Positions 1 to 64,000 of a stretch of 64,000 bases of DNA are shown piece by piece. Below the pieces are notes generated by a model. It was not told where the DNA came from. It worked only from the letters and a program-made list of their open reading frames with translations, and made no database searches. Numbering within the stretch: position 1 is the stretch's first letter; each line of letters opens with the position of its first letter. Source of the DNA: Terebella lapidaria (lineage: Eukaryota > Annelida > Polychaeta > Terebellida > Terebellidae); assembly GCA_949152475.1 (NCBI GenBank), contig OX424561.1, positions 20,330,481-20,394,480 of the forward strand. Reading direction: 5' to 3'. The translations under genes and the position numbers were made by a program.

Positions 1-370
1 GTACGACTTACTAACTCGTACGTACGACTTATTAACTCGTACGTACGAGTTAATAAGTCGTACATATGACATATAAGTCATACGTACGAGATACATTTTT
101 TTGCACACTTGATAACAATACGTTTCACTACGGAAGCGTATTGCTATCAAGTGTGTAAAATTTCTTATCACTTAATAACTCATATGTATGACTTAGTATC
201 TCATAAGTACGACTTACTAACTCGTACGTATGAGTTAATAAGTCGTACGTACGGGTTAATAAGTCATACGTAGGAGTTAATAAGTCGTATGTACGAGTTA
301 ATATGTCGTACGTACGAGATACTAAGTCGTACGTACGGGTTAACAAGTCATACGTACGAGTTAAGGTGTG
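1..370. repeat. Foldback element with 21-bp subterminal repeats (cut by window start)
   Basis: A 21-bp unit (consensus CGTACGAGTTAATAAGTCGTA) is repeated on both sides of a central hairpin. The hairpin arms lie at about 102-122 and 137-158 (TTGCACACTTGATAACAATACG against CGTATTGCTATCAAGTGTG). Repeats left of the hairpin (1-100) are in the opposite orientation to most of those on the right (about 180-366), so the whole block is a large imperfect palindrome. Such architecture is typical of foldback or MITE-like elements. The open frame across 128-346 is only the translated repeat (7-residue period) and is not a gene. The left end lies outside the window. Confidence 0.7.
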
Positions 371-1079
371 ATTGCACGTAACTTACCGGTGACTGCACTG
401 AGGCACTTTTCCATTGACTTATAATGGGAAAGTAAAGGTAACAAAATTACTAAAACAATACAATCCCCTGACCTAAAACTTAGCTAGCACACACACATAT
501 ACTCATGGATGATGAACCGAGACATGGTTTCATAAATGATATCACGAAAGCTGTGCAATTTGATGATTAGATAAATCATTTTATACGTTTCACCAAAACG
601 AAGATTCGAGTGTTTTGCTTGACAAGCACTGGCTGTTGCATATATTCATTCCTTGTTGTCGTCAAAATAATGAGAATATCTAGGGCTATACTTTCTGTGA
701 GATGAATACAATGAGCTGAACATTCATAATCCCAAACACCTCGGTGCACCCGAGTGCATATCACCTTTGAGTTTTGCTGGCCTCACTAGCTATTTGCTGC
801 ACAGCATAATCCTTTCGCTCGCCCTGTTGTGAGTGTATTTTGTAGACTGAGAAATAGGTCGGAAGATGACATATGAAAACGATGAATTTAACAAATTTAA
901 CATTGCTTAGTAAGAAACAGAGTCTCGGTTAGTAATCCTTGGTGGCTAACAATCAGAGAGGCAAAGTTTCACGTTGATTGGAAGTGTGTAAATTCATGAA
1001 TTTGTTACCTTTATATTTACATTATAAGTGAATGGACAGCTGGTCAATGCCAGGTTCATGACGATCACATGCAATCAAT
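371..1079. other. Unrecognised non-coding spacer
   Basis: AT-rich DNA between the two 21-bp repeat blocks. No gene, RNA or known repeat is recognised. It could be the interior of one larger element whose ends are the two repeat blocks. Confidence 0.4.
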
Positions 1080-1205
1080 CCTTAATAAGTCGTTCGTACA
1101 AGTTATTAAGTCGTACGTACGGGTTATTAAGTCGTACGTTCGAGATATAAGTCGTACATACGAGATAATATTTTTTACACCCTTGATAGCAATACGCTTC
1201 CGTAG
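1080..1205. repeat. Second block of the 21-bp repeats with hairpin arm
   Basis: Three to four copies of the 21-bp unit are followed at about 1165-1200 by TACACCCTTGATAGCAATACG, which is the inverse of the hairpin arm at 137-158. It is a half-copy, or the far end, of the element at 1-370. Confidence 0.6.
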
Positions 1206-4200
1206 ATCGTAACATTTATAAAGATAAAGATATTTTCCTACGGACGACAGACGCAACGCTTCGGTTCGATAGGCCCTAAACCCAATATTGAAGCCCAAAG
1301 ATACCATGCACTGAAAAAAATGGTGTCTTTTCGGAAAGAAAGTACCACGTAATCGTGTGGAAACATTTAAATCTATCACGTGCGCACGTAGAAACATTTC
1401 GGTTTCCTTACATAATTGCCGATATATATATAGTCGAGTTGTCCAAAAGGGTATATCGTTAACGAGTAAATGCCATACGTGGGCGTATTTGTAACTTTCC
1501 ACCCATTGTTGAATACATGTACGAAGGGCTTTACTTGTTGAAATGTCCTTGTCGTTAAAACCTGATATGTAGGCCAATGATTTTCCTGCATGGTCTGCTG
1601 TCATGCTAGTTACTAACTAATTAATCTATGGCGTTAATCAGCGCATTACCACAGTCGCACCGTCTCGACATCTTCCACCGTTCTATTAGCACATGATTTA
1701 TTATGACGCCTGCATGAGGATTCATTTGCGAGAAATTATTCTTTATACGGTCAATACTCGTAGTTGTCCGGAATAAATTGTCATTCCTTCGTCAGCGGCG
1801 ATGATGATAGTAGTGCATATAAGCAGGAACGATAGGAGAAACTGTAAAAGTTAAAATGATTCTAGTACTTAGAGCGATTCCACGGGTAGTAAATTTCACT
1901 AAAACAGTGATAAATCGGGTGGATTCACAGACAATGCAGAGAAAAAGAGATTTCCGTTCCGTTGTTAACTATTGGTCATGGTGCACGTCCGACCAGGGAG
2001 AGGCCACGGTCCGAACAGATAATGACTCGCGAATATTTCATAATATGGTCTGTTTTATCTCCAGCGGGTTCGAGTTTTGCCCGGCGGTTGGAGAGCCGGT
2101 GCTTTTGCAACAGGAGCTCTTGGAGACGAGTAATGGAGTCCAGAGATAACATTCCTGGTGACTAGGCGGGGTGTCGCTATTTGAGGTGCTCCTGTGGACG
2201 GTTTAAGGCCGGTAGTAAAGCAGACGTGGCGGGAGCTTCCCCGCTCCCGGGGCGAGTGCCGATGTCCATCACAGGCTTCCGGGAGCCCTCGTGATACCAG
2301 TCCCCGGCCGACTCGATCGGGCCCGCTCCAGACTAAAAGCCGACCGTGTTTGGCAACCACTCCTCCGTCCTAGGGCCAATAAATGCTTTTATGAGGAGAC
2401 CTGTCAATGTTGGAAACGACACGGCAGTGATAAATCTGCCGCGATCCGCCGTACTGTGTTGATATAAAGGCCTCTAATCGGCCCCAACCTCGCCCGGCCC
2501 TGGATAATTAAGGAAAATTGTTATACACATTCATCGGGCGTTATGGCCGATGGCATAAAACCAACGGCTGTTTTAGTCCAAAGTCACCATCAGATGGAGG
2601 GAGAGAGGGAGGGAATTCCACTGACATAGGAATTGCTTCGCTAACGTCAAAACAAAGCGATTAGCAGATCCCCAACTAGCTGTTTTAAAAGTGGATGCTC
2701 GCAAACATAGACCTAGACTAGCATATCCACTCTAAATGACCATCACGATAGACTGACTGATGGCCTTACACTATATAAATGTTCATATGATGAAGTTGGT
2801 AACCGGGACATTGCTAAGGAACCAAATACACTCACGGCTTTGGTCATTCCTAATCGTTGGTCCAAACAGGTATATATCTTAGTGACCAAACAAATAAAGT
2901 GTCCGATAAATGTGATCAAATTTAGATTCTAGTATCATTATTGCTATTCCACTACAATACTACGACCTATATGAATTTCTCTGTGTAATAAATTCACCCG
3001 GCGATCACCTGAACTCCACCAGAAGGTCATCGCGTAGCCCTCGAATCGAAGCCTGTTGTGGCAATCGCGGACTTTTCCCGAGATTCTTGCACTTTCAATG
3101 TTTTCCACCTGTCATTGAGCTCGCCTCGAAAATCCCTCGAAATTACTGCGTCATTATCCCGCGAGATCTCAGCGTGAGCTTTGCCAAACGGGCCGCATAT
3201 AGCATTAATCTCCATCACCCCTTGTCAAAAAGCCATTAGCTGCCGATGTATTCTTTCGTAAATATCATCACATTAAAAGTGCTCCATGGATGTCAACGAA
3301 ATGACGTTAAATTCTTGATGATATTTCCTCTCCGGGTTCCGCCATCTTCTTGTCTGGAAGAACGAGAGGGAGAACGAGATTTGAAAAAAAACGTGGCCAT
3401 TTACTTTACAAACCACGGACAACACAATGACTCGGATGTCGACAGACGATGACGGATTTGACGTCACGAAATCTTCTTTCACTTCCGAACTGACGACTGT
3501 ACTTTCACATCGTCAAACACAAAGCATTCCCTACGTGGATATAATTATTCTTTGACAGTCAGTCAAAGACAAACAACGTATATATATAGTTCCTGTCAAA
3601 ACAACAGTTTTTGAAGTCAACTTACGAAAAGCCTACGTACTGGGCCTATATACATGTATGAAATTCGTTACTGTGGTAAGGTATAAATAGGTCTACGATG
3701 AACTGGTGATACGTGGTGACGATGATAGCGAAGTAAGGCCTGATCTTTATACATGTAGTCAATCCTGTTTGTTTGTTTTTTGTGCACGTGGATATCAAGG
3801 TTGGATGCCATGGCAAAATGATGAGGCCTAAAAAAAACATCACCGATGTAAATACAACTTCTCAATTAAACCGATAACATTCAGATTATCACAATCGATC
3901 TGATCTTCAACAGTCATAAAGACAGATTGCAATTTGCGAAATTTTAATTACTCGTCTTAAGGAGTTGTGCTATTCCAGACAACAAGCGTTGTACTCCGAG
4001 AACGCATGGAAAAGTCGGTCGCACAAAAAGATCTTCAGAGTGGTCTATTTGTGACAAATTGCAGTCAGTAAGCGGTTACATAGAACTATGTGGTTGACGG
4101 TGGGATTATGTTTCCACTTTACCTTTGGATACCCGAGAAATTGGAGATCGGAAGTGGAGAAAGTCGATGGAAATAACGGCTCGGGATTGGAACAAAAGGG

Positions 4201-5812
4201 CTGGCGGATGTCTCGAGTTGTTTAGCGAGCGGATTGAGAGATTCGCCCGCGGTGGCGGTCTCTCCTAGACAAGCCAGCTCACTCCAGAAATCATAGATAT
4301 GTGGCCAGATTAAAGGGATTACTGGAAAGAGTAAGTCTTGACTATTAAAGTAATAATTCTTTCCAGGGAGGATCTGGAGGATTGAATATCATATCTCGAA
4401 ACATTGACTGAAAGATCGATCCGTCAAAAGTTACCAAGTTCTGATCATTGTTTTCCAACGCAGAACCAAATAAGCGGGTTTGTCGATGCTTTATGGAAAT
4501 ATTATAGCTGAGGCCGGTATTTTTGTGTTATAACTTTCTGCGATGTGGCATTATCCGATGCCGACATTTGAGCTGATTGTCAGCATGTCCTTGTTCTCCG
4601 GAGAAAACTATTCGGCTTCAGCTGACTCTTGGGGAGCAATTACGAGATCCTAGAATACCTTAAAGTAGACCCAATGGTCGCAACGGTCATCGACAGTTAA
4701 TATCTTTGTCTAGAGATGACGGCGAGTGGGCTGTAGATTGTCGCGTGGCTGACCGAGGACCGCTAGTCCGGGGCCACAAGTATGCGGGAGACCGGACCCA
4801 GGACCCTCCAGCGGCTTTGTCTCGTGCCCGGCTCTCCGGCGCCACAGGTGCTCGCAGTGCAAACAAATGATCCCGCGCTATTCGCTCCGAGCGCGCCGCT
4901 CCAAATCCCACGGCTTCGTGATTTTTGATGAAAGCATCCGAAAATGAATATCCCCGACCCCCTCAAGGCAGGTTCCCGCTAGTAGATCTACTCGGCTAAT
5001 GCCCCAAGCTCCCCGATATAATCCAGGCGAGCGACACTTGTTGATCAAGTGTCTCAGCCCATATCACTCGGTGGCCTGCCATTTCCCCGCGCTCCGTAAT
5101 GCGGGACCGTCATTAGCGCGTTCATTTGTAATACTTTCAGGGAGATGGTGGATTTCGGGCTATGTTTGTTTTGGTCAGAAGCACAAGATTAATCACCAGC
5201 CCGGCCCCGGCGGAATATCGCCCAATTGGCGACATGACGGCAAACAAGCGCTATTTTTCGATTACATTTCATTAGGAAAGGTAGCACACTTTGTCTTATT
5301 AGAGGCCGCGGTAATGCTTGGCCCTGCAGGAATGCTAGTCGCAGCGTCATGTCAACTCCCTTGGGGGTCAGGCCACAATCACCAGTTGTCATAGCCTCTC
5401 GAGGCGACCCAGCAGCTCGGGGACTCGGGGACCTGACTTTATTAGAAGCGCAAACCCTGGCCGCTGCCTCACACAACAACGCCAGCGCACTGTGTGATTG
5501 ATATTAGGACAAACACTAGTTAATCCAGCGTTTGCTCGTGGATTATGGAATGTCTAGACCGGGTCTATACCTCTGTGAAGTCATTGTAACACGGAACATG
5601 GATTTCTAAAGCCGGTTCCAAAGCCTCGTGCCTGTTTGTCATAACGTTTATTACGTCTGATATTGCCACTCAGTCATGAGATAACTACATGCATACTAAT
5701 AGAAATAACGCATCAGCAACACTTCCTGAATTTTTATGTTGGCCTAGAATCTATTTCCATGAAAGTGTGAACTCTTTTTTTGTGCATTGCCTAAAATGAC
5801 AAGAAACCTCAT
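1206..5812. other. Intergenic region, nothing recognised
   Basis: No protein family, RNA gene or transposon is recognised. Composition shifts from AT-rich to GC-richer islands (about 2000-2500 and 4700-5500). An ATG-initiated frame on the minus strand (1604 to 1065) encodes about 145 non-repetitive residues and then runs into the 21-bp repeats. It resembles no family I know and is treated as fortuitous. The GC-richer islands could be regulatory, but nothing in one sequence proves it. Confidence 0.4.
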
Positions 5813-6990
5813 GCTGATAACATCGTTCAAATTGCAAAGTTCCGAGTGCTTTTGGTATGCTCTAATTTGTAACCATTGTACTTCCAATGAGTGTCTGTTT
5901 GATAGAGCTTGTGTGAATGTGTTCCTTGTTTTGTCCTGTTATAATTATTGAAAGGAGGATACGATCTCCTATTGTAGTCTTGGAATGGTTGCTGGAAACA
6001 CTGAAAACACTAGCTATGTTGTTGTAAAAGTCTGGTCCGTTCAAATTCGAAATAATATTTCAACTATAGCGATAAAAGTAAGAGTGGGAGATGCTACCCC
6101 CTCCCCCTTAAAAAAACAATATTCAATATTAGATTGAAGCGCGTAATGGCCATCTTGCTCTTTATATTAGCCTAATATTGAATTTTTATCAACATGATCC
6201 AGATGCCCATCAAGTTGGTAATGATATCTCAAAGGTCTTTACAAGTTATAGATTGAACTGCGCCTCAATAATAAATATGTGTAATCCTGACCAACTTTCG
6301 TCGTGGTTGGATATCAGTTGTAGTTTTGATATTGTAATTACTTCGACGAGATCATAAGTTTTCAAATTTGGTAGATACATAGGCCTACTTCGTTTTTCAA
6401 GTTGTCGGTCTGACATCGTGCCAATGCGCACGTCTCACGAGAACCGACCCGAAATATTATGTCCCCGATCTGTTTTAGAGGCAGTTTCAACAGTTTTTAG
6501 GTGAAAAGGTAAGTGTGTAGGATCATGTGTGTTGATAACATCGTTCATCGTTCCTTCCTGATACACGAGCCTTTGGTGTGCTCGGATTTGTGTGCCATTA
6601 TTGCATATATCCTTTTTGTCTTAGACCTAATCTTGTGTAAAGGTATTATTAATAAGAGTGAGTCTTCATCACTAATTTTCACCGTGGCGGCCATCTTCTT
6701 TATGCAAATGAGCTGAAAATCAATATCAGCTCTTAATTTGTCATGATCAAGTTTAATTTGGTGAGGATTCCGGGAAAATTTTCTTTTCCTATTATGGACA
6801 TTGTGTCATAAGATTTTAGGTAGGCTACTAGTAGTATTACTATGTGTGTACAGACATGTATGTTGATAACATCGTTCACTGTTCTCTCCCATGCAATAGA
6901 CGAGCCTTTTGTGTGCTTGGATCTGAGTATCATCATTTGTATTAATATCTTCTTAGTAACAATCTTGTGAAAGTCAATATGTGACTTTAC
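5813..6990 (+). repeat. Three diverged copies of an unclassified repeat
   Basis: The phrase GATAACATCGTTCA starts related blocks at about 5816, 6529 and 6861. Each is followed by a region like ACGAGCCTTTTGTGTGCTTGGAT and then by AATCTTGTG-like sequence. The last two copies are 332 bp apart and the first two about 713 bp apart. Copies are clearly diverged, so this is an old local duplication or a degraded repeat family. No coding potential is seen. Confidence 0.5.
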
Positions 6991-9900
6991 ATACTAGCAG
7001 AGAGTGATGAAGTGACGTATGTTTTTTTTTCACGAAACAAGCTGCGGTGACTATAAGAGGCCTAGTACAGTATATGCTTCTTGATGTGGGTCTGATCTTC
7101 CAAACCTCTGTTTCATCCGGTCGTTCGTTATTGTAGCCGACTCCCAAGCAATATTTGCTCTCACACCGGTATCTAACGATGAATTATGACTATTCTACTC
7201 TAGTTTTATGTCCTGTGATGGCATGGAAGCAGTTGTCGCACTAATAACCGCGCTAAGAATACAATGACAATGAAACATTTACGAGTTCTCAAACACGGAG
7301 TTTCCCAGTTGCTGAGTGGTATGGCTCGCCGTAATTGCCAAAACTCGTATCCCGGAATAGCTGGATCCACAGCAATCCGCGCAGTGATATCGATGCGGTT
7401 GATATTGTAAATTACGCCTTGTTTCATGTACACTGTATTTAATGCTGACGACTCGAGGAACGACCTTGAGTTTACTTATTGTGTAAATCTCGTAACGTTT
7501 TATGTTCATGGGAAACGTTTGTTCAGCGGGTCTGATATTCGCGGCCCAGAATATATTCGCGACTCCCAGTCGTCGCGGTGCGGAATTTTCTATTTCCTGA
7601 TAGATCTAATCTGATAGTGTTAACTATAATGCAAACCTAACGGTGTGACATGCTTTTCACGGGCGGAGTTCTTGAAAAATTAGCTGCAAATCAATGAGGG
7701 AAACAATTTCAAGAAATCCTAACTTCCAACACTATTTGAGAAATTCAACGTGAATTGATTTTCATGTATGTTCATTGTATGTAATCATTGTATAAGTAAG
7801 TGAATATGCTTCCAGTAAAACGGGCATGGTTCGTTTTTACATATATATATGTACTTTCTTATATACTAAAAATGGGACTGATCTTAGTTGATACGAGCGA
7901 GCAGTTATGAAAGCAAGGATGTTTTCTGGCAAATCACAAATATTATTCTCTCATGCGGTGCGGGGATCGAGTCGTGGCGTACACCCGGAGACGTGGCGAT
8001 GGTGTGACACTTAAAATTCTCAGGGTGTGTTTGAGTTGGTCTCGGCGGCCAGATCGCCTCGCAAAGACAAAGGGATGACGGGCGCCGACGTTTACTTAAG
8101 GATATTTGATATTTGCCATATTTCGCAATTAAATGCTGGGGGGACGTTGCGTCATATCCTTTCGTCCCCGCGAAATTAGTTTGTCCGAGACCAATGTTAT
8201 CGGAGTTTGTCCGCGGATTGCAGAAAGAACAAACGAGATATCGCGACGCAGCTCGTGCCATCAAATAAAATGGCTTTATTGTGCTTTCTTTAAACATATT
8301 ACATCCTGGAGATCACTTAAGGGATTACGAGCAATAGATTATTACAAAGAATAATGCAATGGATATCATGGGATAACATTCCTTTGTGGTCGAGGACAGC
8401 TCTGGCGTCTCTCCGAGCGGGGTAGCATACACAAAACCCTGGGATAGTAAATATCAACACATATATATATCTTATTTGGGTATACATAGGCATCTACATA
8501 TTAGATCTATCTACATACATTTATTAGGATTACTGGCAACTGTACAATGGCTCAGAATTTTTGCTGTCTTAAATAATGCTCCGCGTTTTCATGGTTTCAG
8601 GGCAACATTTCCATTCATCTACATGGTTGAATAGAAATCTAAATCCACACATGTAAAAAAGATAAGCTCAAAGAGAAAACATATAAAGAATGCATGTAAA
8701 TTTATCTTCAAAGCCTGTATGGAGCAGTATGGTGAGCAGAAGAATGCCAGAGCTGTGGTGGTTTTTGAAGCAAGGAGAAGCCCACGACGTGTCGGTACAT
8801 CCATATTAGCTGCTGCCTCGTCCGACCCAGAGCCAATTCGTGGCGACAGGTCGGTAAATATTTGTTCTCTGTTGTCTGCCGCTCTAGCGATGCTTCCAGA
8901 ATCCGCCAAAGCTGAATTACGTTAGTTTCGATTTCCGCCGCTTGGTGCGTGTCGGTGCATAACGTTATTACTATGTGCGTGTCTCGTCGCCTCGCTATGG
9001 ACATACCGGTGTTTTGTCCGGCCTCACTATCGGAATCAATCCTAAATTACCATTTTAAACAACAGACACCCAACGTATGAATACTCATATGGCTAGGGTA
9101 AGGGTATTTATCTTGATCGAATATTATCAGACACTTTCCAGATCCGGCAAGCTGTAAATGAAGACCGAAATCGACTAGTACGAAATATGGGAGATATCTC
9201 TGTCAGCCATCGACACAAACTTCCCTTCCGTGTCGCATGACACACCGCAACAAACTGGCGCCCTCTGTCGACGACAGATAGGTCTACCGGAAGTACGCGT
9301 CTGTCGGCGACTTGGGGGGACTACGATAGTCCGATCTACATGCGCAAGCTTTAAGTACTTCTCAAACGTATACGCGCGAAACTGCCGCAAAAGTACTACG
9401 CACTAAACTATCTGATTCACTTTCAGTTTACATTATAAATGGCCAGGTTTTGCCTTGAAAAACCCTACGTGCTGACATGTGGATCAGAATGTGTAATATC
9501 AGTAAAAATTAAAATTGTAGTGGAGTGTGTTGGTCTGAACTAGATTTGTTTGCGACAAACAACATTAGCGTGTGCATTACATGTCCTTTCTCTGTAATCT
9601 GATTTCATTTTCGATCATTTATCAGACTTCATCTCCTACGCGCATGCCACTGTCTGGCTTCTCATGTAGTCAACAAGTTCATGTTAACTCCATTAAACAC
9701 GCATTCCTTCCCAGAACCCACCGCGCCACTGTCATGTGATATAGCACAGTATGTAATCAAACGCACCAAACTTCAGTGTCGCAATCGATTCCCGATCGAA
9801 CAAAAGAAGCGCACAGGAGTTTTCCCTTCGACATGTAAATCTGTTGTGGAACACGGTAACTCGATCCCCAACAATCCACAGGATTCGGTTTAGTGGAAAT

Positions 9901-12900
9901 GTCTGATCATTACAAATATTGTCAAAATGAGTGGACCAGTGGCGCTCAATACGCCCGCGTGAGCTGCAATTAAATAGAGTTGGTGCCGGTGTCATTCCTC
10001 AAGATGTCGGCGTTTCCTGCCACACATGGGACATCGGACCACCCTGCCTCACATGTCCGAGATTTGGTGACGATTTGGGGGGAAAGGAAGACTCAACGAC
10101 AATAAAACCAGCTTGATTATGTAAAATTAGCCCCTCCAGGCGTGCTGCTGAGGCGTCTTGTGTTCCCCGCGCTGGCATATCGATAAAGTTTGTTGTTTTC
10201 GGAAACTGCCCACCAACGATTTTGGGGCTCGGGTGGTATTAGTTTGCGCCTGGTAGTAGCAGGGAAAAAGTTCGCGAGTTTTTGCGCGGTCCTTGTAATC
10301 CATAAATTCCGGACACGCTAATGGGGGACAAGACATACTTGTGCGGTGAGGCACCCGAGGGTACAGTCTGTTGCCACCCTGCAGCCCGGAGAAGATTGCG
10401 TGCCCCGGACGACACATTCTAATCTGACCTAATAAAATAGCAGCTTCCACTCAAGAAGTTTTATTGTTTGAACTGCACGAAGAAAATATCGGAGCAAGAG
10501 GTGTTAATGGAGTAATTGTGCGGGAATTGCTGTATTTGCACATTTAAAAGCATCGTGGTTTTAACAGGACACTCCAAGCAGGGGCTAATGATAACAAAAA
10601 GCGCGTTGGTCTTAGGTCGATATCGTGTCGTGTTGTGCTTGACAGGGGAACAGGGAAAATGAATTGTAATGCAGCATTGACGGATCATTTCAACTCAACG
10701 CCTAATAAATATAAAATGACGTTTCAAGGTTTAATTGCCAGCTGTACTCGCTTAAACGTGCGTGTTCCGGAGTATTATATTTCCGCCAATTGATTCCTGT
10801 GACGAAACCGTACCTTGATAAGCATAAATGTGACACCACAGCTCAAGTATCTCAGGTCGCCGGGTGTAAAAGCTTAGCAAACATTTCAGAACATACTTCC
10901 ACATATAAAAGAGCTGGATATACCTCGACAGTCATCCATCACATATTTATCACTCTAAAATCGTAAGTCGTAATAAAATACAGTAAATTGGGCCTATATG
11001 TTCATTGTTTCGGATCTTAGTCCTTGATGCAAATAAATTAGTTTATATCATCAGTATTTAATAATTTTTTTGGTATCAGCCAGTAACTACGAGTCTGTGG
11101 TCCAATAACAACATGTGTGTTCTGCGATGTATTATTGTTGATAGACTCTGGACCCGACGTTCTCATTCACGCAACTCATTCAACTTTTATCTTTACCACT
11201 CGAGAGGTGGAAATGTCCCGACTCCCGCCATCCCACCGACCAGCCATGCAATGCCCTGACACTTGGAGTAGACCTCCCGACACCCTCGACCCGGTAGCCC
11301 CCCACATCGCCCGTAACTTTGCTGTTACTAGGTAACGGTCCCTTTACGTACGGTGTCGTCCTTTGCCGCCGTGGGGTGTCGCGAGGGAGCTTGTCAGGTC
11401 GACTCAAGCACATACACTCGACTGCCTGACGTAATGAAACTATTTTATAAAGAACCTGCCTGGAATTGCGCGGGTTTCAACAAGAGAGGAGGTGTTGCAT
11501 ATTTGTAGACGGAGACGAGGACCGTCACAAGATGAAAATACCAGCGAGAGACGTCCTCGGACGATACGCGCTCTCCACTCGCCCAATGGAAACGGTAGAG
11601 AGTTACTCCAAGACAAATTCCCGCCAATGAACGCAATAATAATTCATGAAGCAATCACCGCACGATGCAGCTGCAAATAAAAAATAATGGCCTCAAATAA
11701 GTCCGTTTGGTGTTTCCTCTTCAATACTGCTCTGAGTTTTTTGAAATCATGATGTAAGCCTAAATATCCTAAATTTAGTACATGCGTCAACAAAAGTATA
11801 TAACTACATTTTACATTTATCTTTCCCTCTCAAATTTCTTTAGTTCAATGTCTATCGTTATTATGTGTTTTCTTCTGAAATATATACTATCGACAAGATC
11901 CCTCCATCAATATGCCAAGAAAGGTGAAAAAAACTAACCAACAGGTCATGGATAATTCGGGGGTGAACCTAATTTACATACAGCTGTTGCCGAGACCTCG
12001 AATTTGATAGAAACTGGAGTATTTCCCGGGACAATACCGTTACCCTCCAATACCGTTCCGGTGTTTGAACGCACACCCCTGCCTTTATTGGTCACCCCAC
12101 TCACACACAAGCCGTTGTATAGGTGCGGGGTGTCCCAATGCACAGGTGAGAGGACAACGGTATATCCCCCGTCAAGCTGCTTTACCCCTCGAAATCAAGC
12201 ACGCACTCTGCCAGACACCGGCGTGTGCGACAGATGGCTCGCGCCAATTTCTGGGAACTCCGATTCTGCATTGTTCCACTGCTCTTTGTAAATACAACTT
12301 GTTTGAGCGCGCGACCGCCGCGCCAATTCCGCCTTTGTTTAGGGGGAGAACAGAATCGAGGCCAATTTGGGAAAGGGTGTAGAAGATTGTTTTTTACACA
12401 AAAAAAGTTTTATCGTTTTTTTTCTTTCGTGGATGAAAGCTGTGCGGCAGGTGCGTCTCTTTCTGCTAGTTAGAATAAAATGTCTACAAAGAAGAGATGT
12501 AGAGGCGCTAAAATCACAAAATTATTTGGAACCATGTGGAGTCTTGGAAAATTACAACGAAAACACATTCATCAACATGATCTAAAAATCGATGATTTTT
12601 CCAATAATGAATTTTCTTCCATTCCCACGTATAAACAAAATCATAGCAAACGCAAAAGCCTATAAATACCAGCTTTTGAACGGAAAAAAGAACAAAAGAA
12701 TTCATATAAAGTATAAAAAGCCACCACTGTCTATAACCTACAAGTTTGTATTATGTCTTCCTTGAAGGTCAAACATGCTTTGTTTAATAAACTCCGGTAA
12801 CTCGATATGTGGAAGATGTACAACAGCAGAATAAGATGAAGCGGAATGACGAATCAAAATTCTTGTTGGACAGGAGATATCTGTTTGTTTTTATCCCTGG

Positions 12901-14799
12901 CAAGCTAGCATGAGCCAGCGTAGTGCGCTATAGCGACGTGCTTCAATACAGACATCGCTGTCCAAGAAGTTTGCTCGCATTTCCATACCTAATCCGAATG
13001 GATTGTGGCCGATCGCAATTACCTAGCGTAAATCTTGCAGGCTGGAAGCCACTATTCCGGGTTTGGGTTTGTAGGAATTAATTTCCTGTCTTTGGAAGGC
13101 TTCGCCACTTCTTTCGCGGTGCGCGTTTTGCAAAGCGACTGGTATCTGGCACATGACACTGTGGGTTCCTGACATCACCACAACAGGTGTGAGACCAATG
13201 TACACTAATCCGAATATTCCTATTGTTGTCGTTATTAATGTTTGTACCTGGGCAGTTGTGATTATGTTTCTTCATAGGAGACCAACATACGACATGCGTT
13301 GACTCATTCGCTTTGTTAATACATAAACATGGAAGTATTAAGAATAAATACAGTTTCATGTAATACCTGGATTCGCAACCTGCTATATATTACCCTTCCC
13401 CGTGGACATTTCTCAGTCACTGCCTATACTTTTGCCCATTGGGTGTAATATCCTTGACAATTATACATGAGAATTGTAGGGCTCCCCTGAACTTTTATCT
13501 TCACAATTATCACGACATAAAAAATGTTTATGATATTCAATAATGCACTTTCTCATTATAACATGATGAGCTTTTTGTCTGAGTGTTTTATGCGAAATCA
13601 TGCCGAGTTTCGGGAAACAACTCCATATTTCTATGAAGAAGTGGGAACTAGCGTTATATGCTCTAAAACACTGGAACGACTAATGACAAGGTGAGTTTTC
13701 TTTTATAGAAGTAGAAATGTTTCCAATTAGGAATATTATTTCTAAATCTCGCGGGATGTAACATCCGTTGCATGCAGGTGATGAAGGAATATATAGCGTA
13801 CTGCCTCTCCCCAGGTATACCGTTAGTTGTGTTACTCGCTGTATCAGTGACTGTGAGTGAGGCTGGTGACAAGCTTATCTGATACAGAACCATCTGTCGA
13901 CCTGACCGCTGGTATAGAGTGTCAATATCTCACTGCTCAGAGCGATACTTATCACGCCAGTACCATTGTATTTTACTCCCACCATGTGACCACACCATAC
14001 ATTCGACACAAATTAAGAAATGATACCAGTAGCCCATGCAAGTTAACTATAACCATGTGTGTCATCGTTGACAATTGATGATTACACTGTGACATGTCAA
14101 ATTTTCTTGTGACACACTGACTGCAGTCGATGTTCCTCCAATTTAAGTCAGGAAAATATCGTCCAGGGCAATCATTGTTGTTTTTTATGCCTGGAGACAG
14201 AGCATGCAATATCGCGGGGCATATCTCTCGAGATGTATTTATTCAGTCATTCATGGACCAAATGGCCGTATTTCTGGGCTGGCGGCGCGTGCCAGGTGCG
14301 CTGGAATGGACCAATGGGATGCCAGTGTGTCGTTGCTGCGGGCCTGTCACAGTGTCGTCTGCTGCCTCCCGTCGCGGCTTCCCCGTCCTCAACGAGCATT
14401 ACTCACTGCTGACAATAGACGCTTGCCACCGGCCCTAGCCAGCCAGAAACCACGCGACACTGTCGCAATGCATGACGCCGCAAAGACCACCACAACTAAA
14501 CTCGGAATTAACGCATTTTATAAAGTTGTTCCAGTACACCGAAAGCGAGCAAAGTGTGCGTCAATGGAGCAACTTGCCAAGGATGACAAGTCTGTCGAAT
14601 GTAAGTATGTACGTCTTTGGCTGTCTTTGTTACAAAGTGATAGCGTTAGTTAGCTGGGTGATAACAAAGGGACCTGTTCCCACGTGGCGTCACCGAGTCT
14701 GTATCGAGGAGGGGCGGGGCTTAGACTCTGCCGGGAACAATGGTACCTCGGCCGCCGTGTGCCAGTATGCCTAGAAATGGCATCACATTCAAATATCGC
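6991..14799. other. Intergenic region, nothing recognised
   Basis: No convincing exon, RNA gene or transposon. Scattered short open frames lack family resemblance. A GTAAGT donor-like sequence occurs at 14599-14604 after a short frame, but no matching coding exon was identified. Confidence 0.4.
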
Positions 14800-14990
14800 T
14801 ATAAAAGCGCGAGTATGGCGCGAAATTAGTTTCAAAGTTTCTAGGAGACAGGTGATTGGAAGAAGTTGGGCACAAGGCCCGAGTCTGATGTGGCCAACCA
14901 AGTCATATAGGCCTTCCAGTGCTGGGAGTAATGTTGCCAAAGTCAGGAAGGCGGACACCTCTCAGACAGTGACTCTATCACATATAAAGT
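14800..14990 (+). promoter_or_regulatory. Candidate core promoters upstream of the INSM gene
   Basis: Two TATA-like boxes lie on the coding strand: TATAAAAG at 14800-14807 and TATAAAGT at 14983-14990, about 750 and 570 bp before the start codon. Used as the core promoter, either would put transcription starts about 25-30 bp downstream and leave a 5' UTR of several hundred bases, possibly with an intron ending at the acceptor-like site at 15453. This rests on motif matches alone. Confidence 0.25.
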
Positions 14991-15429
14991 GTCAAGACAT
15001 GAACACTCGGACTCACTACTCCACTGGATAAGACAATAGTGAGACACCGCATGGACAGTTCACCGATTGAGCCATTCGGAGACCTTGCATGTTTGATTGG
15101 GCAAGGACAGATAGGTATTTATTGACTAACGGTAAAAGAATCGTTGTGTGTCTCTTGTTGCATTCAGGCCTGATACAAGATGCATACACTGCTGTAACGT
15201 TACTCCTCGGGAAGACCAAACTCCTGGGGAGAGGAGAACATTTCCGAATACCGAATGACTATAGATGACATCGATTGTTATTCTAAACGCTTGTCAATGG
15301 CAACGAACGCTTATTTTACATATACTTGAAGTTGGTTTTCACACATGAATGTTCGCATTTCTTCACATTTAGTTCGTATTTCAACTTACGCAGATCTTTA
15401 ACATATAGCACGGTTCGCATGTTTGACAG

Positions 15430-15453
15430 TTGCTTGTGATTTCTGTATTGCAG
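15430..15453 (+). promoter_or_regulatory. Possible 3' splice site in the 5' UTR
   Basis: A pyrimidine-rich stretch ending TTTCTGTATTGCAG, then G, looks like a good splice acceptor 102 bases before the start codon. If used, the coding region would be in one exon with an upstream non-coding exon. No donor was identified with certainty. Confidence 0.3.
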
Positions 15454-15555
15454 GAGTGGAGCGAGCGCACAAGAAAAACGTCAATGACATAGCGATAAAT
15501 CTCTGCGAACCGTTATATAAGAAAACTGAATAGTCGGGAAAAGAACATTGTCACG

Positions 15556-17508
15556 ATGCCTCGTGGATTTCTAGTCAAGCGTGCCAAGAAGCATCACGTC
15601 GAAGGGGCTGAGGAGGATCGCCCAGAGGCCGGCTCTGGATCCGATTTCGATGTGCCTCTACAGCTCTGCACGCAATTCTACCACTATCCGTATGGTTCTC
15701 CCGACTCGGGGTTCTCACAGAGCCCTGTCAACTTGACGACCAAGGACAACAGGTCCCACCGCGGGGCAAGCCCCTGCGGCAGCTCGTCTTCAGAGGAGTT
15801 CGCCAAGACCTCGCAGTCCCCAGGCAGCGACCGCACGAGCATATCCACCGACGACACTCACTCAAAGGAACATTCGCCCCGACACTTGAACGACGCCAAG
15901 GTAAACGCCAACCTAGCCCACTACCAGCCTTCTAAGTTCACCAAAAGCTCGCTGCTGCCAACGACTGCTGATCTCCAGAAAGCAGCTAACTACAGCATGC
16001 CACCACATCTCATGGCCAATCCACTGTCCGTAGCCACGTCCGCAGCCTACGGATCGCCTTTCTACTTTCCAGCCTTCGATAGACTCAGTGTCACGTCACC
16101 CAAAGGTCAGGCTTTCGCCAGAACTGTTCCATTCCTGCCGCCACCTGGACTGTTTCCAGGCTACCCACCGTACGGATTACCACCGAGACCCGCCAACACC
16201 AGCGCCCCATCCAGTCCCGGAGACTTGTCCAGCCCAAACAAACGCAAGGCTGCTGACCACGCCAACGATACCGCCCCACCTTCCAAGCCAAAATCAGCCA
16301 AGAAGCCCAAGGCCGCCCGCAAGATTCACTTCGACGAGGACAAGAGTTCCCCAGTATCTGGAACGATCATCCGAGACGCCGCGGACGTGGACGAAGACAA
16401 TGGGGTCCGAGTGGTCACTGGGGACATCGACTCCAGCCTCAACTACGTGGAGGTAACGCCCGAGGCCCGAGAGGAAATCGCCAAGATCGAAAACAAGATC
16501 GGCGCCTACGTGTGTCAGCTGTGCAAGGAGAACTTCGAGGACGTTTTCCAGCTCGCACAGCACAGCTGTCCGAGGATTGTACACGTCGAGTACCGCTGTC
16601 CCGAGTGTGACAAGGTCTTCAGCTGTCCGGCCAACCTTGCCAGCCACAGGCGCTGGCACAAACCCCGGGGAACCGCCGCCAACAACAACAATAGCGCCGC
16701 GGCTAACAACAACAATAACGGTGGGAGTGAAAACACGACCAAAGGCAAGGGCGCAGGGCCTCTCAAAGTAGCAGAGGCCAAGCGGGCACTGGATGCCATT
16801 AACGGAAACATCACAAATGGCCACTTACATCCGACTTTGTTTGTGGACAACAAACTGGCGAGAACTGAGTTCATGTTGAATTGTGGGATCGAAAACATGA
16901 TACAGCAACAGCAACAGCAGCAGAGCAATAACAACCGGTGCGTGCCGAGTCCTGACGGACAGAGCGACTCCGAGGGACAGTTCGAGTGTGAGACATGTGG
17001 TAAGAAATTCCGGCGCCAGGCCTACCTCCGCAAGCACATGTCCACCCACTCACAGTCCGAACCGTCCTTGCCCTGCCCTGTTTGCGGCAAGGTGTTCCGC
17101 AGTGAGACCGCCCACACCAAACACATGATCCAGACACACGGCACGACTCCCGCGCCTCAGCTCCCGCTACCACCAAACCCCACAACAACCGGTCCCGTCG
17201 CCAAGCCCCTCGTGTCCCCACCGCCCGTCACCTTGGAGACCCACGCCGCCCTGTCCCTGGGAGCTCGCGTGACCACGGCTGACTTCACGTGTGCTCTCTG
17301 TGGCAACGCGCTGCCCAGCAAGTTGGACCTGGAACGACACCAGCGGCTCCAGCATCCCAACGAAGTGTACTCCTGCAAGTACTGCACGGCCGTCTTCTAC
17401 AGCTCTCCTGGACTGACGCGCCACATCAACAAGTGTCACCCATCCGAGAACAGACAAGTCATCCTGCTGCACATGCCCCAGCTCCCACAGATCAATAGCC
17501 CCTGCTAG
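15556..17508 (+). CDS. INSM1: INSM1/nerfin-1-type zinc-finger transcription repressor
   Basis: A 650-residue protein in one open frame. It begins MPRGFLVKR, the SNAG motif that in INSM1 and Snail-type factors recruits the LSD1/CoREST histone demethylase complex. A Pro/Ser-rich middle follows, then a basic stretch (about 228-255: NKRKA...KPKSAKKPKAARK), a likely nuclear localisation signal. Six fingers are visible: 318-337 (Cys2-His-Cys), 346-368, 476-498, 505-528, 577-599 and 605-628. The run CPECDKVFSCPANLASHRRWH is an INSM hallmark. Asn-rich tracts (about 376-394) and a Gln run (about 451-459) lengthen it compared with the roughly 510 residues of human INSM1. The start is fixed by the SNAG motif and by an in-frame TAA at 15496. 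Known roles of the family are neuroendocrine and neuronal differentiation (INSM1, fly nerfin-1, worm EGL-46). No intron interrupts the coding region, as in vertebrate INSM1. INSM2-like naming would also fit a single ancestral gene. Confidence 0.95.
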   Translation: MPRGFLVKRAKKHHVEGAEEDRPEAGSGSDFDVPLQLCTQFYHYPYGSPDSGFSQSPVNLTTKDNRSHRGASPCGSSSSEEFAKTSQSPGSDRTSISTDDTHSKEHSPRHLNDAKVNANLAHYQPSKFTKSSLLPTTADLQKAANYSMPPHLMANPLSVATSAAYGSPFYFPAFDRLSVTSPKGQAFARTVPFLPPPGLFPGYPPYGLPPRPANTSAPSSPGDLSSPNKRKAADHANDTAPPSKPKSAKKPKAARKIHFDEDKSSPVSGTIIRDAADVDEDNGVRVVTGDIDSSLNYVEVTPEAREEIAKIENKIGAYVCQLCKENFEDVFQLAQHSCPRIVHVEYRCPECDKVFSCPANLASHRRWHKPRGTAANNNNSAAANNNNNGGSENTTKGKGAGPLKVAEAKRALDAINGNITNGHLHPTLFVDNKLARTEFMLNCGIENMIQQQQQQQSNNNRCVPSPDGQSDSEGQFECETCGKKFRRQAYLRKHMSTHSQSEPSLPCPVCGKVFRSETAHTKHMIQTHGTTPAPQLPLPPNPTTTGPVAKPLVSPPPVTLETHAALSLGARVTTADFTCALCGNALPSKLDLERHQRLQHPNEVYSCKYCTAVFYSSPGLTRHINKCHPSENRQVILLHMPQLPQINSPC

Positions 17509-18246
17509 CCTTCGCTCGACAACCCAGGGTCCTCGAGGGAAGACCTTCGAATCTCAGGTCCCAACTCGGCCCAAACCGATCATCAATAACAACAACAGGA
17601 ACAGCGACAAAGCTATGTTATTGTTCAAGGTTCCAAAGCGCGGGGTGAGCTATCTTTTCTTCATTGTATCGCTTGTTTATGGTCCTGTTGAGTGGCATTG
17701 ATTTGTGATCGTAGGGGACTCCAGGAGTCGGTCGGGAATGTTAACAGAGACAATAGACACGCCGAGGCCTTGGCTAGGGCGCGGGCTGTCAGCGCGACAG
17801 GTTCTTTATTGGGCCGATTGGTAATCATCTGGCCGGGTCTGATTGTTCCCGACGCTCGTGATGCGATCTGGGGCTGTCAATTTGAGTAGGGTGTGTTCCC
17901 GCCGAGGCCGTGGTCTCTAGCGAGGCCTCGCCCGAGTGGCGCCAAGTGTTCCCCGGGGGAGGGTCTGGGGAGGGAGGGAGCGGGCGACAGTCCTCGCCAG
18001 CATACCGCTACCGTGATTAATTCCACCACGCGGCTCTCTGTGACTGTCGCTCCGGAATGATTCAACCATGAATCAAAAGTGACTGGTGGTGAGCACCGCT
18101 ACACGCGCCTCTTCATTTGGCCAACTTGCCGGCAAATCTGGTTAGAGGGACGCCTGTGGATTAGCGAGGTGACTCGATTCAATCACGAGCAATGAAAGCG
18201 GGATTGGGTCATTATTGCCAGTGTGATTGCCGCCATTCTGTCGTTA

Positions 18247-21200
18247 TCTAGTCGAGCTGAATTTTACGGGAGAGATCTGATCTCTCCAGGTCTGACACCA
18301 GTGCATGCTGCATTGTCTTGTCAAGAGTTCAATTTACTCTTTTGTATTTCAATCAAGACAATCATCATTGAAACTGCTGAATTTCGAGCATAGAATTTCT
18401 CACCAGAGCTAATAGGGCCTGTGTGCAATAGATATGATATACACACGTTTTACTGATTATAGTGAAATATCAAACGATATTGCTATTCAATTAACTTATT
18501 ATTAATGTTTTATTGTATCTTCTAGTCATTATCTCGCATGGTTCTAGTCATGTTGCTTATCTCACAACCTTGACCCCTTCACCCCCATGTAGCTCCCGTT
18601 GAAATCTCGTCCATTGAGACGACTTTCCGGATCTTATCTATGCCCTGACCGTGGGAAATTTGCCCACGTTAAGCAAGACCAATGCTCTGTCAGGCGAGTC
18701 CATTGTTATTCATCGGGAACAATAACCAACATGCAACAACTCGTTAATGTGTGGCTAAGGCGCTAGCAACGATCTCTAATCACCGGCTAGTCACCCTAGT
18801 AACCCCGCTCACCCCCCCCCCCCCCCCCCCCCGCTGATTAATAGATAGACGTCTGTCGTCGAATTTTCGACAGTTTCTACTGTTGTTAATTTAGACGGGG
18901 ATAGAAACGGGAAAAAGACAAGAGCTGGAGACAGAAGCAGGGGGAAAGAGACTTGCTGGCTACTTTTGTTCTGTTGCCATCGCGTCCAAGAGACGTCCAC
19001 CGCTCGGTGATTCATGTGACTTGTGGGTCAGAGGACTTGTGGTCGTCTCCAACTGTCCACACGACCGGGAGGGTGGGAGCGGGGGAAGGGGGTCGTGGGT
19101 GACGGGACAGAGGAATCTGAGTAGCCGCTCATTTTCTGTAATCCAATAATTAATTAATGCAATTTCTTTGTTAGCATCTGGTCCGATTTATGAGCTAGTC
19201 ATACATGTATGCACTTGGTCAGTTTCTAGTCAATTTACTCACTTCAGTTTTAAAATAGAACTGCGGTGAGTTTTATACACAAAATGTGTGTGTTTTTTAA
19301 ACATCTAGTCCACCGAATGTATGGTTATACTGATTTTATATCTATTATTTTTAATATGAATCTATACCAGCTTGCTTTTTCTTGGCATTTACAAACTGGC
19401 ATTTTACAAAAAATAATGTTTTAATCTACTGCATAATCAATGTTTTATTAATCTTGACGTGTGCTTTTATATTAGTATATATGTTTTGTATATTTTTGTA
19501 CATTCATATCTGCACGATTCTAGTCACTGATTCAAATTATGTGCAATTTTATAGTTCCGAATTCAACTAGTTTTATGTAAACCACTGATATTGTATTTAC
19601 CATGAAATCTCAATTTATTTTATAATAATACCACGATACTGTAGTTAATATATCTTTGTGCAATGTACATGTATTACGAATACGTATTTAATATAATCAA
19701 TCAAGGTCTACAAAATCCCTCCAATGGGCGGGTGGGAATGTGGAGGGCCAATCTGGTGCAATAACAATATGTAGGCTACTCAACTACATTTGTTGTTTTA
19801 CACCGGTATCTAGTCATTGCAAAGCCAATTACCTAGTCAAACATTGCTAGTTCATTTACTATTTTTACAACAGTGTGCATATTTTTATCTCGTATATTTA
19901 TTTCATCTATGATCATCCTCGCCTCACTTCTCCGCATCAGTCATCACGTGAAATCATCTAGTCAACATTTCAGATAACTATCTCTATTATATATGTTATA
20001 CCCCACTTTCTAGTCTCTTTTTTTTCACTTTACTTTCATGATATATATACTTTTTCTGTTTTCTTTCTCCATCTCTCTCATGTAACTGTTAGCTGCGATA
20101 GTTTCCCACGTGTTTTGTAAGTTTGCTCTGTATGTACATATACAGTACGGAGATTCCATCACCCGTCTTTTAGTTGGTGTTAGAGTTAATGAGGGTTCAG
20201 TTACCGCATCCCCATTCTTGAATTACGTTGCACTCATATCGTGTTGTGACGCGATTTGTGTCCGAGTATTCCTCTACGAAACTAGAGATTGGGGAGTGAT
20301 GTTTAATTAAAACGTGCAACATCTTACCTGGGCGCCGATCAAAATTCTCTTCCGCTGAGAAACATTCTAAATCGAACACCACTTGGTAACAAAAATATTT
20401 AATTATTTGGAAAACGTAACGCGTGACTCTGCCAACGTCTTTGAGCATCGCACTGTGAGAGAAGTACGTTGGATGTTCTGGGTTTTTTTTTTCATTTCAC
20501 CTGATCTCAAATTTCTAGTCATGTTGCATGCATGTGCGTGGAATTAATTTCCATGATTTTTAAATTTCATGTACCATTTCTTATCAGAAACAAAACATAT
20601 CTAGTCGGATCAAGTCATCACACCCTAAACAGTCAGTAGCTGAGGCGCCACAACTTCAGTGTTGTGCTTGCCTGTGGCCTTTGGATGAGTTCACTAGTCG
20701 AAACAGTAGTACGGTTAGATTCTGTCTGTGTTCTTTACAACTACTGTGTTATAAGAACATACTCTTCTTTTTCTTTTTCTTCTTTTTCTTGGTACCTTCC
20801 TGAAATAATAGCTTCTGTTATCAGCCTATCGATTTACCATTGACCATTGATCATCGACATCACTTTCATTGAATGCCAAATAACTTAAACCCACCTACTG
20901 TCTATCATCAGATAATGACATGCACTGCATTATTTTTTTAATGCAAATCATGCCATTTTCATAGGCGTTGTTGTATCAAATGAACATGTATTTCAAAATG
21001 CTCACAATTTCAAGATCAAAAGACGAAAATCAATACCACAGTCGCCTTTTCAAGGTATCAATGATCTTATTCAACTGCCATGTAATGTAAATAAATTGCC
21101 ATGTTGTAGTTTATTAGAAAGCTAAAAAATGTTTATATATATATATACCCAATGTTCGCAATCAGTTTTTGTTGTTGATCATGTTGCCTTCAAATCATTC

Positions 21201-21650
21201 TCGTTGCCTTAAGACGAAAACTATGTATTGTTACTATTGTTTGTTTTTTTTGCTGTGAAATGTGTCCTTAATATATCAGTAAACACTGCATTTGCCTTGT
21301 GTGCCCCCCCCCCCCCCCCATGGTTGAACTTTATGAACTAAATTTGTTTTCTTACGAATTCGTGCATTAAAGGTTTTAAGACAACAATATATTCCTGGTC
21401 ACAGCGTATAATATTGTCGTAGTTATGATTGAGCTTTCTTTGTTGTTGTTGCAAGAGTTTATGTGCTTAAATCTACTATACAGTGTTACAGCACCATAAT
21501 TATGGTCTTAAAAACTGCGGCCTAGCACTTTTGTATTATACTTGTTGTACATATTAATATATTAGAAACAATATTTGTAGTTTTGTATCCGATGTATAAA
21601 ACGATAGTTATGAAAGTATGAAATTGTTTATATCATATACATTCCTAGTC
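18247..21650 (+). promoter_or_regulatory. Array of 16 miR-279-family seed matches
   Basis: CTAGTC occurs at 18248, 18522, 18544, 18787, 19195, 19226, 19305, 19520, 19810, 19833, 19958, 20010, 20515, 20601, 20694 and 21645. None was seen in the reverse orientation (GACTAG) over the same stretch. Seven are full 8-mer sites TCTAGTCA (18521, 18543, 19225, 19519, 19809, 19957, 20514). Four are TCTAGTC without the A (18247, 19304, 20009, 20600), three are CTAGTCA (18787, 19195, 19833), and two are bare 6-mers. The miR-279/286/996 family begins UGACUAGA, so these are canonical target sites. Irregular spacing and unrelated flanks argue against a tandem repeat. Function as microRNA sites is inferred from the match and from the known miR-279 to nerfin-1 link in flies. 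Confidence 0.75.
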
Positions 21651-21720
21651 TGACATGTTTGTATAATAGTTTGTGAATGATCGGTTACGGACTACGTGAA
21701 ATGAAATTGAAATTGTTGCC

Positions 21721-21745
21721 AATAAACAAAAGATTATTTTGTGCA
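21721..21745 (+). terminator. Candidate poly(A) signal of the INSM transcript
   Basis: AATAAA at 21721-21726 lies 71 bases after the last CTAGTC motif, with a U/GU-rich stretch about 25-50 bases further on. It is the best-placed end for the transcript; a shorter form could use 21090. Confidence 0.45.
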
Positions 21746-24700
21746 AATTGTGTTTCACGTTTTTTTGCCCTTCTCGGACAACATTTTGGTTCAATGCTAT
21801 ATACAAATGTATTGATTTGCAACAGCCAGGCAATCATTAAGCAAATATTGTTGCATGAATATATCATACGAAAATGCGAAGCTATTGTCACGATAGCAAT
21901 GCTCAGCAATTGCCATTGAGTATGTATTGGACAAGAATATTTTTTTCAACTTGGACTGAATGGGCGAAAACTAGATTACTTAATACGTGCACAATCATCA
22001 CCACATGCCAATGGTAGCTGTTGGCATTTTGTTAAGCATTCCTTTATTAATTATTCAGGTGTACATTTTGTTTCCTGTGGCGATAGACGCGACCATCTAT
22101 ACGGTGTTAGGCAATCAGTATATTACTTGTAGTGTCGAACATTCGGAATTATCTCACAGAAGCACCAATTCATGCCATGAATTTATCATTAATCACGAAT
22201 GTAGATATGATGTATGTCGTAAAATGATTACATTAGTGACAGCATGCGATGCCATTGAGATCATTAAAGATCGTACTTTTGCGTACGATCTCAGACTACG
22301 CATTTTGAATTATCGGTCATAAATTTGAGAAGACTTTTACAGTTTACTCTCTCCGAAAGCAAGGGAAAATTCCTTTGTCTGGTGAGATGTGCAACTCACT
22401 AGATCGAATTCGGGTAACCGTTAACAAAAGCCAGACCGGGCCACGTGTCACGGCTCCTTCAGAGCGGCTCGCGACTCAAAAACCAGCGGCCCGTGGCCCC
22501 TGCGGGCGACCACCTGCTTCCCCGGGCCTCTCGACCCCTGGTTCAAGCCCTGTACACCCCCCTCCCCCCCCCCCCCCTTCCAACACATGACAAAACTGAT
22601 GTGCACACATTGTCTGGCCGTGAATTCGGCTACTCAGTGAACGCCCCTGGGGCATGACAGCACGCTGTGCAAAATACCGTTATCCACCCTGTTTTTTGGC
22701 CATTATTTATCTACCCCAGACACCCCCTCCCTCTGCCCCCCCCCCCCCCCTCCCCAAGCACAATATCGCCTGTGATACCGTTATCATAGGCGCGTCATCG
22801 TCTTCTCAACCATGACAACTGCTCTATCTACAGTACATATCAATGAGAGACCACTTGTATTTCCCTAGGCCTACCCCCAGAATGTCGCTTTGTCACCGAG
22901 CCCACCCTTCGGACTGGAAGGGTGGATTTCTGGAAGCAAAGCTAACGACCGTAGACCATTTCCTGGATTTTTATGTTATCGCTGCCATCAAAAAGCCTTC
23001 AGCAGCCAGAAATCAACGCATGTCTGCCCTATTTACCAGTAACGCTTCAATTGCCAAATATGTAAAGGCATTTGTATAGAAGTCTTCTGGCTATACAGGT
23101 GAACGGACTATCTGAAATCGAAATAAGTCAGTTTGGAAACGACATTATATGGTTATGTATGGTAATGGCAAAATACAAAAAATGCATATAACTTTATATT
23201 TAAAAAATGTTACATATTGTGTTACACAAAAAAAATATACAGGTAGTTTCCTTCGTCATTTGAAACCTGTTGAGCAATATATAGGAGGAAATCGACATTA
23301 GTTCTCCATGATAGCGGACATAATGCTGCAGGGATCCAAAACACAATGTCATCGATTAGGGGAACACTGGGTCTAATTCGTAATACTTTGAACATTCATT
23401 ACAATGTATTTCGAAATGGCAACTCAACTGCACCTCCATTTACCCCTCCTCCCCCCTCCCACCCTCCTACAGTGATTGTCAACTTTCCCATGAATGAGTC
23501 ATGGCCGGCTGTTGCCAGGAAGGCACGTGCTCCCTGAATCCCGTCACGGTTCGCTGGTTTCCAGGCTGATCACCGCAAACAAAGGCATTAGCATCTCGTT
23601 CCTTTCCCGATAGCATAAAAATTCAACATTTCGCATGCCTTTCCTCCACCCGAACACACCCCCTTCCCCGCGTCACGAAAGTTTTTAAGAGGGATGAAAA
23701 AAATTGAACAATTTTTAACAAGACTCAGTTTTTGCCCCGCGCACCGCGCACCATAGAACAGTCTTTGCAAGTTGCCCTTTGATATGAACGTGACTGCCTG
23801 GAATTGAAATGGCAACAACAGTAAATGAGACAGCTGGACGAGTATTTTGGCTCCCTTGTGCGGGGATGTGCGGGGAACACATAAGACTATAATTCGATAC
23901 GTCTCTTTGTTGCCCGGAGGGGGAGGGTTGGTGGACAGGTGTTGCTATGCGGGCCAAAGCGTGCCGCCGGAGGGCAGAATCCCGTTATGACGGCTAAGCG
24001 GACGTGGGAGGTGACTGACGGCAATGGCTTGTCAAATAGTGACGCCGTCAAAAATTCCCGCGACCACTGGCTACACGGATAAAATAAGTCCGCGACTTCT
24101 TTTCAAAAAGACAGTTGATTCAACAAATCTCTGACGTTTCATCCAGACTTTCGCTGCTCCCACTCCCCCCCCCCCCCCCCCCAACACCCCGTCTCCTCTC
24201 CCGGGTCCCGCTGTAATTGTCACGCCAAGAGAGCTAGGAATTAACGTCAGTTTGATGCACAATTATTTGTGACATTTCAAAAAGGCACTTTCTCAAGGCA
24301 TTTCTATTATGGCGTCCGTTGACATCTCCACGCATATGAGCTTATTTTCTGTCTTCAGAAGCTGTCCAGAGCATTAACCGTTTTGAGACTGAGGACAGAA
24401 CAGTGATGATAGGTGATTGCTGTTGACTGTGTTAGATAAATCTACCAGTACATGTATTTCGTGAACAAATGGTGGTTGGTGCGATTGACACGTGGGACAC
24501 CTGACGCGCATGTCACAATGGTCACGTGACCATTGTAAGTAGCAAAGACGCGATAAATGTCTCTGTGTACTATTTATCATTGCCCCGGGCACTTATATTA
24601 ATGAACCGAGCACGGGACACCAAAATGTACACGAAGCATTTAAAGAGTATGCCTCATTAATCTTAATGAGACAACCCGAAGGGTATGCCGCTCAAATTGT

Positions 24701-26303
24701 GCATGCAATATCTTTAATCATGAGCCGCATTAACGCCAAATGTAATGACAAGCCTGTTTACACACAATTACTTAAGTCCTGACATTGAATTGTCTATGGC
24801 AACTTGAATTCCACACATTATCCGACTATATAGCGATATGTTTGTAATTTCCCTGATTGGGAAGTGACACTGTAATCAGAAATATAGGGGGCATGTTTTG
24901 ACATTATTCATACGTATATTATCTCTTGTGTGCAGTTGTGCTGGCAACACACTCTGTATAATTAATGAATTAACCCCCACCGATATCCTCCCACACATCA
25001 CAACCCACCTGTTACGTCCATGGACCATGACAACATAATCTGTAGTACACTCCATCACACATACCACTCCTGTGTTACAGATCGAAAGGTCCGAATTTTA
25101 CGCATGTTTTCTCTAAAAACACGGACACAATGGGAATGTCGGAAGGGGAACGTGGGGGAATTATTAGATAAGTGGTTCGATTTCACCAAATTCCGAATCA
25201 GGCGACAGCTGGAAACTGCATTGGTGGGACATTTTGTCAAACCATCAGCTTTGGACGATCACTGACCGGGGAAAAAAATTAAGTTAGGCCATTGATAAAT
25301 TGTCGATAATTGAGCTGCATCTTGCTAAGAGAGGCTGTTCCTCCCAAATTGCCTCCCCATTCTCAATCTAAACTATTTATGTGATACCGAAGATTGGACT
25401 GAAAATCAAAACAAGTGGGTGAAATTACTTTATATTTGATATTATTTATGGTATAATATGAGAGCATGTCTGAAGTCGTGACAACTTTGCATGTTTTGAA
25501 ATGCATACAATTACCGCAATTACCACCTGACACCATTGGCGTTGGTCTTTGATTGTAGTGAATTGCACATCTCAAGCTATGTTGTTTCGTCCACGAGACA
25601 ACTGTTCATTTCATTAGATTACTGCCAGTGATGACAAATGCATGTCTTCCGGTCGTTTCGTGTCTGATAAATCTAATTCCTCTGATAGACGTCTTTAAAA
25701 GTTTTCCATATATTTACTCATGTATATTAGGTATTAGCTTATATTGGTTTGTCGGGAGATTTTCGTATGTATAAAGCTTTGTCGCCAAATTCCTTGTTCA
25801 TTGTGCATTAAGTTAATATTAATGAGTTTACATATTGGATTTGAACTTGACGCCGTCTACAAGGTTGTACCCAGGACCCTTGGTTGTACCACCTCACCAC
25901 ACACCTTATCATAGTTCCCTTGATATTGAATCTGACAGTTCAGTTGTTGAAAGCCAAAGAGTCCGCCATTCACCAGGCATTGTTGTCTCACTGTATGGTA
26001 TTTAAATGAAATCAGCTAATTGGATCATCACTTTCAGAGGTTATGCAAGGTCAAATTCATGGTCACAGGTGAGAGGCCCTATATGAGATTCCCTCTCAAA
26101 AGTGTAGAATATAAATTCAGGATCTCTCCGCAACCCTGGGCCCTAGAACCGATCTACTGAAGGAATTGAGCTAGAAATCAGTATTCAGCCAATAAAGGTC
26201 ATCCAAGATGGGATTCAGAGTCACCCTTTTGACGATTGTATGAGATTCCCCGTAAATCATCAATATGATCTACTATGTATAGTATACATACTATCTACAA
26301 CCC
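21746..26303. other. Intergenic region with C-tracts and small palindromes
   Basis: No gene is recognised. It contains C runs at 22564-22577, 22736-22750 and 24165-24182, a 9-bp-stem hairpin at 22268-22291, a 22-bp perfect palindrome at 24515-24536 and an inverted repeat CTCATTAA-TC-TTAATGAG at about 24654-24671. From about 26030 the sequence has the phrase CAAGGTCAAATTCATGGTCA, which belongs to a dispersed repeat also seen at 26560 and 61630. Confidence 0.45.
24515..24536. promoter_or_regulatory. 22-bp perfect palindrome around an E-box
   Basis: ACAATGGTCAC followed by its exact reverse complement. The core GTCACGTGAC is the extended E-box preferred by dimeric bHLH-zip factors (TFEB/MITF/USF, the CLEAR motif). 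Perfect symmetry beyond the 10-bp core is unusual. Binding is inferred from the motif only. Confidence 0.35.
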
Positions 26304-26519
26304 GTTAGACTCACAGTCACATGTTACTAAAAATACCCCGTTCGACTTGTTTTTTCAACCAAACAGTCCTTTCCTTCGGAAAGTCACTTGTTTTTTCAAC
26401 CAAAAATCTTGTTCGACTTGTTTTTTCAACCAAACAGTCCTTTCCTTAGGAAAGTCACTGTTTGGTTGAAAAAGAAGTCGAACGGGGTATCTTTAGTAAC
26501 ATGTGACTGTGGTTAGACT
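26304..26519. mobile_element. hAT-like palindromic MITE with 8-bp target duplication
   Basis: The element itself is 26312-26511 (200 bp). Its ends are inverted copies of CACAGTCACATGTTACTAAA, continuing through ACCCCGTTCGACTT to CAACCAAACAGT, so each arm is about 55 bp. It is flanked by GTTAGACT at 26304-26311 and 26512-26519, a perfect 8-bp target duplication, which points to the hAT superfamily. The left arm segment with CTTGTTTTTTCAACCAAA is locally triplicated. No coding capacity. Confidence 0.85.
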
Positions 26520-26961
26520 ATATACCCAATTTCCAGAATGAACTTAGCTAAAAAAAATAGTAGGCTAAAGTTTCTCCAAGGTCAAATTGAAGGTCATCAT
26601 TTGGAGATTCATATAATATACTATAAGTGTTTAAAACATATGTTATCTGCAAATAAAGTCAAATTTATCTATCAGCGAAACACGCTTTTTGGCCGTAGTT
26701 TTGTTTTTGATATTCGATTCAACTTGAAAATCGGTGTCTGAATCGGGTATCGTGCCGTAATTCTTCACCAAATTTCAGAATTCTATCTTTAAAAAAATGG
26801 GAAAAGTTGGCAATCTACGTCAATGTCAAATTTCAGTCCAAACTGGGATCAAATAAATTCCAACAGATTCTGGGCTTTCATCGTGTTCATGCCCGCACAG
26901 AATGAACCTATTGCTCTGATTTGGAGGATGAATGAATAGTCGATTAAGATTAAGTGAATAT
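26520..26961. repeat. Old dispersed repeat; left arm of an inverted repeat
   Basis: Contains CCAAGGTCAAATTGAAGGTCATCA, shared with the repeat at 61.6 kb. The part 26658-26840 is a diverged reverse complement of 37806-37991, on the other side of the LTR element. The retrotransposon therefore landed between the arms of an older inverted repeat. Confidence 0.65.
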
Positions 26962-28348
26962 TGTAACGGGTTTGCACCCTTCTGTGACGTCTTGATGAAC
27001 CGGTTTTCTAGGGAGGTGGGTGAGTTGTTGTTTAACCGGAGCTGAAACGGTAAAACTCCGGGAAACTGCTACTGCTGTACGGTTGAACTCCGGCTAGAAG
27101 TCTCTAAGGTTGGTAGCGTGGTCTGGAATGGACCTCTTAACCGTTGTCCGACTGCTAATCTGCAACTGCACCTGTAAAGTAAGGATCCGGAGGCGTTTCC
27201 GTCTCCGGGTACTGCAACTGCTCCGTCGGGATACCGCTTTACTGCAACAGCTCCGTCGTTTTCCGTCTTACTGCAAACTGCGACTGCGCCTGGAATAAAG
27301 AATCCGGGAACGTTGCCGTTTCCGAATACTGCAACCGCTCTGCCAGGTTCCGCCGCACTGCAATCTGCTCCGGTTGGCTCCGCCTCACCGCAACCTGCGA
27401 CTGCACCTGAAATGGAGTATCTCGGAAGTGTTCCCACTTCCGATTACCACAACCGCTCCGTCAGGTACTGCCTCTGCAACTCCGTCGTCCGGTACCGCCT
27501 CTGCAACTGCTTCGTCGTTCCCGTCTCTGCAACTGCTCCGTCCGATACCGCCTCCGTAGTTGCTCCGTTGAATTCCACCTCCGTCTCCGTCTCCGTCTCC
27601 TTCCTCGGTGATCTGGGTTCTTAGATCACCCTAAGACGTCGTTACAACTTGGTCTTAACCGACTGTGGTCTTATCTCCCTTTACTCCGTATTACTTTCTT
27701 TTCCGGTGAACTAACTTTATTATAAATTCCAGTTCCCTAACGAACACGGAAAAACAACTCGGTTGAAGTTTTCATGTTTATTTTCCAAGTGCACAGTCGG
27801 AAGACTTAACTGCTATCATCTGGATGACTCTATCCGGAACAAGGGAGTACTCTGCTATGGGAGAAGGGGTCTGCACAGGTCGACGTCAGGACACCAACTC
27901 CGCCGTCCACTGTGAAGCGGGGGCTTTTATAGACCTGAGACCCACGTCACGTGACCAACCTATTGTGACGTCATAGTCCGCCAAAACTGATATTTTCCGG
28001 ATTTCTAAAAACACTCTAGAACCAATCAGTGGCTGACACGTCACCTTTTAAACCGAAAACGAGGCTGATCACATGACCTTCCGGAAATAACGTCATTACG
28101 TTTTTGTACTCCATTGTTCCGGCTCCGTGTCCGGTTCCGTCTCCGGTTCCGGCTCCGTCTCCGGCTTTACCGACATCATAAATTACTAAGTTCCGAGACG
28201 GAAAACCTTTAAAACATTAACAATACGGAACCGTATGAACCTTTAAACACATTATACATTTTAATAAACGGTTATTTAACCATAATATCGCAAAACACTA
28301 ACAGAATTACCTAGGGGAAACTTTTGGGTACGCCCCAAAACCGTTACA
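26962..28348 (-). repeat. 3' LTR of the Ty3/gypsy element
   Basis: 1387 bp, bounded by TGTAACGG and CCGTTACA. It carries the same TATA box (minus strand TATAAAAG at 27924-27931) as the other LTR. It contains a CTCCGT-rich low-complexity stretch that opens spurious frames on both strands. Confidence 0.95.
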
Positions 28349-28361
28349 CTCTCCCTTCCTT
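28349..28361 (-). promoter_or_regulatory. Polypurine tract
   Basis: On the minus strand AAGGAAGGGAGAG directly abuts the 3' LTR. This is the expected position and composition for the plus-strand DNA primer of reverse transcription. Confidence 0.85.
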
Positions 28362-28630
28362 AGACTCTGTTCGTCCCGAACAGAACAATATCACATATCA
28401 CAAATATACAAATTGTCAACCGTTAAACTGTCCGTAAAATCAAACACAACTTGTTTCCGTGATCCGGGTACTGGTACCTCTTAACTAGTTTACCGTCACT
28501 GTACCCGGATATCTTGCTTGTTCCGTTTCCCACTTTTTAACTCTTAATTATACTAGAATCCGGGAAACGGTTCTTCTTTCTTCTCCTTGCGCCGACTTGA
28601 CTTGCGGCGACTTGCGACGACTTGCGACGA

Positions 28631-29254
28631 CTACTGCCCACCAGTATCACGGCGCGAACTGCTCCCCGACGGCGGACGAGGTGGAATGGTATTTGGTACT
28701 AACGGTCGTCCGAAGCTTGTTCCTCTGGCATCAACCGGGAGAAGATCGAGATCATGGAGGCTCCACTGGGGCGGGACGTAGAACCCATTCCTGAGGCGTT
28801 CGTCCCGGATGGACCAATCTGGGATCCGGACGATCTGACGGGTCGGGACGAGACCAAACGGTGACTCTCTCTGCTCCATGATCTCCACGTAGACGCCGAA
28901 GTCTCTCATCTCGGCTGGCCCCCACTGCTCCGGTCCCCAACGTACTGCATAGTATCTGGCGTGCTCCGGGACTGCAGGCGCAAAGACGGAAGCGCTCCGT
29001 CCTCCAATATTCACCGGGAAACAATGGGACGGACACGGTTGAGTTGAAGGACCGCCAAACGGGTAGAATGTGTAAGGTGGACTCTGGGTTGGTGCTCGGG
29101 CTTGGCTCCTTCCGGACTGCTCACTGGAAGACTGTCGAGGTCGGGTTTCCACCGGAGACAGGATTCCGGGTGTAGCTCTGGCTTGGTCTACCAGGATACT
29201 CCTCCGGGCTCTCTGCACGTCCGCATGGCTTCGGTCAGACGCGGAAGACTCCAT
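28631..29254 (-). CDS. Third ORF of the Ty3/gypsy element (unknown function)
   Basis: From the first ATG at 29254 it encodes 207 residues. The frame is open further upstream to 29674 without an ATG, through a tract that would read as repeated Ala-Asp-Ser-Arg. It lies after pol, where envelope genes sit in some Metaviridae. No signal peptide, transmembrane segment or Cys pattern is visible, so an envelope is not supported. The N-terminal part is Ser/Arg/Gln-rich. The C-terminal half (RWGPEQWGPAEM, then VRIPDWSIRDERLRNGFYVPPQW) looks like a compact Trp/Pro-containing domain I do not recognise. About 1.26 kb separates the upstream frame limit from pol, so expression would need a spliced or separate transcript. 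Confidence 0.5.
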   Translation of the reverse strand: MESSASDRSHADVQRARRSILVDQARATPGILSPVETRPRQSSSEQSGRSQARAPTQSPPYTFYPFGGPSTQPCPSHCFPVNIGGRSASVFAPAVPEHARYYAVRWGPEQWGPAEMRDFGVYVEIMEQRESPFGLVPTRQIVRIPDWSIRDERLRNGFYVPPQWSLHDLDLLPVDARGTSFGRPLVPNTIPPRPPSGSSSRRDTGGQ

Positions 29255-29399
29255 TCCGTCATCTCTAGCCGCTGAACTGGTTCTGCTTCCGGCTACTGCT
29301 TGAATGGTTGCCGGCAAAGTTCTCTCCGTGGATCCTCGGGTCTCCGTCTCACTGCCAGCTCTGCTCCGGGTTCCGCCTTCCGTTTTGGTCTCCGGTCTG

Positions 29400-29575
29400 C
29401 CTCCTGATCTGCCAATGGGTCTGCTGTCCGCTCGGCTATCTGCTCTGCTATCTGCTCTGCTATCCGCTCTGCTATCTGCTCTGCTATCTGCTCTGCTATC
29501 GGCTCTGCTATCTGCTCTGCTATCTGCTCTGCTATCGGCTCTGCTATCTGCTCTGCTATCTGCTCGGCCGCTGGA
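29400..29575. repeat. 12-bp tandem repeat upstream of the third ORF
   Basis: About 14 copies of TCTGCTATCTGC-like 12-mers. In the minus-strand frame of the third ORF they translate as an uninterrupted Ala-Asp-Ser-Arg repeat. The length is a multiple of three, which keeps the frame open. Confidence 0.8.
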
Positions 29576-29674
29576 TCTGCTTTCTGCTCCGCCTCTGTCG
29601 ACCGCTACACTGCCTCCGCTTCCGCCACACGGCCATCCGTCTCCGTCGACCGCTACACTGCCAACCGCCTCCGT

Positions 29675-30934
29675 CTACTGCCACACCGCATGCGCTTCCG
29701 CCACACTGCCATCCGCCTCCGTCGCTCTCGATTCCCTCCGGCTCCGCCCCGTCCGTCACCTTGTCTTCCTAGGAACGCCGAATACGCCATCCGGAAAGCC
29801 GGGAAACAGAAGTCATCTAACTACTGCACCGCTTCTACTGTACCGCCTCTGCTGCACTGCTTCTCCGGACTGATGGTCTTCCGGGAAATACTTTTTTCAC
29901 TGCAAAATCTGCCGCAGCCGGAAAATGCAGACTTGATTCGATTCCGCCAAACTTTGTCTGCTATGTGCACAGCTCGAGGTCTGCTCTTCAACTGCTCTCA
30001 GAGCCCGATTTCAAGGCCTTTTTATACTCTTTCTGCTCACGTGACTTGAAAAGTTCCACGCTAATTGGCTGCCTCAGGAGTGACGTCACAATTATGCAAA
30101 AACTCAACCGTTAACCGAGAGGTGTCCGTCTCCGGCTCAACCGGCTTCTCCGGGTTTTTCCGGCTCCCTTTCAACTGCTTCTCCGAGCGAAGTATCTGCA
30201 ATTTTGAAGTATCTCTGCCATCAGGAGGGTTGAATAGAGTCTCAGCCAGTTGAATCTGCCTGCCAGACGAACATCTAGACTGCAAGTTGGGCGTTTCCGC
30301 TATCTATACTGCTTCGTCAACTGCATATCTGCTTACTGGTATTACTGCTTGTCGACACTGGAAACTGCATACATTCTTGTCCAGAAGGAGGGCCCTTCCT
30401 ATCTGGAATAATGTTTCACCGCTTCTGTCGATCTGCAGCCGGTTTGCTGTCTCTAATAAGTGGAAACTCCGGTTGGTTGTCTACAGCCGGAAAACTTTTC
30501 CGTCTTAATTCTCTGAATACGGAAGACGTGTAGCTGCTTCTCTGGAGATACTAGACCGCTAACCCAGGTTCTTCTGGACCCCTGGCCGCTACCCTGGACT
30601 GGTTGACTATGCGCTCAACCCAGTCAGAACCTCTAGGATGTCTCTATCCGGTCTCTGCACCGCGTTCCGCTCTGCTTCCTTTCTCTGCCCTGTTTCCGGA
30701 ACCAGCACTTGCTCACTGTTCCAACTTCTTGCGGTCCGCTCTCTGCCGGAACTCAACGTTTTACCAGGGTCTCAGCTATCTCCTTCTCCTGCTCTACAGC
30801 TCACTCCATCTTCTCCTATTTCTGCGTCCTTTGCGGCTTTATTCCGAGTCCGTATCCGACTCAGAAACCGTCTGTTCCGTCTCCGGAACACTACTCTGCT
30901 TCGGTGGCTCCGTCTGCCTCCAGGAATCCGCCAT
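29675..30934 (-). other. Non-coding stretch of the element between pol and the third ORF
   Basis: About 1.26 kb rich in CTGC/CCG words with no convincing minus-strand frame (the longest is 74 codons with no resemblance). It may hold transcript-processing signals or a decayed gene. Plus-strand frames here are fortuitous. Confidence 0.5.
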
Positions 30935-33900
30935 TCACCGCTTCATCCATCTCGGATGCTTGACACCATTATACGGTTTCAGCAAATCGAAGTGAACCAC
31001 CTTCTGCCGAGTTTCACTCTCTGCAATCTCGTAGGTCACGTCGGTAAATTTGCTCAGCACCAGCTTTGGACCGCTCCACTTCCTCTGCAACTTGGGTGCT
31101 TTGCCCTTCTTCCGTGTTTTGACCGCCATCCACACTCGGTCTCCTGGCTGGAACTGATTGTCGACTTTCCTCCGGTCGTACAGCTTCTTCTGCCGTTCCA
31201 TCTCTCTGCCAGATTTCGCTCGAACCGCCTTGTATACTGCTTCTAGTCGCTCCCGGAGCTGACTGCCATACTCTGTTACTTCTGCTGTCGATTCGCCCGG
31301 CGGTCTGCCAATCAGTAACTCTACCGGAGTGTTGACTTCTCTGCCCAGCATCAGCAAGTTGGGACTCTGCCCGGTTGTCTCCTGCGGGGTACTCCGGTAA
31401 GCTGCCATCGCCAACGGAACTAGCTGATCCCAGTTGGTCTGCCGCTCGCTTACGTACAGGCTCAGGATCTGCTGCAGCGTCCGGTTGAATCGCTCAATGA
31501 AACCGTCCGACTGAGGTCGGAAAGCGGTTGTCCGTGTCTTGTGAATCCCCAGGATTCTGCAAACATTTCTCAGCAAGTCGGACTCGAAATTTCTGCCTTG
31601 GTCGGTGTGGATCTCCATCGGGATACTGTACCGCGCTGCAAACTGGTTGACGAATATGTCCGCAACCGTCACCGCTTCCTGATTCGGCATCGGGTAAGCC
31701 TCTACCCACTTGGTGAAGTAATCACCGATTACTAAGATGTACCGGTTCCCCCGGGTGGATTTAGGTAACGGACCCATCACGTCCATTGCCACCCTCTCCA
31801 TGGGCGCTCCAACCCGGTATTTCTGCATCGGAGATCGTTTCAAGTTCTGCATACTTCTTGACGCACATCCGTCACAGCTCAGCACCCACTGCTTTATGTC
31901 CCGCATCATAGCCGGCCAGAAATACCGCCTCCGAATGCTAGCCGCCATCCTTCTGCTTCCGAGGTGTCCTCCCGTCCGGCTCTGATGGGCCAGACGGAAA
32001 ATCTCCTGTCTCAGCTCTTTCGGGGTTATTAACTGCATTCGGTTGGTTCCTTCTGCCGTTTTCCATTTCCGGTAGACTACTCCGTCGACTTTCAGCAAGG
32101 TCTTCCGCATCCCGTACAGCACTTTCTCCTCGCTGCTCATGCTGGAAAAGTCTGCACTGCCAGCTGTACCGCTCCCGTCGATCAGCGACGTCACCAGTGG
32201 GTACCAAGGTTCTGCTTGCTGCATTCTCCACAAATCATCTGGTCGATATTTCTGCCCCAGCACAGTATCCTGGTCCGCATTTTCCGCCAGCCTAATCTGC
32301 TCTGCAACCGCATCCGCTTTTCCTGGAACTGCCTTCTCCGTCACTGCTACCGCAACCGGCTTCCAGGACGCTGCTTTCTCCGTCACCGCAACCGCAACCG
32401 GCTTCCGGGACGCTGCTTCCTCCGTCACTGCAACCGCAACCGGCTTCCGGGACGCTGCTTTCTCCGTCACCGCAACCGCAACCGGCTTCCGGGACGCTGC
32501 TTTCTCCGTCACCGCAACCGCAACCGACTTCCGGGACGCTGCTTCCTCCGTCACCGCAACCGCAACCGGCTTCCGGGACGCTGCTTTCTCCGCTACTGCA
32601 ACCGCCTTCCTTGGGACTGCTTCCTCCGTCAGTTCTGCTTCTCCGCCCGATCTCCGTGACCGCTTCCGGCGTCCCCCCTTCCTTGGCTTGGGCTGAGGAG
32701 TTTCTTCACTTCGTGTCTGCCGGATCCTTTCTCCGTAGTTCCAGGCGTCTATCTTGGCTTGTTTCCAGTCGATTTTTCCGCATTGGCTGCATGGGGATCT
32801 GGACAAGGCATCCGCATTATTATGGATTCGCCCCGGACGATGTTCGATGTCGAAATGAAACTCACTCAGGAGCTCAATCCACCGGGCTACCTGCCCCTGG
32901 GGCTCCTTGAAATTCATAAGCCAGGTAAGACTGCCATGATCTGTGCGAAGAAGGAAGTGTCGTCCCAGCAAGTACTGCTTATTCTTCTGTACCGCAAACA
33001 CAACCGCCAGGAGCTCCTTCCGGGTGACACAGTATCTCCGTTCTTCTTTGGTTAGGCTGCGGCTCAAGTAGGTTATCACCCGCTCCTGGTTGCCCTGCTT
33101 CTGTGACAGTACTGCTCCCAGCCCGGTGTCACTGGCGTCCGTGTCCAGGATATAACGGCCTTGCTCCCTTGGGTACCCGAGTATCGGTGCCGATACTAGG
33201 CGGTTCTTCAGCTCTGCAAATGCCTGCTCTTGCTCCGTCTGCCACCGGAACTGCACCCCTTTTTCCGTCAAGTGATTCAGCGGCGCTGCAATCTCGGAGA
33301 ACTTCGGCACGAACTTCCGGTAGTAGGAGTAAAGTCCCAGAAAACTGCGCAGCTCCGTCAGGTTGGTGGGTGTCCGCCACTCCCGTACTGCCTCCGTTTT
33401 TGCCGGGTCGGTGCGGATACCGTCTCTGCCGACTATGTGACCTAATAAAGACACCTCCGGCTGGAAGAACTTGCATTTTGACGGTTTGACTTTTAGGTCT
33501 GCCTCTCTCAGCTTGCTGAACACCTCCTGAAGATCACGGATGTGATCCTCCAGGGTCTTGCTGTAGACTATGATGTCGTCCAGATATATGAGGCAGGTCT
33601 TCCAGGACAATCCGCCTAGCACCTTCTCCATCAACCGCTCGAACGTACCCGGAGCATTGCACAAGCCGAAACTCATTACTTTGAACTGGTAAAGGCCGCC
33701 AGGAACACAGAAGGCCGACTTTTTCCGGGCGTCTTCATCCATCCCGACCTGCCAGTAGCCACTGGTCAGGTCGAGAGTGGAGAACCATTTGGCGTCTGCA
33801 CAGGCTGCTATGGTGTCGTCAATTCTCGGCAACGGATAAGCATCTTTCTCCGTGACTGCATTTAACCGCCGGTAATCGACACAGAACCGGGTGGTCCCAT

Positions 33901-34966
33901 CCTTTTTCTTCACGAGAACAATCGGGGAAGCCCACGGACTGCTGCTTTCTTCAATGACGTTCTTGTCTTTCATCTCCTGAATCAGACTGCTCACCAGCTC
34001 TCTCTTGTCTGGCGGAATTCGCCTGGTTGGCTGCTTAATCGGCCGGTGACTGCCCGTGTTTATCTGATGTTGTACCTCGTTGGTCTGCCCCAGTTCTCCA
34101 GCATCATTACTGAAGGTCCGCTTATTCCGAAATAGGAGGTCGGTTACTCTCTCGCGGAAATGACTCGGCACTGCATCCTGGGTCTGCTCTGCTAACTGCC
34201 GCAGCTTCTCGTACCCGCTCCAATTCCGCCCGGCCTCCGACTCCGTGGAAATCTGCACCTTCCTGCTCCGCTCCGCCAATGGCACAACACTGCAACCGGC
34301 TGCTAAGGTGGTCATCGTCGCCAACTGCGCTCCTTTCTTGATGATTACCGGCTCTGCCATCACGTTGATCACTCGAACTGGGACTGTTCCTTGCTTTATC
34401 CGGGATAAAGTTCTCCCGATCAGCCAAGGTCTTTTCTCAGTAGGCTCCTGCGGCATTTCTAGTACTCCTTCTGCTTCCCGGACATTCTCTGCTTGTCCTA
34501 TTATCAGCTGTTCCGTTTCCGGCGGAATTTGGTAATCTGCTACAGCGTTGATCGGAAACGGCTCCCTGGTCTGCTCGAACATGGTGAGGAACACCTCCTG
34601 GCTGCCCATCTGCATGGTCATTCGGTCGAAATTTATGCCGGATATCCGGGAACGGATGAAATCCATACCCAGTATTCCTTCGTCTTCACAGTCTGCAATC
34701 TCGAACGTCACGGTCTCAGCTACTCCTGCGATGTTGAGTGGGAGTTCTTTCCAGCCATGCGTCCGTATGTTACTTCCGTCAACCATTGAAAGACGAATCG
34801 GCGACCGCTTCAGTTTCATTCCGGGCTTCCGGATCCGTTCCCAGGTTTGTAGGTTGAGCATTGTGACAGTGCTGCCGGTGTCGATTATCAGCGTTACTGG
34901 CTCTCCGCATATTCTGGCTGTCACACACATGCCCACCTCGCCCCTGGGACCGGGTCCGTGAACCAC
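30935..34966 (-). CDS. pol: Pol polyprotein of the Ty3/gypsy element
   Basis: 1343 residues from the first possible start (a GTG); the frame is open further upstream and overlaps gag, lying -1 relative to it, so a -1 frameshift fusion is likely. Domains: retropepsin with DTG at 29-31; reverse transcriptase with the YLDD catalytic box at about 461-464; RNase H beginning DTDAS at about 608; a 14-residue repeat region about 775-880; integrase with the His-His-Cys-Cys zinc domain from about H994 and the catalytic triad D1062, D1122, E1158 (exactly 35 residues between the last two); then a GPY/F-type C-terminal module (WSGPKLVLSKF). The gene product copies RNA to DNA and inserts it. All catalytic residues are present. 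The repeat-bearing linker between RNase H and integrase is unusual. Confidence 0.95.
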   Translation of the reverse strand: MVHGPGPRGEVGMCVTARICGEPVTLIIDTGSTVTMLNLQTWERIRKPGMKLKRSPIRLSMVDGSNIRTHGWKELPLNIAGVAETVTFEIADCEDEGILGMDFIRSRISGINFDRMTMQMGSQEVFLTMFEQTREPFPINAVADYQIPPETEQLIIGQAENVREAEGVLEMPQEPTEKRPWLIGRTLSRIKQGTVPVRVINVMAEPVIIKKGAQLATMTTLAAGCSVVPLAERSRKVQISTESEAGRNWSGYEKLRQLAEQTQDAVPSHFRERVTDLLFRNKRTFSNDAGELGQTNEVQHQINTGSHRPIKQPTRRIPPDKRELVSSLIQEMKDKNVIEESSSPWASPIVLVKKKDGTTRFCVDYRRLNAVTEKDAYPLPRIDDTIAACADAKWFSTLDLTSGYWQVGMDEDARKKSAFCVPGGLYQFKVMSFGLCNAPGTFERLMEKVLGGLSWKTCLIYLDDIIVYSKTLEDHIRDLQEVFSKLREADLKVKPSKCKFFQPEVSLLGHIVGRDGIRTDPAKTEAVREWRTPTNLTELRSFLGLYSYYRKFVPKFSEIAAPLNHLTEKGVQFRWQTEQEQAFAELKNRLVSAPILGYPREQGRYILDTDASDTGLGAVLSQKQGNQERVITYLSRSLTKEERRYCVTRKELLAVVFAVQKNKQYLLGRHFLLRTDHGSLTWLMNFKEPQGQVARWIELLSEFHFDIEHRPGRIHNNADALSRSPCSQCGKIDWKQAKIDAWNYGERIRQTRSEETPQPKPRKGGRRKRSRRSGGEAELTEEAVPRKAVAVAEKAASRKPVAVAVTEEAASRKSVAVAVTEKAASRKPVAVAVTEKAASRKPVAVAVTEEAASRKPVAVAVTEKAASWKPVAVAVTEKAVPGKADAVAEQIRLAENADQDTVLGQKYRPDDLWRMQQAEPWYPLVTSLIDGSGTAGSADFSSMSSEEKVLYGMRKTLLKVDGVVYRKWKTAEGTNRMQLITPKELRQEIFRLAHQSRTGGHLGSRRMAASIRRRYFWPAMMRDIKQWVLSCDGCASRSMQNLKRSPMQKYRVGAPMERVAMDVMGPLPKSTRGNRYILVIGDYFTKWVEAYPMPNQEAVTVADIFVNQFAARYSIPMEIHTDQGRNFESDLLRNVCRILGIHKTRTTAFRPQSDGFIERFNRTLQQILSLYVSERQTNWDQLVPLAMAAYRSTPQETTGQSPNLLMLGREVNTPVELLIGRPPGESTAEVTEYGSQLRERLEAVYKAVRAKSGREMERQKKLYDRRKVDNQFQPGDRVWMAVKTRKKGKAPKLQRKWSGPKLVLSKFTDVTYEIAESETRQKVVHFDLLKPYNGVKHPRWMKR
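32325..32625 (-). repeat. 42-bp tandem repeat coding for 14-residue units in pol
   Basis: About seven in-frame copies encode variants of VTEKAASRKPVAVA between RNase H and integrase. Copies differ by a few residues (E/K, P/S, R/W), so they have begun to diverge. Being a multiple of three, the expansion leaves the frame open. Confidence 0.9.
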
Positions 34967-35028
34967 CTGCCGGTTATGGGGGTGTCCTCTCTTCCGGGTC
35001 CCGGATTTCCCCTTTTCCGCGACCCGCT

Positions 35029-36303
35029 CTAGTTTTCCGGCTGCTGCTGCTGCTGTCGTGGCTGCTGCAGTTGTTGCTGCTGCTGCGGCTGCTGCTGCTG
35101 TTGTCGCGGCGACTGCTGCTGTTGTGGTTGACGCCGCTGCTGCTGCTGCTTCGGCTGCCTACAGTCTCGGGCAAAATGCCCCTTCCGGCCACAGTTGAAG
35201 CATTCTAAATCTGCTCGGGAACTGCGCTGCTGCTGCTGCCGGCTAACCGCTTCCTTGACATGAGTCATCAGATCCGCCATCTGCTGCTGAGTCTGCTCGG
35301 CTTGCTTCCGCAATTCGTTCACCTGCTGGCTCCACTCCGGCTCCGTATTCAGCTGCCTCGTCCGGTGTCGCTCCGCTGGTCTGCTGTTGTCCGTCTTCAT
35401 AATACTCTCATACTCGGTAGCGAAAGCCAGGGCCTGCGACAGCGTTTCCGGGTGGCTTTTCAATACCGACAACCGCATATCTCGGTTAGTCAGACTGTTG
35501 CAGAAATGCATCTTCATGAGCACTTCTGTTGTTGCCGGATCTGCTTTTGGGTAAGCTAGCCGCGTCTTGCTCCGTATGTCTCTGGCCAGCTCGGACAGCT
35601 CCTCCTGCGGCTGCAATTTCCGTGTCTGCAATTCCGCCTGGAAAACAAATGTTTTCTCCCCCGGACAAAACTGCTGTTTTAATGCCGCCACAACCGTATC
35701 AAAGCTGCGTCTCTGCTCCGCGGACAGATCCAGTAGTATGCTGCGGGCGTTACCTCTCAAACTGACACATAAGTTCAGCGCCTTTTCCTCTGCTGTCCAA
35801 CGGTAGTACCGAGCGTATTCAAGGAGGTGAGCCTCATACTCCGGCCACGGATCAGTTCCGTCGTACGTCATTAATCTGGCTACTCCTGCCCTTGGTGCTG
35901 GTGGTTGTACTGCTTCTGCCTGCTGCTGCTTTCCGGTTACTGCCAGGTGCTGCTGAAACACCTCCATTTGGGTCGCCAATAATCTGGTCAGGTTGTCGAC
36001 TAAATTCTCTCCGCCTTCTGGTTCCGCATCCGGTTCCCGATCGCCAGCCTGGTCCGGAAAGTTAATTTCCGCCTCTGCTAACTGCTCTGCAGGCTGTACT
36101 CCTTGAGGAACCCGAAGGGGCTCTTCTGCAACTGCTTTCTGCATTTCCGGCTGCAACAGCTTTCGCTCGGCAGGACGAACTGCTTCCTTTTCCGCAACCG
36201 GCATCTGCAACGGCTCAGCTCCTACTGCTCCTACAGGCTGCTCCGTGTCCGACACGGCTGCCTTCAGCTGCTGTTCCGCCAATTTGCCCCGTCTAGTAGT
36301 CAT
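35029..36303 (-). CDS. gag: Gag polyprotein of the Ty3/gypsy element
   Basis: 424 residues from ATG. A Gln/Glu-rich N-terminus leads to a retrotransposon capsid domain (about 145-290; e.g. EKALNLCVSLRGNARSILLDL and FCPGEKTFVFQAEL). One zinc knuckle C-X2-C-X4-H-X4-C starts at C368 (CFNCGRKGHFARDC) and packages the RNA. The C-terminus is a long Gln tract (about 386-424) encoded by CAG-type triplets. The start codon lies only 10 bases after the primer site, so the leader outside the LTR is very short. It ends within the region where the pol frame, at -1, is already open. Confidence 0.93.
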   Translation of the reverse strand: MTTRRGKLAEQQLKAAVSDTEQPVGAVGAEPLQMPVAEKEAVRPAERKLLQPEMQKAVAEEPLRVPQGVQPAEQLAEAEINFPDQAGDREPDAEPEGGENLVDNLTRLLATQMEVFQQHLAVTGKQQQAEAVQPPAPRAGVARLMTYDGTDPWPEYEAHLLEYARYYRWTAEEKALNLCVSLRGNARSILLDLSAEQRRSFDTVVAALKQQFCPGEKTFVFQAELQTRKLQPQEELSELARDIRSKTRLAYPKADPATTEVLMKMHFCNSLTNRDMRLSVLKSHPETLSQALAFATEYESIMKTDNSRPAERHRTRQLNTEPEWSQQVNELRKQAEQTQQQMADLMTHVKEAVSRQQQQRSSRADLECFNCGRKGHFARDCRQPKQQQQRRQPQQQQSPRQQQQQPQQQQQLQQPRQQQQQPEN

Positions 36304-36313
36304 ACTGCAGATG

Positions 36314-36331
36314 ATCCCACCGCTGCCACCA
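36314..36331 (-). promoter_or_regulatory. Primer binding site for tRNA-Leu
   Basis: On the minus strand TGGTGGCAGCGGTGGGAT, six bases inside the 5' LTR. It complements the 3' end (CCCACCGCTGCCA plus CCA) that I recall for animal tRNA-Leu species. The plus strand therefore shows the tRNA tail itself. Confidence 0.85.
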
Positions 36332-36337
36332 AAAAGT

Positions 36338-37725
36338 TGTAACGGGTTTGAACCCTTCTGTGACGTCTTGATGAACCGGTTTTCTAGGGAGGTGGGTGAG
36401 TTGTTGTTTAACCGGAGCTGAAACGGTAAAACTCCGGGAAACTGCTACTGCTGTACGGTTGAACTCCGGTTAGAAGTCTCTAAGGTTGGTAGCGTGGTCT
36501 GGAATGGACCTCTTAACCGTTGTCCGACTGCTAATCTGCAACTGCACCTGTAAAGTAAGGATCCGGAGGCGTTTCCGTCTCCGGGTACTGCAACTGCTCC
36601 GTCGGGATACCGCTTTACTGCAACAGCTCCGTCGTTTTCCGTCTTACTGCAAACTGCGACTGCGCCTGGAATAAAGAATCCGGGAACGTTGCCGTTTCCG
36701 AATACTGCAACCGCTCTGCCAGGTTCCGCCGCACTGCAATCTGCTCCGGTTGGCTCCGCCTCACCGCAACCTGCGACTGCACCTGAAATGGAGTATCTCG
36801 GAAGTGTTCCCACTTCCGGTTACCGCAACCGCTCCGTCAGGTACTGCCTCTGCAACTCCGTCGTCCGGTACCGCCTCTGCAACTGCTTCGTCGTTCCCGT
36901 CTCTGCAACTGCTCCGTCCGATACCGCCTCCGTAGTTGCTCCGTTGAATTCCACCTCCGTCTCCGTCTCCGTCTCCTTCCTCGGTGATCTGGGTTCTTAG
37001 ATCACCCTAAGACGTCGTTACAACTTGGTCTTAACCGACTGTGGTCTTATCTCCCTTTACTCCGTATTACTTTCTTTTCCGGTGAACTAACTTTATTATA
37101 AATTCCAGTTCCCTAACGAACACGGAAAAACAACTCGGTTGAAGTTTTCATGTTTATTTTCCAAGTGCACAGTCGGAAGACTTAACTGCTATCATCTGGA
37201 TGACTCTATCCGGAACAAGGGAGTACTCTGCTATGGGAGAAGGGGTCTGCACAGGTCGACGTCAGGACACCAACTCCGCCGTCCGCTGTGAAGCGGGGGC
37301 TTTTATAGACCTGAGACCCACGTCACGTGACCAACCTATTGTGACGTCATAGTCCGCCAAAACACTGATATTTTCCGGATTTCTAAAAACACTCTAGAAC
37401 CAATCAGTGGCTGACACGTCACCTTTTAAACCGAAAACGAGGCTGATCACATGACCTTCCGGAAATAACGTCATTACGTTTTTGTACTCCATTGTTCCGG
37501 CTCCGTGTCCGGTTCCGTCTCCGGTTCCGGCTCCGTCTCCGGCTTTACCGACATCATAAACTACTAAGTTCCGAGACGGAAAACCTTTAAAACATTAACA
37601 ATACGGAACCGTATGAACCTTTAAACACATATACATTTTAATAAACGGTTATTTAACCATAATATCACAAAACACTAACAGAATTACCTAGGGGAAACTT
37701 TTGGGTACGCCCCAAAACCGTTACA
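36338..37725 (-). repeat. 5' LTR of the Ty3/gypsy element
   Basis: 1388 bp, the promoter-bearing LTR for the minus-strand transcript. A strong TATA box (minus strand TATAAAAG) at 37300-37307 predicts a start near 37270. AATAAA signals on the minus strand lie at 37153-37158 and 37092-37097, consistent with a short R region and a long U5. Confidence 0.95.
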
Positions 37726-37729
37726 ATAT

Positions 37730-38000
37730 GTTTATTTCGGAGCTTTATATAACTCGTACATTGAAAAAAGTTGGGGGGTTTTGTGCTGGCTCTGAAATTC
37801 CATGTAGGGGCTGAAATTTAACATTGTGTTAGATTGCCAACTTCTTCAACTTCTTCAATATAATAATGCTGAAATTTGGTGGAAAATTGCCGCATGACAC
37901 CTGATTAAGACACACCAATTTTCAACTTGATACGATGATCCAAAACAAAACTATGGTCGAAAAGCGTGTTTCATTGATAGATGAAGTTGACTTTCGTAAC
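37730..38000. repeat. Right arm of the inverted repeat around the LTR element
   Basis: 37806-37991 is a diverged reverse complement of 26658-26840 (shared AAACACGCTTTT, TAGTTTTGTTTT, CACCAAATTTCAG). Confidence 0.65.
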
Positions 38001-40084
38001 GCTCTACACCCATTTTATATGTATTCGTTGTTTGAATCGTGAAAAACACACCTAACCAATTCCCATGAAAATTAACAGGCGTTGAGATGCCTACGCATGG
38101 AATGCACGTACAAAATTCATGAAAAAAAATCACCTGTAGCGCAGTGAATAGGCCTACTATTCGTGACATGTTGCATGAACGACCAGTAGGCACCGTCGTG
38201 GTAATGACCAACGGCAAATGCCTACTTCTCGATAGATACATGTGGACCACCACCAAACAAGTAAACCCAAACTTTCAATGGATTCTAGTCTATACATTAA
38301 ATAATGGTGAATAAACTGGCAATTCACATTCGATCACCGTGCGATTTATGTGAGCTTGTCTTGGATTTTGACGTTACAGTCCGCAGGCATGCCCTCAGAA
38401 CGACCCAGTGTTTTCATTCACAGACGATTTATTTTCGCGTGGAATGTAGCGGGCCGCCCAGCACGTGAAAACGTCGTCTGCGCCGGCGGCAACAATTGTC
38501 GTCTGTGCGAGTCGATCGTACAGGAAGGCTCTCGGAAACATCGCGTTATTGAAAGGCCCCGACGACGTGGATGTGCCGCGGTCACGAGATTTCCCGGTGG
38601 ACTCCGGGTCCCCGAGACACGGGTCACATTTCTTTAAGACAGCGCCCCACCTATCGCGTGCCTGCCAACCACATCACCCCGCGCGTCAATACGGCTTTGT
38701 TCGTACATTGTTTAGGAGAATGGGAGATTTTTGTCCAGGTATTCACGCGTTAAATCAATACTACTCGCCTATGTTCTGGAGCGGCCAGGGTCCATTGAAT
38801 CCAGGTCGACGTGTGACTCCAAAATACAAACACACCGATCCATCAGACAGCCCGAAATGATTTATCTGTTGGTTTTCTTTATTGTAATTATTTATAGTTA
38901 TTTCGAATATTGAATGATTGTCCTGGATGCCTTTTAGACGGAATGATAAAGGGAACGGGTGGAAAGAAAGTTCGGGCCGCATGAAAAGCTATTGATTACG
39001 TTTGTCCAGGTTACGAAATTGAATGACATAAAGGTACACATACTGATGCATATTTGAAGCTTGTGTATGGGCACAATTTTATAAGGATCTCTATAATTGA
39101 ACATCAATTAAGTTTACTATGCCACTATTTATTCTCTTTATGTTTTATGTGTTTCGTTTAGAAACATAATACCATAAATGAAAAGTTCAGACTAGGTACA
39201 TATTTCTCGGGGGGGGGGGGGGGGGGCATCGTATTTTTTACAAACATCATCAAAAGGACATTCAACAATACTCTGTCGTATTTATTTTCATAAACAAAAT
39301 GTACCCGAGAAGTTATACTGCTGAAGAAAAAGAAAAACACTGTCAAGCAAGTAAATGGCGGATTTCAACAAATTGACGTCCGTAGAGAAAATCACAGAGC
39401 TCTTTCTTGGTCTTGATTACGTCTAATTCCTTGTAGTTTGGCGTCACTTTTAATTTCGTTGTGTATCGGCAAGATCACCATGAATGATTTGTACTGTTCA
39501 AGACAGTTGAATAATTTGAACGATCCAATGCAAATGGCAAGCACATATACTATATTACACCAGTTGACGATATTACGAAATGACGATATTACGATTCGGG
39601 GATTTCAGGATTCATGACGGTTTACGTCTTGAATTGTATTACGGTTGCAACCACTACAGTATCACACTAGATTGCTCATTGATTGCAGCATGATAGACCA
39701 TGGAAGAAAAAAAAAACGTAACGACAAGACTTAAAGAAGCTGCACAATGGCTTTACGATTTTTGGTCCGATCGCAAAGGGGCCCAATGCAGCACGATTGA
39801 GCCTGCAAAAAGCAAACCGTTTGTTATAGTCGGGGGCTGTATGACATTAGGACATGGATAACTTGCGATGCCACAAGATGTAGTTACGTTTCATTACGAT
39901 GTCCTTACGATGTTCCCCGATCCCTCGTATCGGCGTCGACCTGGTCCATGATGGGGATAGTGGGAACGCAGCGATGCTCGCTGAATTTTCACATTAGCCA
40001 GTCGAACATCTGCAGTTCAGTACATGAAAGTCCGCGATTGAATGAGCAAGAAATCGTCATATCAGTTTGAATACACGCGGTCGA
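38001..40084. other. Intergenic region, nothing recognised
   Basis: No gene. An 18-base G run lies at 39209-39226. Around 39580-39660 several short ACGATATTACGA-like words recur. A modestly GC-rich stretch at 38450-38850 has open frames on both strands without family resemblance. Confidence 0.4.
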
Positions 40085-41660
40085 ACGTGTAGCTCAATCA
40101 GAAGAAAGTATAATTTTTACGTCGTCCGTCGTCCGTCGTCCGTCCATCCGTTCACATTTTTCAGTTTACGGTCGAATCCTTGGTCGAATCTTTCTGAAAT
40201 TTTGGACAAAAATACCTAAAAATAGGAGAGGAGATTTTTTTTTAGTTTTTTTTTATTTTTCGCATTTTTCTCAAAATGGCGGCCGATTTTGACGAAAAAC
40301 GCTCAATTTGACTTTGACGGCCATTTATTTCCCCTATATACCTTTGTGATGTGTATAAGTTTGGTTGCCCTTGAATCGCCGGTTTTGACGGATCAGCGAA
40401 AAAAAAATTTCGCCCCAAATCGCATTACTATCCATTTTGGGCCATTTCTAGGCCAAATTTTCTTTCACCCTTTAAACAGGACTGTACTCATAGAACTCTT
40501 GAAGATAGAAATTGGCACTTTCAAATGGGAAGTCATATATGGCAACTTGTGTGGTGACCTTGAATTTGCACCTTGTCTGTCTTTTCTCGAAAACTGTCTG
40601 ATCACTTTTGAGATTTTTGCTTCAGAACATGCTAATCAGGGTCCTTAGCATTGTTTATAAAGATGGAAGTTCTTGAATCGATCGATAGGCCCAAAATTAT
40701 GGCTCAAATGGCCCAAAAAGGCTCAACGTGTAGTTTTTGGTTGTTTTCTCGAAAACTATTTGATCAGTTTTGAGATTTTTGTTTCAAAACATGCTAATTG
40801 GGGTCCTTGACATTGTTTATAAAGAGGAAGTGCCTTGAATTGCTGAAAAAGCCCAATCAGTGGACTGGAAAGGCCGATATTTACAAATTGTCATATAGGG
40901 CAAAAACGCTTGTACATAGGGCTTAGGTTTGTATTATATAAGCATATAGGAAGTCGTATATGGTGCATCTTTTTGTGACCTTGAGGTTGGCCTCAGATGA
41001 CCTTGGAGGCTAAATTTCAAGGTCACGGGGACATGAAATGTGTTAATTGGCCTCTATAGACAAAATGCTTGTAGATAGGTTATGCTTATATTATGAGCAT
41101 TTAGGTGACTTTGGTGTCTTTTGGTGACCTTGTTGCTGACCTCAGATGACCTTGAGTACTGAATCTCAATGTCAGATCTGACATGAAATGTGTAAATTGG
41201 CTTGTGGGGCTAAAACAATTGCACATAGGTTAGGATTACATTATTAGCATATAGGGAGTCAGAAGAGCAGAATGTCACCATCTTTTGGTGGCCCAAGTAT
41301 CATATCCTGCGCCTTCCTCTATATTCAATAAGGATTAAAAAGGTGCGAAACGGATTAAATGGTATGTTTTCAGTGGACGAGTAGTATTAAGGAGCAGCGT
41401 ACGGTACTTGGGCCCTTTTGGTGATCTTAAGGTTAACGTCAGTCGACCGTGAAGGTTTAATCTCAAGATCATGCCTGACCTGAAATGTGTAAATTGGCCT
41501 TTACGGACAAAATTCTTGTAGGAAGACATTATATTTGTATTTTAAATATATGTTGTATACAAAATTATATGCAACACACCTAATGGTGAAATTGACGTAT
41601 GTACAGAAAGATGACCTTGATTGGTATATCTCAATGTCATATCTCACCTGTTGTGCTTGA
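40085..41660. repeat. Old dispersed repeat with internal tandem duplications
   Basis: Starts near a CGTCGTCCGTCGTCC microsatellite (40111-40146). A 162-bp unit beginning TTTTCTCGAAAACT occurs at 40582 and 40744. A second unit of about 150-165 bp, with GGCCTCAGATGACCTTG and GTAAATTGGCCT, recurs at about 40880-41040, 41041-41190, 41191-41290 and 41420-41530. The copy near 41290 is interrupted by a MITE. A fragment with TTGGTGACCTTGAATTGACCTCAGAT lies at 51450-51490. The class is unknown. Confidence 0.6.
41282..41422. mobile_element. MITE family 1, copy 1 (125 bp, perfect 8-bp target duplication)
   Basis: Element 41290-41414 starts GGCCCAAGTATCATATCCTG and ends in the inverted counterpart TACGGTACTTGGGCC. 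CTTTTGGT flanks it at 41282-41289 and 41415-41422. Eight-bp duplications and short terminal repeats suggest hAT-type mobilisation. No coding capacity. Confidence 0.85.
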
Positions 41661-42692
41661 ACCAAAATTGTCCGGTATCCTATCTCAGCCCTTGGGCTAA
41701 TTTCTTAAAGAGACTGTCCCAATAGATAGTACTATTGTGTGTGACATTGACCTAATAAATGTTTGCTCTTGGGTGGTATCTATATTCCGAGCATTAACGT
41801 TCTACTTCAAACAATCAAACAAGAATTGTGGCCGTTCTTTGTGATCGTTCTTAGGGCATCGCCATTGTCCTTCATCTCAAATATATATATTTGTATATGT
41901 GTGGGCCTTCTGTGTGAATTTCATGGTTTCGGTGCTTCATATCAAACAAGACAACATAAAGTCTCCTGACGAACTGTTACTTGCAGTGGCGATTAATTTC
42001 TTATTTACACAGTGACGGGTTTAGGACATGTAGCATGTAATATTCATGCGAACTTTGTATTTGGTGGGTGTATTTGCGAAGTGATTGTTAGGTAGAGATG
42101 GTAAAACCCACAAATCGTTCCCAATAATCAGACAAAATTAAAATGGATTCACACCACAATGTTTGCAGCCTACCATCGCTGTGGAAATGTCGGGGAAATG
42201 TCGTTTTTTTTTTTTAAATCACACTAAGAAGTTCGTGGCACACCAACGTTCACCAGATTTGTATTCCATTTGTAACGGGTACTTGGGGTTGTGAACATTT
42301 GGGCCTACCCACTTAGCCTATCAAAGCCTGGGGACAAGGTAAATCGTTTAAACTGACACCCTCCACTTGGTTTGTCATCATTTTGTTATCATATATATCA
42401 TAAATCAATATTTTCAACTGTCGGTGATTGTCATGATATTGAACATTTTGTATCGGATAATACATTCGCCAGCGTTCGCGAAAATAAAATTTTCTCAGCT
42501 TGTGTCAACTTTGTGCCAGCGGAGCCAGAAGGTTTACCCTCGGTACAAAACGTTGTAGTGGGAACACAGCTTAAAGGGGCAGCAAACAATAGGTAACTAA
42601 CGTCTTTAAAAATTACATGGACCTGTTTAATGTGTCTTGTCCACTATAGGTCATCCTGACATCAGTCTCAATGCCTAAGCGTGGGTGGAATC
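41661..42692. other. Intergenic region, nothing recognised
   Basis: AT-rich DNA with no gene, RNA or repeat recognised. Confidence 0.4.
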
Positions 42693-42803
42693 TAGCCGAC
42701 GTTGCTCCATTTTGAACGTTTGATATGGAGGAGGGGGGGGGGGGGGGCTTGAACGGAACTCCCCATATCAACGTTCAAAATGCATAGGGCAACGTCGGCT
42801 AGG
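42693..42803. repeat. Long hairpin with a G-run at the loop
   Basis: Left arm starts CTAGCCGACGTTGC and runs through CATTTTGAACGTTTGATATGG. The right arm is its near-exact inverse, ending GCAACGTCGGCTAG. A 15-base G run (42733-42747) sits near the loop. It is probably a small foldback element; no clear target duplication was found. Confidence 0.6.
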
Positions 42804-45069
42804 TGACATCGACTCTAAAGCTTCGCTCGTACCTTTGGTTCCATATTTTCTAGTGAACCTGTTGAACGGATTTCACGTCAATCAACCATTGACGCCATTC
42901 ACATCCTTGAACTTCACGATAAATAAAAATCATAAAATGAAACACAACGTAAACCGTAATTACCGGCATCTTATCGCGCTTGTTATAGGAGAGTTTTCAC
43001 GTTTTTTTCTACACTATCCAGAGTTATCGTGAAAGTAACGAGATATAGGTGTACACATCAGGCATTTTAGCACTATTGGTGTATCGGGGATCGGTACACA
43101 AGAGTTTTGTCCGGACAGAAACTTCCCTGGAATACTGAACATGCAACAAGATATTGTAAAATTTGTTAACGGCAAATACAATGTAGATTGCGTAATTATG
43201 TGAGAGCGTTCGTATAGATCTATATAATGTCAAATAGGCTGGTATATAGGTGGTTTACTGATGACTATACATGTACGTTTGATTTACACCTGAGCACACA
43301 TGTTTGATATGTGTGGCATACTAATACATATGGAACACTGCTGTAATATTAAATGTCTGTCTGGACCACAAAATATAAGAATAATCTATGGCCTAGTGAT
43401 TAACAAGGCATGCATACGTGTTGTTGTAATCCTTTTTGGATTGGTACACTGCAATTGATATTGCCATTCTATTAACATTTCGTGGATTGCAAATCAATAA
43501 CGGAGCCGGCTATAAAGTCGGCCATATATCCTAATTCAATCTGAAATTAATGGGCGGCATGCATCCTAAGGTCTTCAAACGAGTGCATGTCATCTTCAGT
43601 GATATTTACTGGCCTCGGTGATTTCCACTGAATATTTGATTACAATTTCTGCGCTTTGCAACATGCAGCATCGATGAAATATATCGGCACTTGACCGAAA
43701 CTCGTAAATCGCGAGTAGCCGAGTAAACAAACAATTATAGATATCGACAATTACAGCCGCCTACCAGGATTCGGCAGTATGCACACCGGGAAACATCGTG
43801 TGGGCCCGAGAGAGGGCGGAGAATGTCGTGACAGAGCGGACACTTCCTCGGCCTTGGCGTTAAGACGTCCTTCCGAGAGCGCCGGAGACAGGAGAAGTAC
43901 ATTAGCGAGGTGTACCGATGTTTGACTAAGACTCTGAGAAGATCAACGCGAGGGACAAGTTATTGACGTGACTAAAAGCAACGGTATTTCACAGAGGGAA
44001 AGCCGCGTGAGGATGAAGTGGAAGTTCTTGGTTCTGTGGTACATGCATTTGTATACCTCCCGTGTGAGGGTACCTACTTGAAATTCGAATTTGATCGAGC
44101 ATGATTCACTTTCTATTTCCTTTCAAATTGCTATCGAGTGCTTGTGTAAAATTAAATGCAGCCAACTTGTCGATACGACGTGGATACTAGAAAAAGATTA
44201 ATGCGTATCGGTACAGTCATGTGCCTGTATTCCGGTAACGGACTCTCCACCAAAATAACGTCACAGGCACATATCGTACCCGCGGGTGTGTGGATTCCAC
44301 ATACGTACATCGAATGTAGCTTCAGCGATCCCATAGATTCTTCGTTAACTTGCTGTATTCTCGAGATCTATACATGTATATGTGATGTATTCAATCGAAC
44401 TACATGTAATATGATGTACATGCTAATAACACCATAATGAAGGCAATCTTTAGTCGTGTTTATTTTACCTGATGTGATGGTTATGTAATGCGGAAATATA
44501 GTATTTGATAAATATATTTTATATCTTAGTTCAATCCAGGCATGTATAATTATGCTGGAAACTAACAGGTAGTGTTTAATCCATTGTCAATGTAAATATT
44601 ACATATTGCCTGGGGACATTCCAACGTTTACTTGTGGTCTATAAATCACATAGTCCGACAAATATTGTCACAAGTGGAGATTAGTATTCCATTAATATTC
44701 CTGGCACGCGGTGTTTATTGACATCCAGACATGCCTATTCCCATTTCACATGGGTAATCCAATTCGTCGTCTGCATCATACCCGATCTACATTAAATACA
44801 TGTACGTTATTGGAACAGGCACGCATAATAATATGAAGTGTAATGTGCCGCTCGTGTTCCTAATTCCAGTCAGCATATGATTTTCTTCAACATTTTATTT
44901 TCTCGATATGTATCAGTTACGAAAAGTAATTCCTAATACTATTTCAGAAATTCGTTTCGCAAGTTTGTGCGCCTGTATGAACCACTGACGTTTCAGCCAT
45001 GGCTCAACACACTACATATTATAGAACATATTTGAACATATTATAGTTTCACAACTGATATGCTATTTT
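42804..45069. other. Intergenic region, nothing recognised
   Basis: No gene or RNA recognised. A GC-richer block at 43740-43930 stands out from AT-rich surroundings and could be regulatory. Confidence 0.4.
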
Positions 45070-45910
45070 GAACAATTCTTCTCTCAATATATTTCTGGCT
45101 TCAGAAAGCGTCATAGTTGTCAGGATGTGCTTTTAAGGTTGATTGAGAATTGTAAATATCGTGCTGACCAAGGGAACATTAGTGGTATTGTATTGACAGA
45201 CCTCTCTAAAGCTTTTGATAGTTTGCATGATGCGCTTTTTATATCGAAGTTACATGCTTATGGGGTCAGCCTTGACTCATGTAAATTTGTGGCCAATTTT
45301 TTTATGAATAGGAAACAAAGAGTCAAATTAGGTATCGATAGGAGTGACTGGCTTGATATTGAGATTGGTGCCCCACAGGGGTCCACAGTTGGACCTTTTG
45401 CCTACAATGTGTTTGCTAATGATTTAAATCTCCGAATTGAACAAATGCGAGATATACAATTATGCAGATGATAATTCAATATGCTGTTATGGGAACAGCC
45501 TCAATGATGTAAAATCTGCACTAAATATTATGTCCAGTAAGATGATTGACTGGTTTGATGTGAACTATCTGATGGCCAATCCTGATAAATTTCAGACTAT
45601 TATCTTTAACAGTAAAGAACCAGGGGGAGAACTACTGATAGATGGTCATAATGTTCCATGTGATGATGTTGTCAAACTATTGGATGTATATATTGACAAA
45701 GAAATGAATTTTAGTCCCCATATTTCTGAGATATGTAAGGCTGGAAGAAAGACTAATGCTCTTGCCCGTATTTCCTGTACATTCGATGTAAAAAAAAAAC
45801 TGGTCATGTTTGAAAGTTTTATATCTGCACAATTCAACTATTGTACTCCATTATGGAATTTCTGCAAATTGTCTGACGTCAAAAAGATGGAGAAGTTACA
45901 ATATAAAGCA
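45070..45910 (+). pseudogene. LINE A, 5'-truncated reverse transcriptase (first part)
   Basis: Translates as a non-LTR reverse transcriptase of the jockey/CR1/L2 type: ISGFRKRHSC, DLSKAFDSLHDALF, GAPQGSTVGPF, then NYADDNS, then the tail region ending MEKLQYKA. The 5' end is missing, as is usual after incomplete target-primed reverse transcription. A frameshift between about 45400 and 45460 separates the GAPQGS box from the YADD box, so it is dead. The frame is cut at 45910 by LINE B and resumes at about 47381. Confidence 0.85.
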
Positions 45911-47380
45911 AGTGGTAAATCTCCAGGCTTAGATGGCATTTCTTCTGATCACTTTAAAAATGCTGGATTGAATATTCCTATTCACATTTCCTTATCTATA
46001 ACATCTATGTTTGTACATGGTTTCCTCCCTAAATCTTTGATAAGATCTTGCATTGTTCCCATCATTAAGGATAAGAGTAACAGGATTACAGATAGTAATA
46101 ATTATAGACCTATATCTCTGTCTAATGTATTTTGTAAAATTGTTGAACATATAATTTTAAATAGAATTGATCAGTACATTTGTATTACGGACAATCAGTT
46201 TGGTTTTAGAAGTTCCCATGGTACTGAAATGGCAGTATATTTACTAAAAGAACTTTTGAAGTACTATACAAGTCATGGTTCTCACATGTTTGTTGCTTTT
46301 TTAGATGCATCTAAAGCTTTTGACCATGTAAATCACTCCCATCTTGTTTCAAAAATGGAATCGGCAGGTATCCCTCTATTTATTATAAGGCTTATTGCTT
46401 GCTGGTACTGTCATCAACAGGTGTGTGTCCGTTGGGGCTCTGTAACCTCTGAGTTCTTCAATGTAGGTAATGGCGTTCGCCAGGGTGGTGTCTTATCCCC
46501 TATATTATTCAACTTGTACTTCAATAACCTAAGCGTTAGACTTGGGCTAGTTCCTGCTGGTTGTGCTTGTGGTAACACCATTGTAAATCATATTATGTAT
46601 GCAGATGACATTGTCATATTTGCTCCCTCTGTTAAAGGTTTACAAAGACTTCTTGATGTATGCTCAGATTATGGTCAATCCCATGATATTACGTTTAATA
46701 GTGTTAAATCCCAATTTATGTTGTTTGAATCTCATACAAAGGGTGATGTCAACCTATTTACAGATGTTAAACTTGGTTCAAACTTTCTGAAACTTGTCAA
46801 CTCTTACAAATATCTGGGTCATATTTCACACATGATCTCCGTGATGACTCCGACATTAAGCATCAGCTCAGAAACTTGTACATTCGGAGCTATACACTGG
46901 TCCGTAAGTTTTATTTTTGTACATTCCTGATTAAACGGAAGCTTTTTCTAGCCTATATTTCTAATATCTATATGTCTTCTCTATGGAGCAATTATCATAC
47001 TGGTATGTATAAGTCAATTGTTGTTGCCTACAACAAATCTTTTCGAATTTTGTTTAAGTTGGATAGCCGATGTAGTGCCAGTGGTATGTTTGTGAATGCA
47101 AACGTCAATAATTTTCATGCCGTTAGGCGTAAAGCCTTTTACAGTCTTTTTACCAGAATTAGTGTGTCGAACAACATCATTCTGTCCAAACTCAGGTGCT
47201 GTGATATTTTTTATCAGTCACAATTTGTTATGTTGTGGACTAAGGAGTTGTATGTCAAAGTGTATTGTGTTTTGTAGTGTCTGGTACATCCACTGTTTGT
47301 ATCTTTTTATTGTTTTTATTATTGTAACTATGGACAGAACACTGTCTGAAATAAAAAAAAATAAAAAAAAAATAAAAAAG
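45911..47380 (+). pseudogene. LINE B, 5'-truncated copy inserted into LINE A
   Basis: A second, different non-LTR reverse transcriptase begins abruptly with SGKSPGLDGISSDHF (fingers), then NNYRPISLSNVFCKI, DASKAFDHVNHSHL, GVRQGGVLSPILFN and MYADDIVIFAP. A frameshift near 46830 breaks it; the C-terminal part continues in another frame to 47277. The 3' end is an A-rich tail made of AATAAAAAA units (47349-47380). The clade is uncertain. The AAAGC words at both junctions fit a short target duplication. Confidence 0.85.
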
Positions 47381-47950
47381 CCCTGAAACATATTTATAAA
47401 GATTATCAAGCAACATACAAAGAATTACTTACAAGGTCAAGTTCAACGTTATTGCATGTTAGAAGGATGGAAATGATTATTACTGAAATCTATAAAATTA
47501 TACATAGGATTGCATCAAATTATTTACATGATCTATTGAGTGTTAAAGAAAATTGTTATGCACTCCGAAATGTTTCAATATGTACGTCAAAGTGCAAAAC
47601 TACAAGATATGGTTTGAATAGTGTCCGACATGAAGGAGCCAAAATGTGGCAATGTTTACCCCAAAATATGAAAAGTGATAAAAATCTTCAGGAATTTAAA
47701 CATAAACTGTCTGGATGGTCAGGACCAATATGTAGTTGTAATGTTTGCGTATTATGTAATATGTACAATTTATGAAATAACTGACGACAATGGCATGATA
47801 ATAATAGTTAGTTTTTGTTATCCAATGTTCATCAGCATTTGTATATGTCACCTCATCATCTATGATTCATTGTCGGTCAATAACCTTGTGGTTAATGTTT
47901 ATTGTTTCATATTATACCGACGTAAAATAAAGTTTTATCTTATCTTATTC
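47381..47950 (+). pseudogene. LINE A, C-terminal part and 3' end
   Basis: Continues LINE A directly after the LINE B tail: LKHIYKDYQATYKELL (from 47382), then LHVRRMEMIITEIYKI and HEGAKMWQCLPQNMK, the usual C-terminus of jockey/CR1-type elements. The frame ends at 47775. The 3' end has AATAAAGTTTTATCTTATC, a short tandem tail typical of CR1/L2-like LINEs. Confidence 0.85.
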
Positions 47951-49925
47951 ACAGTCGTCAACATGCGCACAGGATTCATGTAGCGGAGTTACAGGAAGCC
48001 TGCAAAAAACAACAACATAATCTGAGAAAATTGATGGTTGGTGGGTATTTTTGGTTGGAACACATCCCAAACGAGGTTTCCAGGAAAGGGACCTAGCAGA
48101 TAGACTAACATAATGATATTCTTTTGCGTGGTAGTTTCATTTGTTGTTGACCCCTTCATTATTATTAACTATAAGCACATGAAGTGAGATTATTCCTAAA
48201 TTATCGTCCGATTGCCTCTTTGTCTACATGTAATCACCATATAATGGAACTTTTGCCCACTGCTAATGTGCATGGGGGTTGATTGGTTCACAGTTGATCA
48301 AATTCAACAGTTGTTGGGAGGTGACACTCGCCTATTCGTGTTTGTCAAGCAATTGTTTATTGTAGCACACACGAGATATGTGCTGCAGGATACACGTAAC
48401 AGGCGCTTAAGTATTCACGTACCAGGCGCTTCAGTATTCAAGTAACACTAGATGTAAAATTGCCTCAAAACATATCTTTCCACTAAAATAACTTTGTACA
48501 CAACATTATAAACACATACACAGGTCATGGATTGTGCATTGTACTTTTCCAGTACAAGCCTATACAATGTACACCCATTGCACCATTGGAAAATTCGGTA
48601 TTATCGCCCTTTATTCTTCCACCAACACGGCCTTGATATTGCTCAAATTGCTGATCGTCCAGACGGATCAAATAGGGTTTATTGTAGCTCCTTAATACTA
48701 CTCATGTAACGAGACTCTAAACTGAGTTGGAGTTCTTGCATTTTAAGTCTTACTGAAAGTAGAAGACCGAGTTCCACAACGGAGGTGTTCTCAATGTACG
48801 CAATGCATTTGTTGAGTTGTTGAGATGAGTTGAAAGTGATCTCAATGGCTCTTTGAGCAATATCAAGGCCAAGCTGGAAAAACAATGGGCGAAAATACCA
48901 AATTTTCCAATGGTGCAATCGGTGTATAGGCGGCAATATTCCTGGCTGGATCTCACCAATTGGCAATGCAAGTACATTTAGATGTAAAATTGTCCCCGAA
49001 TCTCTCTTTCCACTAGATTTACAGCAAAATGACTTATTATATTTAACAACTGGAACAATATAATTTGTATGTACATTATACATAAACTGAATATACACTC
49101 GTACAGTGCTCATGATCATGACCTCACTGATTAGTACTGAGATCAGCGTGGGACTGGATGCAGTGTTGTACAATGTCATCCGTTTGCTCTGATAAGAAAC
49201 TGCAGTACCCACAGTCACCAGCCATATTAATTATCTGAAGGAAAGTTGCTAACAAAAACACGCACGTAAGATAAGTTAGGTCCATGCAACACACCAAATA
49301 CTGATATCATTGAGGACATGATCAGGATGAGCACTGTATGTATTCAGTTTATTATATTGTTCCAGTTGTTATACATAATAAGTCATTTTGCTGCAAATTT
49401 AGTGGAAAGAGATATTTGGGGGCAATTTTTCATATAATGCTACTTGCATACTAAATTACTTTACAACGAAGAAAAGACATTGCCAGTTGATGAGATCCAG
49501 CCAGGAATATCGCAGTCTATATGCTTGTACTGGAAAAGTAAAATGCACAATCTATGAATCTGACCTTTGTATGTGTTTATATTGATGTGTACAAAGTTGA
49601 TATAGTGGAAAGGGATATTTTGGGGGACAATTTTACATCTAGTGTTACTTGAATACTGAAGCGCCTGTTACGGGAATACTGAAGTGCTTGTTACGGGAAT
49701 CCTGCAGCACATATCTCGTGTGTGCTACGATAAACAACTGCTTGACAAACACAAACAGACGAGTGTCACCTCCAATTAAATGTTGCATTTGTTCAACTGT
49801 GAACCAATCAACCAACATGTACATTAGCAGTGGGTAAAAGCTCCATTATATGGTGATTACATGTAGACAAAGGGGCAATCGGACGATAATTGAGGAATAA
49901 TCTCACTTCATGTGTTTATCGCTGA

Positions 49926-50948
49926 GGCCCAAGTATCATATCCTGCGCCTTCCTCTATATTCAATATGGATTAAAAAGGTGCGAGACGGATTAAATGGTA
50001 TGTTTTCAGTGGACGAGTAGTATTAAAGTACTAGTATAGTGAAAATATGATGTGAATTTATATGAAACATCTCATTGATCTGAGCAAAATGGTTTTTACG
50101 GCATGTAAATATCACAATCCGTTCAAAAGTTATAGCACTTTAAAGACTGAAATCGGCAAATTTGCTTTTTCAAAACAATTTAGCTAATTAGTATGCAAAT
50201 GAGATATTCATGACGTCATCGGGGGAAGTTGTTTTAATTAGGTACTTTGATATGTATTTTTCATTCATTTAATGTTATGATTATTCATCAAAACTTATTA
50301 TATACAGATTTTAATATGAATAATCAGTGTTTTCACTTTTTCTGTTGTTGTCAAGGTAACCAGTGACCTGGTATGGCCCATAGCAACCATGGTTGCTAGG
50401 GCCAGAAACTCACTTAGAACAGGGTATGCACAAATAAAAATAGTGCCAACTTGAGATCTATCATAATTTATTTCATAAATAATCGACAGAAAGTCTGTGG
50501 ATAGACTGACTCGGGAGTTAATGGCCATGGCAACCATGGGTAACTACGGCAATAGGGAAAGACTGGTAACCATAGCAACAGTACAGTTTGTGTGGATATT
50601 GACTATGTATGGTACATAATAATATGCACTAGTCAGATCGTCAGAACCTTCAATAAGAATCATTATATCATGGCTTGAAATATCCTAATTAAAATTTGTT
50701 CCCCTCGTGACGTCATGAATTCTCATTAGCATCTAATTTGCATATTAATGAGTTGCTAGAACTTTTCAAGTGGCTTCTGTAATGTAGTGCCGAAATGGCA
50801 GTTTCAAATGGCTGTAACTTTTGAACGGATAAAGATATTGATATTCTGTAAAGACCATTTTGCTCAGATCAATGAGATCTTTCATATAACAAAACATAAT
50901 ATTTTCACTTTACTAGTACTTTAAGGAGCAGTGTATGGTACTTGGGCC
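49926..50948. mobile_element. MITE family 1, copy 2, itself interrupted
   Basis: Starts GGCCCAAGTATCATATCCTG and ends in ATGGTACTTGGGCC, like the 125-bp copy at 41290. Only about 125 bp (49926-50026 plus 50921-50948) belongs to the MITE; the rest is a TTAA-flanked insert. Flanks ATCGCTGA and ATAGTGGA resemble a decayed 8-bp duplication. The equivalent site in the opposite arm (about 48170) lacks it, so it entered after the arms were duplicated. Confidence 0.8.
50023..50924. mobile_element. 894-bp foldback element flanked by TTAA
   Basis: Element 50027-50920 starts AGTACTAGTATAGTGAAAATAT and ends with its imperfect inverse. The arms extend inward for over 300 bp each (shared ATCTCATTGATCTGAGCAAAATGG, TATTCATGACGTCA, ACCATGGTTGC) with clear divergence. 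TTAA lies at both ends (50023-50026, 50921-50924), whereas intact MITE copies have one TTAA there, so it is a 4-bp target duplication as made by piggyBac-type transposases. Confidence 0.8.
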
Positions 50949-51172
50949 ATAGTGGATAATAATGAATGTGTCAACAACAAATGAAACTACCACGCAAAAG
51001 AATATCATTATGTTAGTCTATCTGGTAAGTCCCTTTCCTGGAAACCTCGTTTGGGATGTGTTTCCAACCAAAAATACCCACCAACCATCAATTTTCTCAG
51101 ATTATGTTGTTGTTTTTTGCAGGCTTCCTGTAACTCCGCTACAGGAATCCTGTGCGCACGTTGACGACTGTG

Positions 51173-54100
51173 TTATCTTAACATCGTCTTCGTTCAGTAG
51201 TATTGTCTCATTATTCACCGGGATGATCTTCATCATGAATTCGTTTGAGCATATTGTCTATTATAATGGTAAACACTTACCCAATTTGCTAAAGAGTGGT
51301 TTGCAATGCACACATATCTGCTTTTGGAATCCATGTAGGATATGAATTTTTTGTGCCCCAATTGCAGCCGACTAGTACATGTGTGGGATTTCAACTCCAT
51401 TTTCACGTTGTTCTGAAATTGGGGTACAAAAGATATCATATAGGCCCACGTGTTATGGGTATTTTGGTGACCTTGAATTGACCTCAGATTATATTGAACG
51501 ACAACAGTTTTTATATACCTCAAACTAGACTCGATTACGTTTCATCTACACCACGAAATATATAATTGGAAAACCCACTCAAACACACAAGCAAAGAAAA
51601 ACAATCAAAGTTGAAAATAAGTAAATAAGATGAGTTATGTAAGTTTGTCCATTCTTCGTATCACTCTTTTGGGTTTTTTAAAACCCCAAAAGTTTTAAAC
51701 AAGTGTGTTTTTTTATTAGACTTTCGGGAGGTACATTTTTGGTTCGATGTTCTTTCTTCACCTTTTCATGAGACCTTTTCTTGTCCCATTTCATTCTAAG
51801 AAGACATCTATTCTCAAATGCCAGGGAAATTCCATTTCTTCTGCATAATATCAATTCAGAATCAGTACCGGCGAAAAAAAAAACAATGACACTTTGAACA
51901 CAGACGTTACTTGGACGTTGTAATGGCATATTTGAGACCAAGCGGCAGAGGGGAGAAGCCTGACGGATTAACTACCATCATGCAATGGAGCAGTCGCCTT
52001 TGAAGTGGCCCGCTCGTTACATACCTATAGAGTCTTGTGTGATATCCTCGCTGCAAGTAATGCTCAATTAATCAGAGTGTGCAATTAATCAAAATCCCGT
52101 AATGTAACTACACACTCCATTAATCAAATGCCACAGGTATCGGAGCAACAACATACATCATCACGCCTACTGAAGTAAAACTAAAAGCTTGGCTTGTGAA
52201 GATAGTTCAAGATACGCGTGTTCCAGTTATCGAAGTGACGCTGTGATTGGAATATAGCATGTGACAGAATCTTATCAGCGACTTTGTGTGGATATCTTCT
52301 TCAGATATACCACCTGTAGTTGAATGGTTGTAACAAACATACAGATCGCAGAGGCTACTGTAATACGTACATGTGTATACAGAGCTAAAAGGGTAATATT
52401 AATGTGAAGAATATATGTTGGCTTTTACCAAAAATAGGCTGAAACATGCCAAATTGAAAATAGCTGCTCAGACACCACTACTTTGCATGTAGTGTAAAGT
52501 TAGGCGACCCCATGATAAAGATATATACCCCCTTGCAGGAGTGTCACCGAATGTCATATAAATCTGCCTGCGTCTGTGCACCATAACTGTGGTGTTACTA
52601 CTCGTGTAGCCCCCCACCACGCCATAACGCTACAGTAGTATAGACATCACAATTATGGCTCTACTGGGAATGACGTAGAACAAAAAAATAAATAATAACA
52701 TGTTTATCAATGACATTGTTGTAGACAACAATTGATGAGTTATCCCAGTGCTACGTGGGCATTCCTCCATAATCGCACACGTGTGACCTGTTGACATAGC
52801 GCCTGTGACATTCCGACCAGGTGCCAAATCTACACAGATTCCAGCAGATTGATGTTTGTCATACAAATATAATATATTGAAATACAAATATATAACAAAT
52901 ATATTGATTCCTCGGTGTTGAACACGAGGTACATTCATCCTCTTCTCTCGTCATCGCCAAAAGATGAAATAATAATAAATTTGTTTGAACAAATAAAATT
53001 CCTATTTGTTATAAAAAAACTGCATTCAAATATCGAAACTATTAAAATGCACATGTATATTAGAGATATCAATTCTAAAAAACTAAAATATATCACATAA
53101 ATAATTACGTTAACTCGTAATAATTCAATGTTTTTTTTACAATGGTAAACATCTGGTTAGTTTTAACTTTCATTGATGTTGGCTTTCGACATTTACAAAA
53201 CTTCATTTCCAATGGCTATGTTTAGATTTGAATCGCGAAAGGACGATTTGGCATTGTTGTTGTCTCCAAAAAGACGAGCTAAAGCCTAGCCACCGACATC
53301 CCGTCAATTAAGCAAGCGGACAGGCTATCCATCAAGGAACCCACGCTTGTGTAAACGACCCGCTACGCTCCGGATTCACGGAATCACTTTTCTGTGAAAT
53401 CATTCCTTGAAGCTCGCTGGCTTTCAAAACAGACGATGCGTGCAGCATTTTACCGCCAACGACCGTGTCCATTGTGTGGCGGGAAGCCATTACTACGCTT
53501 GTGTAACAGATACTTTCACGTCGCCAATGTCCTGTTTGCATGTTATCCCGGCCAAGCCATTCTTTCCCGGGTATTGTCTGTATGGCCAATTTTATTGTGT
53601 ATTCCTACGCGTCCAGGCATTTAGGAGTTTTCATTGAAAAGACGCATCTTTGGTGTCGCTTTTCTGTGCATTTCTTGATACCATGAAGCCTCTAATTGAA
53701 AAAAAAATCTATTATGAAAGAAAATGATACCGCCGAGTGAAACTGTTTTATTTCAATTACCGTTTATGGTTTACTTTACGCAAGAGTCCACGGTTCTTGA
53801 ATGTTGAGTTTCTCTACCAAAATAACAAATGTAGAAACTTCTGATTTTTTCAAAGAATCATGACTGAATATATGCGTTCATATACGATCGAAGGTCATAT
53901 GTTGACAGCAATTCATGACATGCATGCGGCACCACATCTGATGTAAACTTCAAACGGTGTACATACATATAAATATCTTGTTTGGGAATGTGGCTGACGG
54001 ACCATGATGGGAGATCTTGGTGGATCATTCTGAATCGAGTCATTGGTATATTTATGTTGGTACGAATATTGGCGTTGCCACATAGCCATGAAAGAAGCCA

Positions 54101-57100
54101 TCATAGCCATCATCGTGATCAGAAACTTGTACCCAAAACGTCCTACATGAGTTCATGACTATTGCACATCTTAAAATCCCGATCGCACATCGCGATCAGG
54201 TATTTTCCGAGATTATAATACTTTTTGGTTAAATTCTCTGAACCCCTGTGTCAGAGACACATTCTCTGAGAGATGATCCCCTGTGTCACTCAAAGATGCA
54301 GAGCGATAGCACTTCAAGATCGATTAATAATGTAGGCGTTCCCACTTGTATCAAAACCAAAAAAACCCAAAAAAGCCAGTTGTTCCCAGATTTAACTAGA
54401 CGGCCTCTGGTCGCTGACGATCTCGTGGGTGTATCCCCATAATCCCCTATCAACGCTAGTGCGTTGAACACTTGAATACAGATAAAATATCTTTACTGCA
54501 AAAACAGTGTCCAAGAATCACTACTGGGCAAAAAATTTCCTTGACCAGGCAAATAACAAATGTATCTCGGCAGCTCTACTTTTGCGAATGTCCAGTGACA
54601 CTCGTTTCATATTATCGTGTGGCTGAATAATGACTGATTAACCTGTTCGAATGGCTGATTAACCTGATTTCATCGCAAAATTTGTTGGCCACATTGGTAA
54701 ATGCCGTGGTCTTAACCTGGTATACTAGTATTCAAGTAAGTCCATACAACAATTATCAAAATCGGACGAGGAAATTTACGTGCAGAGAACAGCACATACT
54801 TTCGTACATATTTTCTTATGAGTTCTCAGAGAACATGTACGAATATGTCCGAAAGTATCGGAGATATAATTATTCCTAGTTAGCATACATGCATGGCCCA
54901 TCCAGTCATTAAGTTGGATTAAATGAAAGCATTCCTCCTCCAGTTAAGAATTGTATGACAGTGCATGAGAAACGACCGAAACTTTTTAATCACTACCATC
55001 CATTATCTCAAGTAATTTGTAACCTTGCACCTCAGACAATAATTCTAGGTGTGTACTTGTAAACGAATCTTTGTCAATCCGACACAGAACACAGTCATGT
55101 GATGATTAAATACATCGGATGATTGCAGTTTAAACGTCTCCAGAAAATTACATTATATTAGTTGAGATGGAGTATTATAATCTATAACATGATCTGTCAT
55201 TTATTCTCGGACATACAATATCAATTAAGGAACTGCCCCTGCCAGCTCGCAGTGTAACTAATCCAATTACAGTAAGAAGACTTGTCTTCGTTATTAGGAG
55301 GACAGATTGTTTTAACACAATCTGGTACGACAATTTAATCATTGTAGCTTTTCTCTATTAGTGTCAGGTATCTCCATCAATTTCTTAATGCTTCCAACAC
55401 ACTAAACATCATAATTCTTGAGTTTCATTGTTCTCTGTGACATTATTTCTCTAAATTATACTTGCACAGCTTCATATTGCGCAGAAAGAAGGAATTGCAA
55501 CTGTTCGAGTAACTGTTGCAAGTCACACCTAGTGGCAGAAGAGACAGGACAAGATAGACGAGGCAGGTCTACGCGACTTTGTTGGTCAAACATGCTACAA
55601 GTGATTATCTACGAGGGTCGGAGAGGGCTGACACCTGTGGTGTCACAGTGAGGACTTTCTCCGAGAATTGAGACTCCGTCCACACGCCCCAGTGTCCTCA
55701 GACACCGGTAATTTGGCCCTGGCCACGCCGCATCCCTCCCATCTCGCCGGCACCGGAGTTAGCGGCGCTGTGCCGACATCCGCCCGCCCGTTCACCGACT
55801 GCCGATCTCCCGTGGATTTTCCCTGAGCTCCGCTTTCATCTCCGACACCATTGTGCAGAACAGGGGGATGTGACAGCAGCTTAGCAGCGTCACAAAAGGC
55901 GGTCGCATTGAGACGTCGCCCTTTGAAAGCTCGCTGCCAAAAGGGCGGCATTTCGATGCCCGCTGTCTTCCGTCATTTGGCCTGCGCGTTTGCTTTTTGT
56001 GCTCACTCGACAAAGGTGCCCAGCGTGTCTACGGAGATGAAGACGACCCGACGCAGAACGTAGCTCTCATCTTAATTGGGGGCTCGCTTTGTCATCGTCA
56101 TTTTTCCTTCTGCAAGTCCCCGGAAGGAAGGGCACCGTTGTATCCCTTTCGAAGAACAAACTTGAATTCAGCCATAGTCAACCGCATCCTCTCCCTATAA
56201 TGATAGGAAAATAAACACCTTGCGAATGCCACCAAAAGAGATGAACAATACCGGCGGGCAGAGCCCGGGGTAGAACAAAGACTCGCGGATCGAAAACCAC
56301 CTCATCAAATTATAGGCAACGACAGCATCCGACAGCGGAACTGCCGACACAATAGGTGCGACTAAAACCCGATATGTTGTACGGGGGCTAGATCAGCACG
56401 TTTTAGCTTACCCTTTCAGCCCAGATTACGCCGACCGAGTCCTTATGTCGATAGGCTTTCAATCTGACCCGTCAATTTTTATCAGAATTTCGCAAGGCCA
56501 GTGACAGAATGAAGTAGGAATCTTTCATTTTCAGCAGGATAAGTCGCCTCGGGACTAGATTACAAAGACTCGCTGCCTCCACTTTGATAAGCAGCTTATT
56601 TTCTTCACCGAGAGACAAACTTGTATCTAATCACTTGTTTTCATTTCATTAGTGACCTTTTTCGGGCGCTGCGAATCTGCGATCAACGCACTGTTCACTT
56701 GTGGCTTAGAATCTTGTAGAGAGGTGCCGAATATCTCCTGGCGGCGACTCAAGAAGTACCAGTAAAATAACAACCAAGCTGACTTGCAAAAATGACGACA
56801 AAGTCACTTGGAAATCTACAGGTAACCGACAGTTTGACTTAAGTTATTCAACGTAATCTTCAATTTGATTATTTAGCAATTTTAACTATCCTGATTGTGA
56901 GGGGTAATATATACGCTGTTATTTTGAAGACAAATTCTGTAATAGGCACTATGTAGTTTACTGCATCAACAGACACTATAGACAGTTTTGAGTTATTTTA
57001 GAATCGCCTTTCTGAGAAGCGGATCTCGGCGATGTTTGTATATGAAGGTAATATGAACGTCATGTACCATACCAAGGGTGCCATTTTCCTCTATAATATA

Positions 57101-57377
57101 GAGTTTCTGGCGTAGACATACATGAGAAATCGAATACCAATGAATTCTTTGACACAACGAGTTGCCATTTCTGCAGAAGGACCAAAGACGACCTCGCCAA
57201 AGACGGCGGCAGAGCGAGTCAAAGACGAGAGGACTATTAGAGAGCGATCCAAGACGAGCAATTACGGCACACGACGCTCACTCGCTCTAAACTCTTACCA
57301 GACCTCGGAATTAGCACCATTCCTCGGCTAAATGATGACAATTTGCTTTGAAATGCAATCTTTGAAGTGTGAAGCTC
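51173..57377. other. Intergenic region, nothing recognised
   Basis: No gene is recognised. It includes a fragment of the 40-kb repeat at 51450-51490, GC-richer blocks at 53270-53620 and 55640-56180 with frames on several strands but no family match, and a small hairpin CGATCGCACATCGCGATC near 54180. The 55.6-56.2 kb block is the best place to look for a missed exon or enhancer. Confidence 0.4.
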
Positions 57378-59305
57378 CGTCTGTGATCAGGGGTCGGGGT
57401 CGGGAGACAAGGACACGCCGACACTGAGAGGGTGGATGTCCACGTGGTCAGCCCGTCTGTGTACTCGTGTGCTGACAGTCTCCAGAGGTCAGGAGACAAG
57501 GACACGCGGACACTGAGGGGGTTGGTGTCCACGTGGTCAGCCCGTCTGTGTACTCGTGTGCTGACAGTCTCTAGAGGCCGGGGTCGGGAGACAAGGACAC
57601 GCGGACACTGAGGGGGTGGATGTCCACGTGGTCAGCCCGTCTGTGTACTCGTGTGCTGACAGTCTCCTGAGGTCGGGGTCGGGAGACAAGGACACGCCGA
57701 CACTGAGGGGGTGGGTGTCCACATGGTCAGCCCGTCTGTGTACTCGTGTGCTGACAGTCTCTAGAGGCCGGGGTCGGGAGACAAGGACACGCGGACACTG
57801 AGGGGGTGGGTGTCCACGTGGTCAGCCCGTCTGTGTACTCGTGTGCTGACAGTCTCTAGAGGCCGGGGTCGGGAGACAAGGACACGCGGACACTGAGGGG
57901 GTGGGTGTCCACGTGGTCAGCCCGTCTGTGTACTCGTGTGCTGACAGTCTCCTGAGGTCGGGGTCGGGAGACAAGGACACGCCGACACTGAAGGGGTGGG
58001 TGTCCACGTGGTCACTCGAGCTGTGTACTCATGTGCCGACAGTCTCCAGAGGTCAGGAGACAAGGACACGCCGACACTGAGAGGGTGGGTGTCCACGTGA
58101 TCAGCCCGTCTGTGTACTCGTGTGCTGACAGTCCCTGAGGTCGGGGTCGGGAGACAAGGACACGCCGACACTGAGGGGGTGGGTGTCCACGTGGTCAGCA
58201 CCGGCTGTGTACTCCTGTGTTGACAGTCTCCTGAGGTCGGGGTCGGGAGACAAGGACACGTCGACACTGAGAGGGTGGGTGTCCACGTGGTCACTCGGGC
58301 TGTGTACTCATGTGCCGACAGTCTCCAGAGGTCAGGAGACAAGGACACGCCGACACTGAGAGGGTGGGTGTCCAAGTGGTCACTCGGGCTGTGTACTCAT
58401 GTGCCGACAGTCTCCAGAGGTCAGGAGACAAGGACACGCCGACACTGAGAGGGTGGGTGTTCACGTGATCAGCCCGTCTGTGTACTCGTGTGCTGACAGT
58501 CTCCTGAGGTCGGGGTCGGGAGACAAGGACACGCCGACACTGAGAGGGTGGGTGTCCACGTGGTCAGCACGGGCTGTGTACTCCTGTGCTGACAGTCTCC
58601 AGAGGTCAGGAGACAAGGACATGCCGACACTGAGAGGGTGGGTGTTCACGTGATCAGCCCGTCTGTGTACTCGTGTGCTGACAGTCTCCTGAGGTCGGGG
58701 TCGGGAGACAAGGACACGCCGACACTGAGAGGGTGGGTGTCCACGTGGTCAGCACGGGCTGGGTACTCATGTGCTGACAGTCTCCTGAGGTCGGGGTCGG
58801 GAGACAAGGACACGCCGACACTGAGCGGGTGGGCGTCCATGTGGTCAGCACGGGCTGTGTACTCCTGTGCTGACAGTCTCCAGAGGTCAGGAGACAAGGA
58901 CACGTCGACACTGAGCGGGTGGGCGTCCATGTGGTCAGCACGGGCTGTGTACTCCTGTGCTGACAGTCTCCAGAGGTCAGGAGACAAGGACACGCCGACA
59001 CTGAGAGGGTGGGTGTCCACGTGATCAGCCCGTCTGTGTACTCGTGTGCTGACAGTCTCCAGAGGTCAGGAGACAAGGACACGCGGACACTGAGAGGGTG
59101 GGTGTCCGCGTGATCAGCCCGTCTGTGTACTCGTGTGCTGACAGTCTCCAGAGGTCGGGAGACAAGGACACGCCGACACTGAGGGGGTGGCTGTCCACGT
59201 GGTCAACACGGGCTGTGTACGCGTGTGCTGACAATTTTCAGAGGTCGGAGTCGGGAGACAAGGACACGCCGACACTGGGAGTATCCACGTGTTCAGCCCG
59301 GGTTC
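57378..59305 (+). repeat. GC-rich minisatellite, about 21 units of 89 or 95 bp
   Basis: The core GGGAGACAAGGACACGC recurs at about 57404, 57493, 57588, 57683, 57778, 57873, 57968 and on to 59251. Units are 95 bp when they carry the hexamer duplication GGTCGGGGTCGGG and 89 bp when they carry GGTCAGG. Most units hold TCCACGTGG, an E-box palindrome. Long open frames on both strands arise because the unit lacks stops in several frames; they are not genes. Variant units are interspersed, which suggests ongoing unequal exchange. Confidence 0.95.
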
Positions 59306-61560
59306 TGTAAGCGAGACTGAAAAACTTCGCCGATATTTGAGTCACGACCACGATTATTGTATTGCGAGGAATATCACGATTCCTTAGATTATCCACCAGA
59401 AAAACCCATACATTCTTTACTCGATTGTCGAACGTGATGCGATTTTCTTACCCAACAGACAATGAAGTGAAAATGATCTGGTGGACATACGATCTGGGCA
59501 ATATATCATTCCATTGAATATGTAGTGATATATCGAGTTAAATTGAACCAATTACACATAGGCGGCAAACGAACATGCCGTCGGATGTCAAGGTGTGTGG
59601 TGTCAGTGATCGGCCGTACACACCTGTATGATGGTGAGTGAGCCACAGGTAGTGACTGAATCTGGCCAGAGACTGTACACTCTCTGATCTGGCGTTCCAG
59701 AATTCACAGGTTACATTCCTGACATGTTCATGTTCGATGTGAGACGCCGATAATATGAATTGAAATATGCCTAGGCCTACTCTTTTGTTGGATTTCGTAT
59801 TATCTATATAACTAGACGTCAAGGCCTAAAGATGCCTTGGAGGCATTTCGGTGTTAGGACTAATTCGTAATATTTAAAACATGTTTGCCACGGGCTCTAC
59901 AACACACCGTTTGCTAGATATCGACGAAAACGAAAAATGACGCCTCGACCAAAAAATTTCGGTTCAAGGTCAAAGTTCATCCATAATACCCCTGAGACAT
60001 GTTTGTCTAGGTCGACGAGTCCAAAAATGACGCCCGTTTCGCTCTACGACGCACCGTTATGAAAAAAATATAAATTTACCCAAATTTATCCGACCACTGT
60101 CTCAACGTAATTGTGATTCCATGGCACAGGATTGTGTAATGATAATCAGCGACATAATGTTGACACGATGGACGACAGTGCAAGGGGAGGGGGGGGATGC
60201 TGAGGTCTTCAATTGAATGATTAAATTCACCCAAACCAGCAGCTATTAGCTGGTCCTTGGGAATGCCTCTTGACGACATGGCCACCTGCACAAAGTCCCT
60301 GGGCTCAATTCCACCATTGCCCCAGCACATCTCGACAATTGTCTCGGCATATCCTGGCGATTGCGTCGGTGCATCCTGTCGATTGCCTCGGGCGCCGCAC
60401 GACCAATGTCTCACACCATCCTGAAGGACTCAGTGGTAAATTCACCATCCAGAGTTCGACGATATTCACCCTATAAATACACCCCTGGCTGCACCATGAG
60501 ATCATTGGCTGGAGGCTTTCTTCCAGCGAATTTGACCGACGAATGGAATTCACCGTCTAATCGGAGCCGAATTCTTCGCTGGCGCCCAAGGATTTTAGGA
60601 GATAGGAAGACACGAGAATATTTCATTAGGAGTCAAGCGAAGGATTTGAACGCCATCTGGCGGTGTTGATGTTAGTGCGTAACTGGACAGAATCCAAATG
60701 AGCGAAATTCAGCAGAGGGATTTGATCCCCAAACTACATCAACAGAAAGCGCGCCAGAAAAGATTTAGTGTAATTGATTAAACGTCCCCAGTAAAAACCG
60801 ATAATCCACAAACTTGTCACCAAATGATAACAGTTATTCTTCCTCCGAGAATTACATCTAGTTTTGCATGATAATGAGTCCTTCAGCCGTTCTTGGTCAT
60901 ACACAATATTTATTGCACAGACAGGTAAAATACGACACATCTCTTATATATATTATATACATTTGTATACGAATTATATCTGATTACATGTCGTTCATGC
61001 ACAATACAAATGTCTGTGGCCCTTCCTGCGTCAGAGAACAAGGTGTTTCACAAACTACTGGCATTATAAATTTGTCCAATAAACAAGTGTAACATATCCT
61101 CATGAAGCTGTTAATCCAGTTCCATTATGTTAGAGAACGTGGTAATTAGAGTGAGTTTGTGTGAAATTTATACCCAGGAGACGCCAAGAAGCCACCACGA
61201 TCACGTAACATACAAAAGCCCGCTTTTCTCTCCAAAATTCCTGGATCCGCCCCTGACACATGAATGTTTGACTCGGTTTTCGTGAAGTGTCACAGATTTC
61301 GACTGTGTGGTTTTTCCTTGACGACACCCAAGTCCATCGAAACTGAGTGACCCTCCCATGGTCACTGGTTCCACGGGTTGCGTTGTGACCAGAAAACACC
61401 AAGTGGCAACAATAAGCAAGACGTCCTGTCGCTACCAGCGAAGGTTGTATCTCCACATGACCCCCTTTACTATGACCTCCATGTTATTGAAACTGACAGA
61501 GTGAGAACTGAAAATAGATAGTCCAGACACATTGTTTTTTTGGGTGTTTGATTTGATGAG
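59306..61560. other. Intergenic region, nothing recognised
   Basis: No gene is recognised. At 59880-60060 two half-similar phrases (ATGACGCC followed by coding-like short words) repeat. A TATAAATA at about 60472 and frames at 60076-60670 were inspected without finding a family match. Confidence 0.4.
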
Positions 61561-62203
61561 TCGGGTAGATGAGTAAGTTTTTCACCTCTTGGGTTCATCC
61601 AAAGTCCTATTCAGCTCTCTAAAGCTCTCTAAAGTTAATCCAAGGTCAAATTCAAGGTCATCATTTCGAAAGTAATTTATGATCTCACATAAGTGTTCAA
61701 TACTAATATATCTCCAACTCCTCAGGGCATACACCCATTGTCCATAATATACGGAGTTAGAAAATCAGTATTTGACATCAAAAGCACCTAAGGTCACCAT
61801 TATAAGGGTCATATACATGTATTTGAATTCTTACATTGTGCTCAGTACTGGTATACACTGATCTACAGCCCTATAGAATTAGAAAAAAAAAAGTTTATCA
61901 CGTTAATTTTGAGAAAATTACTTTTAAAATTTGAAAGCATGTCGAAATGGCCATTTTAAATAAAACATGTTTAAACGTCGTCAGATATTGGTCCACGGTA
62001 AGTTATGAAAATTTATATGGAAATTCATCATATCAAAGCCGAACCGAACTGTTCCGTAGCTAAAAATCATAATTGAACCCGTAAAGGTAATCCAAGGTCA
62101 AAATCAAGGTCACCAATTTTTAATGTCATATATATTTTTCTCTATACGTGTTCAATGCGTACGTATACTAAGGAAGACTATTTTTGTACCATAAGTCCAC
62201 AAA
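61561..62203. repeat. Copies of the CCAAGGTCAAATTCAAGGTCA dispersed repeat
   Basis: CCAAGGTCAAATTCAAGGTCA at about 61640 and CCAAGGTCAAAATCAAGGTCA at about 62092 start two diverged blocks, each followed by ATAAGTGTTCAAT-like or CGTGTTCAATGCG sequence. It is the same family as at 26.5 kb. Confidence 0.55.
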
Positions 62204-62484
62204 GGCCTAACGGCCCATGTAGCGCAGGTTACTATTTCTTCTAAATTCAATGAAGATTAAAAATGTGCCAGACGGATAAAATATGGGGCCCAAGTATCAT
62301 ATTCTCCGCTTTCCTCTATATTCAATAAGGATTAAAAAGGTGCGAGACGGATTAAATGGTATGCTTTCAGTGGACGAGTAGTACTAGTATTAAGGCCCAG
62401 TATGATACTTGGTCCAAATATGGTATACATTTAGCGGGTGAGTAGTATTAGTAGAGTAAGGTGCGCTACTTTGGCCGGCCTGAC
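62204..62484. mobile_element. MITE family 2, copy 1, split by a family 1 MITE
   Basis: The element is 62212-62476, starting GGCCCATGTAGCGCAG and ending GCGCTACTTTGGCC. Flanks GGCCTAAC (62204-62211) and GGCCTGAC (62477-62484) differ at one base, an 8-bp target duplication. Without the nested insert (62287-62415 plus one copy of its duplication) it is about 128 bp, the size of copy 2. Confidence 0.85.
62279..62423. mobile_element. MITE family 1, copy 3, nested in family 2
   Basis: The element is 62287-62415 (129 bp), starting GGCCCAAGTATCATATTC and ending ATGATACTTGGTCC. AAATATGG is duplicated perfectly at 62279-62286 and 62416-62423. The uninterrupted family 2 copy at 62497 shows the empty site. 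Confidence 0.9.
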
Positions 62485-62488
62485 GCAA

Positions 62489-62632
62489 TGAAATGGGGCC
62501 CATGTAGCGCAGCTTACTATTTCTTCTAAATTCAATGAAGATTAAAAATGTGCCAAACGGATTAAATATGGTATACGTTTAGTGGGTGAGTAGTATTAAC
62601 AGAGTAAGGTGCGCTACTTGGGCCTGAAATGG
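62489..62632. mobile_element. MITE family 2, copy 2 (128 bp)
   Basis: The element is 62497-62624, starting GGCCCATGTAGCGCAG and ending GCGCTACTTGGGCC. TGAAATGG is duplicated perfectly at 62489-62496 and 62625-62632. Its interior resembles family 1 (ATTCAATGAAGATTAAAAATGTGCC against ATTCAATAAGGATTAAAAAGGTGCG), so the two families are sisters. Confidence 0.9.
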
Positions 62633-64000
62633 TCATAAAGAATTGTCAAATAATCCTGTAATGCGATCAAGAGAAAACTCTGCAAACAGTGGTAACCGTA
62701 AGCATGCATGCCAAAGCCATAGTATCTATGACTTGTCGTCTGTAGACACCAGTATATATATAATGGTAGGAAAATGCTCGGGAAAAGTCCCTGATAACTA
62801 AAGGATTATTAAGCCTCATGTTTAGTACTTCAGTACAATATCTATATATTAATCACATGTTCAGTGTGTTTTATTGCAAATAATATTAACTCGAATGCAG
62901 ATCTGGAATAGCACGATAACTCATAATGATTGAGGAGGCGAGCATTCTGATGTCTAGCAAATATTGGCAATTTTCTTTTTTAAATTTTGGTTGATAAACA
63001 CTGCTCTCTTTGATAAATCTTACTTGCAAAATATCATGAGTTCAAGAAGGACACTTTCGCTTGCTAGTCACTGTGCTTCAATTAGTGTTGTTTCAGGTTT
63101 GTGAGGAAGATACACTGAATCTTTCACTCACACTGAACGACACAGAACTGTGTTATTTGACATTAAATGCCAGACACTTATTGAAGGTATTTCATATTTT
63201 ATTAGTAACCATCTGGATGAAAATTTAAAGTGGTTACACAAGGTATGTATAAATGCCATCACAGCCATATCACGTGCTCAGTTTTAGACTCCAATCCTGG
63301 TATTGTTCTATGATTCAATTGAGAATGTTCAATTTATCAATCATGAATGAAAAGAAATACTCTAATCTCTGTGTTGACATTTTCTATTTCTGCATACAAT
63401 GGTGCATTTTTCCCCCACGTGAAACAAAAGTCGTGTCGTTAATAGAAACATAAAAACCAAGCATGAAATGAGCTACGGTGAATAATACACTAATTGTTTA
63501 ATGATCTTACTGGTAGGCAGTTAAATTGTCACTGACCATCAGAAACCCCCCTGAGAACATGTTTTGACAAAGCTCCACAATATACAACAAAAAAAACATC
63601 CCAAGAAAAATAGATACACATAGCTGCACAGCTTTGAAATAGTACAATTTCCACTTTGAATGACAGGAAATAATTGGTCACATATGAAATCAAATACACA
63701 TAAATATTTCATCGAATATGTTATCCTATATTATAGCCTGACAACTTTAAATAAAGTTATTTTCAACATGATATGGTTTCATTAGGTCATCGCAAAAGAG
63801 GCCCCACCCTTAAAGAAAAAAAAACTATTTTAAATGCACTGTCAAAGACATTCAAGTTTACTCTGATATCTGCCAGATCCCTCTTTGATACTGTATAGGA
63901 GACGATGATGATAATGCACAATAAACAGACTAATTTGCATCACAATCAGTCATGAGAACACTGCCAATGTGAACAGAATATATAATATGTGCACAGATAT
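62633..64000. other. Intergenic region to window end, nothing recognised
   Basis: AT-rich DNA without a recognised gene, RNA or repeat. Confidence 0.4.

Follow-up and report, generated by a model that had tools for sequence, protein, structure and literature searches.

Why does a 3.4-kb stretch of DNA behind one zinc-finger gene carry sixteen copies of the hexamer CTAGTC, all on the same strand? An earlier note had read these copies as seed matches for the microRNA family miR-279 behind an INSM1/nerfin-1 gene. We followed up this reading in the 64-kb stretch of DNA that was analysed (the window), which spans C7:20330481-20394480, and in the genome from which it comes. The features of the locus are collected in Table 1.

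The identification of the gene upstream of the copies held. Its frame is intact, and the encoded protein starts with MPRGFLVKR, a SNAG motif, and has INSM-type C2H2 fingers downstream. Its top match in the PDB is human INSM1 (E 4.5e-55), and it could be aligned across several phyla with database proteins, 13 of them named and two unnamed, at 41-54% identity. Among the 120 matches listed, the named relatives are mostly insulinoma-associated proteins; their hosts are molluscs, a nemertean, a brachiopod, a priapulid, chelicerates and deuterostomes, while annelid relatives carry the name "hypothetical protein" and the top matches are mainly unnamed or lophotrochozoan. In the same genome, the gene itself was the sole full-length match found (1509 bits vs 42 bits for the runner-up). 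On these matches, the gene is a member of the INSM/nerfin-1 zinc-finger family and not of another zinc-finger family. The mollusc host implied by the earlier note, which spoke of "other molluscs", finds no support in a tree of 39 INSM rows, in which all 16 mollusc rows form a supported (starred) clade with the window's INSM outside. The latter joins Capitella and three unnamed rows in a weak grouping (support 93/94 for the five, and 92/74 for the window, Capitella and P0002), and no starred set includes it; the second annelid row, Ridgeia, has a long branch and was placed elsewhere without resolution. Given this tree and the protein matches, and with mir-279 known as a protostome family, the host is probably a lophotrochozoan and perhaps an annelid.

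Table 1. Features of the INSM locus and its site array (window positions).
Feature	Positions	Strand	Remark
Intronless INSM1/nerfin-1 gene, 650 aa	15556..17508	+	SNAG N-terminus and C2H2 zinc fingers
TCTAGTCA in coding region	15570..15577	+	spans the F-L-V-K codons of the SNAG motif
Predicted 3' UTR, about 4.2 kb	17509..21745	+	extent inferred
Site 1, 7mer-m8	18247..18253	+	
Site 2, 8mer	18521..18528	+	
Site 3, 8mer	18543..18550	+	22 nt from site 2
Site 4, 7mer-A1	18787..18793	+	
Site 5, 7mer-A1	19195..19201	+	
Site 6, 8mer	19225..19232	+	31 nt from site 5
Site 7, 7mer-m8	19304..19310	+	
Site 8, 8mer	19519..19526	+	
Site 9, 8mer	19809..19816	+	
Site 10, 7mer-A1	19833..19839	+	23 nt from site 9
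Site 11, 8mer	19957..19964	+	
Site 12, 7mer-m8	20009..20015	+	
Site 13, 8mer	20514..20521	+	
Site 14, 7mer-m8	20600..20606	+	
Site 15, 6mer	20694..20699	+	
Site 16, 6mer	21645..21650	+	
ATTAAA, earliest AATAAA/ATTAAA hexamer downstream of the INSM stop codon	20306..20311	+	12 of 16 sites precede it
AATAAA, alternative poly(A) signal	21090..21095	+	15 of 16 sites precede it
AATAAA followed by a GT/T-rich stretch, leading candidate for the distal 3' end	21721..21726	+	16 of 16 sites precede it

We recounted the copies and found, as the earlier note had stated, 16 CTAGTC on the + strand within 18248-21650, including seven full octamers (TCTAGTCA), and no GACTAG, here over the whole of 17509-21745. 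By class, the 16 sites comprise seven 8-mers, four 7mer-m8, three 7mer-A1 and two 6-mers. The window as a whole holds 29 CTAGTC on both strands, of which seven + strand copies (4763, 5335, 15571, 31243, 38285, 50629 and 63064) and six - strand copies lie outside the site stretch. The earlier note had put the + strand copies elsewhere at about five; there are seven. Eight TCTAGTCA are present in the window, all on the + strand, and the only one outside the site stretch lies at 15570 in the INSM coding region. Multiplying the frequencies of the codons involved (CTA in 4 of 43 Leu codons, GTC in 12 of 32 Val codons and TTT in 4 of 23 Phe codons) gives a chance of ~0.006 for this copy, which was spotted post hoc; it may be an extra 8-mer site or a coincidence.

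By eye, the predicted 3' UTR begins with ~0.7 kb of GC-rich DNA and is AT-rich and site-bearing thereafter. Most of the sites should lie inside any INSM mRNA that is ended by a canonical signal, because the DNA from the INSM stop codon to 20306 contains neither AATAAA nor ATTAAA, and the last site is followed by the best signal. Weak AATATA variants occur from 19647 on (19647 and 19690) and could end a shorter transcript with eight sites. No open frame lying wholly inside the stretch exceeds 83 aa.

The array is far denser than chance predicts. The first-order expectation is 0.67 for the 6-mer and 0.072 for the 8-mer, in line with the previous estimate of less than one hexamer per strand and about 0.05 octamers. 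Poly-C aside, enrichment in 17509-21745 is highest for CTAGTC among 6-mers, for TCTAGTC and CTAGTCA among 7-mers and for TCTAGTCA among 8-mers. In Markov simulations of order 1, 2 and 3 (400 each), 16 six-mers or seven eight-mers were reached in 0 of 1200 runs; the order-3 runs, in which the model partly encodes the motif, had a mean of 4.0 and a maximum of 12 CTAGTC. As a control from the same genome, we used 16 stretches of 10 kb chosen arbitrarily; both strands of these 160 kb together contained 29 CTAGTC, with at most three per 3.4-kb window per strand. The high density was thus absent from these 160 kb of unrelated DNA, as the earlier reading would have it; a dense TCTAGTCA repeat array exists elsewhere, but the sites here lack repeat-like surroundings. 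Together, the simulations and the own-genome counts refute a chance origin of the array, in favour of which we found no points and to which we assign a practically negligible probability.

Raw enrichment alone is unconvincing in this genome, and what distinguishes the array is the unrelated surroundings of its sites. Across the 64-kb window, 6-mers of its tandem repeats and of its retrotransposon (which has no close named relative among the 120 matches listed) outrank CTAGTC, filling all 40 listed rows, among which CTAGTC is absent. We also compared the predicted 3' UTR with 45 control windows of 4.2 kb, 32 from random stretches and 13 from the 64-kb window, and three of these had a 6-mer more enriched than CTAGTC is here. 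Genome-wide, close pairs of TCTAGTCA number 722 vs 202 for the reversed pattern, with many among the places listed being visibly repeats, and TCTAGTCA is frequent in some repeats of the genome, for example in a dispersed element and in the 35-bp array at C2:15.06 Mb. These observations lend some weight to the idea that a CTAGTC-bearing repeat family or minisatellite was inserted or expanded behind INSM. The surroundings of the sites argue strongly against it. All three control 6-mers that exceed CTAGTC in enrichment belong to repeats, and the flanks of their copies are related (z 28, 45 and 77). When the 12 control windows with the highest enrichment were checked in this way, 11 likewise had related flanks (z 4.0-77); the exception, TTCCGG, with 14 copies in retrotransposon coding DNA and unrelated flanks (z 0.7), is less enriched than CTAGTC. 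By contrast with such repeat copies, the flanks of the 16 sites are no more alike than random places in the same UTR (identity 0.273 vs 0.264, z 0.8), their spacings are irregular (22-951 nt), and neither Tandem Repeats Finder nor a repeat scan detected an array running through them. We note that positions 18542 and 20513 share 15 nt, and these two sites are possibly not independent. Since the surroundings of the sites are unrelated, the array is not a repeat as far as its flanks can tell, and we regard a repeat origin as strongly disfavoured and very improbable.

The orientation of the sites bears on whether they act in DNA or in RNA. Clustered enhancer sites are often found near neural transcription-factor genes, and the array could in principle be a DNA-level element made of clustered transcription-factor sites in a downstream enhancer. 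Such sites usually occur in both orientations, while here 16 lie on one strand and none on the other, which makes an enhancer a highly unlikely explanation.

We then compared the predicted 3' UTR with a panel of 40 microRNA seeds, 36 of which were taken from a snail miRNome (34 of the 38 rows of Table 1 and 2 of the 25 rows of Table 2 in PMC12261956) and four were additional sequences; the Table 1 rows left out (bantam-2, 1994a, 1993-2 and 87b-1) have seeds that repeat rows used. Among the 40, miR-279 is the sole enriched seed, with 14 sites of at least 7 nt vs 0.37 expected. The remaining 39 had uncorrected p values of 0.006 or weaker, the next being miR-2722 (two sites of at least 7 nt, p 0.006) and miR-92 (four sites, p 0.008), and no further microRNA on the same UTR survives correction for 40 tests. 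At the level of single positions, of which 16 were looked at, a T at position 8 is present in 11 of the 16 sites (uncorrected p 0.015) and an A opposite position 1 in 10 of the 16 (uncorrected p 0.002). The T before and the A after the 6-mer are the extension to the miR-279 8-mer, and positions further to the 3' side of the A carry little information. In 14 of the sites position -2 holds A or T, and an excess of A is seen at -5 and -6 (9 of 16 each; 0.51 and 0.64 bits vs 0.31 for the T of position 8), which pairing does not account for.

Pairing beyond the seed gave a mixed picture. For the main predicted mature form, which has the sequence of bgl-miR-279-3p, 3' pairing was modestly better than with shuffled tails (P 0.018 and 0.026), as was that of one further variant (P 0.015); for the main cluster variant it was not significant (P 0.106), and for the second C9 hairpin it was worse than for most shuffles (P 0.953). 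Three other features were considered as support and rejected: cooperative spacing (3 close pairs vs 1.85 expected, P 0.27), AU-rich flanks (P 0.19) and raised site accessibility (P 0.08).

The mir-279 family is a protostome family, and the result on which the proposal chiefly turned was whether the species has a microRNA beginning UGACUAGA. We searched the 761.6-Mb genome for the 19-base start of miR-279 and identified two exact matches (C9:6722743-6722761 and C16:17517607-17517625) as well as six one-mismatch matches within 6 kb (C16:33734143-33740142). With up to three mismatches, 391 places matched vs 133 for the reversed control. Hairpins were drawn from the best 8 of these 391 places and their neighbourhoods, which added a ninth locus at C9:6722517. 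Each of the nine loci folds into a hairpin whose 3' arm begins with UGACUAGA, giving at least nine predicted mir-279 hairpins, six of them in the 6-kb cluster. The absence of any such microRNA, which the earlier note had named as a refuting outcome, is thus not borne out at the level of predicted hairpins. A search of the whole genome with the Rfam mir-279 model (RF00754) at E 0.001 gave at least nine matches, all at these nine loci; the scores range from 58.9 to 41.0 bits, with three of the nine above the gathering score of 56, one at 55.5 and five at 41.0-53.7. Compared with shuffled sequences, the hairpins have z scores from -1.7 to -7.4, three of which are weak (-1.7, -1.8 and -2.0). Within the C16 cluster, 12 of 15 hairpin pairs align over 65-92 nt, while the spacers do not. 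That the alignment is confined to the hairpins suggests that these are old copies maintained as genes by selection. The mature forms predicted at C9 and at C16:17.5 Mb match bgl-miR-279-3p in their first 21 bases. The latter has been sequenced in the snail Biomphalaria (PMC12261956), and in a clam study the same sequence, one base longer, is listed among novel candidates with a low score (PMC3972184).

An alternative that acts at the RNA level is that CTAGTC is the motif of an RNA-binding protein rather than a microRNA site. The strand bias and the scatter of the copies would suit any RNA-level element, and the A-rich positions -5 and -6 are left unexplained by seed pairing. This alternative leaves aside the extension of the sites to the miR-279 8-mer, the mir-279 hairpins in the genome and the miR-279/nerfin-1 pair shown in flies; moreover, we know of no RNA-binding protein with a CTAGTC motif. 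We therefore consider it improbable.

Repression of nerfin-1 by miR-279 in Drosophila, on which the earlier note had drawn, is borne out by the massive nerfin-1 derepression described in mir-279/996 mutant heads (PMC4456407). Among target predictions, nerfin-1 ranks first by score in PicTar, where its many scattered sites are ascribed by the authors in part to alignment errors (PMC1183519), and MovingTargets lists three sites for miR-279/nerfin-1 (PMC1180435). The array described here resembles the Drosophila miR-279/996/286-nerfin-1 system in the seed, the target gene family and the presence of several sites, and differs from it in having 16 seed matches, of which 14 span at least 7 nt, in its probably lophotrochozoan host and in the at least nine predicted mir-279 genes. 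Fly nerfin-1 is also a known miR-9 target with predicted miR-1 sites (PMC12064045), whereas no other seed among the 40 is clearly enriched here. In Tribolium, strongly conserved miR-279 sites are predicted on nerfin-1 (PMC6961396) and the paralogues miR-279a to e are described, one of which belongs to the cluster mir-279e~2944c (PMC4691753); the beetle thus shares with our case predicted sites and several mir-279 paralogues, but it is an insect, and in the accounts available the pair is a prediction only. The INSM gene of C. elegans, egl-46, is likewise under microRNA control via its 3' UTR, but as far as the source describes it the repressor is the tissue-specific miR-1 and not a member of the UGACUAGA family (PMC10981687). 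Bantam/hid in Drosophila involves another gene and another microRNA and, in the descriptions available, fewer sites than here.

In the part of the open-licence literature that was surveyed, we found no report of a miR-279/INSM pair in lophotrochozoans, the precedent being confined to insects, and a search of that literature for miR-279 together with "insulinoma-associated" gave no co-mention; the terms sought are absent from the main text, as available, of an octopus microRNA paper (PMC9699675). No INSM relatives that could supply orthologous 3' UTRs were present in a viral-contig collection (71 pattern-matched stretches) or a genome-contig collection (23). With the miR-279/nerfin-1 pair already established in flies and predicted for a beetle, the array is a new, extreme case of a known pairing.

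Altogether, these data support that the 16 copies are very probably miR-279-family target sites that form a selected array in the INSM/nerfin-1 3' UTR. By sequence alone, and including the microRNA genes predicted in the same genome, a miR-279/INSM pairing is well supported. In the mechanism that we infer, the sites would be transcribed as part of the INSM mRNA and the predicted mir-279 genes expressed, their mature 3p products (UGACUAGA...) guiding Argonaute to that mRNA. The many canonical sites on a single mRNA would give steep, additive repression, and we propose on this ground that INSM would be switched off wherever miR-279 is made. INSM protein would be present only in cells lacking the microRNA, which in Drosophila larvae is made in glia, less in neuroblasts and hardly in neurons. 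The array should then act as a steep off-switch for INSM, and it may be a very old one, as fruit flies use the same pairing.

A broader scenario, which we offer tentatively and consider more probably wrong than right, is that miR-279 and INSM form an ancestral protostome neural-fate switch. Protostome ancestry reaches back >500 million years, and the switch would have lasted that long through the turnover of single sites, their number staying high throughout. Both sides would have been amplified in this lineage, to nine microRNA genes and 16 sites, the off-state of INSM would be near-digital, and the INSM mRNA would be a notable sink for miR-279.

To our knowledge, conservation of a microRNA-target pair across phyla has seldom been demonstrated because individual sites turn over. 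An array of 16 sites for the same microRNA in the same gene as in insects, now in a probable lophotrochozoan, suggests that the wiring, rather than single sites, may be what evolution has kept. The INSM 3' UTR also offers a natural many-site case in which to study how strong and how steep repression becomes as sites are added, and the miR-279/INSM pair is a directly testable case for deep microRNA-target conservation across phyla. If the array proves to be shared with relatives, it would be evidence for an ancestral protostome switch.

The inferred 3' UTR of the INSM1/nerfin-1 gene (INSM; 17509-21745) also contains four copies of the miR-92 seed match GTGCAAT, two of them as 8-mers, against 0.76 expected (p = 0.008 before correction for the 40 seeds tested); in flies, miR-92 is described as enriched in neuroblasts (PMC12064045). 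Around the 16 CTAGTC sites, A occupies positions -5 and -6 in 9/16 cases each, an excess that microRNA pairing does not account for. An additional copy of the miR-279-family 8-mer seed match, TCTAGTCA, lies within the INSM coding region (see the table below).

Features in the window and elsewhere in the same genome (contigs C1, C2 and C16)
Feature	Position	Strand	Remarks
TCTAGTCA in INSM coding region	15570-15577	+	overlaps codons of the N-terminal SNAG motif
117-bp repeat unit	27160-27413 and 36536-36789		same on either side of the Ty3/gypsy retrotransposon
LTR retrotransposon, Ty3/gypsy type	30935-36303	-	protease, RT, RNase H, integrase; zinc-knuckle gag
Second reverse transcriptase frame	45437-46930		RVT_1 match
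95-bp minisatellite	57395-59281		~20 copies
Six predicted mir-279 hairpins	C16:33734094-33740157 (loci L009, L010)	all same	cluster within 6 kb
35-bp minisatellite	C2:15060299-15063171, resumes at 15177273	one strand	many copies; TCTAGTCA at unit start
Dispersed repeat	numerous locations on C1 and C2, e.g., C1:16262731, C1:59651287, C2:2316755		paired TCTAGTCA 25 bases apart

Among the mobile elements in the window, the 117-bp unit is probably part of the LTRs of the Ty3/gypsy element. The second reverse transcriptase frame looks to be of the non-LTR type. Repeats rich in TGACCT/AGGTCA recur across the genome (loci L014, L017, L019, L020, and L022, and 40968-41255 in the window).

The genome has at least nine predicted mir-279 family members, i.e., the six in the C16 cluster, among which likeness is confined to the hairpin regions, and three elsewhere. 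TCTAGTCA itself recurs in repeats. In the dispersed repeat, TCTAGA or a similar motif often precedes the second copy among the matches listed. If it is transcribed, the C2 minisatellite might serve as a natural sponge for miR-279.
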